Origin: Pseudomonadota bacterium | Lineage (GTDB): Bacteria > Bdellovibrionota > Bdellovibrionia > Bdellovibrionales > Bdellovibrionaceae | Length of the DNA: 44,508 nt | Assembly: GCA_021300175.1 (NCBI GenBank) | Contig: JAJTIC010000048.1 | Coordinates: 1 to 44,508 of the forward strand | Direction: 5' to 3' | Notes under the pieces: generated by a model | Database searches by the model: none | Told to the model about the DNA's origin: nothing | Seen by the model: only the letters and a program-made list of their open reading frames with translations | Position numbers and translations under genes: made by a program | Part shown: positions 1-44,508 of the stretch, one piece after another | Position numbering within the stretch: position 1 is the first letter of the stretch | Layout of the letters: each line of letters opens with the position of its first letter

Positions 1-549
1 CCTCAATTTGAAAAGAAATTTTCAGATCGTTTTGGTGGCGGAAAACGCACCACTCGCTCTTCCCGAGGACAGCGGCCTCTTTCGACCAAGGCCAGCATGC
101 ACTTGATTTTGAAATCTGATCTCGCCAAAGGAAAATGGTCTTTTTTGACCAAGCAAAATCGCACTCGCGTTAACTTAAGTGTTGTAAGCCTTGCTCGCAA
201 ATACGGGGTGAAGATTCTTTCTGCAGCCAATGTGGGGAATCACTTGCATTTGCATATTCAGATTAAAAAAAGATGGCAGTACTTACACTTTATCCGCGTC
301 GTGACGGCAAGAATTGCTTTTGCCGTAACTGGTGCGAGTAAACACAATCCACTGACAAATCCCCAAGGTCAGAAAATCAGCTTCTGGAGCCAGCGACCCA
401 TGACCCGGTGGGTGCACTCGTTCAAAGATTTCTTGGGACTTAAAGATTATATTCAGATCAATAAGTTCGAAGGCCTGGGTTGGAGTCGCCAGGTAGCCGA
501 ACTCTTTGTTAAAGCGCATCGAAAACCTGATTTTCAGTCTTCCGCTTAG
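1..549 (+). CDS. Y1/HUH (IS200-like, REP-associated type) transposase, 5' end outside window
   Basis: The frame is open from base 1, so the gene starts before the window; an internal ATG lies at 97. The protein carries the phrase RPLSTKASMHLILKS and then GNHLHLHIQ, the His-hydrophobic-His (HUH) metal site of Y1 single-strand transposases. A Tyr in KDYIQINKFEGLG near the C-terminus fits the family's YIxxN segment and may be the nucleophile. Y1 enzymes nick and join single-stranded DNA through a 5'-phosphotyrosine. RAYT-type members of this size are usually single-copy residents rather than active insertion sequences, and I see no terminal repeats marking an element here. It faces ftsI. The family is fairly sure; activity is unknown. 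Confidence 0.8.
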   Translation, partial: PQFEKKFSDRFGGGKRTTRSSRGQRPLSTKASMHLILKSDLAKGKWSFLTKQNRTRVNLSVVSLARKYGVKILSAANVGNHLHLHIQIKKRWQYLHFIRVVTARIAFAVTGASKHNPLTNPQGQKISFWSQRPMTRWVHSFKDFLGLKDYIQINKFEGLGWSRQVAELFVKAHRKPDFQSSA

Positions 550-645
550 TGCCCCAATTAAGTCAGAACAAAAAGCTCAAGCTCTGCCCTGCATGGGCCT
601 GAGTCACATCACTGGCAAGTGACCGATACCCTATCCCCCCGCCTA

Positions 646-679
646 CCCCCCAACAAAGAGAGCTCCAAAAGATGGGGGG
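646..679. repeat. C6/G6 inverted repeat between transposase and ftsI
   Basis: CCCCCCA at 646-652 is matched by TGGGGGG at 673-679 (7-bp stem, 20-nt loop). A second C6 tract lies at 635-640. It occupies the only gap between two convergent genes and could be a fold-back transcription stop or a REP-like palindrome linked to the adjacent Y1 transposase. No T-run follows on either strand. Confidence 0.45.
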
Positions 680-695
680 CTGATCGCGAGAAGGA

Positions 696-2735
696 CTATT
701 TCAAGAGCACTTGAATCGTGCGAGATTCGGGGACACCAGAACCTGGAGCTGGGTCAGTTTCCGCGACGAGACCAGCTCCACGGAATTGGATTTGCAAATC
801 AGTTCCATTCACTCTTCGTAAGACTTCCCTGAGCGACAAGCCTTGCAAATCAGGAACCGTCTCTACTGTCTGAGTTTTCAGCCTTGCAAGCTCAGCAGAA
901 GTTCTCACTGGCCCCTCCAAAGGCTTGACCAGTGCTTCTTTAGGGATTCTTTTTGGATTTATTTTTTTTTGTTTTGGCGACGAAGCAATCACCCGCTGAC
1001 CATCTTGAAATTCTTTTTTGATATCTTGGCTCGGTAAATTCTTTTCACTCAAAAAGACAGGCGCAAGGCCTGCCTGCCTGACCGCATAGGAGGCAACCCT
1101 CGAGAAAACCGGGGCTGCGACTTGAGATCCATAAAAGGCATTTTGCTTAGGATGATCGACAGCAATATAGATCACAAACTTAGGATCATTCGCTGGTATA
1201 AATCCCGCAAATGATGAGATATACGCTCCCGGCAAGTAACCTTTTCCCGTGGGATTTACTTTCTGAGCTGTCCCAGTTTTTCCACCCACCAAGAATCCGT
1301 CGACTTTTGCATTCACGCCCGTCCCCCCAGGTGCCGTCGATCCAGTGAGCATCAATCTCATCTGAGCAGCATCTTCGGCCGGCAAAACCTGTCGAATCAC
1401 TTGGGGCTCCATCTCAGTGACTATTCCCGTCTCAGGATCACGTACAGACTGGATAATGTAGGGCTGGTGCAGAACACCTCCATTAGCAATCACAGTATAA
1501 GCATTCGCCATCTGAATCGAGTTCGCCGTCATGCCATGGCCAAAAGAAATATTTGCCATTAAATGTTGTCGCCAAGGTAAAGCCTGCAGCCTCCCCTTAG
1601 CTTCACCCGGTAACTCTAAGCCAGACTTTGCACCGAAGCCAAAATCCAAAAGTCCTTGGCGCAAAAGCTGAGGTCCTAAATCAAAAGCAATTTTTGTTGT
1701 TCCAATATTCGAAGAGTAAGCCAAAATTTCTGATGTTGTGAGAGAAGACCACCTGTGCTTGGCCTCCGCTTCTCGAATAAACCGATCGCCAACTCTCATC
1801 ACACCATTTTCCGTATTATACCGACTGTTGGGTGCCAACAACTTCTCCCGTAGAGCCGTGGCCACAACAAAAGTTTTTATGGTTGAACCAGGCTCAAAGG
1901 TGTCAGTGACAGATCGGTTTCGTCGAACTTCCAACGGTAAGCTCGCTGCACGATTTGCATCAAAGCTCGGTAACGTCGCAAGACTCAAAACAGCGGAGGT
2001 TTTGGCATCAAGAATCACCCCATATGCTCTCTCTGCATCAAATTCTTCAACTGCATGCATAAGCTCATTTTCCAACATGTGCTGCAATTCTGCATCGATG
2101 GTCAGCTTGATCTCAGCTCCATCGGGATTTTCCGCAAACATCAGACCATCGGCGACGAGAGGGCGGCCTCGAGCATCTCTTTTTACAGTGATTTTTTTCT
2201 TATTTCCCTCAAGCTGCTCATTCATCGCGAGCTCAAGTCCTTCAAGTCCCTTTCCTTCTTTTCCTACAAATCCTAAAGTCGGAGCCAGCAAACTTTCATT
2301 GGGATAAATTCGTCGGAACTCTTCAACAGTGCCAAGCCCTCGCACATCCAAGCTTTTCACTTGCTCAGCGACTTCATGGGTTAACTGTCTTTCAATCCAA
2401 ACAAATCGCCTCTCGGAGGACTTAATCTTCTCAAAGATTTCTCGTGAGTCCTGATTCAAAATCTTTCCCAGCTGGCGAGCTACATTCCTCTTGTTATTAA
2501 TGATCTTAGGATCCGCATAAAGAGAGTAACTTGTCGTTGAAATTGCGAGCTCTCGCCCATTGCGATCAACAATGGCTCCCCGACGGGAATTGAGAGTTAT
2601 TTTCTTAGAAAACTGACGAGCTTCGAGAGCTTGCAATCGGTCATCGGGGACAATTTGCAAAGAAAAAGCTCTGCCCAAGAGAATCGCCCACAGCACAAGA
2701 ATACTTGCAAAAATAAAGATAATCCGAGATTTCAC
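696..2735 (-). CDS. ftsI: Division-specific peptidoglycan transpeptidase (class B PBP, FtsI/PBP3) with PASTA domain
   Basis: This enzyme makes septal peptidoglycan crosslinks in the periplasm. The 679-residue protein has an N-terminal membrane anchor (residues about 4-27), a dimerisation region containing RRGAIVDRNG (51-60), and a complete penicillin-binding domain: SxxK at 284-287 (EPGSTIKTF), SxN at 341-343 (YSSNIG) and KTG at 486-488 (GGKTGTAQ). A single PASTA domain ends the protein (about 615-679, starting VPDLQGLSLREVL). PASTA is common in firmicute and deltaproteobacterial-type FtsI/SpoVD and absent from E. coli FtsI. The start overlaps the ftsL stop by 4 bp, indicating translational coupling. 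It is the last gene of the cluster; no murE follows before the transposase. Confidence 0.95.
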   Translation of the reverse strand: MKSRIIFIFASILVLWAILLGRAFSLQIVPDDRLQALEARQFSKKITLNSRRGAIVDRNGRELAISTTSYSLYADPKIINNKRNVARQLGKILNQDSREIFEKIKSSERRFVWIERQLTHEVAEQVKSLDVRGLGTVEEFRRIYPNESLLAPTLGFVGKEGKGLEGLELAMNEQLEGNKKKITVKRDARGRPLVADGLMFAENPDGAEIKLTIDAELQHMLENELMHAVEEFDAERAYGVILDAKTSAVLSLATLPSFDANRAASLPLEVRRNRSVTDTFEPGSTIKTFVVATALREKLLAPNSRYNTENGVMRVGDRFIREAEAKHRWSSLTTSEILAYSSNIGTTKIAFDLGPQLLRQGLLDFGFGAKSGLELPGEAKGRLQALPWRQHLMANISFGHGMTANSIQMANAYTVIANGGVLHQPYIIQSVRDPETGIVTEMEPQVIRQVLPAEDAAQMRLMLTGSTAPGGTGVNAKVDGFLVGGKTGTAQKVNPTGKGYLPGAYISSFAGFIPANDPKFVIYIAVDHPKQNAFYGSQVAAPVFSRVASYAVRQAGLAPVFLSEKNLPSQDIKKEFQDGQRVIASSPKQKKINPKRIPKEALVKPLEGPVRTSAELARLKTQTVETVPDLQGLSLREVLRRVNGTDLQIQFRGAGLVAETDPAPGSGVPESRTIQVLLK

Positions 2736-3037
2736 TGGCTTCCCTTCACAGGTTCAGACGCACTCCCCGAAAGATAAATAATTTGGTTAGATCGAATTCT
2801 TCGTAAGGTAAACTTCGATTGAGCCACTTTTTCCACATGTTGTGGACGAGTCACTTTCGCTAACATCATTGTCTTCACTCGTTTTTCCTCAATCACTTTG
2901 CGATGATGTTGAGTTAACTTTAGAATTCCATAGCCTAATCGGCGTTCTTCCATTTGAAAAAACACCAGGCCCAAAAGAGTTCCAATCACCAGGAGAACAC
3001 TGAGGAAGGGTCGAAGCTCTTGAAGATTTTCTTTCAT
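2732..3037 (-). CDS. ftsL: FtsL-like cell division protein
   Basis: A 101-residue bitopic protein: short cytoplasmic N-terminus, one membrane helix (about residues 11-28, LSVLLVIGTLLGLVFFQM), then a short periplasmic region of the kind that forms a coiled coil with FtsB. FtsL sequences are poorly conserved, so the call rests on size, topology and position between rsmH and ftsI, where ftsL normally sits. It overlaps both neighbours by 4 bp (3034-3037 and 2732-2735). FtsL recruits and activates the FtsW-FtsI synthase. Confidence 0.8.
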   Translation of the reverse strand: MKENLQELRPFLSVLLVIGTLLGLVFFQMEERRLGYGILKLTQHHRKVIEEKRVKTMMLAKVTRPQHVEKVAQSKFTLRRIRSNQIIYLSGSASEPVKGSQ

Positions 3038-3912
3038 TCACCATCTCTCTCGAAAGTACGCAGCTTTGCTGATCTTGATCGAGAATTGCTCTTTTCTTCC
3101 TGTTCCGAGGGAACAAGAACTTTCTTGTTCACTGGAGCACCCAAATCAGATTCTCGAAAAAGATACTTTACAATTCTATCCTCGAGAGAGTGGAAGGTCA
3201 GTACCGACAATCGTCCTTTCGACCTTAGTCCATGTAAAAGTGCTGGAATTCCTTGTTCCACCGACTGCAGCTCTTGGTTCACATAGAGACGAAGTGCCAT
3301 GAAATACTGCGTTGCCGGGTGAAAGCCTTTTTTTCTCCAGCCATCCACGCGCTCAATCAGACCTGCAAGCTGAAGAGTCGTCTGAAAAGGCTTTTCACGG
3401 CGGTCGTGCACAATCGCTCGAGTGACTCGATAAGGCTTGAAAATCTCACCATATTTCTTGAAAATGGTGATCAAATCTTCTTCATCGTAATTGTTAATCA
3501 CGTCTGCAGCCGTTTCCCCTGTCATTGAATTCATGCGCATATCTAAAGGTCCATCATGAATGAAACTAAAGCCTCTATGACCTTGGTCGAGCTGTGGGGA
3601 ACTCACTCCCAGATCCACAAGTCCTGCATCGTAAGCTCCATGAATCTCTGAATTGTAACTGGCAAAATTTCCATGCACGAGCTCTAATCGACCTTCGTAA
3701 ATTTCTTTTGAAAATTCCGTTTTTGCGTAAGCAATCGCTTCGGGATCTTGATCAAAGGCGATGGCCCGCAATTTCGGCACTGTGCTCAAAAAATACCCCA
3801 GATGGCCACCTCTTCCCAAGGTCCCATCCAAATATCTTGGCTCTTTCTGAGCCAGAAGATGCGGCAGCAAATGATCAGAAATTTCTTTGAGCATGACTGG
3901 GATATGAAGCAT
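3034..3912 (-). CDS. rsmH: 16S rRNA (cytosine-1402-N4)-methyltransferase RsmH (MraW)
   Basis: This SAM-dependent enzyme methylates N4 of C1402 in 16S rRNA. Family features are clear: the N-terminus LHIPVMLKEI, the SAM-binding DGTLGRGGHLGYFL segment, LGVSSPQLDQGHRGFSF and, near the end, RLSVLTFHSLEDRIVK. Length (292) is near the family norm of about 310. The ATG at 3912 is directly preceded by an in-frame stop (TGA), so no longer start exists; GAGGG abuts the ATG, giving almost no Shine-Dalgarno spacing. It is first in the cluster; mraZ, usually upstream, is absent and the next gene is divergent. Confidence 0.95.
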   Translation of the reverse strand: MLHIPVMLKEISDHLLPHLLAQKEPRYLDGTLGRGGHLGYFLSTVPKLRAIAFDQDPEAIAYAKTEFSKEIYEGRLELVHGNFASYNSEIHGAYDAGLVDLGVSSPQLDQGHRGFSFIHDGPLDMRMNSMTGETAADVINNYDEEDLITIFKKYGEIFKPYRVTRAIVHDRREKPFQTTLQLAGLIERVDGWRKKGFHPATQYFMALRLYVNQELQSVEQGIPALLHGLRSKGRLSVLTFHSLEDRIVKYLFRESDLGAPVNKKVLVPSEQEEKSNSRSRSAKLRTFERDGE

Positions 3913-3974
3913 CCCTCAAAGGTCTCATATTCTTAGCTTGTTTGAAATTATTTTTGCCTGCACACTTATCTAAT

Positions 3975-4949
3975 ATGTTAGTAAATTGTCCAAAGTGCGG
4001 GTTTAGCCAGCCGAAAGACAAATATTGCGCAAAGTGTGGCGTGGATATGGACGAATTCCATCCAGCCCCCACACCCTTGTGGAGAATCCTGGCAGCATCT
4101 CCGATCTTTCACATTCTTCTTGTGTTAATCGCCGTCACCGCATCTGTGCTTTTTATTCGTCAACACCACCGTGCTGAACTCAAGGAAAGAGCAGAGTTCA
4201 TACAAGGTGGTCCCATTTTGGTGGAGCGAAGAAGTCTAGATGCCAGCCTACCAGCAGAAGCCGTGAACATAGAGACTTCCTCCACATCGAACTCTCCCCC
4301 AGATTTGACGACCTCAAATTCTACTACTCCCGCTGCCTCTTCGACAACAAGCCCTGAAACTAAGCTTGCTACAAGCCTGGAAGCTACCAAAACTGCGAAC
4401 ACAGATTGGCATAAGAAGCCGAAATTGCGATTGAGTTATTTTGAAATGCCTCGCAGTCTCATCGAAGAGCTTGCACAAGAAATGCAAGCCTCTGGACAGT
4501 ATATGCGCTTTGATGAAAGCCAGTGGGGCGTTGTTTCTGATTTTAAAAACAAGATTCAAGTCACACCAGGGGCCATTCAGCTCGAACATACCGAGAAGAT
4601 CATTGAGCTGACCGGCTCTGAAAATCACTGGTTCAGTGGGCAGGATTCGGGGCTTGATTTTTATCTTCAGGCCACTGAGGAAGCAGGTCTAATTCGTGCA
4701 GAAATTGAAATTCAACGAGTCTTCAAAGAGGGTGAAAGCAAGACTCCCTTACGCAAATCATTCCCGATCTCTTTTGAAATTTCTGCACAACAGGCCTTCG
4801 TGATTTCAGGTCTTCTCCCTCGAAATGCAGTTTTTGAAGGTCCTAAACCCTCTGTTGGCTATTTGAAGATCTTTAACTCTGCTCAATTCCTGTCTCGTCA
4901 GACCGAGTTTACATTGGTCCTAGAGTTTGATACACCCTCCCAACGCTAG
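3975..4949 (+). CDS. Zinc-ribbon single-pass membrane protein, unknown function
   Basis: With the ATG at 3975 the 324-residue protein opens MLVNCPKCGF and has a CPKC...CAKC zinc ribbon in its first 25 residues. One membrane helix follows (near residues 39-60, IFHILLVLIAVTASVLFI), then a Ser/Thr/Pro-rich linker of about 50 residues and a C-terminal domain of some 180 residues that should lie outside the inner membrane. A TTG at 3942 is in frame but puts a nondescript 11-residue stretch before the ribbon; neither start has a good Shine-Dalgarno. I do not recognise the C-terminal domain. The architecture suggests a zinc-ribbon tether for a periplasmic domain. It precedes the upp-like gene by 9 bp and is probably cotranscribed. 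Confidence 0.75.
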   Translation: MLVNCPKCGFSQPKDKYCAKCGVDMDEFHPAPTPLWRILAASPIFHILLVLIAVTASVLFIRQHHRAELKERAEFIQGGPILVERRSLDASLPAEAVNIETSSTSNSPPDLTTSNSTTPAASSTTSPETKLATSLEATKTANTDWHKKPKLRLSYFEMPRSLIEELAQEMQASGQYMRFDESQWGVVSDFKNKIQVTPGAIQLEHTEKIIELTGSENHWFSGQDSGLDFYLQATEEAGLIRAEIEIQRVFKEGESKTPLRKSFPISFEISAQQAFVISGLLPRNAVFEGPKPSVGYLKIFNSAQFLSRQTEFTLVLEFDTPSQR

Positions 4950-4958
4950 GGAGTCTTC

Positions 4959-5741
4959 ATGGCCAAAAAAATTCAACATTACTATGGACCTCAAGTGACC
5001 ATATACGATCAGACATTTTTGAATGGAATTTTGGCTGAGCTCTGCCATCCTGAAACAACGCAGCCAAAAATTAATCACTTGGTGGAACTTTTGTACACCC
5101 ATTTGCTCACAGAAGTGATGAATGAAGCGTTTCCCAAAAAACTCAAGCAATCTCCCACACGAATGACTGCTAGCCAGCCAGGTCAACTTCTCAGATATGA
5201 AAGTTTCGACTCGGAACAAAAAGTGATCAGCGTGAATATTGCGAGAGCTGGCACTTATCCAAGTCACATTTGCTTTGATGCTCTTCACTATGCCATTGAA
5301 CCGGCTTGTTTAAGACAAGATCATATCTTTGCTGCGAGATCTACCGATGGGAAAAATCAAGTCAGGGGGACCGAAATCGGCGCGACTAAAATTGGGGGCG
5401 ACAAAGAAAATTCTATTGTTCTTTTTCCGGACCCAATGGGGGCCACAGGAAACACATTGCTTGCAGCCCTGGACTTCTATAAACGCCAAGTCTCAGGAAC
5501 GGCCAAAGCACTGATTGCTCTTCATTTGATTGTGACCCCTGAATATCTCCAGAAAGTCATAACTCATCATCCAGATGTCCTGATCTTTGCTCTTCGACTT
5601 GACCGCGGACTGAGCCCTGAGGCAGTGTTGAATTCCGCACCGGGAAAGTATTGGGAACAAGAAAGGGGCCTCAATGAAAACGGCTACATTGTTCCAGGCG
5701 GTGGTGGCTTTGGCGAAATTATGAATAATTCTTTTGTGTGA
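4959..5741 (+). CDS. upp: Uracil phosphoribosyltransferase-like protein with altered uracil loop
   Basis: Type I phosphoribosyltransferase fold related to UPRTase (uracil + PRPP to UMP). Recognisable segments are ISVNIARAGTYPS, the PRPP loop FPDPMGATGNTLLAAL, and GLNENGYIVPGG near the C-terminus, matching the family's GLND.GYIVPG. The family then normally continues GDAGDR; here it reads GGGFGEIMNN, so the two aspartates are missing. At 260 residues it is longer than the usual ~210, with an N-terminal extension. A good ribosome site (AGGGAG, 5 nt before ATG) fixes the start. The stop overlaps the hpt leader, implying a purine/pyrimidine salvage pair. The family is sure; uracil specificity is not. 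Confidence 0.75.
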   Translation: MAKKIQHYYGPQVTIYDQTFLNGILAELCHPETTQPKINHLVELLYTHLLTEVMNEAFPKKLKQSPTRMTASQPGQLLRYESFDSEQKVISVNIARAGTYPSHICFDALHYAIEPACLRQDHIFAARSTDGKNQVRGTEIGATKIGGDKENSIVLFPDPMGATGNTLLAALDFYKRQVSGTAKALIALHLIVTPEYLQKVITHHPDVLIFALRLDRGLSPEAVLNSAPGKYWEQERGLNENGYIVPGGGGFGEIMNNSFV

Positions 5742-5749
5742 GGTTCAAG

Positions 5750-6280
5750 ATGAATAATTTAAAACTTTCTCAGTACATTTCTGAAGCTGATATCCAAAAG
5801 AAAGTAAAAGAACTCGGGGCCACTCTTTCGCAAAAATTCAAAGGCAAAGATGTTGTTGCCATCTGTGTTCTTAAAGGTTCCTTTGTATTTTACTCTGACT
5901 TAGTTCGAGCCATTAATTGTGACATTTCTTGTGAGTTCTTTGGTGTTGCTAGCTACCACGGCGGAACCAAGTCTTCTGGTGAAGTGAAAGTGACTTTAGA
6001 CCTTCAGAATCCCATCGAAGACAAGCATGTGATCCTAGTTGAGGATATTGTCGATACCGGCATCACCATGAACTATCTAAAAAATGCTCTCATCTCCAGA
6101 AAGCCAAAGTCTTTAACGACAGTGGCCCTCCTCGAGAAACCAGATGCTTTGAAAGTCCCCTGTGAAATAGATCATTCTGGATTTAAAATCCCCAATGACT
6201 TTGTGGTCGGTTATGGCCTTGATTATCAAGGGTATTATCGAAACTTGCCTTATATCGCCCAAGTTCAAAATTTTAACTAA
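5750..6280 (+). CDS. hpt: Hypoxanthine phosphoribosyltransferase
   Basis: This enzyme salvages hypoxanthine (and usually guanine) to IMP/GMP using PRPP. Motifs: VAICVLKGSFVFYSDL, the PRPP loop VILVEDIVDTGITMNYL, and C-terminal FVVGYGLDYQGYYRNLPYI, all typical of bacterial HPRT; the length (176) also fits. A GTG at 5738 is in frame but forms part of the ribosome site (GTGAGG); the ATG at 5750, 6 nt downstream, is the likely start. It sits directly behind the UPRT-like gene. Confidence 0.93.
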   Translation: MNNLKLSQYISEADIQKKVKELGATLSQKFKGKDVVAICVLKGSFVFYSDLVRAINCDISCEFFGVASYHGGTKSSGEVKVTLDLQNPIEDKHVILVEDIVDTGITMNYLKNALISRKPKSLTTVALLEKPDALKVPCEIDHSGFKIPNDFVVGYGLDYQGYYRNLPYIAQVQNFN

Positions 6281-6328
6281 ATGACACCTCTCTCGACCTA
6301 CGTCGAGGAGCCGCCTTAACTTTTGGCT

Positions 6329-6351
6329 AGGTATCAAATTAACTTATACCT
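6329..6351. repeat. Inverted repeat in hpt-M14 gap
   Basis: AGGTAT (6329-6334) and ATACCT (6346-6351) form a 6-bp stem with an 11-nt loop about 50 bp after hpt. No T-run follows. It may end hpt transcription or bind a regulator. A second short dyad (CTCGAC/GTCGAG) lies closer to hpt at about 6292-6307. Confidence 0.3.
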
Positions 6352-6438
6352 CAAAACTCTTTTACTAATTGTTCCCTGACATCTCTGGAGTGCTAGCGTT
6401 TTCTCATCGACCAAGGATCGGTCAAAGAGGGGGAATTC

Positions 6439-7671
6439 ATGAAACTCAGAGGGATTTTGAGTTTAGCAGTGCTGTCGCTCATGTTTTTGCCAATTCGGCA
6501 TGCGCAAACAGCGGATACAACTCAGTATTGGATGAAGATTGAAGCTACGGATAAATTTCAGAGAAGCGTGGTCGCTGACACTGGAGTTTCTATCGAAATC
6601 CTTCGCGATGACTTCATCATTGCCCTGGGATCTCAAGCCGAGAAAAACAGAATTGAGAAGTTAGGTTGGCTGATCTCTTCTTACCCGCTCACGGCAGAGA
6701 TGGATTTCCCTGCGAAAGATGCTGAATACCACAACTTTGTAGAGCGAGAAGCATTGCTCAAGTCTCTGAATAAAAAACTTCCTCAGCAGACCCAGCTCTT
6801 TAGCATTGGCAAATCTGTTGAAGGACGGGAGATTCAAGGAATTCGCATTTCTGGAAACCTTGCTCAAGCGGATCAATTGCCAGCTCTGTTGATCATGGGT
6901 GGACACCATGCTCGTGAACATCTCAGTATTGAAACAGCTCTTCGTATTGCTCAACAGCTCGTTGATGATTATGCAGCGGGTGATGCTCGCGTGATGTCCC
7001 TGGTTGACCATCGAGATATCCACATCATTCCTGCGATTAATCCCGATGGCCAAGAGTGGGACATTAAAGACGGTCGCTACAAAATGTGGAGAAAGAACCG
7101 ACGTGCTAACTCCAACGGGACCTATGGTGTCGATTTGAATCGAAATTATGGCTACCAATGGGGAACCGGCGGCTCGAGTAAGGATCCCAACAGCGACACC
7201 TATATGGGACCACGCCCTTTTAGCGAACCCGAAACAATTGCTGTAAAGAATTATGTAGAAGCTCACCAGAACATTTCTATTTTACTATCGCTACACACTT
7301 TCTCACAGTTGATCCTCTACCCTTGGGGTCACACTTATGATCCTATCACTCAACAAAATGACCTCAGAGTTCATGAAGTCATGGCTCAAAAAATGGCGGA
7401 ATGGAATGGGTATAAACCTCAGCAGAGCTCTGATCTCTATATTGCCTCTGGAGATACAACAGATTGGTCCTACGGTGAACACAAAATCATTTCGTTCACT
7501 TTCGAGCTAGATCCAGCAAACAACGGATTTGGCGGAGGTGGCTTCTACCCGGGTGCAGGTGTCATCAGAGAAGTGGTTGATAAGAATTACCAACCCGTTT
7601 TGTATCTCTTAGAATATTCAGACAACCCTTACCGCGTGCTCGACGGCGGCGGAATTTCTTTCCCGCGTTAA
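6439..7671 (+). CDS. Secreted M14 zinc carboxypeptidase
   Basis: A metallo-carboxypeptidase with a signal peptide (residues 1 to about 24, cleavage near HAQT-A). The zinc site is complete: HxxE at 157-160 (GGHHAREHL) and the third ligand His286 (LLSLHTFSQ). Substrate-binding Asn234-Arg235 lie in VDLNRNYGYQWG, and the catalytic Glu356 is in FTFELDP. M14 enzymes remove C-terminal residues from peptides; the A/B-type motif HAREH suggests protein or peptide substrates rather than a peptidoglycan-specific type. An N-terminal region of about 115 residues looks like a propeptide. A strong ribosome site (GAGGGGG) precedes the ATG. The stop shares TTAA with the convergent lytic transglycosylase. Confidence 0.9.
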   Translation: MKLRGILSLAVLSLMFLPIRHAQTADTTQYWMKIEATDKFQRSVVADTGVSIEILRDDFIIALGSQAEKNRIEKLGWLISSYPLTAEMDFPAKDAEYHNFVEREALLKSLNKKLPQQTQLFSIGKSVEGREIQGIRISGNLAQADQLPALLIMGGHHAREHLSIETALRIAQQLVDDYAAGDARVMSLVDHRDIHIIPAINPDGQEWDIKDGRYKMWRKNRRANSNGTYGVDLNRNYGYQWGTGGSSKDPNSDTYMGPRPFSEPETIAVKNYVEAHQNISILLSLHTFSQLILYPWGHTYDPITQQNDLRVHEVMAQKMAEWNGYKPQQSSDLYIASGDTTDWSYGEHKIISFTFELDPANNGFGGGGFYPGAGVIREVVDKNYQPVLYLLEYSDNPYRVLDGGGISFPR

Positions 7672-9155
7672 GGTATTTTCAGGACTTGGCCGCTTTTGAT
7701 CTCATTCGGAGACTCGAGATTGTTGGCGGCCAAGATTTCTTTCACCGGCACACCAAATTTTGCTGAAATTCGATTCAAATTATCGCCTCTTCGAACTTTA
7801 TACTCTTTCACCTTTTCAGCTCCTGAAGTCTGTGGCTGATTCTCTGCATCAGCTTGCCTTGCCACTGTTAAAGTTTCGGATCTCTCGAGTTCTTTTTCAA
7901 TCATTGCCAACTGTGATTTGGGAACAGAGATCACCACTCCGGCAGACAAAGGCTTCTTACCTCGGCGAGCGATGCGAGTGATAGGAGGGTTAAAGACGTG
8001 GGTTCTTAAATCATCACCGCCAAACCAGCGAACCACATCTGCATATTGCACGGCTTTTGGAAGTTTTAATTCCACATCATCCAAAGTCTGAGACCATGTC
8101 ACATTTCCAAGGTATCTGGGAGCATTTCTTTCCACTTCTAAAGCGGCTAAAAACGAGGCGTAGAAATTGCGAGAAGCAAATCCAAAACTTTTCCGGGACT
8201 GCACATTTTTCACAAGATCCCCTATGTCGCGAGTTTTGTATTTCTTTGTCAGCTTTTGAATTCCAGTGGGACCATGATTGTAGCCAGTGACCGCTAAGGG
8301 CCAAGCTTTCAACTGATTATAGTTCATGCGCAGCACCCGCGCGGCCATTCGAGTCGCGGCTACAGGATGATTCCTCATGTCCACCACTTCACTCTTACGA
8401 TGATACATTTTCATCGTCGCCGGCATGATCTGCCAAAGACCTGATGCTCCGACTTTCGATCTTGCCAAAACATTGAAAGAACTCTCCACAAAGACCATTC
8501 GAGTGAGCTCAATGGGCACACCAAATTCTTTGAAGATCTTTTCGAACTCCTCGAGATATCTCCCCGAAAAGAAGATCCCTTGAATCATTCGATCTCTTTG
8601 GCCCAGCTGAAACCTCATCCTATTTTTTTCAGCTGCTTCGAGAAATTTCTTCGGCTCATCAACTTTTTGAAAATAGTCCCAAATTCGCTTTTCATCTCCA
8701 GTGAGGCCTTCGCCAGACTTCAGAGTGTGAAGCTTTTTAAGAAGTGCTGTGTAATAAGCTCTTCGTTCTTTAAGATGTTTTTCCTTCAAACGCTCTTTTT
8801 GAAAAACATTCATGTCTGTTCGCGCGACGATTGGCGAAAAATCAACTTCTTCGTAGATCAGATCGATATTCTCAGAATCATGAAGAACACCTTGGTCTGT
8901 CGTGTACTTCGAGTAGATATCGATCCAAAATTTCACTTGTGTCTCTAATCCTGCGGGCACCGCAAAAGCCTCTTCGCTCCAGCCCAAAGCTCCTTGTTGA
9001 TCATTATAAACTGGGGCTCTCCAAGGACGCGCGACGGTGAGGCTTTGTTCACCGGCAATCTGATCATGAGAGACGGGCGTTTCTTCATCTGAAGATGACT
9101 CTTGGGCTTGAATACTCAAAGAAAAAAGCAGAACTAAAACAAGTTGCTTCAACAT
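7668..9155 (-). CDS. Membrane-bound-type lytic transglycosylase with SLT and LysM domains (MltD-like)
   Basis: This enzyme cleaves the MurNAc-GlcNAc bond of peptidoglycan to leave 1,6-anhydro ends. Signal peptide in residues 1-18; no lipobox Cys is visible, unlike E. coli MltD. The SLT domain spans about 205-330, with catalytic Glu224 in VFVESSFN, followed by GASGLWQIMPATM and VTGYNHGPTGI. A single LysM (YKVRRGDNLNRIS, about 450-495) ends the protein and should anchor it to the sacculus. Domain order matches MltD. The next gene on this strand, dacB, ends 1 bp away, suggesting coexpression of two peptidoglycan enzymes. Confidence 0.9.
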   Translation of the reverse strand: MLKQLVLVLLFSLSIQAQESSSDEETPVSHDQIAGEQSLTVARPWRAPVYNDQQGALGWSEEAFAVPAGLETQVKFWIDIYSKYTTDQGVLHDSENIDLIYEEVDFSPIVARTDMNVFQKERLKEKHLKERRAYYTALLKKLHTLKSGEGLTGDEKRIWDYFQKVDEPKKFLEAAEKNRMRFQLGQRDRMIQGIFFSGRYLEEFEKIFKEFGVPIELTRMVFVESSFNVLARSKVGASGLWQIMPATMKMYHRKSEVVDMRNHPVAATRMAARVLRMNYNQLKAWPLAVTGYNHGPTGIQKLTKKYKTRDIGDLVKNVQSRKSFGFASRNFYASFLAALEVERNAPRYLGNVTWSQTLDDVELKLPKAVQYADVVRWFGGDDLRTHVFNPPITRIARRGKKPLSAGVVISVPKSQLAMIEKELERSETLTVARQADAENQPQTSGAEKVKEYKVRRGDNLNRISAKFGVPVKEILAANNLESPNEIKSGQVLKIP

Positions 9156-10577
9156 CTAATCCACCAATTGAGTTGCAAGTTCATCAAAGAAAGATCTCAC
9201 TTTCCACTCATCGGCAGATCCGTTATAGATAAACACGAACGGAAGTACAGTTCCATCCTTACGTCCAGCATATCCAGCGAGCGAAATGATATTCGTCAAA
9301 TAGCCTGTTTTAGCTCTGACATGCCTCTGACCATCAGAACCTTTCATCCGATTTTTTAAAGTTCCATCAATCCCAGCGATCGGAAGCGAAACTGCAAATT
9401 CTGGCTGATACTCGAAGTGATTTTTCATGTCAGCCAACACCGACCAAAGAGCAAATGGCGACATTTTATTTTCTCGAGTCAGTCCGGAGGGATTAAAAAT
9501 CTCATATTGATCAGCAGGAACTTTGAGAGACTGCATGTACTGATTCAGTGATTCCATTCCACCAGAAATTGAACCTAGACCTTTTTTTTGAGCAGCGATC
9601 AGTTTCGTGAGCATTTCAGCGACGTAATTGTTCGAAAACTTGTTCATATCTGTGATCATAGATTCGATGGGCTTGCTCTCAAACTCAGCGAGTACTTGCG
9701 CTCCCGGGGGTGTTTTCCCCGCCACCACCTTGCCATTGAGCTTGATCCCCCTCTGGGCAAGAAATGATTTCAAATTAGCCCCACTCCAGAGATCCGGACG
9801 AGAAATGTTTTTGTAGACAACGATTTCTTTACTCCCTAATTCAATAGTTCCACCAACAACGATATAGTCCCCAAATTTATCGTCCTCTCTTTCCACATTG
9901 ACATTGGTCTTACCGCTTTTAGCGACAGTCTTAATCTGACCCTTGAGACGAATGTAATCGTTCTCTGGATCCACAAAAACTTGTGCAGCCTCTCCCACTT
10001 TGGAAGCGGGTCGCACAAAGACATTCACACTGTTCCAGTTGAAAGACATAGCGCCCGTGGGAGCATCATAAGCGCGATCTACTCTTTCTTTTTGGCGGGA
10101 ACTATCGAAGCGATTTTGATCAAATAAGCTGTCGTCGACGACGATATTACCCTCGATGGTCTTAATTCCCGTACGAACAAAAGCATTCACCAAAAACCAC
10201 ATGGATTCAGAAACAAATCCCGGATCTCCCGATCCCTTAAGCACCAAGTCACCTTTCAGGACCGAGCCTTCCGTTTTAGCATTGGACAAAAGAGCCGTTT
10301 TAAATTTTGTTCCCGGAGGAAACTCTTTCAGTGTGGCCGCAGCAGTCACAATCTTTGTTGCTGAAGCTGGAATCAGTTGCTGCTGACCTGCCATTTCAAA
10401 AACAAGTTCTGACGGACTCTCAGCGGTGGCCACATAAATCCCAAGACCTTTGGGACCTAGACCACTATTTTCAACTTTATGTTGAAGGCTCTTTTTCAGA
10501 GCTACTTTATCCACAGAGCCCATACTCATTGGAGTCCAAAAAAAAGTTAACAACAGGACCAGAAATAGCATGTTCAT
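9156..10577 (-). CDS. dacB: D-alanyl-D-alanine carboxypeptidase/endopeptidase, PBP4 type (S13)
   Basis: A periplasmic penicillin-binding protein that trims pentapeptides and can cut crosslinks. After a signal peptide (about residues 1-20), all three motifs are present: SxxK at 72-75 (PASATKIV), SxN in FSNNYVAEML, and KTG in RAKTGYLTNI. The large insertion between SxxK and SxN is the S13 family's domain II/III. The ATG at 10577 is preferred over the in-frame TTG at 10589 because that TTG overlaps the ribosome site GAGGTG. In Bdellovibrio, secreted PBP4 homologues (Bd0816, Bd3279) round up prey; whether this copy does so cannot be told from sequence. Confidence 0.92.
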   Translation of the reverse strand: MNMLFLVLLLTFFWTPMSMGSVDKVALKKSLQHKVENSGLGPKGLGIYVATAESPSELVFEMAGQQQLIPASATKIVTAAATLKEFPPGTKFKTALLSNAKTEGSVLKGDLVLKGSGDPGFVSESMWFLVNAFVRTGIKTIEGNIVVDDSLFDQNRFDSSRQKERVDRAYDAPTGAMSFNWNSVNVFVRPASKVGEAAQVFVDPENDYIRLKGQIKTVAKSGKTNVNVEREDDKFGDYIVVGGTIELGSKEIVVYKNISRPDLWSGANLKSFLAQRGIKLNGKVVAGKTPPGAQVLAEFESKPIESMITDMNKFSNNYVAEMLTKLIAAQKKGLGSISGGMESLNQYMQSLKVPADQYEIFNPSGLTRENKMSPFALWSVLADMKNHFEYQPEFAVSLPIAGIDGTLKNRMKGSDGQRHVRAKTGYLTNIISLAGYAGRKDGTVLPFVFIYNGSADEWKVRSFFDELATQLVD

Positions 10578-10618
10578 AATGCACCTCAATCTTAGATTAT
10601 GGTAACATCGTCCAAGAA

Positions 10619-11500
10619 ATGAAACACCTGCCGCTTGTCGTTATTGTAGATGATGATGCCGCTATTCGCGATGCTCTCCAGCGACTTTTTCGCACTGATT
10701 TTGAGTGTGTAGCTTTCGAGAGCGTGAAAGCAGCTCTCGATTTTTTTAAGCTCCAAAGTCCAATGATTGCCTTGGTGGATTTTCGTCTGCCTGATGGCAC
10801 TGGGCTCGAAATTCTCGATTACTTAAAAAATAAATCACCCCATACCCTGCGAGTCATGCTTACAGGAACGTCTCAGCTCACAGATCTTGATACTCTGATG
10901 GAGGCTAGTCTTATTCAAAGATTCTTCCTAAAGCCTTGGGATAATCAGGTCATGAGACTACAAATCAAAGAGGCCGTGGCTCAAGCGAAAATGAATCAGC
11001 AAATTCTTCAGCTGGAAAATGAGTCCCGCACAGATGCCATCACAGGTCTTCTGAATAGACGCAGCCTTGAGAGAATTTTCTTTCAAGAGATGGACCGAGC
11101 CAAAAGGCATCAGCGGACCCTTTCTTTACTTTTGATAGATGTGGATTCCTTCAAGCAGCTGAATGATCGAAGGGGCCACCCCGAGGGCGATCATGCTCTG
11201 CAATCTCTAGCTCAAATTTTAGTTTCACAAATTCGATCCATTGATTTCGCCGCACGGATTGGTGGCGATGAATTTGCCGTCCTTCTGCCTGACACACCCC
11301 TTGATAAAGCAAAAAATGTTGCCGAAAGAATTCTTAAATACTCTCATACTCCTTCAGTGAGTATAGGTCTTGCCGGCTTTCCTGAAAATGCTTCTGAGGC
11401 TCAGGACGTTTGGAACCTAGCAGACAAAGCTTTGTTGACTGCAAAACAGAAGGGAAAGAATCAGTTAGTAATCTCCGGTTCAAAAAAGAGTGGTGATTAG
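10619..11500 (+). CDS. Receiver-GGDEF response regulator (diguanylate cyclase)
   Basis: An N-terminal receiver (acidic pair at Asp11-12, phospho-acceptor Asp54 in ALVDFRLPDG, Lys105 in FLKPW) is joined by a short helix to a GGDEF domain. The active site is intact (RIGGDEFAV, 215-219), and an inhibitory I-site RxxD (Arg206-Asp209) stands the canonical five residues upstream, so the enzyme should make c-di-GMP and be product-inhibited. The receiver resembles that of the histidine kinase at 37824, with the same LKPW/TKPW ending. It abuts lspA with no gap, so output may be coupled to lspA expression. Divergent from dacB, with 41 bp between starts. Confidence 0.92.
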   Translation: MKHLPLVVIVDDDAAIRDALQRLFRTDFECVAFESVKAALDFFKLQSPMIALVDFRLPDGTGLEILDYLKNKSPHTLRVMLTGTSQLTDLDTLMEASLIQRFFLKPWDNQVMRLQIKEAVAQAKMNQQILQLENESRTDAITGLLNRRSLERIFFQEMDRAKRHQRTLSLLLIDVDSFKQLNDRRGHPEGDHALQSLAQILVSQIRSIDFAARIGGDEFAVLLPDTPLDKAKNVAERILKYSHTPSVSIGLAGFPENASEAQDVWNLADKALLTAKQKGKNQLVISGSKKSGD

Positions 11501-12493
11501 GTGAAAAAGCATGAATGGTTTTTTGTCTTTATTCCCTTAGTCTTCACCCTTCTTGTTGACCAAGTGACAAAAGCTTGGGCTGATAGCCTTGAGGGAATCA
11601 TTAGTTGGGGAATTTTTGGCTTTGTGCTCCATCATAATCCTGGCGCGATGTTGGGCCTCTTCTCGGATCTCCCACCTGTCCTCAGAGTAGTCACTTTGTC
11701 GACGGGTGGTGCATTCCTGGTTTGCATTTATGCGATCATTCAATATCTGTTACCGATAAAATCCTTAAAGCTACGCATTGGGCTTTCAATTTTACTTGGG
11801 GGAATTCTTGGTAATGTGCTCGATCGTATTCTCTATGGATACGTGATTGATTTTATTGTCGTGGGCAATGTTTCTTTCTCAAGCCCGGCTTTCAATATGG
11901 CAGATGCTCTTCAGTGGGTTGGCTATGGTCTTATTGTTTGGGCGATTGTTTCTGAGGGAGAACTCCTTTGGCCCGAAAATGACGCTCGTAAAAGATACTG
12001 GATTAATCTCGGCTTCCAGCTTAAATACTGTTTTTTCCTTTTTAGCGTGGGTCTTGGAATCGGTTTGATTGCCCTCGTATTTTCATTCACATACCTCCGG
12101 GTCACAATGATTGAACTTGTGGGACACAATGATTTTGTACTCGATAAATTTCTTTACCCTTTTGCGATCACTTTTTCGTTACTGACTTTGGGCTTCAGCG
12201 TCGGACTTTTTGCTATCGGAAAACTGATCTCTCACAAAATTGCCGGCCCCCTCTACGCTTTTGAAAAATTCATGAATGATACTATGTCGGGGATCAATCG
12301 ACCTTTTAAACTCAGAACTAAAGATGAATTCAAGCACCTGGAGACGTTAGGAAAAAAAATTCAAGAGCATTTGGTTAAAAATAAAGCTCTACCACCAACG
12401 ATCCACAGCAAAGAAATTTCTGCGGAGGAGCAAGAGCTTCAAGGTGCAATTGAAGTAGAAGCCATCGAGAAGCAGACAGGAAAAAAAACCTAG
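11501..12493 (+). CDS. lspA: Lipoprotein signal peptidase II fused to two extra helices and a HAMP-like domain
   Basis: Residues 1-155 are LspA, which cleaves prolipoproteins before the lipidated Cys. Both catalytic aspartates are present: Asp108 in GNVLDRILYG and Asp135 in FNMADALQWVG, plus HHNPGAMLGLF at 44-54. Normal LspA stops near residue 165. Here two further membrane segments (about 176-198 and 219-240) follow, then KIAGPLYAFEKFM and KDEFKHLETLGKKIQEHL, which fit the two helices of a HAMP linker (about 240-292), and an acidic tail. HAMP domains usually pass signals from membrane to cytoplasmic domains, but no output domain follows. GTG start directly after the diguanylate cyclase stop. 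The LspA call is sure; the HAMP call is good but by eye. Confidence 0.88.
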   Translation: MKKHEWFFVFIPLVFTLLVDQVTKAWADSLEGIISWGIFGFVLHHNPGAMLGLFSDLPPVLRVVTLSTGGAFLVCIYAIIQYLLPIKSLKLRIGLSILLGGILGNVLDRILYGYVIDFIVVGNVSFSSPAFNMADALQWVGYGLIVWAIVSEGELLWPENDARKRYWINLGFQLKYCFFLFSVGLGIGLIALVFSFTYLRVTMIELVGHNDFVLDKFLYPFAITFSLLTLGFSVGLFAIGKLISHKIAGPLYAFEKFMNDTMSGINRPFKLRTKDEFKHLETLGKKIQEHLVKNKALPPTIHSKEISAEEQELQGAIEVEAIEKQTGKKT

Positions 12494-13374
12494 TCGTAAG
12501 CAACCGCAATATCCTTCATTTTTCCAATATAAAACCGCTTGTGAGTAGCATCTTTATGACAAAGCGCCATAACATAGTCTCCATCAGGATTGCGAACAAT
12601 TCCTAAGGGAGAAATTCGCCGGAATTCTTCTCCTTTGGAGCCGCCCTCATAAGCGATATCAAGAGGTCGCTTATCTTCGATAGCCTCCACAATTTTTACG
12701 AGATTCATATCGGATTGATCGAGGACCTGGAAAGCATTCCACCGAAGATCTTTTCCCTGCATTTCAATCAGATCAGCAATCGTGGCTTCATCTCCAGCCC
12801 TACGAAAACACTCAAGGGCCACTTGCAAACAAGCCTTTGCATCATCGTTGGCTCGATGGGCTTGCCCGCCATCGATTTGCAGGAATTTAATCAAAGTTTG
12901 CAATTTGTGATTGTGCGATTGGGGGATGAGTTTACGAGATAACAAGGAAGAGCAAAGAACAGGCCCGCCCGGAAAAGGCAATTTACTTCTTTCAAAATCT
13001 ACGGCGACAAACCCCAAATCAAAAGGCGCATGATGGGCAACGAGAACAGAATCGCCCAGGAACTCTTTGATCTCACTGATTTTTTGTTTCATGATGGGCG
13101 CATCTTCTACCATTTCATTGGTGATTCCATGAATGCTCATATTAAAAGGTGTCATAGGATGTTTGGGCTTTAACAGCGTTTGATACTCTTCAACGACCCT
13201 CCCACCACACCATTTCACAGCTCCGAACTCAACAATATCGGCACCGAGCGGATAAGCCCCCGAAGTTTCGGTATCAAAAGCCACAAAGGTACAGGCGTGC
13301 CACGGCTGACGAAGTTGCTGCATAGCTTTCGGTACCATTATCCTCGGCGAAAGTCTAGTGAGCGAGTTGTTCAT
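12490..13374 (-). CDS. DEDD 3'-5' exonuclease (DnaQ-like) with C-terminal WYL-like domain
   Basis: The N-terminal half carries the exonuclease motifs: ExoI VAFDTETSGAYP, ExoII-like VAHHAPFDLGF, and ExoIIIepsilon HRANDDAKACLQ, as in the DNA polymerase III epsilon/PolC proofreading family. The last 60-70 residues (LDIAYEGGSKGEEFRR, ISPLGIVRNPDGDYVMAL, RFYIGKMKDI) match the WYL ligand-binding fold, in which Tyr-Val-Met replaces W-Y-L. WYL domains sense nucleic-acid or nucleotide ligands in defence and DNA-damage regulators. The start is uncertain: ATG 13374 leaves 35 bp to the divergent gene; ATG 13338 would leave 71 bp and still precede motif I. It shares CTAG with the lspA stop. Confidence 0.85.
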   Translation of the reverse strand: MNNSLTRLSPRIMVPKAMQQLRQPWHACTFVAFDTETSGAYPLGADIVEFGAVKWCGGRVVEEYQTLLKPKHPMTPFNMSIHGITNEMVEDAPIMKQKISEIKEFLGDSVLVAHHAPFDLGFVAVDFERSKLPFPGGPVLCSSLLSRKLIPQSHNHKLQTLIKFLQIDGGQAHRANDDAKACLQVALECFRRAGDEATIADLIEMQGKDLRWNAFQVLDQSDMNLVKIVEAIEDKRPLDIAYEGGSKGEEFRRISPLGIVRNPDGDYVMALCHKDATHKRFYIGKMKDIAVAYD

Positions 13375-13409
13375 TGGGTCTTTATTCAAGTCTGAGATAT
13401 TCTCAAGTC

Positions 13410-14108
13410 ATGAATAAAGTTTGTACTTTGAGTTTATTGGTCTCACTTTTTATTGGCTCTCAAGTTAGTGCCCAACCAGCTGGCAGCTCTTCGGGCTCAG
13501 GCGGTGCGACGTCCTACGCAAAAATTAATCTTTCAACGAATAATGTTGAAAAGGGACTCACTCAAACTCAAGGTGATCCTGCTTTTCAGACAGAGCTGGG
13601 AAACAAATTCGGTGAACAAGGGCTTTTAGCTTTAAAAGCTTCTAATGTAGCTTACGAAAATTTTGCCTCACACCTCCTCGTACGGGGAATCGGATCCTAC
13701 AAATTTATCTTTTCAGCCAATGCAGATCTTCGAGTGAAGCTTGAATACAATAAGTATTTTAAAGCTGCGGGAAGAGATGGTTATAACTTTGGAATTGATT
13801 TAGGACTCTTCGGTTATCGTTTTTTGATTGAAGCTGAAAACAACTTCGAAGGGACTAAAACCGAACGAACTTGGTTTGGTTTTCAGAGAGAATTTTCACT
13901 CCCCTGGTCTTTGTGGCTTGATTTTACAGCAGGTTACTCGCAACTCAAAGCTGATGGCCTCAATGCTTACTTCGATACTCGATCAGCCGTCACGTATAAG
14001 GGCCTTCCCTTGAACCTAGCTCTAGTAAATTCTTTTAACTCACAGAAGAGCCAGTTTGGGAAACAAGGTGATATTGCGTTTTTCCTTGAAGCTTCGGTTT
14101 CGTTCTAG
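13410..14108 (+). CDS. Outer-membrane protein of the TIGR02001/TorF-like type
   Basis: A 232-residue exported protein with a signal peptide (MNKVCTLSLLVSLFIGSQVSAQ). NNVEKGLTQTQGDPAFQ resembles the N-terminal signature (RGLSQTxGDPAVQ) of a conserved proteobacterial outer-membrane family. Alternating amphipathic strands and a terminal Phe (ASVSF) fit a small beta-barrel assembled by the Bam complex. The transported substrate, if any, is unknown. The ATG at 13410 starts the signal peptide; the longer in-frame opening from 13374 is not coding-like. It shares CTAG with the motB stop. Confidence 0.75.
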   Translation: MNKVCTLSLLVSLFIGSQVSAQPAGSSSGSGGATSYAKINLSTNNVEKGLTQTQGDPAFQTELGNKFGEQGLLALKASNVAYENFASHLLVRGIGSYKFIFSANADLRVKLEYNKYFKAAGRDGYNFGIDLGLFGYRFLIEAENNFEGTKTERTWFGFQREFSLPWSLWLDFTAGYSQLKADGLNAYFDTRSAVTYKGLPLNLALVNSFNSQKSQFGKQGDIAFFLEASVSF

Positions 14109-14998
14109 TTTTCTTTTTTGCTCTTTTGTTCGGCCGCTTGCTTCACAAAATTCTCATAAACCGACATTTCAGAAGTGGGCTTTCCGAAAGCCTTTTCCAG
14201 CTTACGCCACTCTTTGCCATCAGAACGAACGGGCTTTTGTTTGATTCGAATGTTGATCATGCCTAAGGGCCTCGAGCTTTGTCCTTCGATAAAGTCCTTC
14301 TTATCTTGAACCGCAATGGCCCCATTCACATTCACTGTGGCTGACTCGAGTCCAGCTTCAATACGATTTCGTACCAGAGACAGGCGCTCTGCCGCTGTAA
14401 CTCGAGCAATCTCAGAATCACTGCCGGGAACCGATTGATTAAAGAGGCGTGATGTCACATAAACTTCGGCTTCTTCAAGCCCTGTAGTGATTGCTTTGAC
14501 TTTATCCATTAATCCAACAAAGTTAGCATTCGGGACAGAAGTCCCTCGGCCAAAGATTTCAGTATCGATAATATCAAATTCAAACCCATCTGGAGAAACT
14601 TCAAAATTTTTGGCAGCATCTCCCAGCTGATCTGCCATATAAGCCGCCACTACTTTCTCAGATCCCATTTCTAACAAATTGGGAGTTCTATCAATAGGCT
14701 CCAAAAACTGTTGAAATGCCTTCAGCGGCTCGTTGATCAAGTCTAAGAATAACTTTTCAAGACTGATTTCGACTCCAAAGTTTTGAAAATTGTACTCGAT
14801 AATCGAAGGTGTTGAAAAGTAGTCAGAGACTGCTTTCTTCGTTTCTTCGTTTTGACCTAACAGCCACATCACAAGAAAGAACGCCATCATCGCCGTCATG
14901 AAGTCAGCAAGAGCAACTTTCCAAGCTCCCCCGTGACCACCCGCCACGATGGTGATCTTTTTGATAATGATTGTCTGACCTTTTTTCTCAGCAGCCAC
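14105..14998 (-). CDS. motB: Flagellar motor stator protein MotB
   Basis: MotB anchors the stator to peptidoglycan and supplies half of the ion channel. The N-terminal helix ALADFMTAMMAFFLVMWLL holds the essential proton-binding Asp32, followed by the plug region. The C-terminal part should be the OmpA-like peptidoglycan-binding domain, with the RLSLVRNRIEAGLES helix as its most recognisable piece; several family positions are diverged. Length 297 is normal. It lies 15 bp behind motA and is expressed from the same promoter. Confidence 0.92.
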   Translation of the reverse strand: MAAEKKGQTIIIKKITIVAGGHGGAWKVALADFMTAMMAFFLVMWLLGQNEETKKAVSDYFSTPSIIEYNFQNFGVEISLEKLFLDLINEPLKAFQQFLEPIDRTPNLLEMGSEKVVAAYMADQLGDAAKNFEVSPDGFEFDIIDTEIFGRGTSVPNANFVGLMDKVKAITTGLEEAEVYVTSRLFNQSVPGSDSEIARVTAAERLSLVRNRIEAGLESATVNVNGAIAVQDKKDFIEGQSSRPLGMINIRIKQKPVRSDGKEWRKLEKAFGKPTSEMSVYENFVKQAAEQKSKKEN

Positions 14999-15013
14999 TG
15001 GTTATCCTCAGCT

Positions 15014-15880
15014 TTATGCAGCTTTCTTAATTTCTTTTGTCGCCTTGTCCATCTCATCAAAGGTAGGGCGCTCCTCAGGCTGAATCGACCTTCGCGCATA
15101 CTCAACGCACACAAGTGGTGGTGCTCCTTTTTGCAACGAAACCATGGCCGCCTTTATACAGCCCAAGTAACGACCTTCAGCTTCAATATCTGCATTCATT
15201 TTAGATGCGATGGGACCTATCAGACCGTAGGCACCAAAGACCCCTAACATCGTTCCGACAAGTGCGGCCGCAACTTTCGCGCCGATCACTTCAACCCCAG
15301 CCGTCAGGTAATCCATGGTTTTTACGATACCCAAAACCGCAGCAACGATCCCGAGGCCCGGAAACCCATCGGCAACAGTCTGCACAGCGTGCTGTGCTTG
15401 GTGTTCTTCTGAGTGAATGGCTTTCAAGTCAAAGTCTAACAGATCGTCCACATCGTAAGGCGAAAGATCGGCAGACAAAGTGATCTTCATGGTGTCACAG
15501 AGATAGTGAACCGCATGGTGATTGTGCATGAAACTTGGGTAAGCTGTAAAAATCTCAGATTTATCAGGATTCTCGATATGCTTCTCCACAGCCTGAGGTC
15601 CATCTTTTCTAAAAAGCTGAAACAGCTGGAACAGCATCTGAAGAAGCTGAACATATTCCTCTTTGCTAGGTCCTTTCTTAGTCAAAGCTTTAATCCCCAT
15701 GGAGAAACCCATCTTGATGATTTTCATTGGATTAGCGATGAGATAGGCACCGAGTGCGGCCCCGCCAATGATCATCATCTCGATGGGGGCAGCTTTGATG
15801 ATCACTATCATTTTACCGCCGGCGATTAGGTAACCGCCAAACACCATCCCGAACACAACAAGTATACCTACAAAACCCAT
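15014..15880 (-). CDS. motA: Flagellar motor stator protein MotA
   Basis: A four-helix inner-membrane stator subunit that couples ion flow to rotor torque. Recognisable segments: N-terminal MGFVGILVVFGMVFGGYL, the cytoplasmic loop with MLFQLFQLFRKDGPQAVEKH, and the two conserved proline regions GFPGLGIVAAVLGIVKTM and VFGAYGLIGPIASKM that close the channel with MotB Asp32. The ATG at 15880 is favoured because the in-frame GTG at 15895 lies within the ribosome site (GGAGAGG, 6 nt from the ATG). Driven by the sigma-28-type promoter at 15901-15926. Confidence 0.94.
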   Translation of the reverse strand: MGFVGILVVFGMVFGGYLIAGGKMIVIIKAAPIEMMIIGGAALGAYLIANPMKIIKMGFSMGIKALTKKGPSKEEYVQLLQMLFQLFQLFRKDGPQAVEKHIENPDKSEIFTAYPSFMHNHHAVHYLCDTMKITLSADLSPYDVDDLLDFDLKAIHSEEHQAQHAVQTVADGFPGLGIVAAVLGIVKTMDYLTAGVEVIGAKVAAALVGTMLGVFGAYGLIGPIASKMNADIEAEGRYLGCIKAAMVSLQKGAPPLVCVEYARRSIQPEERPTFDEMDKATKEIKKAA

Positions 15881-15900
15881 AGTTGACCTCTCCACTGCTT

Positions 15901-15926
15901 CTATCGGCGCAACTTCATTAACTTTA
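15901..15926 (-). promoter_or_regulatory. Sigma-28 (FliA)-type flagellar promoter of motAB
   Basis: Reading the minus strand: TAAAGTTA (15926-15919), 10 nt, then GCCGATAG (15908-15901). The E. coli FliA consensus is TAAAGTTT-N11-GCCGATAA, so 7/8 and 7/8 positions match with spacing one shorter. The start point would fall near 15894, leaving a 5' leader of about 15 nt that just contains the ribosome site. Confidence 0.8.
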
Positions 15927-16027
15927 AAGGAAGCCCCTTAGGAACTGGACTTCTGTCGAGAGACAAACACTTTGTCCTGCAATGCGATCCACCTATCCTT
16001 TAGGGAAATCTTGTCCGATAAATAGTT

Positions 16028-17820
16028 ATGAGCAAAATCATCAGGTTCATCAGTCGTCTTCTCTCTTTGGGTCTGAGCTTGCTCGTAGTCTTCAGCACCC
16101 CCTTTCCAAGCGCTGCTGAAACTGAATCTGAAAATCCTTTGCAGATCGAAGCTCAACTGATCCCCGCCTCGGTAGATCCCCAGCAAATTGTCGAACTACG
16201 ATTGAAGCTCCGACTCCCTGAGGGCTATAAAGCCTATGAAGATCAGTTCAAACTGAAAGTCACTCATGCCAAATCTGCTGGCGAATCAGTCAAAGTAGCT
16301 TCTTTTAAGGTCTCTCCGACCAAGACCTTCTTTGACAAGTTTTCCAAACGAGAAAGAACAGGAATTTCTCGAGAGGCAGTTCTCACAGCACCTCTGGAAA
16401 TGCCCGAAAAACTTCTTCATTCGGAAGACGAGCTTAAAATCACTTTGACTTACCAAGCGTGCACTGAAACCTATTGCCTTTTCCCTCAGGAAAAAGAAGC
16501 CCATGCTCATTTCACAGTTAAAAATTTGGCTTCCAGGACTGAAACTTCTATGTTCGATTGGAATTTCGAACAGGCTTTTTCCCAAGGACTTGTTTGGACT
16601 TTTTTGTTTGTCTTTGTGTTTGGAATTCTCACTTCATTTACTCCGTGTATATTTCCCATGATCCCAATCACTCTAGCTGTGCTTGGCCGCGAAGCCCACA
16701 CTCGCAATAAGTGGCAAAATGCAGCAGTGGCTCACTTGTATGTTTTTGGCCTCGCACTCACTTACGCACTTCTCGGTGTTTTTGCTGCATCGACTGGGTC
16801 CCTTTTTGGAGCTTTCATGTCGCATCCGCTGGTACTGGGATTCATGTGCTTTATCTTTTTCGCAATGGCTCTTTCCATGTTTGGACTTTTTGATCTGAAT
16901 CCTCCTCAGTTTATTCAAAACTACTTGGCTCATCGAAAATCTAACGGCTACTTAGGCGTATTCATCACTGGCGTTTTGGCTGGAGTGGTTGCGAGCCCAT
17001 GCGTAGGACAGTGCTTGTTTCCATTTTGACTTATGTGGCGAAAACTCAGAATGTGACTTTGGGTTTCTGGCTCCTATTTGTTTATGCCTTGGGGCTGGGA
17101 CAGCTCTTTATTTTGCTTGGGATTTTCTCTGGATTAACAAAAAAACTCCCCCGATCCGGCCCCTGGATGGAAGGCATTAAGCATTTTTTTGGCGTGCTCA
17201 TGATGGGTGGATTTTTTTACTTCTTTGATCTTTTAGTGAATGATCGCATCTATGACTTAGCTTTTGGTGCGACCCTCGTGACTCTCGGATCTCTTTTTGG
17301 AGCTTTCAAGATTCTCCCCGTGGATAGTCGCCCTTTTCAGCTGATCAAGAGAGGCTGGATGCTCGCCCTTGTGATTCTAGGTTCCGCTTACATCGTTTTT
17401 GGGGCTTTTGATCTTAGAAACCAATTGTCGCCTCAGACAACGGGTGTCTCTGAGACAAAGTCGCAAACCGGGCAAACCTTTACTGAGCAAAAATATCAGG
17501 AAGCCATTTCCAGCGGGAAGCCCTTAGTCATCGATTTTTGGGCAGAATGGTGCGCAGCTTGCTACGAACTTGAAAATCAAACTTTCCCAGATCCCACAGT
17601 CCAAGCTGAGCTCAAGAATTTCACGGTTCTGAAATTCGACGCCACCAAGTCCTCTGACGAATTGGAGGAATTGAAGAAAAAGTATGGAATTGTTGGATTA
17701 CCAACCCTGATCTTTTATAGCTCTACAGGGCAAATCGTGAAAGAAGAAACACTCACTGAATTTGAGTCTCCCGAAAAATTTCTCAAAAGACTGCGCCGAG
17801 TTCAGTCACATTCTCTTTAG
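16028..17820 (+). pseudogene. dsbD: Thiol:disulfide interchange protein DsbD, interrupted by a one-base frameshift
   Basis: DsbD carries electrons from cytoplasmic thioredoxin to the periplasm. Reading 16028-17029 gives a signal peptide, the N-terminal alpha domain (CTETYCLFPQ with its two cysteines), and the start of the membrane core with TPCIFPMIPITL. Near 17006-17010 the frame breaks: SPCVG should continue PVLVSILTYV, which is encoded in the next frame from 17011. One missing C in GGACAGTG explains it. The second frame runs to 17820 through the rest of the membrane helices to a thioredoxin domain with WAEWCAACYE. All six functional cysteines are otherwise present. It is either a recent null mutation, a programmed shift, or a sequencing error. 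Confidence 0.9.
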
Positions 17821-18294
17821 CCTGGCAAGTTCCATTTTTGCTTCGTTCAAAGACGCTTGAGCTGAAACCATCGCGGCTTCTTTTTCAGCAAGCATTTTTT
17901 GCATTTGATTCACTCGAACTTCAAAGCCACGGATGACAGTGTTGTGACGATCGACCATTTCTTGAATCTTGAGGTCCATCGTCTTACGCTCTCCGATTCG
18001 ATTTTGAATCTGAGCAAATTTTTGAGCTGCTTCTAAATTCAGAAGTTGATCATTTTGCTCAAGCTTGATCAACTGCTGCTGAATTTTTTCAAAACGTGCT
18101 TGAGTCGACCGAATGAATTCATTGATTTGTGCCACTGACGAAGACCATTGATCCATCAGGGATTGCAACTGAACTTTCTGCTCTGCCACCTTTCGCTCAA
18201 TCTCGACCCACTGAGATTGTGGTGCAGGCTCGATGATTCGAGGAGAGATTTGCGAAACAGGGCCAAAGAGCTGAGGATTCAGTTGTTTTTGCAT
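17806..18294 (-). CDS. Coiled-coil protein, unknown function
   Basis: A 162-residue hydrophilic protein with no signal peptide. After a Pro-rich first 25 residues it is almost entirely heptad-like helix, rich in Gln, Glu and Lys (WVEIERKVAEQKVQLQSLM to the C-terminus). Such proteins are often structural or partner-binding; nothing gives a specific role. Its 3' end overlaps dsbD by 15 bp. A ribosome site GGAGG lies just upstream of the ATG. Confidence 0.7.
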   Translation of the reverse strand: MQKQLNPQLFGPVSQISPRIIEPAPQSQWVEIERKVAEQKVQLQSLMDQWSSSVAQINEFIRSTQARFEKIQQQLIKLEQNDQLLNLEAAQKFAQIQNRIGERKTMDLKIQEMVDRHNTVIRGFEVRVNQMQKMLAEKEAAMVSAQASLNEAKMELARLKRM

Positions 18295-18323
18295 ATTTTT
18301 CCTCCAAGAACTGATTTCATCTG

Positions 18324-18353
18324 TTGACTCGGCCTTACGATCGTCCCTATCGT
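18324..18353 (+). promoter_or_regulatory. Putative sigma-70 promoter for a leaderless transcript
   Basis: TTGACT (18324-18329), 18-nt spacer, TATCGT (18348-18353), then 7 nt to the ATG at 18361. The predicted start point coincides with the start codon, and there is no Shine-Dalgarno sequence. Confidence 0.4.
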
Positions 18354-18360
18354 TTATATT

Positions 18361-19392
18361 ATGCTTAAAAACTCTGATTTAATAAAGCATTTAAATTCAG
18401 TGTATTACAGAGGCTTGGGAAGCGGACACTCCACACGAACGGCGCTTCTGAATTATCTCTCGGCACACATCGATGCAGATGCTGATTTTCATGAAGATAT
18501 TTTTCAAGATTTTATTCGACACTGCATGGATTTTCCCCATTGGAGTCAGAAAGCTCAGCATTTGAGTGATGAACTGAGAACCATCATGCACGGTTTCGCA
18601 ACGGAAACCGGTAGAACTCTGGAGCTCACAAACTTTAAATGGGCAGATGATTTTCAAGTGATAGAAGTCCAAAGCCTTCAGGATTGGTCGGATATTGTCC
18701 ATCAACAAGTCCAGCAGTCGCTGAATCCTGGGGAAAATTTCCGCCTGTGCTATGACGACTTTTCCAAAAGATTACTTGCTCTAGTGGTGAAGCCTTCCGG
18801 AGAACTCAAAGTTTTTCAGTTCGACCGCAAGTTCTGTATACTGAATGGCCACTTAGCACCTTTGAAGCCTGAGCTTCACTTGACTTATGGACCTCATCTT
18901 GAACTGATGGAAATGGCCGTTCAATCTTTAGAAATTTCTCCATTTGTGAGAGCGACTTTTCGGATGATCGAAGGAACTTGCTGGGGACAGGTCACGCGTG
19001 GCTACCTCTTTCAAAGGTTCGACGAGATTCGTGGCAACGTTGTTGAACACAATCCCAAACTGTTTCTCACTTTAAAGCGAATTGAACAATTTTTTGTGTC
19101 TCGGGAATCAGATCCTTATTACCAAAGCTTGGTGCGAGGACTAGAGCGATCTATCGGTCTTTTAAGAGTCAAAGACACTACCGCAGCATCTTTAGCGGTC
19201 GAAAGCTTAGCTCGTGCTCAAACAGGTTTAGAGTCAGTCTTTCAAGGTGACAAACTCTTGCCCCTTCTGATAAGAGAGCTGCAATATAGCATGAATGAGG
19301 TCGCATCACCTTCTTCAAGAAAATCCACCGCTCTTCAGAAAGAGGCAGCTGAAACATGGCCGAAAGAGACCTTGTACGACTTAACAAACTGA
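18361..19392 (+). CDS. Conserved-looking cytoplasmic protein of unknown function
   Basis: A 343-residue soluble protein without signal peptide, membrane helix or recognised motif. Composition and codon use match the neighbours, so it is a real gene. The middle (FRLCYDDFSKRLLALVV, LKVFQFDRKFCILNG) looks like a beta-rich fold; the last third is helical. It overlaps rluB by 37 bp, so the two are probably cotranscribed and translationally linked. No Shine-Dalgarno precedes the ATG; see the promoter entry at 18324. I cannot name a function. Confidence 0.75.
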   Translation: MLKNSDLIKHLNSVYYRGLGSGHSTRTALLNYLSAHIDADADFHEDIFQDFIRHCMDFPHWSQKAQHLSDELRTIMHGFATETGRTLELTNFKWADDFQVIEVQSLQDWSDIVHQQVQQSLNPGENFRLCYDDFSKRLLALVVKPSGELKVFQFDRKFCILNGHLAPLKPELHLTYGPHLELMEMAVQSLEISPFVRATFRMIEGTCWGQVTRGYLFQRFDEIRGNVVEHNPKLFLTLKRIEQFFVSRESDPYYQSLVRGLERSIGLLRVKDTTAASLAVESLARAQTGLESVFQGDKLLPLLIRELQYSMNEVASPSSRKSTALQKEAAETWPKETLYDLTN

Positions 19393-20153
19393 TTGCTGAT
19401 CGGGGCTTAGCTTCTCGCCGAGGGGCTGATAAAATTATTGAAGAAGGCCGTGTCCAAGTTAACGGTAAGAAAGTTTACGAATTAGGGATCAAAGTTGATC
19501 CGTCTAAAGATCGTATAATGATTGATGGAAAGCCTTTGCGCGGTCGTTTCGAAAACCTCTACCTGATGCTTTATAAGCCTAAAGGTGTTCTGACCACGAT
19601 GGAAGATCCATTGGAACGTCCAACCATCCAAGTGTTTCTTGAAGAGGTGCCCACACGCGTATTCCCGGTAGGACGTCTTGACTGGGATTCCGAAGGCTTG
19701 CTTTTGCTCACCAATGATGGCGATTATGCAAATCGAGTGACCTCACCCAAAGAAAATGTCACTAAAACCTACTTGGTGAAAGTCGACGGACAGCCAAAAC
19801 CAGAGCATATTCAAAAGCTTCTCAAAGGAGTGACCATTGCTGAAGGTAAAGTTTCTGCTCAGTATATAGAAAAACTCAATCGTGGCCGCGATCAGTATGC
19901 TTGGTACAAAATCATCATCACCGAAGGAAAAAATCGTCAGATTCGTCAAATGTTCGAAAAAATTGGCTTCGACGTTTTGAAGCTACAACGGGTGGCCATA
20001 GGTCGCTTGCGCTTAGGCTCCCTGAAGCGTGGCGAACTGGTCTATCTCAATGAAGTTGCCGCTGAACGGGTGTTTATGCCTGATGCTCCTGAGGAAGTGG
20101 CTCAGAAAAAATCCTACAAAGGTAAGAACCGATCCGAGAAACGAGCACCGTGA
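19356..20153 (+). CDS. rluB: Ribosomal large-subunit pseudouridine synthase, RluB family
   Basis: Converts a uridine of rRNA to pseudouridine (U2605 of 23S in E. coli RluB). An S4 RNA-binding domain fills residues about 5-60 (RLNKLIADRGLASRRGAD, EGRVQVNGK). The catalytic domain shows MLYKPKGVLTTMEDP, FPVGRLDWDSEGLLLLTNDG with catalytic Asp109, and GKNRQIRQMFEKIGFDVLKL. The basic tail (KKSYKGKNRSEKR) is typical. RluB, RluE and RluF are close relatives, so the exact target is inferred. Confidence 0.9.
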   Translation: MAERDLVRLNKLIADRGLASRRGADKIIEEGRVQVNGKKVYELGIKVDPSKDRIMIDGKPLRGRFENLYLMLYKPKGVLTTMEDPLERPTIQVFLEEVPTRVFPVGRLDWDSEGLLLLTNDGDYANRVTSPKENVTKTYLVKVDGQPKPEHIQKLLKGVTIAEGKVSAQYIEKLNRGRDQYAWYKIIITEGKNRQIRQMFEKIGFDVLKLQRVAIGRLRLGSLKRGELVYLNEVAAERVFMPDAPEEVAQKKSYKGKNRSEKRAP

Positions 20154-21022
20154 ATTCTGTTCGAAAAATAGGAACTCTTCAAGTTCTCTTGGCTGGCGCT
20201 TGCTTTGGTTTTCTTGGGATCTTTGGAAAGTGGGCTGCTCAGAATCAACTTTCCACTGGGGAGCTTCTCTCCTACCGTTTCATTCTCGCTAGCACCCTTT
20301 TATTCTTGTATTTTCTTTTCTTTCAACGCAGTTTTCTTTTTCTCCCAAAGCGCCAAATCCTTCAGTCCCTGATGCTGGGCGTTTTTGGATACGCTGTCTT
20401 TTCGACACTTTACTTTCAATCCATCGAAGTGTTGTCGGTTGCTCTAGCAGCCATGCTCCTCTTCACGTTTCCATTGTTTGTATCACTCGGAGCCCATTTT
20501 TTTCTGAAGCATCATCTCAGTCATCGACAATGGGGCACTCTTGCTCTGACTTTTTTAGGTCTCGTGATTTTGCTATGGGGAAATTTAGAAGTAAAAAGGA
20601 TTTCTGGAGTTTTATGGGGCCTGGGAGCAGCTATGAGCTATGCAATTTATGTTTTAGTTTCAGGGCAAATTCAAAAAAATATAGTACCTTTGAGCTCTAG
20701 TTTCTATGTCACTTTGGGAGCGGCCATTGCTCTCATGGTGTTTCATCAGCCATCAATCAGCAAGCTGCTTGATTTTACATTAGCACAAATAGGAATCATT
20801 GTTGGGATTGCTATCTTCTGTTCAATTTTACCCATGTCCCTTTTTCTGGCAGGACTCCAAAAAATGAAAAGCAGCGAAGCTTCCGTTCTAGTCACCATTG
20901 AACCAGTGGTAGCTGCTTTGGCGGGCTATTTCATTTTTGGAGAGTCAATGACACCACTCCAGTTTATTGGAGGTTCCACTGTTCTCACAGGACTGTATCT
21001 TCACTCTCAATCCCCATCTTAA
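20150..21022 (+). CDS. EamA/DMT-family membrane transporter
   Basis: A 290-residue protein with about ten membrane helices in two repeats of five, the drug/metabolite transporter layout. The first repeat starts LQVLLAGACFGFLGIFGKWA; the second starts ISGVLWGLGAAMSYAIYVLV. The closing segment ASVLVTIEPVVAALAGYFIFGE is the family's most conserved part. The substrate is unknown; relatives export amino acids or metabolites. GTG start overlapping the rluB stop by 4 bp. Confidence 0.87.
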   Translation: MNSVRKIGTLQVLLAGACFGFLGIFGKWAAQNQLSTGELLSYRFILASTLLFLYFLFFQRSFLFLPKRQILQSLMLGVFGYAVFSTLYFQSIEVLSVALAAMLLFTFPLFVSLGAHFFLKHHLSHRQWGTLALTFLGLVILLWGNLEVKRISGVLWGLGAAMSYAIYVLVSGQIQKNIVPLSSSFYVTLGAAIALMVFHQPSISKLLDFTLAQIGIIVGIAIFCSILPMSLFLAGLQKMKSSEASVLVTIEPVVAALAGYFIFGESMTPLQFIGGSTVLTGLYLHSQSPS

Positions 21023-21028
21023 GTTGGC

Positions 21029-21050
21029 GCCGGTGGCCAATTCCACCGGC
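21029..21050. repeat. 8-bp perfect inverted repeat after the eamA gene
   Basis: GCCGGTGG (21029-21036) and CCACCGGC (21043-21050) flank a 6-nt loop, just after the transporter stop. No T-run follows, so it may be a Rho-independent-like pause or an mRNA 3'-end protector. Confidence 0.45.
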
Positions 21051-21064
21051 CCCTGGGAAGAGAG

Positions 21065-21095
21065 CAGACTCTAAGTTCGTCTCAGAGTCTGTTTT
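21065..21095. terminator. Stem-loop between convergent eamA and fliC
   Basis: CAGACTCT (21065-21072) pairs with AGAGTCTG (21084-21091), followed on the plus strand by TTTT (21092-21095). It fits a terminator for the transporter gene; on the minus strand the same stem follows the flagellin stop but lacks a good T-run. Confidence 0.6.
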
Positions 21096-21101
21096 CAAAG
21101 A

Positions 21102-21935
21102 TTAACCAATCAACTTCAGCGCGAGCTGGTTAACGGAGTTTGCTTGCGCCAAAGTTGAAGTTGAAGCTTGCAATAAAATGTTATTTCTTGTCATTTCTGA
21201 AGAAGCAGCTGCTACATCGGTATCTCGGATACGAGAATTCGATGCACTCATGTTTTCTTCAGCGACCGCCAAGTTATCAACGGTGCTGACGAGACGGTTT
21301 TGAAGGGCACCTAGATTTGCTCTCATTCCGTTCACATTTGTCTGCGCGCCATCGAGCAGAGTCAATGCGTCTTGAGCCCCTTCTTTGCTTGTATAGTCTA
21401 AACCGGACAATCCAAGAGCATCCAGAGTTGCTACATTTTCTGATGCGACAAATGAGATTCTATCTTCTTCACCATTGTTGTAAAGACCGACTTGGAAATC
21501 AAAAGTGGGAGTAGAGCCATCCAGCAATTTTGTTGTCCCCCAAGTTGTCACAGAGGCGATACGTTGAATTTCTTCTTTGAGTTGACTTACCTCTTCATTA
21601 ACAAACTGTCTTTCAGTTTCGCCGACAGTGTCAGATGAAGCTTGGATTCCTAATTCCCGCAGACGAACGACAATGTTACCAATTTCGTTCAATCCACCTT
21701 CTGCAGTCTGAACCATCGAGATACCATCATTTGCATTTCGATTGGCCTGACGAGCAGATCTAACTGATGCTTTCAATTTTTCAGAAATCGCTAATCCGGC
21801 AGCATCATCTGCCGCAATGTTGATTCTTGATCCACTGGCCAACTGACTCATCGACTTGTTCATTACTCGCTGGCTGTTGATCAAGTTACGTTGAGCATTG
21901 ATAGCTCCCACGTTTGTCGATACTCTCATTCCCAT
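21102..21935 (-). CDS. fliC: Flagellin
   Basis: The structural subunit of the flagellar filament. It has the conserved D0/D1 ends: STNVGAINAQRNLINS, QLASGSRINIAADDAAGLAI and MVQTAEGGLNEIGNI at the N-terminus; NILLQASTSTLAQANSV and NQLALKLIG at the C-terminus. With only 277 residues the variable D2/D3 region is almost absent, as in Bdellovibrio filaments. No signal peptide, as expected for type III export. The ATG at 21935 has a strong ribosome site (AAGAGGAGA) 6 nt away, which lies inside a tiny upstream ORF (see 21939-21956). Bdellovibrio genomes carry several fliC copies; only this one is in the window. Confidence 0.96.
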   Translation of the reverse strand: MGMRVSTNVGAINAQRNLINSQRVMNKSMSQLASGSRINIAADDAAGLAISEKLKASVRSARQANRNANDGISMVQTAEGGLNEIGNIVVRLRELGIQASSDTVGETERQFVNEEVSQLKEEIQRIASVTTWGTTKLLDGSTPTFDFQVGLYNNGEEDRISFVASENVATLDALGLSGLDYTSKEGAQDALTLLDGAQTNVNGMRANLGALQNRLVSTVDNLAVAEENMSASNSRIRDTDVAAASSEMTRNNILLQASTSTLAQANSVNQLALKLIG

Positions 21936-21938
21936 TTT

Positions 21939-21956
21939 CTATCTCCTCTTGTGCAT
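21939..21956 (-). other. Five-codon in-frame upstream ORF (MHKRR) before fliC
   Basis: ATG-CAC-AAG-AGG-AGA-TAG occupies 21956-21939, in the fliC frame, with its own strong Shine-Dalgarno GGAGGG at 21969-21964 (7-nt spacing). Its AAG-AGG-AGA codons are the fliC ribosome site, and its stop lies one codon (AAA) before the fliC ATG. Translation of the two could be coupled. Confidence 0.55.
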
Positions 21957-22019
21957 TCGTTTTCCCTCCGTGATGTTTTAGCTTCTTGCTACGAACTTCT
22001 TGTTCATTGAGCGAATACT

Positions 22020-22045
22020 GTTTCGGGTTCGCCGTCAAAACTTCA
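22020..22045 (-). promoter_or_regulatory. Candidate sigma-28-type promoter of fliC
   Basis: On the minus strand TGAAGTTT begins at 22045, then 10 nt, then CCCGAAAC (22027-22020). It matches the FliA consensus in 7/8 and 5/8 positions with the same spacing as the motAB promoter. The predicted leader is about 78 nt. Confidence 0.45.
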
Positions 22046-22161
22046 ACGGGACCGTGGTCGTAATTTGTGTAGGGATTTGCTTTAGAAAAATTTGATTTTT
22101 TTATTTGAAAATGACCTATTGGATGGCGGGACCAATTTTTAAAACTTCAATAGGCTAACCA

Positions 22162-22323
22162 ATGAAAAGAATCAAAGACTTAGCTCGTTCAATCGTCGAA
22201 TTTGATCTCACTCCAAGCGGTATAAGTGCATTGCCAGCAGCAGGCTGGATCATGGTCTTAATTTTCCATCTCAATTTAAGATCGTGCAGGGAAATTCCGA
22301 AAGATTCTTTAGTAGATCAATAA
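22162..22323 (+). CDS. Possible small protein (53 aa), unconfirmed
   Basis: ATG at 22162, stop TAA at 22321-22323. The product begins MKRIKDLARSIVEFD and contains a hydrophobic stretch ALPAAGWIMVLIFHL that could be a membrane helix. There is no Shine-Dalgarno. Its stop falls 16 bp before the next gene's ATG, consistent with an operon leader gene, but it could equally be chance or an older, decayed end of a gene. Confidence 0.28.
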   Translation: MKRIKDLARSIVEFDLTPSGISALPAAGWIMVLIFHLNLRSCREIPKDSLVDQ

Positions 22324-22339
22324 AATCAAAGGATGATTT

Positions 22340-22774
22340 ATGTTCCTACGCTTTTTTACCATGACTCTGATTTTGACTCTTGGAATTTTTATCCAAGCTC
22401 AAGCCCAAGAAATCTCTATTATCGAGATTCGCAGAAACATTCCTCTGGCCGACGATCAGCCTGTCTACAAAGACTTCTATCTGACTGGTGGAGAATCCGC
22501 AGGTCTCAAGAAGAATATGGTGATCACTGCCTATAGAAAACTTACAATTCGAGACTCCTCGGGAGCCCAAACCTATGGTGAATTGCAGGTTCCTGTAGGT
22601 CAACTCAAAGTGATTTCTGTGCAGGGCCGCTTAGCTGTGGCCCGAGAATACCAACTGATCAGCCGAGATGATGAGCCCATGCTTGAGCAAATTGGCATTA
22701 TGGCAGGAGATCGGATCGATCTTCAAGGCTCGTTCATTGACAACAAGAAGGCTTCTGCTAAGAAAGGGTCGTGA
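22340..22774 (+). CDS. Small exported protein, unknown function
   Basis: 144 residues with a signal peptide (cleavage likely at AQAQ, near residue 23). The mature part (NIPLADDQPVYKDFYLTGG, GLKKNMVITAYRKL, VPVGQLKVISVQGRLAVARE) is beta-rich, with a G-x-L-x-V pattern of the sort seen in small periplasmic barrels such as the C-terminal domain of FlgT. That resemblance is weak and is inference only. A ribosome site AAAGGA precedes the ATG. It overlaps prmA by 4 bp and heads the operon. Confidence 0.75.
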   Translation: MFLRFFTMTLILTLGIFIQAQAQEISIIEIRRNIPLADDQPVYKDFYLTGGESAGLKKNMVITAYRKLTIRDSSGAQTYGELQVPVGQLKVISVQGRLAVAREYQLISRDDEPMLEQIGIMAGDRIDLQGSFIDNKKASAKKGS

Positions 22775-23661
22775 ACTCTTTTATTCGAATCCGCTTATCT
22801 CAAGTCCCTGCCGCTTTTGAAGACGTGATCACTCAGCATTGCTTTGATTTTGGAGCAACAGGACTCACGGAAGCTCTTCAATTTGTTCAACCCGATCTCA
22901 CTTACGATCCGAAAATTCTTCAGCAAAAAAATCAGGATATCGATGTTTACTTTACCGAGAGACCCGAGTGCGGTTTTTTTGATAAACTTCTCGAGTGGGC
23001 TCCGGGTATTCAGTGGAATATTTTCGAGGAAGAAACTAAAGATTGGCTCGCCGAATGGAAGAAGGGCTTTAAATCTTTTCAACTTGCTGGCCCCTACTGG
23101 ATTGTTCCTTCGTGGCTGACGGCACCCGAAGAAGCTCAAGTTCCGATCCTGATTGATCCCGGAATGGCTTTCGGGACGGGGACTCATGATACGACCAAAA
23201 TGGCTTCTTGGTTTGTTCACAAAGTGGGCCAAAAACTTGGCTCCCTCGAGAAAGACTCATTCCTGGATGTTGGAACCGGCACTGCTCTTCTTGCAATTCT
23301 AGCCCATCACGAAGGATTTCAAAAAATCATTGGGTTAGAAATTGATCCTGAAGCACGACGAGTGGCTCGAGAGAATGTGGAGAGAAATCTTGCCAAGAAT
23401 GTCCATGTGCCTGAAGAGCAAATCGAGAAGATTGATCAGGATTTTCCTGTAGTCGTTGCGAACATCATTGATGGAGTTTTGGTCTTCCTGAAGAATGATC
23501 TCATTCGAGTGCTGCGCCCTGGCGGCCACCTTTTCGTCACCGGCATTCTTGCAGAAAGAGAAGATCTTTTTGCACAACAGTTTATTGAAAACAGTCCCTT
23601 TGAAATTGTTCGACGGCTCGAACAAGGTGAGTGGATTGGCTACTGGCTAAGAAAGCAGTAA
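22771..23661 (+). CDS. prmA: Ribosomal protein L11 methyltransferase
   Basis: PrmA trimethylates L11 using SAM. The N-terminal L11-recognition domain (about residues 1-90) precedes the Rossmann domain with IDPGMAFGTGTHDTTKMA, the SAM loop FLDVGTGTALLAIL, VIGLEID-like IIGLEIDPEARRVARENV, and VVANIIDGVL in the position of the family's N-[IV]-L catalytic strand. GTG start overlapping the previous stop by 4 bp. The length (296) is normal. Confidence 0.92.
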   Translation: MNSFIRIRLSQVPAAFEDVITQHCFDFGATGLTEALQFVQPDLTYDPKILQQKNQDIDVYFTERPECGFFDKLLEWAPGIQWNIFEEETKDWLAEWKKGFKSFQLAGPYWIVPSWLTAPEEAQVPILIDPGMAFGTGTHDTTKMASWFVHKVGQKLGSLEKDSFLDVGTGTALLAILAHHEGFQKIIGLEIDPEARRVARENVERNLAKNVHVPEEQIEKIDQDFPVVVANIIDGVLVFLKNDLIRVLRPGGHLFVTGILAEREDLFAQQFIENSPFEIVRRLEQGEWIGYWLRKQ

Positions 23662-23664
23662 TTG

Positions 23665-24411
23665 ATGAGACGTTATTGGCTTGATCCTCAGCTTAAAACA
23701 GACTTAGCTGTGGTTATTCAGGGTGATCCTTTTCATCATATCTTTGATGTCTGTCGACAAGAACAGGGATCTCAATTTGAAGTCCTTTTTGGCGATGGCG
23801 AAGCCCATCTCGTCGAAGTCATCGAAGTGAAAAAGAAGCAGGCTTTGGCAAGAATTTTGAGCTCTCGGAAGCTCCCCGAAATCCCCCGCCCCTATTTAAA
23901 ACTTTTTATTTCATTACCCCGATATCCCGTCATGGAAGCTTTGGTAGAAAAATGTGTTGAATTAGGGTGCGCAGAAATTCAGCCATTTATTTCTGATTTT
24001 AGTTTCGTCAGAAAGGGTGACTCAATTCCGCCAAGTAAAATTGAGCGATGGAATAAAATTGTCATCTCAGCGACTCAGCAAAGTGGGCGTGGCGAACTGA
24101 TGCCCATTCATCCCGTGATTACTTTGGCGGAAGCCCTTGAAAAACTTAACCACAATTCTCAGGCCAAGGGTCTTTTCTTCTATGAGGGAGCTGGCCACAA
24201 AGACCTTAAAACTTACTTAAAACACGAAGATTTTTCTAAATCTCAAGAATTGTGGGTTTTCGTGGGCTCTGAAGGGGGCTTCTCCTCGACAGAAGTCGAG
24301 GCTTTGAGCAAAATGGGAGTTGCCCCCTTAAGCTTAGGGGATCAAGTTCTGCGGGTGGAAACGGCTTGCATCAGTATTCTGGCCGTCCTAAAGTATGAAC
24401 TTGTGAATTGA
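23665..24411 (+). CDS. rsmE: 16S rRNA (uracil-1498-N3)-methyltransferase
   Basis: A SPOUT-fold enzyme that methylates N3 of U1498. It shows MRRYWLDPQ at the start, KLFISLPRYPVMEALVEKCVELG, SATQQSGRGELMPIHPV, and the knotted SAM site VGSEGGFSSTEVEAL with LGDQVLRVETACI at the end. ATG at 23665 is preferred over the TTG one codon earlier. It sits between prmA and the RDD protein; grouping with prmA is common. Confidence 0.93.
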   Translation: MRRYWLDPQLKTDLAVVIQGDPFHHIFDVCRQEQGSQFEVLFGDGEAHLVEVIEVKKKQALARILSSRKLPEIPRPYLKLFISLPRYPVMEALVEKCVELGCAEIQPFISDFSFVRKGDSIPPSKIERWNKIVISATQQSGRGELMPIHPVITLAEALEKLNHNSQAKGLFFYEGAGHKDLKTYLKHEDFSKSQELWVFVGSEGGFSSTEVEALSKMGVAPLSLGDQVLRVETACISILAVLKYELVN

Positions 24412-24422
24412 GGGAGGGTTTT

Positions 24423-25157
24423 ATGGATCCAATGGATGAATTTCAGTTTAAGCCATTGACGGAAGGATTGGGCTTTCATAAGCGCACAGAACAGAACCCA
24501 GAACCAAAAGCTTTAAAGGCAGCTCCTGCTCAGTTTAAATTGGATCCTGCAGCTTCCAACGACATTTCTTCACCACTCCCACGTAAGACAACCCGCACCG
24601 AGAAAATTCAGCCTCTGAACAATCCTCAATCCTCGGTGGATGATATTCTTAAGACCTTGCATCAAAAAAGAAAGGTCGATTTCACTGAAAACGCGCCTGC
24701 ACGACAGTCATTGCGGGAAAAAACTCCTGATGTTTATGTTCAGTCTTATTGGGATTTTTCAGCGAGCTTGCTGGACATGATGCTTGTCATTGCAGCGAAC
24801 TTAGCTTGCCTCATCGTGCTTCTTTTAGTGACTCAAGTGGATTTGTTTTCAAATATTTTAAACCCAGATGCTAACTACATGATCTATTTTTCATTGGCGG
24901 CGCTGTTCATGGGGATTAGCTGGATCTATTCCGTTGCCCACCGTGTTTTTTTGGGATTCACTCCCGGTGAATGGGTTTTTGACCAGCGCTTAGGAACTCC
25001 TGAGCAAATGCACAAAGGTCACTATGCTTTAAAGTCGATGGCTCGAAGCACACTGATTTTGGTCACTGGACTTATCACTTTGCCGCTGCTTTCAGCTTTT
25101 ATGAAGCGGGACCTTGTTGGTCAGTGGCTTGGAGTGACTCTCGTCAGAAAACATTAA
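24423..25157 (+). CDS. RDD-like membrane protein with long disordered N-terminus
   Basis: Residues 1 to about 105 are polar, low in structure and rich in Pro, Lys and Ser. Three membrane segments follow (SLLDMMLVIAANLACLIVLLL; IYFSLAALFMGISWIYSV; LILVTGLITLPLLSAF) with FLGFTPGEWVFDQRLGTP between them, matching the G-x-T-x-G-[EK] phrase of RDD proteins. RDD proteins have mostly unknown roles; some act in ion tolerance. Strong ribosome site GAGGGAGG before the ATG at 24423. Confidence 0.7.
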   Translation: MDPMDEFQFKPLTEGLGFHKRTEQNPEPKALKAAPAQFKLDPAASNDISSPLPRKTTRTEKIQPLNNPQSSVDDILKTLHQKRKVDFTENAPARQSLREKTPDVYVQSYWDFSASLLDMMLVIAANLACLIVLLLVTQVDLFSNILNPDANYMIYFSLAALFMGISWIYSVAHRVFLGFTPGEWVFDQRLGTPEQMHKGHYALKSMARSTLILVTGLITLPLLSAFMKRDLVGQWLGVTLVRKH

Positions 25158-25160
25158 TTG

Positions 25161-25628
25161 ATGGGTCAAATTCTTCGCCGGACAGAACTCCAATCTGAAG
25201 CTTTCAGAAAGACCATCCAAGGGAAGAAGTTGGTTTTCACGAATGGATGCTTCGACTTACTTCATGTGGGCCATATCCGTTATTTGCAAGAAGCCAAAGC
25301 CTGCGGAGATCTCCTGTTTGTTGGTCTCAATACGGACGAAAGTGTGAAAAAACTCAAAGGGCCCACTCGTCCCATTCAAAATGAATCAGACCGAGCAGAA
25401 ATCATGGCCGCCCTGGGTTGTGTGGATTTTGTTTGTCTTTTTAGTGAAGAAACTCCTGAACAGCTCATCCACCAAGTACGACCGCAAGTTCTTGTCAAAG
25501 GTGGCGATTGGAAAATTGATCAAATCGTTGGATCTGATTTCGTGATCAAAAATGGAGGAGAGGTCAAATCTCTTCAGTTCGTTGATGGCCGATCCACCAC
25601 AAAGATCATCGAGAAATCTCAATCTTAA
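25161..25628 (+). CDS. rfaE2: D-glycero-beta-D-manno-heptose 1-phosphate adenylyltransferase
   Basis: Makes ADP-heptose for the LPS inner core. At 155 residues it is the stand-alone nucleotidyltransferase half of E. coli HldE. Motifs: [21 protein letters not shown] (HxGH as HVGH), [42 protein letters not shown], and the closing [13 protein letters not shown]. The kinase half (rfaE1) is not in the window. ATG at 25161 chosen over the preceding TTG. It shares TTAA with the next convergent gene. Confidence 0.93.
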
Positions 25629-26365
25629 AAACGCCAGCCGATCCGGCCTGAATAGGTGGCTTCCGTGTATCGATCCAACTGTAGGGCAACAAAGAAAGAA
25701 GCTATTTTCACATGGAGGCCCGCCAGGAAATGACTACTTTTCACGGACTCAGAGACTGTTTCTCCTGTGTCTGTGATTGCAGAAGCTCCACCCATGAAAA
25801 TTCCTGAAGACTGAATCGAACCTATGCCTGTGTACATAGTGACATCTTCCACAGAGAAACCCAGAATCAGATCGTAGCCGACATTACTCACATTGATCAG
25901 GTTCTGATAGCTCACACTATTTGCACTTAAAACAAGGGTCATAAAAGCCGGCAAATACTCTGCTTCAAAAAAACCCCATCGGAGCTGGCCCCCAAAATTC
26001 GTTAAATTTTCAGCATCGGTGACTGGCGCAAACTGAAAAAATAAATCCACATTGCCGTAAAGACCTTTTCCCACACTCAGCAAAGTATAACTGGTCTCGC
26101 TTTGCTCTTGAGCCCTAGAGCCCAGTCGAGAAATTTCCGAAGTACTTAAGAACTCCTGAGAAACTCCTATTTCAACTCCCGCATATCCACCTAAGGGATA
26201 GGGATTCGAAAGAACTTTGGCCGTGGAACTAAGTCCCAAAACCTCTAAAGCTGTCTTTCGATCTTCGCTATTCATCCCTGTAGGAATCTTAAGGCGGGCC
26301 TCGCTCACCCCTGAGGCCAGGAAAAGAATGAAAAAAAGAGATAATTGCCGAAGACCGAAGCTCAT
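25625..26365 (-). CDS. Exported beta-rich protein, probably outer membrane
   Basis: 246 residues. A signal peptide ([13 protein letters not shown], cleavage near residue 25) is followed by alternating strands with many Gly, Tyr and Phe, ending in GRIGWRF. The aromatic C-terminal residue is the Bam-type sorting signal of small barrels. Function unknown. The ATG at 26365 follows TTGAAG, which may be a weak ribosome site; TTG itself at 26371 is the alternative start. Confidence 0.7.
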
Positions 26366-26411
26366 CTTCAAAGTTTGCTTGAGATTTTTGCATTTGTAAA
26401 CGAGGGGGCGT

Positions 26412-27467
26412 CTAGATTCTCAGAAGCTGAGTGATCTGCTCGAAAAGAGCTTGCGCGGTCTCAAGCAAGCTGGAATCAGGTCGAGTCAAAATCATTCTCA
26501 ATGCCGGAAGAAAAACTGCAAACAGCCTTGGGTTCACTCGCTCTGCAGCCACTTCACGAGTTTCTTCTTGAGCAGCTACTTGTTGACCTGCTTGAGACAA
26601 AGCTGACTGTAAAATTCTAAGACCTTCCCCTGCTATCTCTGGATCCGTTGACATGATCACCCGAGAAAGTGCAGAAAATTTCACAGGCTTTCCAAAACCA
26701 GTGATCACTACTTTCAGCTTTGCTTTAACGGGTTCTGCCAGCTCTATGGAAAGAGCATGCGCCAACGCAAAACCAGATTCGGTGTAGTCATTACTGAGGA
26801 TATAAACTCCCACGTTTTGCCTTTCGACTGAAGCATCGCGGATCAAGCTTCCCGTGATTTCTAGATAAGCTTCTTGGGAGATTTCCCGAGCGCGACTCGC
26901 TTTGATAAATTCATTCGCTTTTGATTGCGTGGGTGTTGCAAAAAGCAAGACTTTCCATTGTTCGGCAGTGAGCTTTGTCTCTTCTTTCTTCTCTTCTTGA
27001 GGAGCATTTTCTGAGTTGGCAATCGGCTCTGAAATCACCTGGCGTTTTTGATTGAGATAAAGAGCCTCCGCCACTCGGTCTGAAGCTGAAAGACCCTGGC
27101 TTCGTCGACTGGTATCAACAATATTGCTTACAAACTTTTTAGAATTCTTCTTTTGTGCCTGAGCTTTTTTAGCTTTGGGATCAACTTTTCCCTTTTTCAA
27201 TTCCACTGCTTTTTTTGCATCTTCGATGGACTGGGGCAGCGGTCCCCGAGTCTGCCCAACTAAACCTTTAATATTTCGACGAATCACTCTGCCACTGAGA
27301 TCAAACTGAGAGCGGTTATCCGCAGGTCGAATCATCGAGTAATCGATGGAAAGAGGTGACTCTGAAGCTTGAGGCTCTGAGCCAATTTTCATCAGGGAAA
27401 AAAAGGCATATCCCATGATTGCCACTAATCCCAAAACTGAAATAGATCTTTGAAAACTGAAAAACAC
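26412..27467 (-). CDS. Membrane-anchored, Lys/Ala-rich protein of unknown function
   Basis: 351 residues. An N-terminal helix (about 8-26, ISVLGLVAIMGYAFFSL) looks like an uncleaved anchor. A basic disordered segment (about 85-115, KKAVELKKGKVDPKAKKAQ) leads to a helical C-terminal half that reads like repeated alpha-helical pairs (RDASVERQNVGVYILSN, DPEIAGEGLRILQSAL), comparable with HEAT-type scaffolds. No enzyme motif seen. GTG start with a good ribosome site (AGAGGTG). A clear real gene, not recognised. Confidence 0.72.
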   Translation of the reverse strand: MFFSFQRSISVLGLVAIMGYAFFSLMKIGSEPQASESPLSIDYSMIRPADNRSQFDLSGRVIRRNIKGLVGQTRGPLPQSIEDAKKAVELKKGKVDPKAKKAQAQKKNSKKFVSNIVDTSRRSQGLSASDRVAEALYLNQKRQVISEPIANSENAPQEEKKEETKLTAEQWKVLLFATPTQSKANEFIKASRAREISQEAYLEITGSLIRDASVERQNVGVYILSNDYTESGFALAHALSIELAEPVKAKLKVVITGFGKPVKFSALSRVIMSTDPEIAGEGLRILQSALSQAGQQVAAQEETREVAAERVNPRLFAVFLPALRMILTRPDSSLLETAQALFEQITQLLRI

Positions 27468-27578
27468 ACTTCACCTCTACTTTTAACTGAAAGCAGAGAA
27501 CATGCCACTCTAAATTCAAGGTATTGAATCTGATGGAGAAAACTCGTTAGCTCTCTATTTGACTGACTAGAAATTTAT

Positions 27579-27595
27579 CAACACGTAAAGTGTTG
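27579..27595. repeat. Stem-loop downstream of the YkgJ-type gene
   Basis: CAACAC (27579-27584) pairs with GTGTTG (27590-27595) around a 5-nt loop. On the minus strand it lies just after the YkgJ-type stop and is followed by ATAAATTT, so it is a plausible weak terminator. A second dyad, TGTCTC/GAGACA (27594-27610), overlaps the stop codon. Confidence 0.4.
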
Positions 27596-27597
27596 TC

Positions 27598-27975
27598 TCA
27601 TTTTGAGACATAAGGACAATTGCCAAGCTTTGGCCCCTGCTCAGCTGGAAACTTTCGACAGACACCAGGCCGCCGCTCATAGATCGTGCACTGTCTCGTT
27701 TTGGGATTCAAAAAATAGCAGTCTCCATTGGGTCTCTGAGTCAGCATAAAGAGTCCGGTGCCTTCGCGATAAGAAGTCACCACGCCCTCTTTCTTTAATC
27801 TTTTAAAAACTCGTTTCCCTCCGCTGTCGGCTTCATCTTGGGTGATCAAACCCAACCTCAGCAGATCTTCCAGATGAACTTCGACAGGCATCATGCAGCA
27901 ACTAGCAACGCAAGTATCACAAAGACCTTTGCGATACTTCAGCCATGTCCATGGTTTATCTTTGTCCACTTTCAT
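27598..27975 (-). CDS. YkgJ-family cysteine-cluster protein
   Basis: A 125-residue soluble protein with the YkgJ signature: CDTCVASCC at the start, then NGDCYFL, CTIYERRPGVCRKFP and GNCPY. The Cys set is complete, and the family is thought to bind a zinc or iron-sulfur centre. No enzymatic role is established. It stands alone between an upstream divergent coiled-coil gene and the 26412 gene. Confidence 0.85.
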   Translation of the reverse strand: MKVDKDKPWTWLKYRKGLCDTCVASCCMMPVEVHLEDLLRLGLITQDEADSGGKRVFKRLKKEGVVTSYREGTGLFMLTQRPNGDCYFLNPKTRQCTIYERRPGVCRKFPAEQGPKLGNCPYVSK

Positions 27976-28074
27976 GCCCTAGACTTAAGACGAGTCTGCC
28001 AATTTTGCAAATCTTTGATGGCCTGAGACAAAAGACCAAGCTATTCTTTTCATTACGGACTTTTGGAGTGTTAC

Positions 28075-28959
28075 ATGGAAGTAGATCACGACAGATTATT
28101 TGATGAAATTGCCGGAAAACTGAACGAACTCTCGAACTATTCAGATAACACACCCACAGACAGGTTTGAAAAAATGCAAACTCAACTAAAGAGATCTCAA
28201 GACGAGCTCCGTCAAGCACAAGCTGAAATTCAAGAACGAATAAGATCCATGGATTCCATGAACTTCACAACGGATGATCTCACGCGGGAAATTCGCCGCA
28301 TTTCAGAACAGCTCGATCAAGAGCGAATGAATAATTCTAAACTCTCGACAGACCTTGCGAAGTCTTTAGAGCTCAACTTAAAACTCCAATTTGAAATTGA
28401 GGAAGTTCGTTCCAAAGCCGCTCAAGTTCTGAACGAAGAGAAAAAGCACAATCAATTTCTTCAAGACAAAATCAAAAATGTGAACCACGAGCTCGATCTG
28501 TCGCAAGCTTTGTGCAACGAAACACGACTCGAATTCGCTAAAGCTAAAGAAAAATTCCATCAAGAAAATCAGGTTTGGGCTGCTGAAAAGCGCCAGTTCC
28601 ATGAACAATTGGCAGAACAGATCTCAGATATTGAGCAGAAGAATCAATCTTTTGAAGCTTTGAAAAAAGACTTGGAAACAAAATCTTCAGAGCTGGCTCA
28701 GCTGAGCGAAAGCTTGTTGGAGTTCGAAGAACAAGCCTTTCAGCAGAACGAAGTGATGAGAAATCTCACTCAAGTCGCAGAGAAGAAAATGATTGAGTTG
28801 AAGCTAGCACTCGATAAAAAAACCATCGAAAGCCAAGATTACTATTCTCATCTTCAACAGGCCATGACTCAAGTGAATGTCCTGCGACAAGAGAATGCGG
28901 CTCTGAAGGACTATATCGCAAAGCTGACAGCCCTTCACCAAGCCCGCACCCAAGCCTAA
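28075..28959 (+). CDS. Long coiled-coil protein
   Basis: 294 residues, hydrophilic and almost fully helical from about residue 30 to the end, with continuous heptads (FEKMQTQLKRSQDELRQAQ, ELNLKLQFEIEEVRSKAAQ) and no signal peptide or membrane helix. It resembles cytoplasmic filament-type or scaffold proteins; no specific family is recognised. ATG at 28075 has GGAG 7 nt upstream; the TTG at 28063 is only the ribosome-site region. The 3' end shares 4 bp with the RlmI-like gene. Confidence 0.78.
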   Translation: MEVDHDRLFDEIAGKLNELSNYSDNTPTDRFEKMQTQLKRSQDELRQAQAEIQERIRSMDSMNFTTDDLTREIRRISEQLDQERMNNSKLSTDLAKSLELNLKLQFEIEEVRSKAAQVLNEEKKHNQFLQDKIKNVNHELDLSQALCNETRLEFAKAKEKFHQENQVWAAEKRQFHEQLAEQISDIEQKNQSFEALKKDLETKSSELAQLSESLLEFEEQAFQQNEVMRNLTQVAEKKMIELKLALDKKTIESQDYYSHLQQAMTQVNVLRQENAALKDYIAKLTALHQARTQA

Positions 28960-30251
28960 ATTACTTGGTGCAAGAACATCTTCAGATAAAATCCCTCAGG
29001 GAATGACATCAAATTAGGGTGGTCAGCCGCATGCCCCCCATGTGCAATACAGCGAGCTTCCACTTCTGTTCGCTGAATAGACTTCCTGAGTGTTTCCATC
29101 ATTTCTTCTTCTACAAAAAGTCCTGAGCATGAGCAGCTGACAACATAACCCCCACGAAGCACGTGCTTAAAGGCTGCTGCATTCAACTTTAGATAAGCAT
29201 GACGTCCTGTGGGAACGTCTTTCTTCGCTTTAATAAAAGCCGGTGGATCTGCGATCACCACATCATAATGTCTCGTCGGTAGGACTCCCAGATCTTCCAG
29301 CACATCGAGCTTCTGGCAAATCGTCACAGCACCTTCACGGTCCGCATTCTTCTTTGCGAACTCCAAAGCAGATGCTGAGACGTCCACAAGAGTTGTTTCT
29401 ACTTCTAAACCCCTCTTTTTCAAAGCTCGCGTCAGCTGAGTGGACCAATGCCCCACATAGCAACACAAATCCAAGATTCGAATTTTTCGATCGGGGAACT
29501 GAGAGCTCATCAGCTTTTGAGCCACCACCTGGATATTGAAAACCTGATCCAAAAAGAAACCTGTTTTCTGACCTTCAAAAAGATCGCAAGACATCACAAT
29601 TGGCTTACTTTCAAGGTCTGGCAAAACCTCATCCACCAGAATCTCCGACTGTTTAAGATCTAGGCCTGTAACATCTTTGATGATTTGAGGCTCAACAACT
29701 TCCAGCCCTTCTAAGCGTCGAATATTCACATCTTTTCTCAAGACGATAGCAGTCTTTTCCCAGGAAAAATCACTGAGTCCTTTTTCTTGGCTCTCTTGAA
29801 CCAAAAGCTCAAAGAACTTGACTGGGTTTTTCAACAAAAATTCCACACCTGCTGTCAGAACTTGAACCGCTAATACTTGAGCACTTCGATCTTTCAGAAC
29901 ATAACGATCAATGACAAGGCCTGGTAGATAATCACCTTCTCCGTACACCATACGGAAGCTATTTTTGTAACCCATCCAGTGTCTTTGCTGCCAGGAACGC
30001 AGGATCTTTGTTTGTAGAAAATCTGTCGTGATCTCTTGATCTGAAGAGCTAAAACTTAAAGATCTGAATGCGATTAGCGAATGGGGATTTCCATAACCAC
30101 TGGCCAGAAATTTCCCTCCAGCATCCAGTAAGATCACCGGGGCCCCCGGCGGGTGTCCCTTAGGACTTTGCTGTAATTCGTTTGAAAAAATCCAAGGATG
30201 GCCTGATCGAATTCTTCGATCAGCTCCCGTGCGCAATCTCCAGATAGTCAC
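28956..30251 (-). CDS. rlmI: RlmI-like SAM-dependent rRNA (cytosine-C5) methyltransferase
   Basis: Residues 1 to about 75 form a PUA RNA-binding domain (RRIRSGHPWIFSNEL). A middle domain and a Rossmann methyltransferase follow, with VMSCDLFEGQKTGFFLDQ, the SAM loop RILDLCCYVGHWSTQL, YDVVIADPPAFIKAKKD and VVSCSCSGLF, whose Cys matches the nucleophile region of RlmI (23S m5C1962 in E. coli). Length 431 against 396 in E. coli. GTG start with AAAGG about 8 nt upstream. It follows folD by 3 nt, so it is the second gene of that operon. Confidence 0.88.
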   Translation of the reverse strand: MTIWRLRTGADRRIRSGHPWIFSNELQQSPKGHPPGAPVILLDAGGKFLASGYGNPHSLIAFRSLSFSSSDQEITTDFLQTKILRSWQQRHWMGYKNSFRMVYGEGDYLPGLVIDRYVLKDRSAQVLAVQVLTAGVEFLLKNPVKFFELLVQESQEKGLSDFSWEKTAIVLRKDVNIRRLEGLEVVEPQIIKDVTGLDLKQSEILVDEVLPDLESKPIVMSCDLFEGQKTGFFLDQVFNIQVVAQKLMSSQFPDRKIRILDLCCYVGHWSTQLTRALKKRGLEVETTLVDVSASALEFAKKNADREGAVTICQKLDVLEDLGVLPTRHYDVVIADPPAFIKAKKDVPTGRHAYLKLNAAAFKHVLRGGYVVSCSCSGLFVEEEMMETLRKSIQRTEVEARCIAHGGHAADHPNLMSFPEGFYLKMFLHQVI

Positions 30252-30254
30252 AGA

Positions 30255-31109
30255 TCATGCCTTTCGCTCAGTTTTGAACTCGCACAATCGCACAGTGTTC
30301 TCTAAAAGAGAAGTGATTGTCATTGGGCCCACACCCCCAGGAACTGGAGTGTAACCACCGAGAAAATTTTCTAAACCTGCAGCAGAAACATCCCCCACAA
30401 GCTGCCCCCCTTGGCGATGAATTCCCACGTCGACAACAAAAGCACCAGGTTTAAAATTGTCTTTATTCAGGAACTCAGGCTTTCCAGCAGCGACCACCAC
30501 GAGATCCGCGCTTTTGATCTCTTGTAAAAGATGAAGAGTCTTTGAGTGACAAAGAGTGACGGTCGCATCTGCTTGAGTCAGAAGCTGAGCCATGGGCTGG
30601 CCCACAATGTGACTGCGACCAACCACCACTGCTTTCTTGCCAACAAAATCAAATCCAGCGGCGGTCAATAGACTGATGATCCCCTTTGGTGTGCAAGGAA
30701 GAACACGAGCCTGACCCGCGTGAAATCGACCGATATTCTCAAACGTGAAGCAGTCCACATCTTTTTCAGGACTCAAGATCTCAATCACTCTTCGAGAGGT
30801 TAATCCTTGAGGGAGTGGCAATTGAACTAAAATGCCATCAATCTGAGGATCTTCATTGAGCTTTTCAATAGTGGCTTCCAGAGCTTGCTGGCCAAGCCCC
30901 GCTGGCAATCTCAAAACCGTGGAGCGAATCCCAACCCCCGCACAGGCTTTTTCTTTGTTCCGGACATAAACTTGACTTGCGGGATCTTCCCCGACCAAAA
31001 CCACCACCAGATGAGGTTCGCGGTTCATTTTTGTCTTTAAAAGTGCAATTCGGGGTTTCAAGGCCTCTTTAAGCTGTTGCGATAGAGCTGTTCCATCTAA
31101 AATAACCAT
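30255..31109 (-). CDS. folD: Bifunctional methylenetetrahydrofolate dehydrogenase/cyclohydrolase
   Basis: FolD interconverts 5,10-methylene-, methenyl- and 10-formyl-tetrahydrofolate. All signatures are present: SQVYVRNKEKAC with the catalytic Tyr/Lys pair, DGILVQLPLPQG, VLPCTPKGI, the NADP site VVGRSHIVGQPMAQLL, and the closing PVPGGVGPMTITSLL. The ATG at 31109 is chosen for its strong ribosome site GAAGGGGG; an earlier in-frame opening at 31133 has none. Confidence 0.96.
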   Translation of the reverse strand: MVILDGTALSQQLKEALKPRIALLKTKMNREPHLVVVLVGEDPASQVYVRNKEKACAGVGIRSTVLRLPAGLGQQALEATIEKLNEDPQIDGILVQLPLPQGLTSRRVIEILSPEKDVDCFTFENIGRFHAGQARVLPCTPKGIISLLTAAGFDFVGKKAVVVGRSHIVGQPMAQLLTQADATVTLCHSKTLHLLQEIKSADLVVVAAGKPEFLNKDNFKPGAFVVDVGIHRQGGQLVGDVSAAGLENFLGGYTPVPGGVGPMTITSLLENTVRLCEFKTERKA

Positions 31110-31155
31110 TAGACCCCCTTCTTTTTGTCCCAAAAAACTGAGTAAATATCAATTC

Positions 31156-31184
31156 TTGACCCATCTGAACCCTTGAATTAAGGT
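31156..31184 (+). promoter_or_regulatory. Putative promoter of the H1-like gene, very short leader
   Basis: TTGACC (31156-31161), 17-nt spacer, TAAGGT (31179-31184), then 10 nt to the ATG at 31195. The predicted leader is about 4 nt. TAAGG could instead be a distant ribosome site, so the reading is ambiguous. Confidence 0.4.
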
Positions 31185-31194
31185 CGGCGTCACT

Positions 31195-31680
31195 ATGGCA
31201 GACAAAGTAAAACTATCAAAAGACGGCAGCTCGATTGATTTCGTTCAATCGGACAATATTCCAACATCTTTGAAGAAATTCAGACAAAGTCCCGAAATCG
31301 AGGGTTTCTATCGCTTTATCTTTGAAAATGATCTTCAAAAAGAAGCTTATGAGATCTTAGAAAGAATTATCGCTGGCCGAAAAGCCAAAAAGGCCGCCGA
31401 GAAAGCCGCTCAGAAAGAAGCTGCCAAAGCCGAGAAAGCCGCAGAAAAGGCTGCCGAGAAAGAAGCACAAAAAGCAACAGCTGCCAAAACGGCTGTAAAG
31501 CCAGTGGCCAAAGCAGCCGCTCCAGCTAAAAAGGCGACTCCTGCCAAACCTGCACCCAAACCTACACCCAAACCAGCCGCTCCAGCTAAAAAGGCGACTC
31601 CTGCCAAACCTGCAGCCAAAGCAACTGCCAAAAAAGCTTCTGCAAAAGCAAAACCAGCTGCCAAAGGCAAAAAAAAGTAA
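31195..31680 (+). CDS. Histone H1-like Lys/Ala/Pro-rich protein with folded N-terminal domain
   Basis: The first 60 residues are ordinary and probably helical (SLKKFRQSPEIEGFYRFIF, QKEAYEILERIIAGRK). The remaining 100 residues are almost only Ala, Lys and Pro (AAPAKKATPAKPA twice), as in bacterial H1-like nucleoid proteins that bind DNA by charge. No signal peptide. Two 41-bp identical stretches in the tail are spaced 60 bp apart. It is a single-gene unit between a putative promoter and a strong terminator. The chromatin role is inferred from composition. Confidence 0.78.
   Translation: MADKVKLSKDGSSIDFVQSDNIPTSLKKFRQSPEIEGFYRFIFENDLQKEAYEILERIIAGRKAKKAAEKAAQKEAAKAEKAAEKAAEKEAQKATAAKTAVKPVAKAAAPAKKATPAKPAPKPTPKPAAPAKKATPAKPAAKATAKKASAKAKPAAKGKKK
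31514..31614 (+). repeat. Direct 60-bp repeat in the H1-like gene tail
   Basis: The 41-bp stretch at 31514-31554 recurs identically at 31574-31614, offset by 60 bp (20 codons). Identity at synonymous positions points to a recent tandem duplication that lengthened the basic tail. Confidence 0.85.
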
Positions 31681-31731
31681 GCTGTCCGATGATCGAAAAC
31701 TCGGACTTTAAAATTGAGTCATCTGTCCAAA

Positions 31732-31759
31732 AACCCACTTTCAGAGTGGGTTTTTTTTT
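31732..31759 (+). terminator. Intrinsic terminator of the H1-like gene
   Basis: ACCCACT (31733-31739) pairs with AGTGGGT (31745-31751), extended by an outer A-T pair, and is followed by a run of nine T (31751-31759). A second short dyad GTCCGA/TCGGAC lies at 31684-31706. Confidence 0.9.
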
Positions 31760-31785
31760 GCTCGCAAGAGCCTCCAGGAGGACAA

Positions 31786-32037
31786 ATGATCAAAAATCAA
31801 AAAGGACAATCTCTGGTTGAATATCTCATTCTGGTTGCTCTCATTGCCGTAGGGAGCATCGGGCTTGTGAGGGCTATTGGACAGAACCTGAATATTCGCT
31901 ACGCCAAAGTGGTTGAGTCTTTGGGGGGAACTGTTGAAACCAAAAATCTCCGAGCTGATGCTGTCACTGAGAGCATGGTCAAAAAGAAAGATCTTCGAGA
32001 CTTCATGAATGGCAGTTTATCTCGTGACGAAAAATAG
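31786..32037 (+). CDS. Flp-type class IVb pilin
   Basis: 83 residues. A short basic leader ends at Gly7 before QSLVEYLILVALIAVG, the class IVb prepilin cleavage site with Glu at +5 and Tyr at +6, followed by a single hydrophobic helix. It would be cut and N-methylated by a TadV/CpaA-type prepilin peptidase, which is not in the window, and would form the pilus shaft. The start at 31786 is fixed by a perfect ribosome site AGGAGG. The longer frame from 31714 crosses the terminator. It heads the pilus gene set. Confidence 0.88.
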   Translation: MIKNQKGQSLVEYLILVALIAVGSIGLVRAIGQNLNIRYAKVVESLGGTVETKNLRADAVTESMVKKKDLRDFMNGSLSRDEK

Positions 32038-32383
32038 ATCATTAGGCCAAAGCACTTTGGAAGCGGCAATTAGCCTTTTCGTCCTCGTCACATTCTTCCT
32101 TCTTACCCTGCAAGTTCTCTCAGTCTCATGGACTCGCTGGATGATGGAATTTTATGGATATCGCTGGGTGAAATGCGAAATGAGCCTGGGCCTGAATGGC
32201 AGAAAAGCAGACTGCCAAAAGAAGTATCGCCGCCTGCTTGAGATTGTTTTGCCCCTGGCCCAGGTTAAAGCCGCTGAAATTCAATCGGATCAGCGAGGCC
32301 AGAAAAAATTGAAAGTTCGACTCAAGCAGTGGGGTCTGAATGAAGCGACATTTTCTCAGACAATCAAATCCAGCACCAAGTGA
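32009..32383 (+). CDS. TadE-like minor prepilin
   Basis: 124 residues. The leader ends at Gly13 before QSTLEAAISLFVLVTFFLL, again with Glu at +5, followed by a hydrophobic helix and a basic C-terminal domain (WVKCEMSLGLNGRKADCQKK with two Cys that may pair). This is the TadE/pseudopilin layout. GTG at 32024 would give a more typical 8-residue leader and is an alternative start. It overlaps the Flp gene by 29 bp, or 14 bp with the later start. Confidence 0.75.
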   Translation: MAVYLVTKNRSLGQSTLEAAISLFVLVTFFLLTLQVLSVSWTRWMMEFYGYRWVKCEMSLGLNGRKADCQKKYRRLLEIVLPLAQVKAAEIQSDQRGQKKLKVRLKQWGLNEATFSQTIKSSTK

Positions 32384-33014
32384 GTCTGGTTTTGTTTTGA
32401 TCTTAACTGTTTTGATCATCCCTGTGTTGAGCACAATATTACTGATTTTTGCATCCCACTTGATTCAATTCAGATCTTCCCTGAGTCTTATTTTTCGGTG
32501 CGAGTCCACAATGATCAATGCGAACAACTCAGTGATCGAAGAGCTCGAAAGTTTAGAAAAACTCAATCCCCGAGTGATTTCTCTGAGAAAACAAAAGCGA
32601 ATGGCCCGCTGGGGGTTAAAGACCGCTCTCGCATCAGGAAACCCCAGCCTAATTGCCGCAGCAAGAGCTCAGCTGATTCTCATTGAAACTCAAGAAAAAA
32701 TCGTTCGCGGGCAGCAGCTGATCTCCTTAGGAAAAATCAATCAAAGCTGGGCACAGGCCCATCAAAAATTGAAGAATGAGCTGACGAGACAAAGACTGAG
32801 TCTTCTGTCGATTAAACTTCCCTTGGTACCGATGAAAGAATTGAGCTTTCCGGATGGTCCGCCGACTTACGAACCTCGAGAGTCGTCCTTTCGACAGACT
32901 CGCTGGTTCTTTCTTTGGAAGAAAAATAAGAGCTTCAAATCCAGCTGTGGATCAGCCATTGAGAGAAAGGATAAACAATGGAAACAAGTTCTGATCGAGG
33001 ACAAATTATACTAG
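32340..33014 (+). CDS. TadG-like or minor-pilin-like membrane protein
   Basis: 224 residues. An N-terminal Ser-Gly-Phe-Val-Leu segment leads into one hydrophobic helix (FVLILTVLIIPVLSTILLIF) after a basic leader, the layout of TadG-type proteins, but without the +5 Glu seen in its neighbours. The rest is a long helical, basic region (about 50-165) and a short tail with Trp and Cys. It overlaps both the gene before (44 bp) and the small prepilin gene after (37 bp). Named by context and topology rather than by a recognised domain. Confidence 0.65.
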   Translation: MKRHFLRQSNPAPSESGFVLILTVLIIPVLSTILLIFASHLIQFRSSLSLIFRCESTMINANNSVIEELESLEKLNPRVISLRKQKRMARWGLKTALASGNPSLIAAARAQLILIETQEKIVRGQQLISLGKINQSWAQAHQKLKNELTRQRLSLLSIKLPLVPMKELSFPDGPPTYEPRESSFRQTRWFFLWKKNKSFKSSCGSAIERKDKQWKQVLIEDKLY

Positions 33015-33136
33015 AGACTCTTCTGGTCTTCTTCTTTCTTACAGCCTTTTTTCTGTTCACGATAGCGACTGCTGAGAAAAACAAAAGACCGCATTTTGAG
33101 AAACACCAGGGGGACTTTCATGTTCAAGTTCACTGA
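32978..33136 (+). CDS. Very small prepilin-like protein (52 aa)
   Basis: METSSDRGQIILETLLVF opens the protein: an 8-residue leader ending in Gly, then Gln-Ile-Ile-Leu-Glu (Glu at +5) and a hydrophobic helix rich in Phe, ending with a short basic tail. This repeats the processing site of the Flp and TadE-like proteins upstream. The ribosome site AAAGGA is 6 nt before the ATG. It overlaps the TadG-like gene by 37 bp and the CpaB-like gene by 17 bp, consistent with a coupled operon. After cleavage the mature chain would be only 44 residues. Confidence 0.7.
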   Translation: METSSDRGQIILETLLVFFFLTAFFLFTIATAEKNKRPHFEKHQGDFHVQVH

Positions 33137-33611
33137 TCGGTTGAAGACAAAACACTTAATACTCGTTCTTGCTGGAAGCTTTACAGTCTCTGCGTTTCTT
33201 TATTTTTCAAGGACAACTCAAAATTCGATCCCAGAGACTTCAACCAGCCAAGGAGTGACTGATGCAGCGACTTTGATTCCGGAAGGTTATGTACTAGTCC
33301 CCATTGAGCTTTCCAATCAAGCTTCGCTCCAATCCCTCATCGGTGGTTTTGCCGTGGTAGACCTTTTTGTTCCTGGCACTGCAGGACAACCGCGAGGACG
33401 CAAGGTGGGGAAAAGCTTGCGGCTGATCCGCGCCCCTCTTAATCCTGACCAATTTGCAGTGCTCGTGCGTGAACATCAAGTCGCTTCGATCATGGAGTCT
33501 CAACTTCCCCTCTTTGCAGTGATTCAGAATTCGCGGAGCAATTCTGAAAGCCAGGTTTCTTCCCGCACGTCTCAAGAATCTATCACCTATTTCGAAGGGA
33601 CCGAACAATGA
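33120..33611 (+). CDS. CpaB/RcpC-like pilus assembly protein
   Basis: 163 residues with an N-terminal signal anchor (KHLILVLAGSFTVSAFLYF) and a SAF-like region: EGYVLVPIELSNQASLQSL followed by GGFAVVDLFVPGT matches the CpaB pattern of a conserved VPI segment then a GxxVDLF segment. CpaB works with the secretin in the periplasm of Tad systems. It is shorter than usual (about 250-300), lacking most of the N-terminal SAF half. The ATG at 33120 follows ribosome site AGGGGG. Confidence 0.68.
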   Translation: MFKFTDRLKTKHLILVLAGSFTVSAFLYFSRTTQNSIPETSTSQGVTDAATLIPEGYVLVPIELSNQASLQSLIGGFAVVDLFVPGTAGQPRGRKVGKSLRLIRAPLNPDQFAVLVREHQVASIMESQLPLFAVIQNSRSNSESQVSSRTSQESITYFEGTEQ

Positions 33612-34450
33612 AAATCATATCAGTCGTTGCCACCATTCTTGTTCTTCAAACAGGACTCTCAAGCTTTGCTAGCAACAAACGACCTTTGATTGGAAATTCA
33701 TTAGAACCAGAATTTCAGAGAATCCTAGATTCGCACCATGATCTTTTGCCACTGAGCGATTGGTATCCTCAGCACTTAAAGAATAGTCCTTCATCTCTGA
33801 CAGTTTTTGAAATGAATTGTGAAACTCAAAAAAACTCTTGTGAGTTAGAGATCAAAAAATGGTTCCAGCGCCCTCTTAAATCTGATCAGATTTACTACTT
33901 AAAACAATTGTCTTCGACTTCCTTGCAAACTCCAGAGCTTTCTCGTTTTATTGAGGGAGAGAAGCATCTTGACCGAGAACCCCCTCAAATGAGCCAAGAT
34001 GCCGAAGTCATTCTGAGTTTGTTGAAGAAAAAATACCCTCAGATTCAGGCTGTTCTTGTGAATGGAAGAAGTCTCTCGTCAGTGCAAGTTCCTTTGCTAT
34101 CAACAGATGAATATTTTCAGTGGGTACTTCTTTCAGATTCTTTTTGGCCGCTCGTGTATTGGGGGCCTCTAAAACAACTCGAGAGTGAAAATCTTATGTT
34201 TCAATCCTTGATGGGAAGATGTGATTCGGATGTCCTTGTGACTCATCCCCCAGAATTAGATCAGGGTCAATGGGCCTGCCCTTCTGGTGGACAGACCTTT
34301 CGTCCCCGAGTTCACTCTCAAATTCTCGAGCACACCCAAAAGAGCAAGTATTGGATCCCAGCCACTTTATTAGGAATTATTGGAGCCAGCTATTTTCTGA
34401 AAAATAAAGAGATTGAAATTCACGGCTTCTTGAACAAAGGATTTCCCTGA
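33608..34450 (+). CDS. Exported protein of the pilus gene set, unknown function
   Basis: 280 residues: a signal peptide (IISVVATILVLQTGLSSFA), a soluble domain with four or more Cys (MNCETQKNSCELEI, GRCDSDVLV, QWACPSGGQ), and a membrane-like segment near the C-terminus (ATLLGIIGASYFL). Start overlaps the CpaB-like stop (ATGA) and it ends the first pilus operon, so it probably serves pilus biogenesis. No family recognised. Its 3' end overlaps the amidohydrolase gene by 31 bp. Confidence 0.65.
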   Translation: MKIISVVATILVLQTGLSSFASNKRPLIGNSLEPEFQRILDSHHDLLPLSDWYPQHLKNSPSSLTVFEMNCETQKNSCELEIKKWFQRPLKSDQIYYLKQLSSTSLQTPELSRFIEGEKHLDREPPQMSQDAEVILSLLKKKYPQIQAVLVNGRSLSSVQVPLLSTDEYFQWVLLSDSFWPLVYWGPLKQLESENLMFQSLMGRCDSDVLVTHPPELDQGQWACPSGGQTFRPRVHSQILEHTQKSKYWIPATLLGIIGASYFLKNKEIEIHGFLNKGFP

Positions 34451-35730
34451 AAGAAAACTTGAGACACTTGATTGTCTTTTATCTCAGTCCAGCAACCAGA
34501 GCCCCAGCTTAAATCAGGATGTTGATGATAGTTCATCCAGGGGGCTCGGGGTGGCTGAATCCCCTCTTGAGCGGCAAGAACCAAAGCTTGAGCATTGGCA
34601 AAAAGATCTGGCTTCTCGATTGGAGTATCGCTGCCAAAGTAAAAAGGGATTCCATGGTCTTCGGCTTTTTTCCAAGGGAAAACCGAGTCAAACAGGGGAC
34701 CAAGCTTTTCTTTCAGCCATTTTCGATCCGAGAGGTAATGGCAAGGCTGAAAGTAAAGCTTTGCAGAGAGTTCTTTCAAAAGAGAAAAACTTTTTTCTTG
34801 GACAACTTCGGCGTGTTCAAAACAAATACGAACTGCGGCTCCTTGGGGCTTTGCTTGCAAGGCCAATTCAGCGACGTCTTGCAATGCCTGATCACCAATT
34901 GTGTGTGTTGCAACTTCAAATCCCTCTGTCCAGATTTCTCTGAGCGATTTCCTGAAAGAATCCTGATCCCACAAGCGAACTCCGCAATGATGTTTCCCAT
35001 GATAATTTTGACTCAGAAGAGCACCTTCAGAACCTAAAGCTCCATCATAGAAAAGTTTGATTCCAAGAAGACGAACCTGCTTAGAAGAAACTTGTCGAGT
35101 TCTTCTTGCGAGATTCATTTTTTCAGCAAGATCCTTTTGATGACTCAGTAGAATATAACCTTCTACGAAAAGAGTAAGCAGTCCTTCCTGTTCAAGCTCG
35201 TGCATAATTTCAATTTGAGTTTGATCCCAAGTCATGTCACGGACATGAGTAAATCCTGCACGATTGAGTATTTCTTGCCCCCGCAAAATAAATCGGCGAC
35301 GGACTTCTTTCGAGTAGGGTGGGATTAATTGTTCAAGTTTTTCTTTGGCGGCGTCGAGAAGCACACCCGTCGGCTTTCCCTGGGGATCTTTAAGAATTTG
35401 CATTTGCTCTTGATCAGTCAGCTGCTGTCTTAGCAGAAGGTCAAGAGCCACAGAATTCACCCAAGCACAGTGGCCATCAGCTCGTGAAAATGAAATTGGG
35501 AATTTTTGAGAAATGAGATCAAGATGGCTGTAATGAAGTTGGAGATCTAAAAAACTATTTTGATCCCATCCGAAACCGGTCAGCCACTCACCACGAAAAT
35601 CAGTCGGTGAAAATTGAAGTGATTTTAGATCTGCAAGAGTGCGTAAATGCTGCAGCTTCAAAGTGAGATCTATTTGCCCTGTGGCTTCCAGATGAAGATG
35701 ACTGTCGTAACAGCGTTCAATTTTGAGCAT
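34420..35730 (-). CDS. Amidohydrolase of the YtcJ-like (Amidohydro_3) type
   Basis: A metal-dependent hydrolase of the TIM-barrel superfamily. The first metal ligands are in DSHLHLE (residues 9-15), the central Lys region in LLGIKLFYDGALGSEGA, a later His in VATHTIGDQALQDV and FEHAEVV, and the catalytic Asp in YFGSDTPIEKPD. 436 residues is short for YtcJ (about 520): the usual N-terminal beta-sandwich part is missing and the chain starts at the barrel. Substrate unknown (relatives act on N-acyl or formamide bonds). It starts at the end of a terminator (see 35731-35758). Confidence 0.85.
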   Translation of the reverse strand: MLKIERCYDSHLHLEATGQIDLTLKLQHLRTLADLKSLQFSPTDFRGEWLTGFGWDQNSFLDLQLHYSHLDLISQKFPISFSRADGHCAWVNSVALDLLLRQQLTDQEQMQILKDPQGKPTGVLLDAAKEKLEQLIPPYSKEVRRRFILRGQEILNRAGFTHVRDMTWDQTQIEIMHELEQEGLLTLFVEGYILLSHQKDLAEKMNLARRTRQVSSKQVRLLGIKLFYDGALGSEGALLSQNYHGKHHCGVRLWDQDSFRKSLREIWTEGFEVATHTIGDQALQDVAELALQAKPQGAAVRICFEHAEVVQEKSFSLLKELSAKLYFQPCHYLSDRKWLKEKLGPLFDSVFPWKKAEDHGIPFYFGSDTPIEKPDLFANAQALVLAAQEGIQPPRAPWMNYHQHPDLSWGSGCWTEIKDNQVSQVFFQGNPLFKKP

Positions 35731-35758
35731 AAAAAACCCCAGCAGTTGCCGGGGTCTT
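35731..35758 (-). terminator. Intrinsic terminator of the Met/Gly-rich gene abutting the amidohydrolase start
   Basis: On the minus strand ACCCCGGC-AACT-GCTGGGGT forms an 8-bp stem with one G-T wobble, followed by TTTTTT and directly by the ATG of the amidohydrolase (35730). The 3' arm GGGG is the only Shine-Dalgarno candidate for that gene, so the fold would both end transcription and hide its ribosome site. Confidence 0.8.
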
Positions 35759-35769
35759 TTGTTCAGCGT

Positions 35770-37611
35770 TTATCTGACGCTGGGTACTCCAGAAGGCCCA
35801 CCACCAGGGTTAGGCACTTGAGATCCAGGGAACTGACCGCCACCAGGGAGGCCTGTTCCAGGAAGTGGGCTACCGCCCGGCATTCCAGGTGTATAGCCTC
35901 CTCCGAAGCCACCTTCAAATCCAAAGTAACCTCCGGTGCTCACTCCCATTTGGGCTTGTTGCAGTCGGTAAAGAAGTGAATACAGTTCTTGCTGAAGGCC
36001 CATGACGACGCGCTGACGAGCCATGTAGTTTTCTTGAGCTCGCATCGCCATTTGCATCTGCATTTGGTACTGCTGCATCTGCATTTGCATCATCTGTTGC
36101 TGCATTTGCATCTGCATTCCCATCATGTCAGAGCCCATTCCACCGCCAGCCATCATGCCCATGCCACCGCCAGCCATCATGCCCATCATGTTACCCATCG
36201 GCATTCCCATGCCACCACCAGCCATCATGCCCATCATGTTACCCATCGGCATTCCCATCTGCATCGCTCCCATTGGCATGCCCATCATATATCCACCCGG
36301 CATCATGAAACCGATTCCACCGCTCGCCATCATTCCACCTGGATAAGCGCCCCAAGGACCATTACCCCATGGACCGGCCATACCCCAAGGTCCCATTCCC
36401 GGCATGAACATTCCGCCACCCATGGGCATCCCGTACATTCCATGTGGATAGCCAAACGCACCGCCATTACCGCCGTACATTCCACCCATCCCGAAAGGAC
36501 CCATCATTCCGTAAGGGCCGTTGAAACCACCAGTTCCACCCATTCCGCCCATACATCCGAAAGCACCACCACCGACACCACCACCGATGGCGCCGTAAAG
36601 AGCTCCCATGAAGTAAGGAAATCCAAAACCAATCGAAGGATAAGACTGGGTTGGGAAACCCAATTTTGAATTCATGTCAGTGATGTACTGTTGTTGTTTG
36701 TTTCCGAAGTACATCGAAGCAATTCCAAGGCCCACATTGGCGAGAATCTCGCCTGTGCCAGGTTTTCTTGGCTGCATGACGTAGCCATTGCCCATCATCA
36801 TACAATCAATACAACCACCCTCAGTCATTTGCTCGCGAGCTTCTCTTTGAGCTTCGCGAACAGCATCTCTGAGTTCCCCGCGTTTGTCGGCGATAGCAGT
36901 CTTCGAGTTTTCAATGTCAGCTTCAAGTGCAGCGACGAGTTGAGCTTGCTGATCCAGTTTATCTTTGTTGTCTTGGAGGTAAGCCACGGCCGTTTCACAC
37001 TGCTTTTGGTTGTATCCCTGAGAAACTTTCGCTTCAGCAGGAACTGTGCAAGCAGCTCTCACAACAACTCGACCTCCACCTTTTGGAGCTTGATCACGGC
37101 TGCGATCACAGATTTGGGCGCCCCAAACGTTCGCGGCATAAGGATCGGTCGCAACACCCGTGTCTTCTGCTGCCGTTGCTGATCCTCCTGATGGGTCACT
37201 CACCGCTCCTGAATCTGAAGAAGTTAAATCACGATTTTGAACGGCATCAGTGGGAGCTGGAACACGCGTTTGATAATCACTACATTTTCGTTTTCCATCA
37301 ATATGATCGATGATCAAGTTTGAGTAACCGACATTTAGATTCTTGTTTACGCGCTCTTTGGCTTGATCGTATTTACGCTGCATTTCGCGCTGTTTGCGTT
37401 TTTCTTCGCTGAGTTTTTGGCGTTTTTCCACCAGGGCTGATTGCATGTCTTGGATTTCATCTTGGATATCTGAAGCGCCATCCCCCGCACTGACTCCCCA
37501 AGGGCAAGACTGCATGGCGCCATACATCCCGTATCCCCATTGAGCATGTGCCGGCGGCACAGCCATCATCACAAAAGCAGCCACCATAGAAATGGGCGCA
37601 AAAATTCTCAT
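35770..37611 (-). CDS. Exported Met/Gly-rich repeat protein with coiled-coil N-terminus, unknown
   Basis: 613 residues. A signal peptide (MRIFAPISMVAAFVMMAV to PPAHA) is followed by a coiled coil (IQDEIQDMQSALVEKRQKL onward), a Cys-containing middle (ICDRSRD, AACTVPAEAK, GGCIDCMMMG) and a second coiled coil. The C-terminal half is glycine- and methionine-rich: GMPMGNMMGMMAGGGM repeats (16 residues, two copies), a Gln/Met zipper (MQMQQQMMQMQMQQ) and a Pro/Gly tail. Ribosome site GGAG, 7 nt from the ATG at 37611, fixes the start; the frame upstream is not coding-like. Metal binding, oxidant trapping or surface assembly are possible; function unknown. Confidence 0.8.
   Translation of the reverse strand: MRIFAPISMVAAFVMMAVPPAHAQWGYGMYGAMQSCPWGVSAGDGASDIQDEIQDMQSALVEKRQKLSEEKRKQREMQRKYDQAKERVNKNLNVGYSNLIIDHIDGKRKCSDYQTRVPAPTDAVQNRDLTSSDSGAVSDPSGGSATAAEDTGVATDPYAANVWGAQICDRSRDQAPKGGGRVVVRAACTVPAEAKVSQGYNQKQCETAVAYLQDNKDKLDQQAQLVAALEADIENSKTAIADKRGELRDAVREAQREAREQMTEGGCIDCMMMGNGYVMQPRKPGTGEILANVGLGIASMYFGNKQQQYITDMNSKLGFPTQSYPSIGFGFPYFMGALYGAIGGGVGGGAFGCMGGMGGTGGFNGPYGMMGPFGMGGMYGGNGGAFGYPHGMYGMPMGGGMFMPGMGPWGMAGPWGNGPWGAYPGGMMASGGIGFMMPGGYMMGMPMGAMQMGMPMGNMMGMMAGGGMGMPMGNMMGMMAGGGMGMMAGGGMGSDMMGMQMQMQQQMMQMQMQQYQMQMQMAMRAQENYMARQRVVMGLQQELYSLLYRLQQAQMGVSTGGYFGFEGGFGGGYTPGMPGGSPLPGTGLPGGGQFPGSQVPNPGGGPSGVPSVR
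36160..36255 (-). repeat. Two 48-bp tandem units coding 16-residue Met/Gly repeats
   Basis: Units 36160-36207 and 36208-36255 differ at one base by eye and encode GMPMGNMMGMMAGGGM. A degenerate partial unit sits beside them at 36141-36159. Such in-frame tandem units can vary in number between strains. Confidence 0.85.
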
Positions 37612-37784
37612 AAAATTTCTCCGTTGCTTCAAAAGCAAAAAAATCGGTTCTCTTTTTCCAGTATTTAGTTCGTCAATTTTTAAGACAAACTTAAGGCAAG
37701 ATTCTGAATTCTTTGAATTTTCCGAAATCATCTGCGTCCTTCACTTCCGTGTGATGGTTTGGCATCTAGCAAAGCAATATCCTA

Positions 37785-37814
37785 TTGCCCATATACTGTC
37801 TCAAATTCTACACT
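37785..37814 (+). promoter_or_regulatory. Putative sigma-70 promoter giving a near-leaderless mRNA
   Basis: TTGCCC (37785-37790), 18-nt spacer, TACACT (37809-37814). The ATG of the histidine kinase is 9 nt further and has no Shine-Dalgarno, so the transcript would begin 2-3 nt before the start codon. Confidence 0.42.
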
Positions 37815-37823
37815 AGATACCTA

Positions 37824-38933
37824 ATGAAACCTACGATTCTTTGTGTGGACGATGAAAATGATAACTTGGACGCGCTTGAGAGGCTGTTCCGAAGCAGGTA
37901 CAAAGTCCTGAAAGCTGACTCAGGTTTCAAAGCATTGGAAATCCTCGACCAAACTCCAGATCCTGTGGCCGTGATTCTTACCGACCAAAGGATGCCTGAA
38001 ATGACCGGGGTCGAGCTTCTGTCAAAGACGATCGAAAAGCATCCTGACACCGTACGAATGCTTCTCACTGGTTACACAGATATTCAATCAGTGGTTGAAG
38101 CGGTAAACGCGGGACAGATTTATCGCTATTTGACAAAGCCTTGGGATCCTATTGATTTGATGACCACAGTTGATAGCGCCGCGGAGCGCTTTCAGATGAC
38201 AGTTGAAATCAAAGAAAAGAATGAAGCTCTGTCAAATGCACTCACTGAACTCAAGACTCTTGATCAAGCGAAAACTCAATTTATGATTTTGATCAATCAT
38301 GAACTCAAGACACCGCTGACATCGATCCTGTCCTTCTCTGAATTGCTTCGCGAAACACATTTGAACGAAGAACAAGAGCTCTGCCTGAGCCGAGTCTATA
38401 AATCAGCTCTCCGCTTAAAAAATTTGGTGGATGATGCATTGCTTGTTGTTGCTGGCGAAACAAAGTCTTTGAAAATTCGTATTCAGCCCTATGTTTTGTC
38501 GGAGCAAACTGTTCCTTTGAATAGTGATACTCAAGCTTTGATCAAACAAAAAAGACTCAAGCTTGAGATTGATTTTCTGATTGATAAAAAAATTGCAGCC
38601 GATGCGAATTACATCAATCAAGTGCTCTCTCGACTTATTCACAATGCGGCCAAGTTTTCATTGGATGAGGCCGTGATCGACGTTGGATGTTCTTTGGTCA
38701 CTAACAATCGAATGAAGCTCGAGGTCCGAAATCAAGGACAACAAATTTCTCCCACCGTGATTGAAAAAATCATGAAGCCTTTTTTTATTGATGAGGATGT
38801 TATGAACCATTCGGTCGGTATGGGATTGGGACTCACCATCTGCCAAAGTATCCTCCGTGCCCATGGATCAACTCTTCATGTGGAAAATACCAATAATGGA
38901 GTTACCGTTTCTTTCGAACTCCCCTGTCTTTGA
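37824..38933 (+). CDS. Receiver-histidine kinase (soluble hybrid sensor)
   Basis: 369 residues, no membrane helix. An N-terminal receiver (Asp54 in ILTDQRMPEM, Lys105 in YLTKPW) is linked by a coiled coil to a HisKA domain with phosphorylated His159 (INHELKTPLTSIL) and a complete HATPase domain: N-box RLIHNAAKFS, G-box GMGLGLTICQSIL. The receiver precedes the kinase, the reverse of classical hybrids, so phosphorylation of the receiver by another kinase may set the activity of this one. The output partner is not in the window. It sits between two pilus gene groups and directly upstream of the secretin. Confidence 0.9.
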   Translation: MKPTILCVDDENDNLDALERLFRSRYKVLKADSGFKALEILDQTPDPVAVILTDQRMPEMTGVELLSKTIEKHPDTVRMLLTGYTDIQSVVEAVNAGQIYRYLTKPWDPIDLMTTVDSAAERFQMTVEIKEKNEALSNALTELKTLDQAKTQFMILINHELKTPLTSILSFSELLRETHLNEEQELCLSRVYKSALRLKNLVDDALLVVAGETKSLKIRIQPYVLSEQTVPLNSDTQALIKQKRLKLEIDFLIDKKIAADANYINQVLSRLIHNAAKFSLDEAVIDVGCSLVTNNRMKLEVRNQGQQISPTVIEKIMKPFFIDEDVMNHSVGMGLGLTICQSILRAHGSTLHVENTNNGVTVSFELPCL

Positions 38934-39023
38934 GCGGACAATCCGAAGCTTGAACAAGATCTGCTTTTGACTTCTAACTCGGCTGTGTCTTCAAAATGCC
39001 AGAACAGTAGTTTAGGAGGTTCT

Positions 39024-40247
39024 ATGTTCCTCATGACTTTACTGGCGAGTACATTCCTACGAGCTGAAAACTTGACCCTTGGATTGGGTGAGAATAAATC
39101 TGTCCCCATCTCAGGACCCATCTGGGTTGAGAATGGCAAACTCCTCCAAGTGACTGTTTCTGGCCAAAGAATGCTTCTTCGTGGGAAAAGGCCAGGAGAA
39201 ACCACTCTGAAGTCAGGAAATAAAAGGTACCAAGTACGTATCACTGAACTTGCCGACGAGTTGGCCCGAATTCCTCTACTGACAGCTGTTCAGAATTCAC
39301 TCAACCTTTCAGCGACAATGAAAAATGGAATTTGGCAAGTGCAAGGAGAGCTATCAGCTTTTTTCGAGTGGCAAAATCTTTCACGGAAGTGCCTCGAGCA
39401 AAAATGCAGGTACCTCTTCCGCGCAAAAATTCCGGAGTCTCTTCGCGAGAGTATTCTCAATGGCCTTTCGCAAGAATTAAAAAATCACTTTTTACCATCA
39501 GAAAAAATTCATTTTACTCCGTGGCCCCAGCTTTATCTCAATCCACAGCATCCTCAGTTTTCACTCTTTCAAAATTGGGCAAATGCCTATGGAATCGAAA
39601 TTCAAGAGGATAAAACAGCTTTGAATACTCTGCCGACAACTCGAATTCACATTTATATTCTAGAAGTCCAACGTTCTTGGCTTCAAAGTTTTGGCATCAG
39701 TTTACCTTCACAACTTTCATTTCAAAGCTTTCCTCAACTTCGAGGCAGTCATGATGAGATCTTTTCGCAGCTCAAAGCTCTCGAGACTCAAGGCGTGCTC
39801 AAAACATTGGCCCAACCACAAATTCTCTCCAAGTCAGGAAAGGAGTCTGAGTTCTTCGCGGGAGGGGAAATTCCTATTCCCATGATCACTCCCCGATCGC
39901 GAGAAATTGTTTGGAAAAAGTATGGGATTCAAATCAAATTCTTACCCCTTGCTGATCGTAGTGGCAGACTCAACCTGTCCTTGGATGCCGAAGTGTCTTC
40001 AGTGAAGCCGAGCGGAGATGCTCAACAGATCCCTGAAATCTCTGCCCACCGAATCTCGACTCATTTTGATTTAATGAATCCAGAACCCATCACACTTTCA
40101 GGTCTCATCCGAAATGAAACGCTTTCTTCAAGCTCGGGATTGCCTTGGATTTCACAAATTCCTCTTTTTAAAGAGCTTTTAAACTCTCAAGAGTACCGAG
40201 AGAATCGCACTGAACTCATGATCGTTGTGCAGCCTGAACTTCTTTGA
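39024..40247 (+). CDS. Secretin-family outer-membrane channel (CpaC/RcpA-like)
   Basis: 407 residues. A signal peptide (MFLMTLLASTFLRA) and an N-terminal domain with GLGENKSVPISGPIWVENG and LLRGKRPGETTLKSG, the CpaC/pilus-secretin N-terminal pattern. The secretin core follows: TQGVLKTLAQPQILSKSG, FFAGGEIPIPM and the closing LSGLIRNETLSSSSGLPWISQIP with TELMIVVQPELL. It forms the gated pore through which the pilus exits. The perfect ribosome site TAGGAGG fixes the ATG at 39024. It directly precedes the ATPase gene. Confidence 0.85.
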   Translation: MFLMTLLASTFLRAENLTLGLGENKSVPISGPIWVENGKLLQVTVSGQRMLLRGKRPGETTLKSGNKRYQVRITELADELARIPLLTAVQNSLNLSATMKNGIWQVQGELSAFFEWQNLSRKCLEQKCRYLFRAKIPESLRESILNGLSQELKNHFLPSEKIHFTPWPQLYLNPQHPQFSLFQNWANAYGIEIQEDKTALNTLPTTRIHIYILEVQRSWLQSFGISLPSQLSFQSFPQLRGSHDEIFSQLKALETQGVLKTLAQPQILSKSGKESEFFAGGEIPIPMITPRSREIVWKKYGIQIKFLPLADRSGRLNLSLDAEVSSVKPSGDAQQIPEISAHRISTHFDLMNPEPITLSGLIRNETLSSSSGLPWISQIPLFKELLNSQEYRENRTELMIVVQPELL

Positions 40248-40256
40248 GGAGAATTT

Positions 40257-41192
40257 ATGACCGAAAGCTTATGGGGAACCATCCATCCACTGATTGAAAA
40301 TTCCGAAGTCACAGAGATCATCGTAAATGACTACCAAAGAGTTTTCTATGAACGAGCTGGACATCTCTATCCCTGGGAAAAAGCTTTTCAAAGTGACCGA
40401 GAATATCAATCAATGCTGAATGAACTCATGGTCCAGACAAGAATGAACTGGAATATTGAGCATCCCATCGCAGAAGCCGATTTTGAAGGCTTTCGATTAC
40501 AACTCATAGCGCCCCCTCTGGTTAGATCTCATCAGCTCGTGCTCCGTCGCACCACTCATTCACAGTGGAACTTTGAAAAACTTGAAAAAAAAGGCTGGGC
40601 ACCAAGATCTGCTTTAGAGATTCTTGAGCGAATTGTGGATTATCGAGAGAATTTCCTTGTTGTGGGTCCTACCGGCAGCGGCAAGACGACAGTGCTTCAA
40701 GCCATGCTCAATGCGGCAGAATCTCTTCGTCGCTTTGTCATTCTTGAAGACACTCCAGAACTCAGTCTTCCCAACACTGTATCAGCTCAAGCGAAGACTC
40801 GTTTCGATCCTCAGAGCCTTCTTCCAACGGTTGATCTGGGACATCTCATTAAAGCGAGCTTACGTTTGAGACCGGATTCCCTTTGTGTCGGCGAAGTTCG
40901 AGGACCAGAAGCTTTTCATTTACTCACAGCCCTGACGACAGGCCATGCAGGGAGTTCGGGCACCTTGCATGCCAGCAACCCCCAACAGGCTCTTCAAAGA
41001 TTAGAGATGATGGTCAGTCAAGGAGCTCCCGAGTGGGGACTCGACCTTGTTAGAAAAGTCATTCAGAGTTCTCTGCAGTGGATTATAGTCTGTGAAAAAA
41101 ACAAATCCGGCAGATTCTGTCGAGGAATCTACCGTATCGTCGGTTTAGAATTGATCGGATTCACATTCGAACCCGCCTATGAGAAGTCTTAG
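40257..41192 (+). CDS. CpaF/TadA-type secretion ATPase, short form
   Basis: An AAA ATPase of the type II/IV secretion family that powers pilus assembly. Walker A is VVGPTGSGKTTVLQ (Lys143), the Asp box is VILEDTPELSL, Walker B/His region is LRLRPDSLCVGEVRGPEAF and TTGHAGSSGTLHASN. The N-terminal CpaF region (about 100 residues, including VTEIIVNDYQRVFYER) is present, but the protein has 311 residues against about 430-470 in typical CpaF; what is missing is the extra N-terminal part ahead of that region. Ribosome site GAGGAG precedes the ATG. Confidence 0.88.
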   Translation: MTESLWGTIHPLIENSEVTEIIVNDYQRVFYERAGHLYPWEKAFQSDREYQSMLNELMVQTRMNWNIEHPIAEADFEGFRLQLIAPPLVRSHQLVLRRTTHSQWNFEKLEKKGWAPRSALEILERIVDYRENFLVVGPTGSGKTTVLQAMLNAAESLRRFVILEDTPELSLPNTVSAQAKTRFDPQSLLPTVDLGHLIKASLRLRPDSLCVGEVRGPEAFHLLTALTTGHAGSSGTLHASNPQQALQRLEMMVSQGAPEWGLDLVRKVIQSSLQWIIVCEKNKSGRFCRGIYRIVGLELIGFTFEPAYEKS

Positions 41193-41620
41193 CCCACCAC
41201 ATCCAAGCGCTCACCTCGAGCAGGACCGCTCTCATCAGCAGTCATCGCTTTTGGCTTTACTTGGGAGAGAAGGCCCACGGCTGCCTCAGAAGTGACAGAT
41301 TCTGGAACGACATCATCTGATTCATCTGACACTACACTTTCTGTGGCCGGCAGAGCTTCCCTCAATCGGTTATTGAAGAAGTTGTCAGTGACATTTTTTA
41401 CAATCTGAGAACGACTTGCTTCTTTCGGATCTTTGAAAGCCAAATGATCATCCGCTGCGAGCTGCAAAGCTTGCGCACTGATATTCATTCGGTCTTGAAC
41501 CGAATTGCTGCCTTTGGGACGACCGAAATCAGGAGCCCCTGGGCGAACAGGTTTAGAGTCTTTCACATCGACAGATTTCAGACGCGCGTTCGAGGGAAGA
41601 ATTCCACTCAGTTTTTCCAT
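41189..41620 (-). CDS. Small hydrophilic protein, unknown function
   Basis: 143 residues, no signal peptide or membrane helix, and probably mostly disordered. The segment VQDRMNISAQALQLA followed by SRSQIVKNVTDNFFNNRLRE faintly recalls the FlgM anti-sigma layout (a D-x-[IV]-x-[IL]-S segment then a helix), but the match is too weak to use as a call. The C-terminal third is acidic and Val/Ser-rich. Good ribosome site GGAGGTG. It shares TTAG/CTAA stop bases with the ATPase gene. Confidence 0.65.
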   Translation of the reverse strand: MEKLSGILPSNARLKSVDVKDSKPVRPGAPDFGRPKGSNSVQDRMNISAQALQLAADDHLAFKDPKEASRSQIVKNVTDNFFNNRLREALPATESVVSDESDDVVPESVTSEAAVGLLSQVKPKAMTADESGPARGERLDVVG

Positions 41621-41697
41621 TTCACACCTCCATGTGTGATGGGTAACTCTTCGGCTGAAAGTGTCTTAACTTGAGACTAGGATCATCAAATTCAGAC

Positions 41698-43524
41698 TTA
41701 AGTCGAGGGCGACCCTTTCTTAAGTTCTTCTAAATGCTTCTCAGCTTGAGCACTGAGTTTCACGCCCACCTCTGCCAGCTGATCACGATTCACTTCGCTC
41801 GGAGCATCGGACATGAGGTCTGTGGCTTTCGCTGTTTTAGGGAATGCAATCACTTCGCGAATCGCATCAGTCCCGCACAAAAGCATCACGAGTCGATCCA
41901 TTCCCCAAGCAATTCCACCATGCGGAGGAGTTCCGTACTTCAAAGCTTCCAAGAAGAATCCAAATTTGTGCTTCGTTTCTTCTGGGCTCATTCCAAGAAC
42001 TCGGAACATCGCTTGTTGCAACTCATTGCGATAGATACGAATAGATCCTCCACCCATTTCGTAGCCATTGCAGACAAGATCATAAGCTTTCGCGAGCAGC
42101 TGTCCATACTTGGATTCTTCCCCTTTGATCAGCCAATCGGCGTGTTCATCAATGGGTGCCGTGAAAGGATGGTGCCTTGCGACCCAACGCTTATCATCTG
42201 GTGAGTACTCGAGCAGCGGGAAGTCTACCACCCACAGGAATTTATCTTTGCTCGTGTCAATCAAGCCCAGCTCTTTACCAAGATGGAGTCGAAGAGCAGA
42301 CAAAGCAGCGCAAGCTGGGTCAAAGTCATCGCCCACAATAAGAACTGCATCGCCCACTTTTGCACCACAGGTTTGATACATTTGATGAAGCTTATCCTGC
42401 GAGAAGAACTTGCTGACCGGCGAAGCCAAAGTGCCATCAGATTCAGATTTGATCCAAACTAAGCCTTTAGCACCAGATTTCTTTGCAAGGTCCGTCAACT
42501 TATCAAATTGCCCGCGCGAAAACTCAGCTCCATTGGGAACCGAAATTCCTCGAACAATCCCACCGCGAGCCAGCACATCATCAAAAACTTTAAATCCTGA
42601 ACCTTGTACTTGAGCCGCAAGATCTTTGATCTCCATTCCAAAGCGCACATCAGGTTTATCACTGCCGTAACGATCCATGGCCTCTTGATAAGTCATCCGT
42701 GGAATGTCACCCACATCAACGCCCTTGATTTCTTTCCAAATCAAGCGAAGCATTTTTTCATTCACTGCAATAATATCCTCTTTATCGATGAAAGACATCT
42801 CGATGTCGATCTGACTGAATTCAGGTTGGCGATCCGCACGCAAGTCCTCATCGCGGAAGCAACGTGCCAGCTGAAAATAGCGATCGTATCCAGAAATCAT
42901 CAATAGTTGCTTCAAAGTCTGAGGACTCTGAGGCAAAGCATAGAACTGACCTGGGTTGACTCGGGAAGGCACTAAGTAATCTCGAGCTCCCTCAGGCGTC
43001 GATTTGTAGAGAATGGGAGTCTCCACTTCGATAAAGCCCTGATCAGATAAAAACTTGCGCACTAGCTGGGCCACTTTGTGTCGAGTCATTAAGTGCTTTT
43101 GAAGTCGTGGTGAGCGCAGATCCAAGTAGCGATATTTGAGCCGCAGCATTTCACTCACGTTTTTGTCATCAATTTGAAAGGGTGTCGTGGCTGCTTCATT
43201 GAGAATCTGACAACGAATCGCTTCGATTTCAATTTCGCCCGTTTTTATTTTTGTATTCCTCATGCCCTCGGGACGAACTTTGACGACTCCTTCGACAGCC
43301 AGCACATACTCACCGCGCAAATCTTTCGCTGATGAAGTGGCTTCTTTCTTGGGATCAAGAACAACTTGGACGATTCCTTCTCTGTCTCGTAAGTCGATGA
43401 ATACCAAGCTTCCGTGATCACGACGTGTATCAACCCATCCCATCAAGACAACTTTTTGTCCCTCTGCGCCACGATTGAGTTCACCACAGTAATGCGTTCT
43501 TTTTAGATTTCTCACAAATTCCAT
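41698..43524 (-). CDS. aspS: Aspartyl-tRNA synthetase, bacterial type
   Basis: Charges tRNA-Asp. 608 residues with the full bacterial layout: an N-terminal OB-fold anticodon domain (LMGWVDTRRDHGSLVFI), class II motif 2 (RCFRDEDLRADRQPEF, SQIDIEMSF), the bacterial GAD insertion (about 290-420) and motif 3 (HGGIAWGMDRLVMLLCG). His37 in RRDHG is the residue that marks non-discriminating AspRS in Pseudomonas and relatives, whereas E. coli has Leu there; so this enzyme may also charge tRNA-Asn. Preceded by a possible promoter (TTGACC on the minus strand at 43585-43580) and a dyad at 43593-43615. Confidence 0.96.
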   Translation of the reverse strand: MEFVRNLKRTHYCGELNRGAEGQKVVLMGWVDTRRDHGSLVFIDLRDREGIVQVVLDPKKEATSSAKDLRGEYVLAVEGVVKVRPEGMRNTKIKTGEIEIEAIRCQILNEAATTPFQIDDKNVSEMLRLKYRYLDLRSPRLQKHLMTRHKVAQLVRKFLSDQGFIEVETPILYKSTPEGARDYLVPSRVNPGQFYALPQSPQTLKQLLMISGYDRYFQLARCFRDEDLRADRQPEFSQIDIEMSFIDKEDIIAVNEKMLRLIWKEIKGVDVGDIPRMTYQEAMDRYGSDKPDVRFGMEIKDLAAQVQGSGFKVFDDVLARGGIVRGISVPNGAEFSRGQFDKLTDLAKKSGAKGLVWIKSESDGTLASPVSKFFSQDKLHQMYQTCGAKVGDAVLIVGDDFDPACAALSALRLHLGKELGLIDTSKDKFLWVVDFPLLEYSPDDKRWVARHHPFTAPIDEHADWLIKGEESKYGQLLAKAYDLVCNGYEMGGGSIRIYRNELQQAMFRVLGMSPEETKHKFGFFLEALKYGTPPHGGIAWGMDRLVMLLCGTDAIREVIAFPKTAKATDLMSDAPSEVNRDQLAEVGVKLSAQAEKHLEELKKGSPST

Positions 43525-43592
43525 TGATATTCCTTAGGTTAGACCAGAGTTCATGAGAATGACATATTTGGTCCAAGGCGGTCAAAAAACTT

Positions 43593-43615
43593 CTTTTAAT
43601 GGGCGCCATTAAAAG
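43593..43615. promoter_or_regulatory. Perfect 10-bp inverted repeat in aspS/PHA-like divergent region
   Basis: CTTTTAATGG (43593-43602), GCG, CCATTAAAAG (43606-43615). It stands about 8 bp upstream of a candidate aspS -35 (TTGACC) and about 30 bp before the other gene. With genes diverging on both sides it is unlikely to be a terminator; an operator for a dimeric regulator is the better reading. Confidence 0.6.
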
Positions 43616-43646
43616 GCAAACTGAGGCTCTTGATTCGAGGTGCTAA

Positions 43647-43949
43647 ATGCCAAAATTATCCATCGACCACAGTGTTGCTATAAATTCCACAGATGCGCTT
43701 CAGAAAATCAAAGCTTTCTTTGAGTCTGACCAAGATCTCAAGAAACTAGATCCCAAACTCCATTGTGAATTTGATTCTTCAGGAAAAGGTAAAATCAGCG
43801 GGAGTCAGTTCAAAGCAGAGATCGTCGTCAAAGCTAAAGGTTCAGGCTCTGAGATCAATGTTATGATTGACTTACCTTTAATGCTGACACCCTTCAAAGG
43901 CAAAATTCAAGAAATGGTCCAAAAGAAGCTGGCTAAATTTTTAAGTTAA
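43647..43949 (+). CDS. Small SRPBCC/PHA-granule-region-like protein
   Basis: 100 residues, cytoplasmic. The sequence (MPKLSIDHSVAINSTDALQK, GKGKISGSQFKAEIVVKAKG, INVMIDLPLMLTPFKGKIQ) fits the small polyhydroxyalkanoic-acid-system family, a short beta-rich protein with a final helix (VQKKLAKFL). The assignment is by overall pattern and is moderate. Ribosome site GAGGTG lies 5 nt before the ATG. The sigma factor follows 14 bp on, so the two may be cotranscribed. Confidence 0.6.
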   Translation: MPKLSIDHSVAINSTDALQKIKAFFESDQDLKKLDPKLHCEFDSSGKGKISGSQFKAEIVVKAKGSGSEINVMIDLPLMLTPFKGKIQEMVQKKLAKFLS

Positions 43950-43963
43950 CACCCGCGAGACCT

Positions 43964-44508
43964 ATGGCAAAAAAGAAGTCATCACCTTCTTCTCCTAAGA
44001 AGTCGAAAAAGACAGTTCAACCTGCAAAAGCGGTGAAAGTGACTGTCGTCGACGATGATGAAATTCAGCCAGTACCACCAGACGTCGAACTTGAGACCTC
44101 TGATATCGATGAAAATCCTCATCAAGAGGAAAGAGCTTTAGCTCTGCCCAGTGATCGATCGATCACCACGAGTGACCCCGTCCAGCTTTACCTTGCTGAA
44201 ATTCGTAAGTATCCCCTTCTTACCAAAGAGCAAGAAGCTGAGCTCGCAAAAAAATACTATGAAACCAAAGACCCCAAAGCAGCTCAAGCATTGGTGACTG
44301 CGAATCTGCGATTTGTTGTGAAAGTGGCCGCTGAATATTCTAAATTCGGAGCTCGCCTGATTGATTTGATTCAAGAAGGCAATATGGGACTGATGCACGC
44401 TGTTCGTGAATTCAATCCCTACAAAGGTGTTCGCCTCATCACATACGCGGTTTGGTGGATTCGCGGTTACATTCAAGAATATCTTATGAAACAATATTCA
44501 TTGGTCCC
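43964..44508 (+). CDS. rpoH: RpoH-like sigma-70-family factor, 3' end outside window
   Basis: An RNA polymerase sigma factor (sigma-32 heat-shock type by pattern). The first 60 residues are a Lys/Ser-rich then acidic tail (MAKKKSSPSSPKKSKKT) not found in E. coli RpoH. Region 1.2 follows (SDPVQLYLAEIRKYPLLT), then regions 2.1-2.4: ALVTANLRFVVKVAAEY, LIDLIQEGNMGLMHAV, EFNPYKGVRLITYAVWWIR and GYIQEYLMKQYSLV. VRLITYAVWWIRGYIQEYLM resembles RpoH more than RpoD, and there is no region 1.1. The reading frame is open to the window end at 44508; regions 3-4 are missing here only because the window stops. Confidence 0.87.
   Translation, partial: MAKKKSSPSSPKKSKKTVQPAKAVKVTVVDDDEIQPVPPDVELETSDIDENPHQEERALALPSDRSITTSDPVQLYLAEIRKYPLLTKEQEAELAKKYYETKDPKAAQALVTANLRFVVKVAAEYSKFGARLIDLIQEGNMGLMHAVREFNPYKGVRLITYAVWWIRGYIQEYLMKQYSLV

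Follow-up and report, generated by a model that had tools for sequence, protein, structure and literature searches.

Prey entry by Bdellovibrio requires pili. Prior work has sorted the flp genes of this predator into one TAD operon and a number of 'orphan' flp genes. In B. bacteriovorus HD100, flp1, flp2 and flp4 were reported to be essential for predation; flp3 (bd3297) was reportedly silent, and its deletion left predation in the laboratory unaffected (PMC5430801). The well-studied TAD genes are those of the Kil-like hit/TAD operon (bd0109-bd0119), which includes a Tad-type pilin, CpaB, CpaC, CpaF and TadB. Kil of Myxococcus xanthus is likewise a predator's Tad machine, divided between two clusters; however, the Bdellovibrio homologues discussed for it appear to be the hit/TAD and TadC study genes (PMC8460266). 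Around flp3 the published names cover only flp3 itself, 'pilQ' (bd3306) and 'cpaF' (bd3307; PMC3818213): in the literature searched we found no publication that names bd3300-bd3305, and none that describes bd3297-bd3307 as a single machine.

The window that we analysed is a stretch of 44,508 nucleotides from a genome of 2.45 Mb in 150 contigs (G000). An earlier note had read in it a split Tad-like machine, possibly a reduced one, and the eight genes that it named are all open reading frames. They are listed here with the genes that precede and separate them (a slash marks the predicted cleavage site):

31195..31680, plus strand: small protein with a Lys/Ala-rich tail, constant upstream neighbour of flp
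31786..32037, plus strand: Flp major pilin, Flp3 orthologue, 83 aa, class III signal G/QSLVEY
32009..32383, plus strand: TadE-like minor pilin, G/QSTLE, invariant Cys pair
32340..33014, plus strand: membrane protein in the TadG position, pilin-like N-terminus lacking Glu5, invariant Cys pair
32978..33136, plus strand: 52-aa prepilin, G/QIILE, too short for a globular domain
33096..33611, plus strand: short CpaB/RcpC-like protein, one TM helix and one beta domain
33608..34450, plus strand: conserved 280-aa protein with an apparent signal peptide and a hydrophobic segment at the C-terminus
34420..35730, minus strand: amidohydrolase-type enzyme, named by sequence inspection only
35770..37611, minus strand: Gly/Met-rich repeat protein, signal peptide and coiled-coil-like stretch
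37824..38933, plus strand: receiver and histidine kinase protein (Response_reg, HisKA, HATPase)
39024..40247, plus strand: secretin of CpaC/RcpA type (Secretin, E 1.3e-27)
40257..41192, plus strand: CpaF/TadA assembly ATPase (T2SSE, E 1.2e-35; TIGR03819, TadA family, E 2.6e-51)

A genome of the same family, assembled as a single contig of 3,782,950 bp (G036) and taken by us to be that of HD100, has the whole region in identical order, the interspersed amidohydrolase, Gly/Met-rich and receiver-kinase genes included. The genes from flp through cpaF number eleven, a count that agrees with the eleven locus numbers bd3297-bd3307; we infer from it that the window genes correspond to bd3297 (flp3) through bd3307 (cpaF). 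By gene order and this eleven-gene match, the window holds the flp3 locus and not the hit/TAD operon. Our first guess, that it might be the hit locus, is ruled out: that locus lies on another contig of the source genome (C113), where its gene set (CpaB of 301 aa, CpaC of 508 aa, a CpaE-CpaF fusion of 741 aa, TadB and an RHS-like protein) matches the HD100 arrangement (L077). The fusion, the full-length CpaB, the RHS neighbour and the canonical TadB all distinguish the hit/TAD operon from the window, as do a CpaF in another clade and slower divergence.

The Flp protein is 48% identical to the flp3 product of HD100. Its class III cleavage site and Glu5 are present, with the motif invariant in 15 sequences; G7, E12, D69 and F73 are invariant in the same alignment, and the C-terminal extension of Flp3 is conserved (consensus KKDLSDF). 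As the earlier note had observed, three small proteins share a G-Q-x-x-x-E site: GQSLVE in Flp, GQSTLE in the TadE-like protein and GQIILE in the 52-aa protein. Across alignments of 12 to 15 genera the G and E of this site are invariant; the Q is usual in the TadE-like protein and nearly invariant in the other two. Orthologues of the 52-aa prepilin, in which G8 and E13 are invariant, occupy the equivalent place in 20 of 32 loci. In the alignment of the TadG-like protein the processing-site Gly is present and Glu5 is absent.

Profile searches recognise CpaF and the secretin readily, and Flp and the TadE-like protein are seen below the cut-offs. Flp matches Flp_Fap at E 4.4e-6 and 26.8 bits (Pfam cut-off, 32.2); the TadE-like protein matches TadE at E 0.0085, under the curated cut-off, in a weak match that recurs among family members (best, 5e-6). 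The TadG-like family finds nothing convincing in Pfam, with one of 14 members matching Tad at E 0.071, and the 52-aa protein has no convincing match in Pfam or NCBIfam. The small proteins thus miss the Pfam cut-offs, an outcome that the earlier note had counted against its own reading; it is synteny and the conserved cleavage motifs that carry the case. The TadG label is putative, being given by position, synteny and alignment only, and is weaker than the earlier note had it.

The CpaB label is likewise weaker than first proposed. The protein is indeed shorter than usual, profile searches with it returned no sequence match, and its profile does not align with that of canonical CpaB. A structure model was built from two sequences. 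Its mean pLDDT is 57 (about 56-79 for blocks within the beta domain), and its top Foldseek match among 350,542 PDB chains is RcpC, 9gzr_A (probability 0.99, E 0.068, 21% identity), with runner-up matches reaching 0.25. Chain 9gzr_A is the RcpC of the Tad alignment complex. This low-confidence model supports, without proving, a one-domain RcpC. The 280-aa protein, present in 18 of 32 loci, has no convincing Pfam match as a family; its own structure model (mean pLDDT 39) was discarded.

In the second half of the locus, the secretin, which has a weak pilus N-domain (E 0.004), is found in all 32 fetched loci. CpaF, also described in the earlier note as short, does lack some 60 N-terminal residues of most orthologues. 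Its P-loop (GPTGSGKT) and GHAGSSGTLHA motifs are intact, its catalytic region has invariant residues in the alignment, and CpaFs of the window type form a clade of their own in the tree (support 99/97). A scan of genome contigs with patterns from the CpaF alignment, which fell partly on the P-loop, returned mostly paralogues and was useful for one locus only (L116). Neither CpaE/TadZ nor TadD was recognised among the scanned locus genes; at the hit locus of the source genome, a MinD/CpaE-like domain forms part of a fusion with CpaF.

The gene order is kept well beyond HD100. A profile search of 32 loci gives, across the order, a block that runs FolD, the K-rich protein, Flp, TadE, TadG, 52-aa, CpaB and 280-aa, followed by (amidohydrolase), Gly/Met-rich, receiver-kinase, secretin, CpaF, (143-aa) and AspS. 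The window is syntenic with the flp3 locus of HD100 and with about 20 other loci; both halves, together with the three 'foreign' genes that split them, are syntenic in about ten families of the order, and the block recurs without the amidohydrolase in a further family of the class (f11). The protein with the Lys/Ala-rich tail, which over its first ~62 aa shares 89% identity with HD100, lies 5' of flp in 20 of 32 fetched loci. Chance is excluded, since the parts are conserved across the order. Several genomes (among them G053, G048, G023, G011 and G017) have the pilin/CpaB half on one contig and the secretin/CpaF half on another and yet retain both, an argument for regarding the halves as one system; some of these contigs are large, and there the halves are likely to be truly separate.

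We extended the survey to a phylum sample of 291 genomes, 99 from the class and 192 others. The CpaB-like protein is encoded in 97 of the 99 class genomes and in none of the 192. Window-type CpaF occurs in about 98 of the 99 (G054 lacks it and it is partial in G260); outside the class, the sample gave only paralogue-level scores. Even genomes of 1.2-1.3 Mb retain CpaF, the CpaB-like protein and the TadC' protein described below.

No T2SSF or prepilin peptidase match was found on the window contig, and no CpaE, TadB/C or peptidase was recognised at the locus, as the earlier note had said in suggesting that partner genes might lie elsewhere. An inventory of the source genome supports this. It contains a type II secretion set (C149), type IVa genes (C56/C80), TadB on C113, a canonical TadC gene split across C124 and C108, and two prepilin peptidases, on C69 and C113. 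In HD100 the canonical TadB and TadC are Bd0110 and Bd0470. It also contains an extra orphan pair that we first saw in relatives: TadB' (~260 aa) and TadC' (~145 aa), on C74 at 98,996-100,209 (in the genome taken as HD100, at about 3,669,300-3,670,510). TadC' has half the normal length, and the two genes overlap; the pair adjoins genes of cystathionine type, joined in HD100 and some relatives by Mla-type transporter genes. TadC' matches T2SSF at E 3.6e-5 in HD100 and 0.0017 in the source genome, aligns with the Bd0470-type TadC at an hhalign E of 2.4e-6, and in genome after genome the canonical TadC is the second match of a TadC' search: judged by these profile comparisons, TadC' is homologous to canonical TadC. 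TadB' has no Pfam match, and adjacency and length alone suggest its assignment.

TadC' is encoded in all 60 relatives and in all 99 class genomes of the phylum sample; outside the class there are weak matches only, mostly to full-length TadC-like proteins. Two observations count against a partnership with the locus: three incomplete genomes that lack the locus (G025, G038 and G054) have TadC', and nowhere in the class did we see the pair beside the locus. Order-wide presence and absence is uninformative as a test of partnership, because the TadC' and locus sets are both near-universal. In three genomes of a sister family of the phylum (f19), secretins and a CpaF related to the window type stand immediately ahead of a TadC'-like gene encoding 326-358 aa. 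The secretins of this secretin-CpaF-TadBC-FHA operon match the window-type secretin of HD100 better (E about 1e-40 in the best case) than they match the CpaC of the hit locus (1e-17), and CpaF and the platform gene are contiguous; the operon differs in its fused two-domain platform protein and in the FHA-type protein downstream, and the 20 kb read contained no flp or CpaB-like match. That the CpaF of this family is the nearest relative of the window type was also considered; the tree gives no support for it. Taking this neighbourhood together with elimination (all other platforms of the source genome have partners of their own) and with the equal class-wide distribution, we consider TadB'/TadC' on C74 a candidate for, and probably, the missing inner-membrane platform of the locus.

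The reading that we think likely is that the flp3 system is a second, reduced Tad/type IVc pilus machine, equipped with an ATPase, a secretin, a platform and pilins of its own. We call it a reduced variant, with a Tad-like mode of working, because no CpaE/TadZ was recognised at the locus and TadB/C and CpaB are represented by candidates only. A more radical description, to which we give considerably less weight, is that the class is defined by a distinct branch of type IV filaments: a dispersed system with its own half-size TadC' and divergent TadB', single-domain RcpC, ATPase and secretin, kept all through the class of Bdellovibrio and serving a function other than that of hit/TAD, whether as a pilus or in secretion.

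The flp3 machine is retained but is diverging much faster than the canonical TAD system. Over one set of six genera, identity averages 49% for window-type and 80% for hit-type CpaF, 40% for TadC' and 66% for TadC, and 25% for TadB' and 60% for TadB; FolD stands at 60%. These rates bear on whether the locus might instead be an alternative module of pilin, tip and ATPase that borrows TadB and TadC from the canonical hit/TAD pilus. Mixed pilins are plausible, given that several flp genes of HD100 are each needed for predation (PMC5430801), the canonical TadB and TadC genes do exist in the genome (C113; C108/C124), and the Kil system of Myxococcus has interchangeable tips from separate clusters (PMC12075869). 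We nevertheless regard borrowing as unlikely: the locus brings its own ATPase and secretin, every sampled class genome encodes an unassigned platform pair, and CpaF and TadC' diverge unlike their hit/TAD counterparts.

The intervening genes raise a different prospect, that of a Tad-derived secretion device in which a short pseudopilus exports a neighbour such as the Gly/Met-rich protein. The latter has a signal peptide and constantly neighbours the pilus genes, in 26 of 32 loci, and several minor-pilin-like proteins accompany a single Flp; but this Flp is of the major-pilin type, the rest of the set fits a pilus, and the Gly/Met-rich gene lies on the opposite strand, so that we rate this reading as more improbable still. 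Of the other two genes, the amidohydrolase-type gene, found in 16 of 32 loci and missing from several families, probably stands outside the machine, and the receiver-kinase protein, 58% identical to HD100 and present in 28 of 32 loci, is a possible regulator. That a Tad operon was duplicated and the locus is its decaying remnant, of little function, as the silent, phenotype-free flp3 (PMC5430801), the rapid divergence and the short CpaF might suggest, is hardly credible against open frames, synteny across the class, retention in the smallest genomes mentioned above, conserved ATPase motifs and attack-phase transcription of bd3307, as deduced from the host-independent comparison (PMC3818213).

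We return, then, to a second pilus machine, and hypothesize that it would work as follows. CpaF would hydrolyse ATP on the cytoplasmic side and drive the inner-membrane platform of TadB' and TadC'. Flp and two or more of the minor prepilins would be cut at G/Qxxx(E) by a common prepilin peptidase, either PilD (C69) or TadV (C113); the minor pilins (TadE-like, 52-aa and perhaps TadG-like) may prime or cap the fibre, which would exit via the secretin while the RcpC-like CpaB protein keeps the alignment. The platform role of TadB'/TadC', the formation of a fibre and its use are all three our inference. As to use, host-independent strains reportedly downregulate bd3307, with other pilus genes, in comparison with attack phase (PMC3818213); it follows that bd3307 is transcribed in attack phase and that the assembly half may be expressed. 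We tentatively suggest, as a proposal that could well prove wrong, contact with prey or surfaces in attack phase, under conditions beyond those tried so far.

One orphan flp thereby becomes part of a candidate for a complete machine, whose platform, ATPase and secretin can be named and which nearly every sampled genome of the class keeps, the highly reduced ones included. For genetics this is a clear target, and it may contribute to explaining why single-flp mutants differ in their behaviour.

Two further genes of the window accompany the Tad-like flp3 locus:

31195-31680, small protein whose conserved head of ~62 aa precedes a Lys/Ala tail of low complexity
35770-37611, Gly/Met-rich repeat protein with a signal peptide and a coiled-coil-like stretch

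The gene for the first lies upstream of the pilin gene flp in nearly all intact loci; the head of its product is highly conserved (89% identity with Bdellovibrio bacteriovorus HD100), and the tail varies in length. The second gene is consistently found near the secretin half of the locus (secretin plus CpaF), and its local GC content (0.525) is above that of its surroundings.

Elsewhere in the genome, canonical tadC stands first in a conserved series of genes for FHA-like proteins (bd0470-bd0474 type; L075:5775-12708 in HD100, contigs C108 and C124 in G000); the G000 tadC gene itself is apparently split at the contig ends (C124/C108). Besides PilD, G000 has a TadV-type prepilin peptidase, encoded at its hit/TAD locus (L018:95-613 and L080:5546-6376 for the two enzymes); Bdellovibrio genomes are reported to be without the TadV type (PMC5430801).

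We also found a third ATPase of CpaF type (bd0793 type), conserved near an enolase-like gene (L019:7602-8702 on contig C51; L074:7494-8600). No secretin, pilin or platform genes lie near it in these two neighbourhoods, and it is possibly a retraction or accessory motor. In the sister family f19, which belongs to this phylum too, a compact operon encodes a secretin, CpaF and a two-domain TadBC-like protein, followed by an FHA-like protein (L148:8571-11859, L149:9026-12530, L150:9810-13240); this secretin-CpaF-TadBC-like arrangement may represent a Tad variant with a fused platform.
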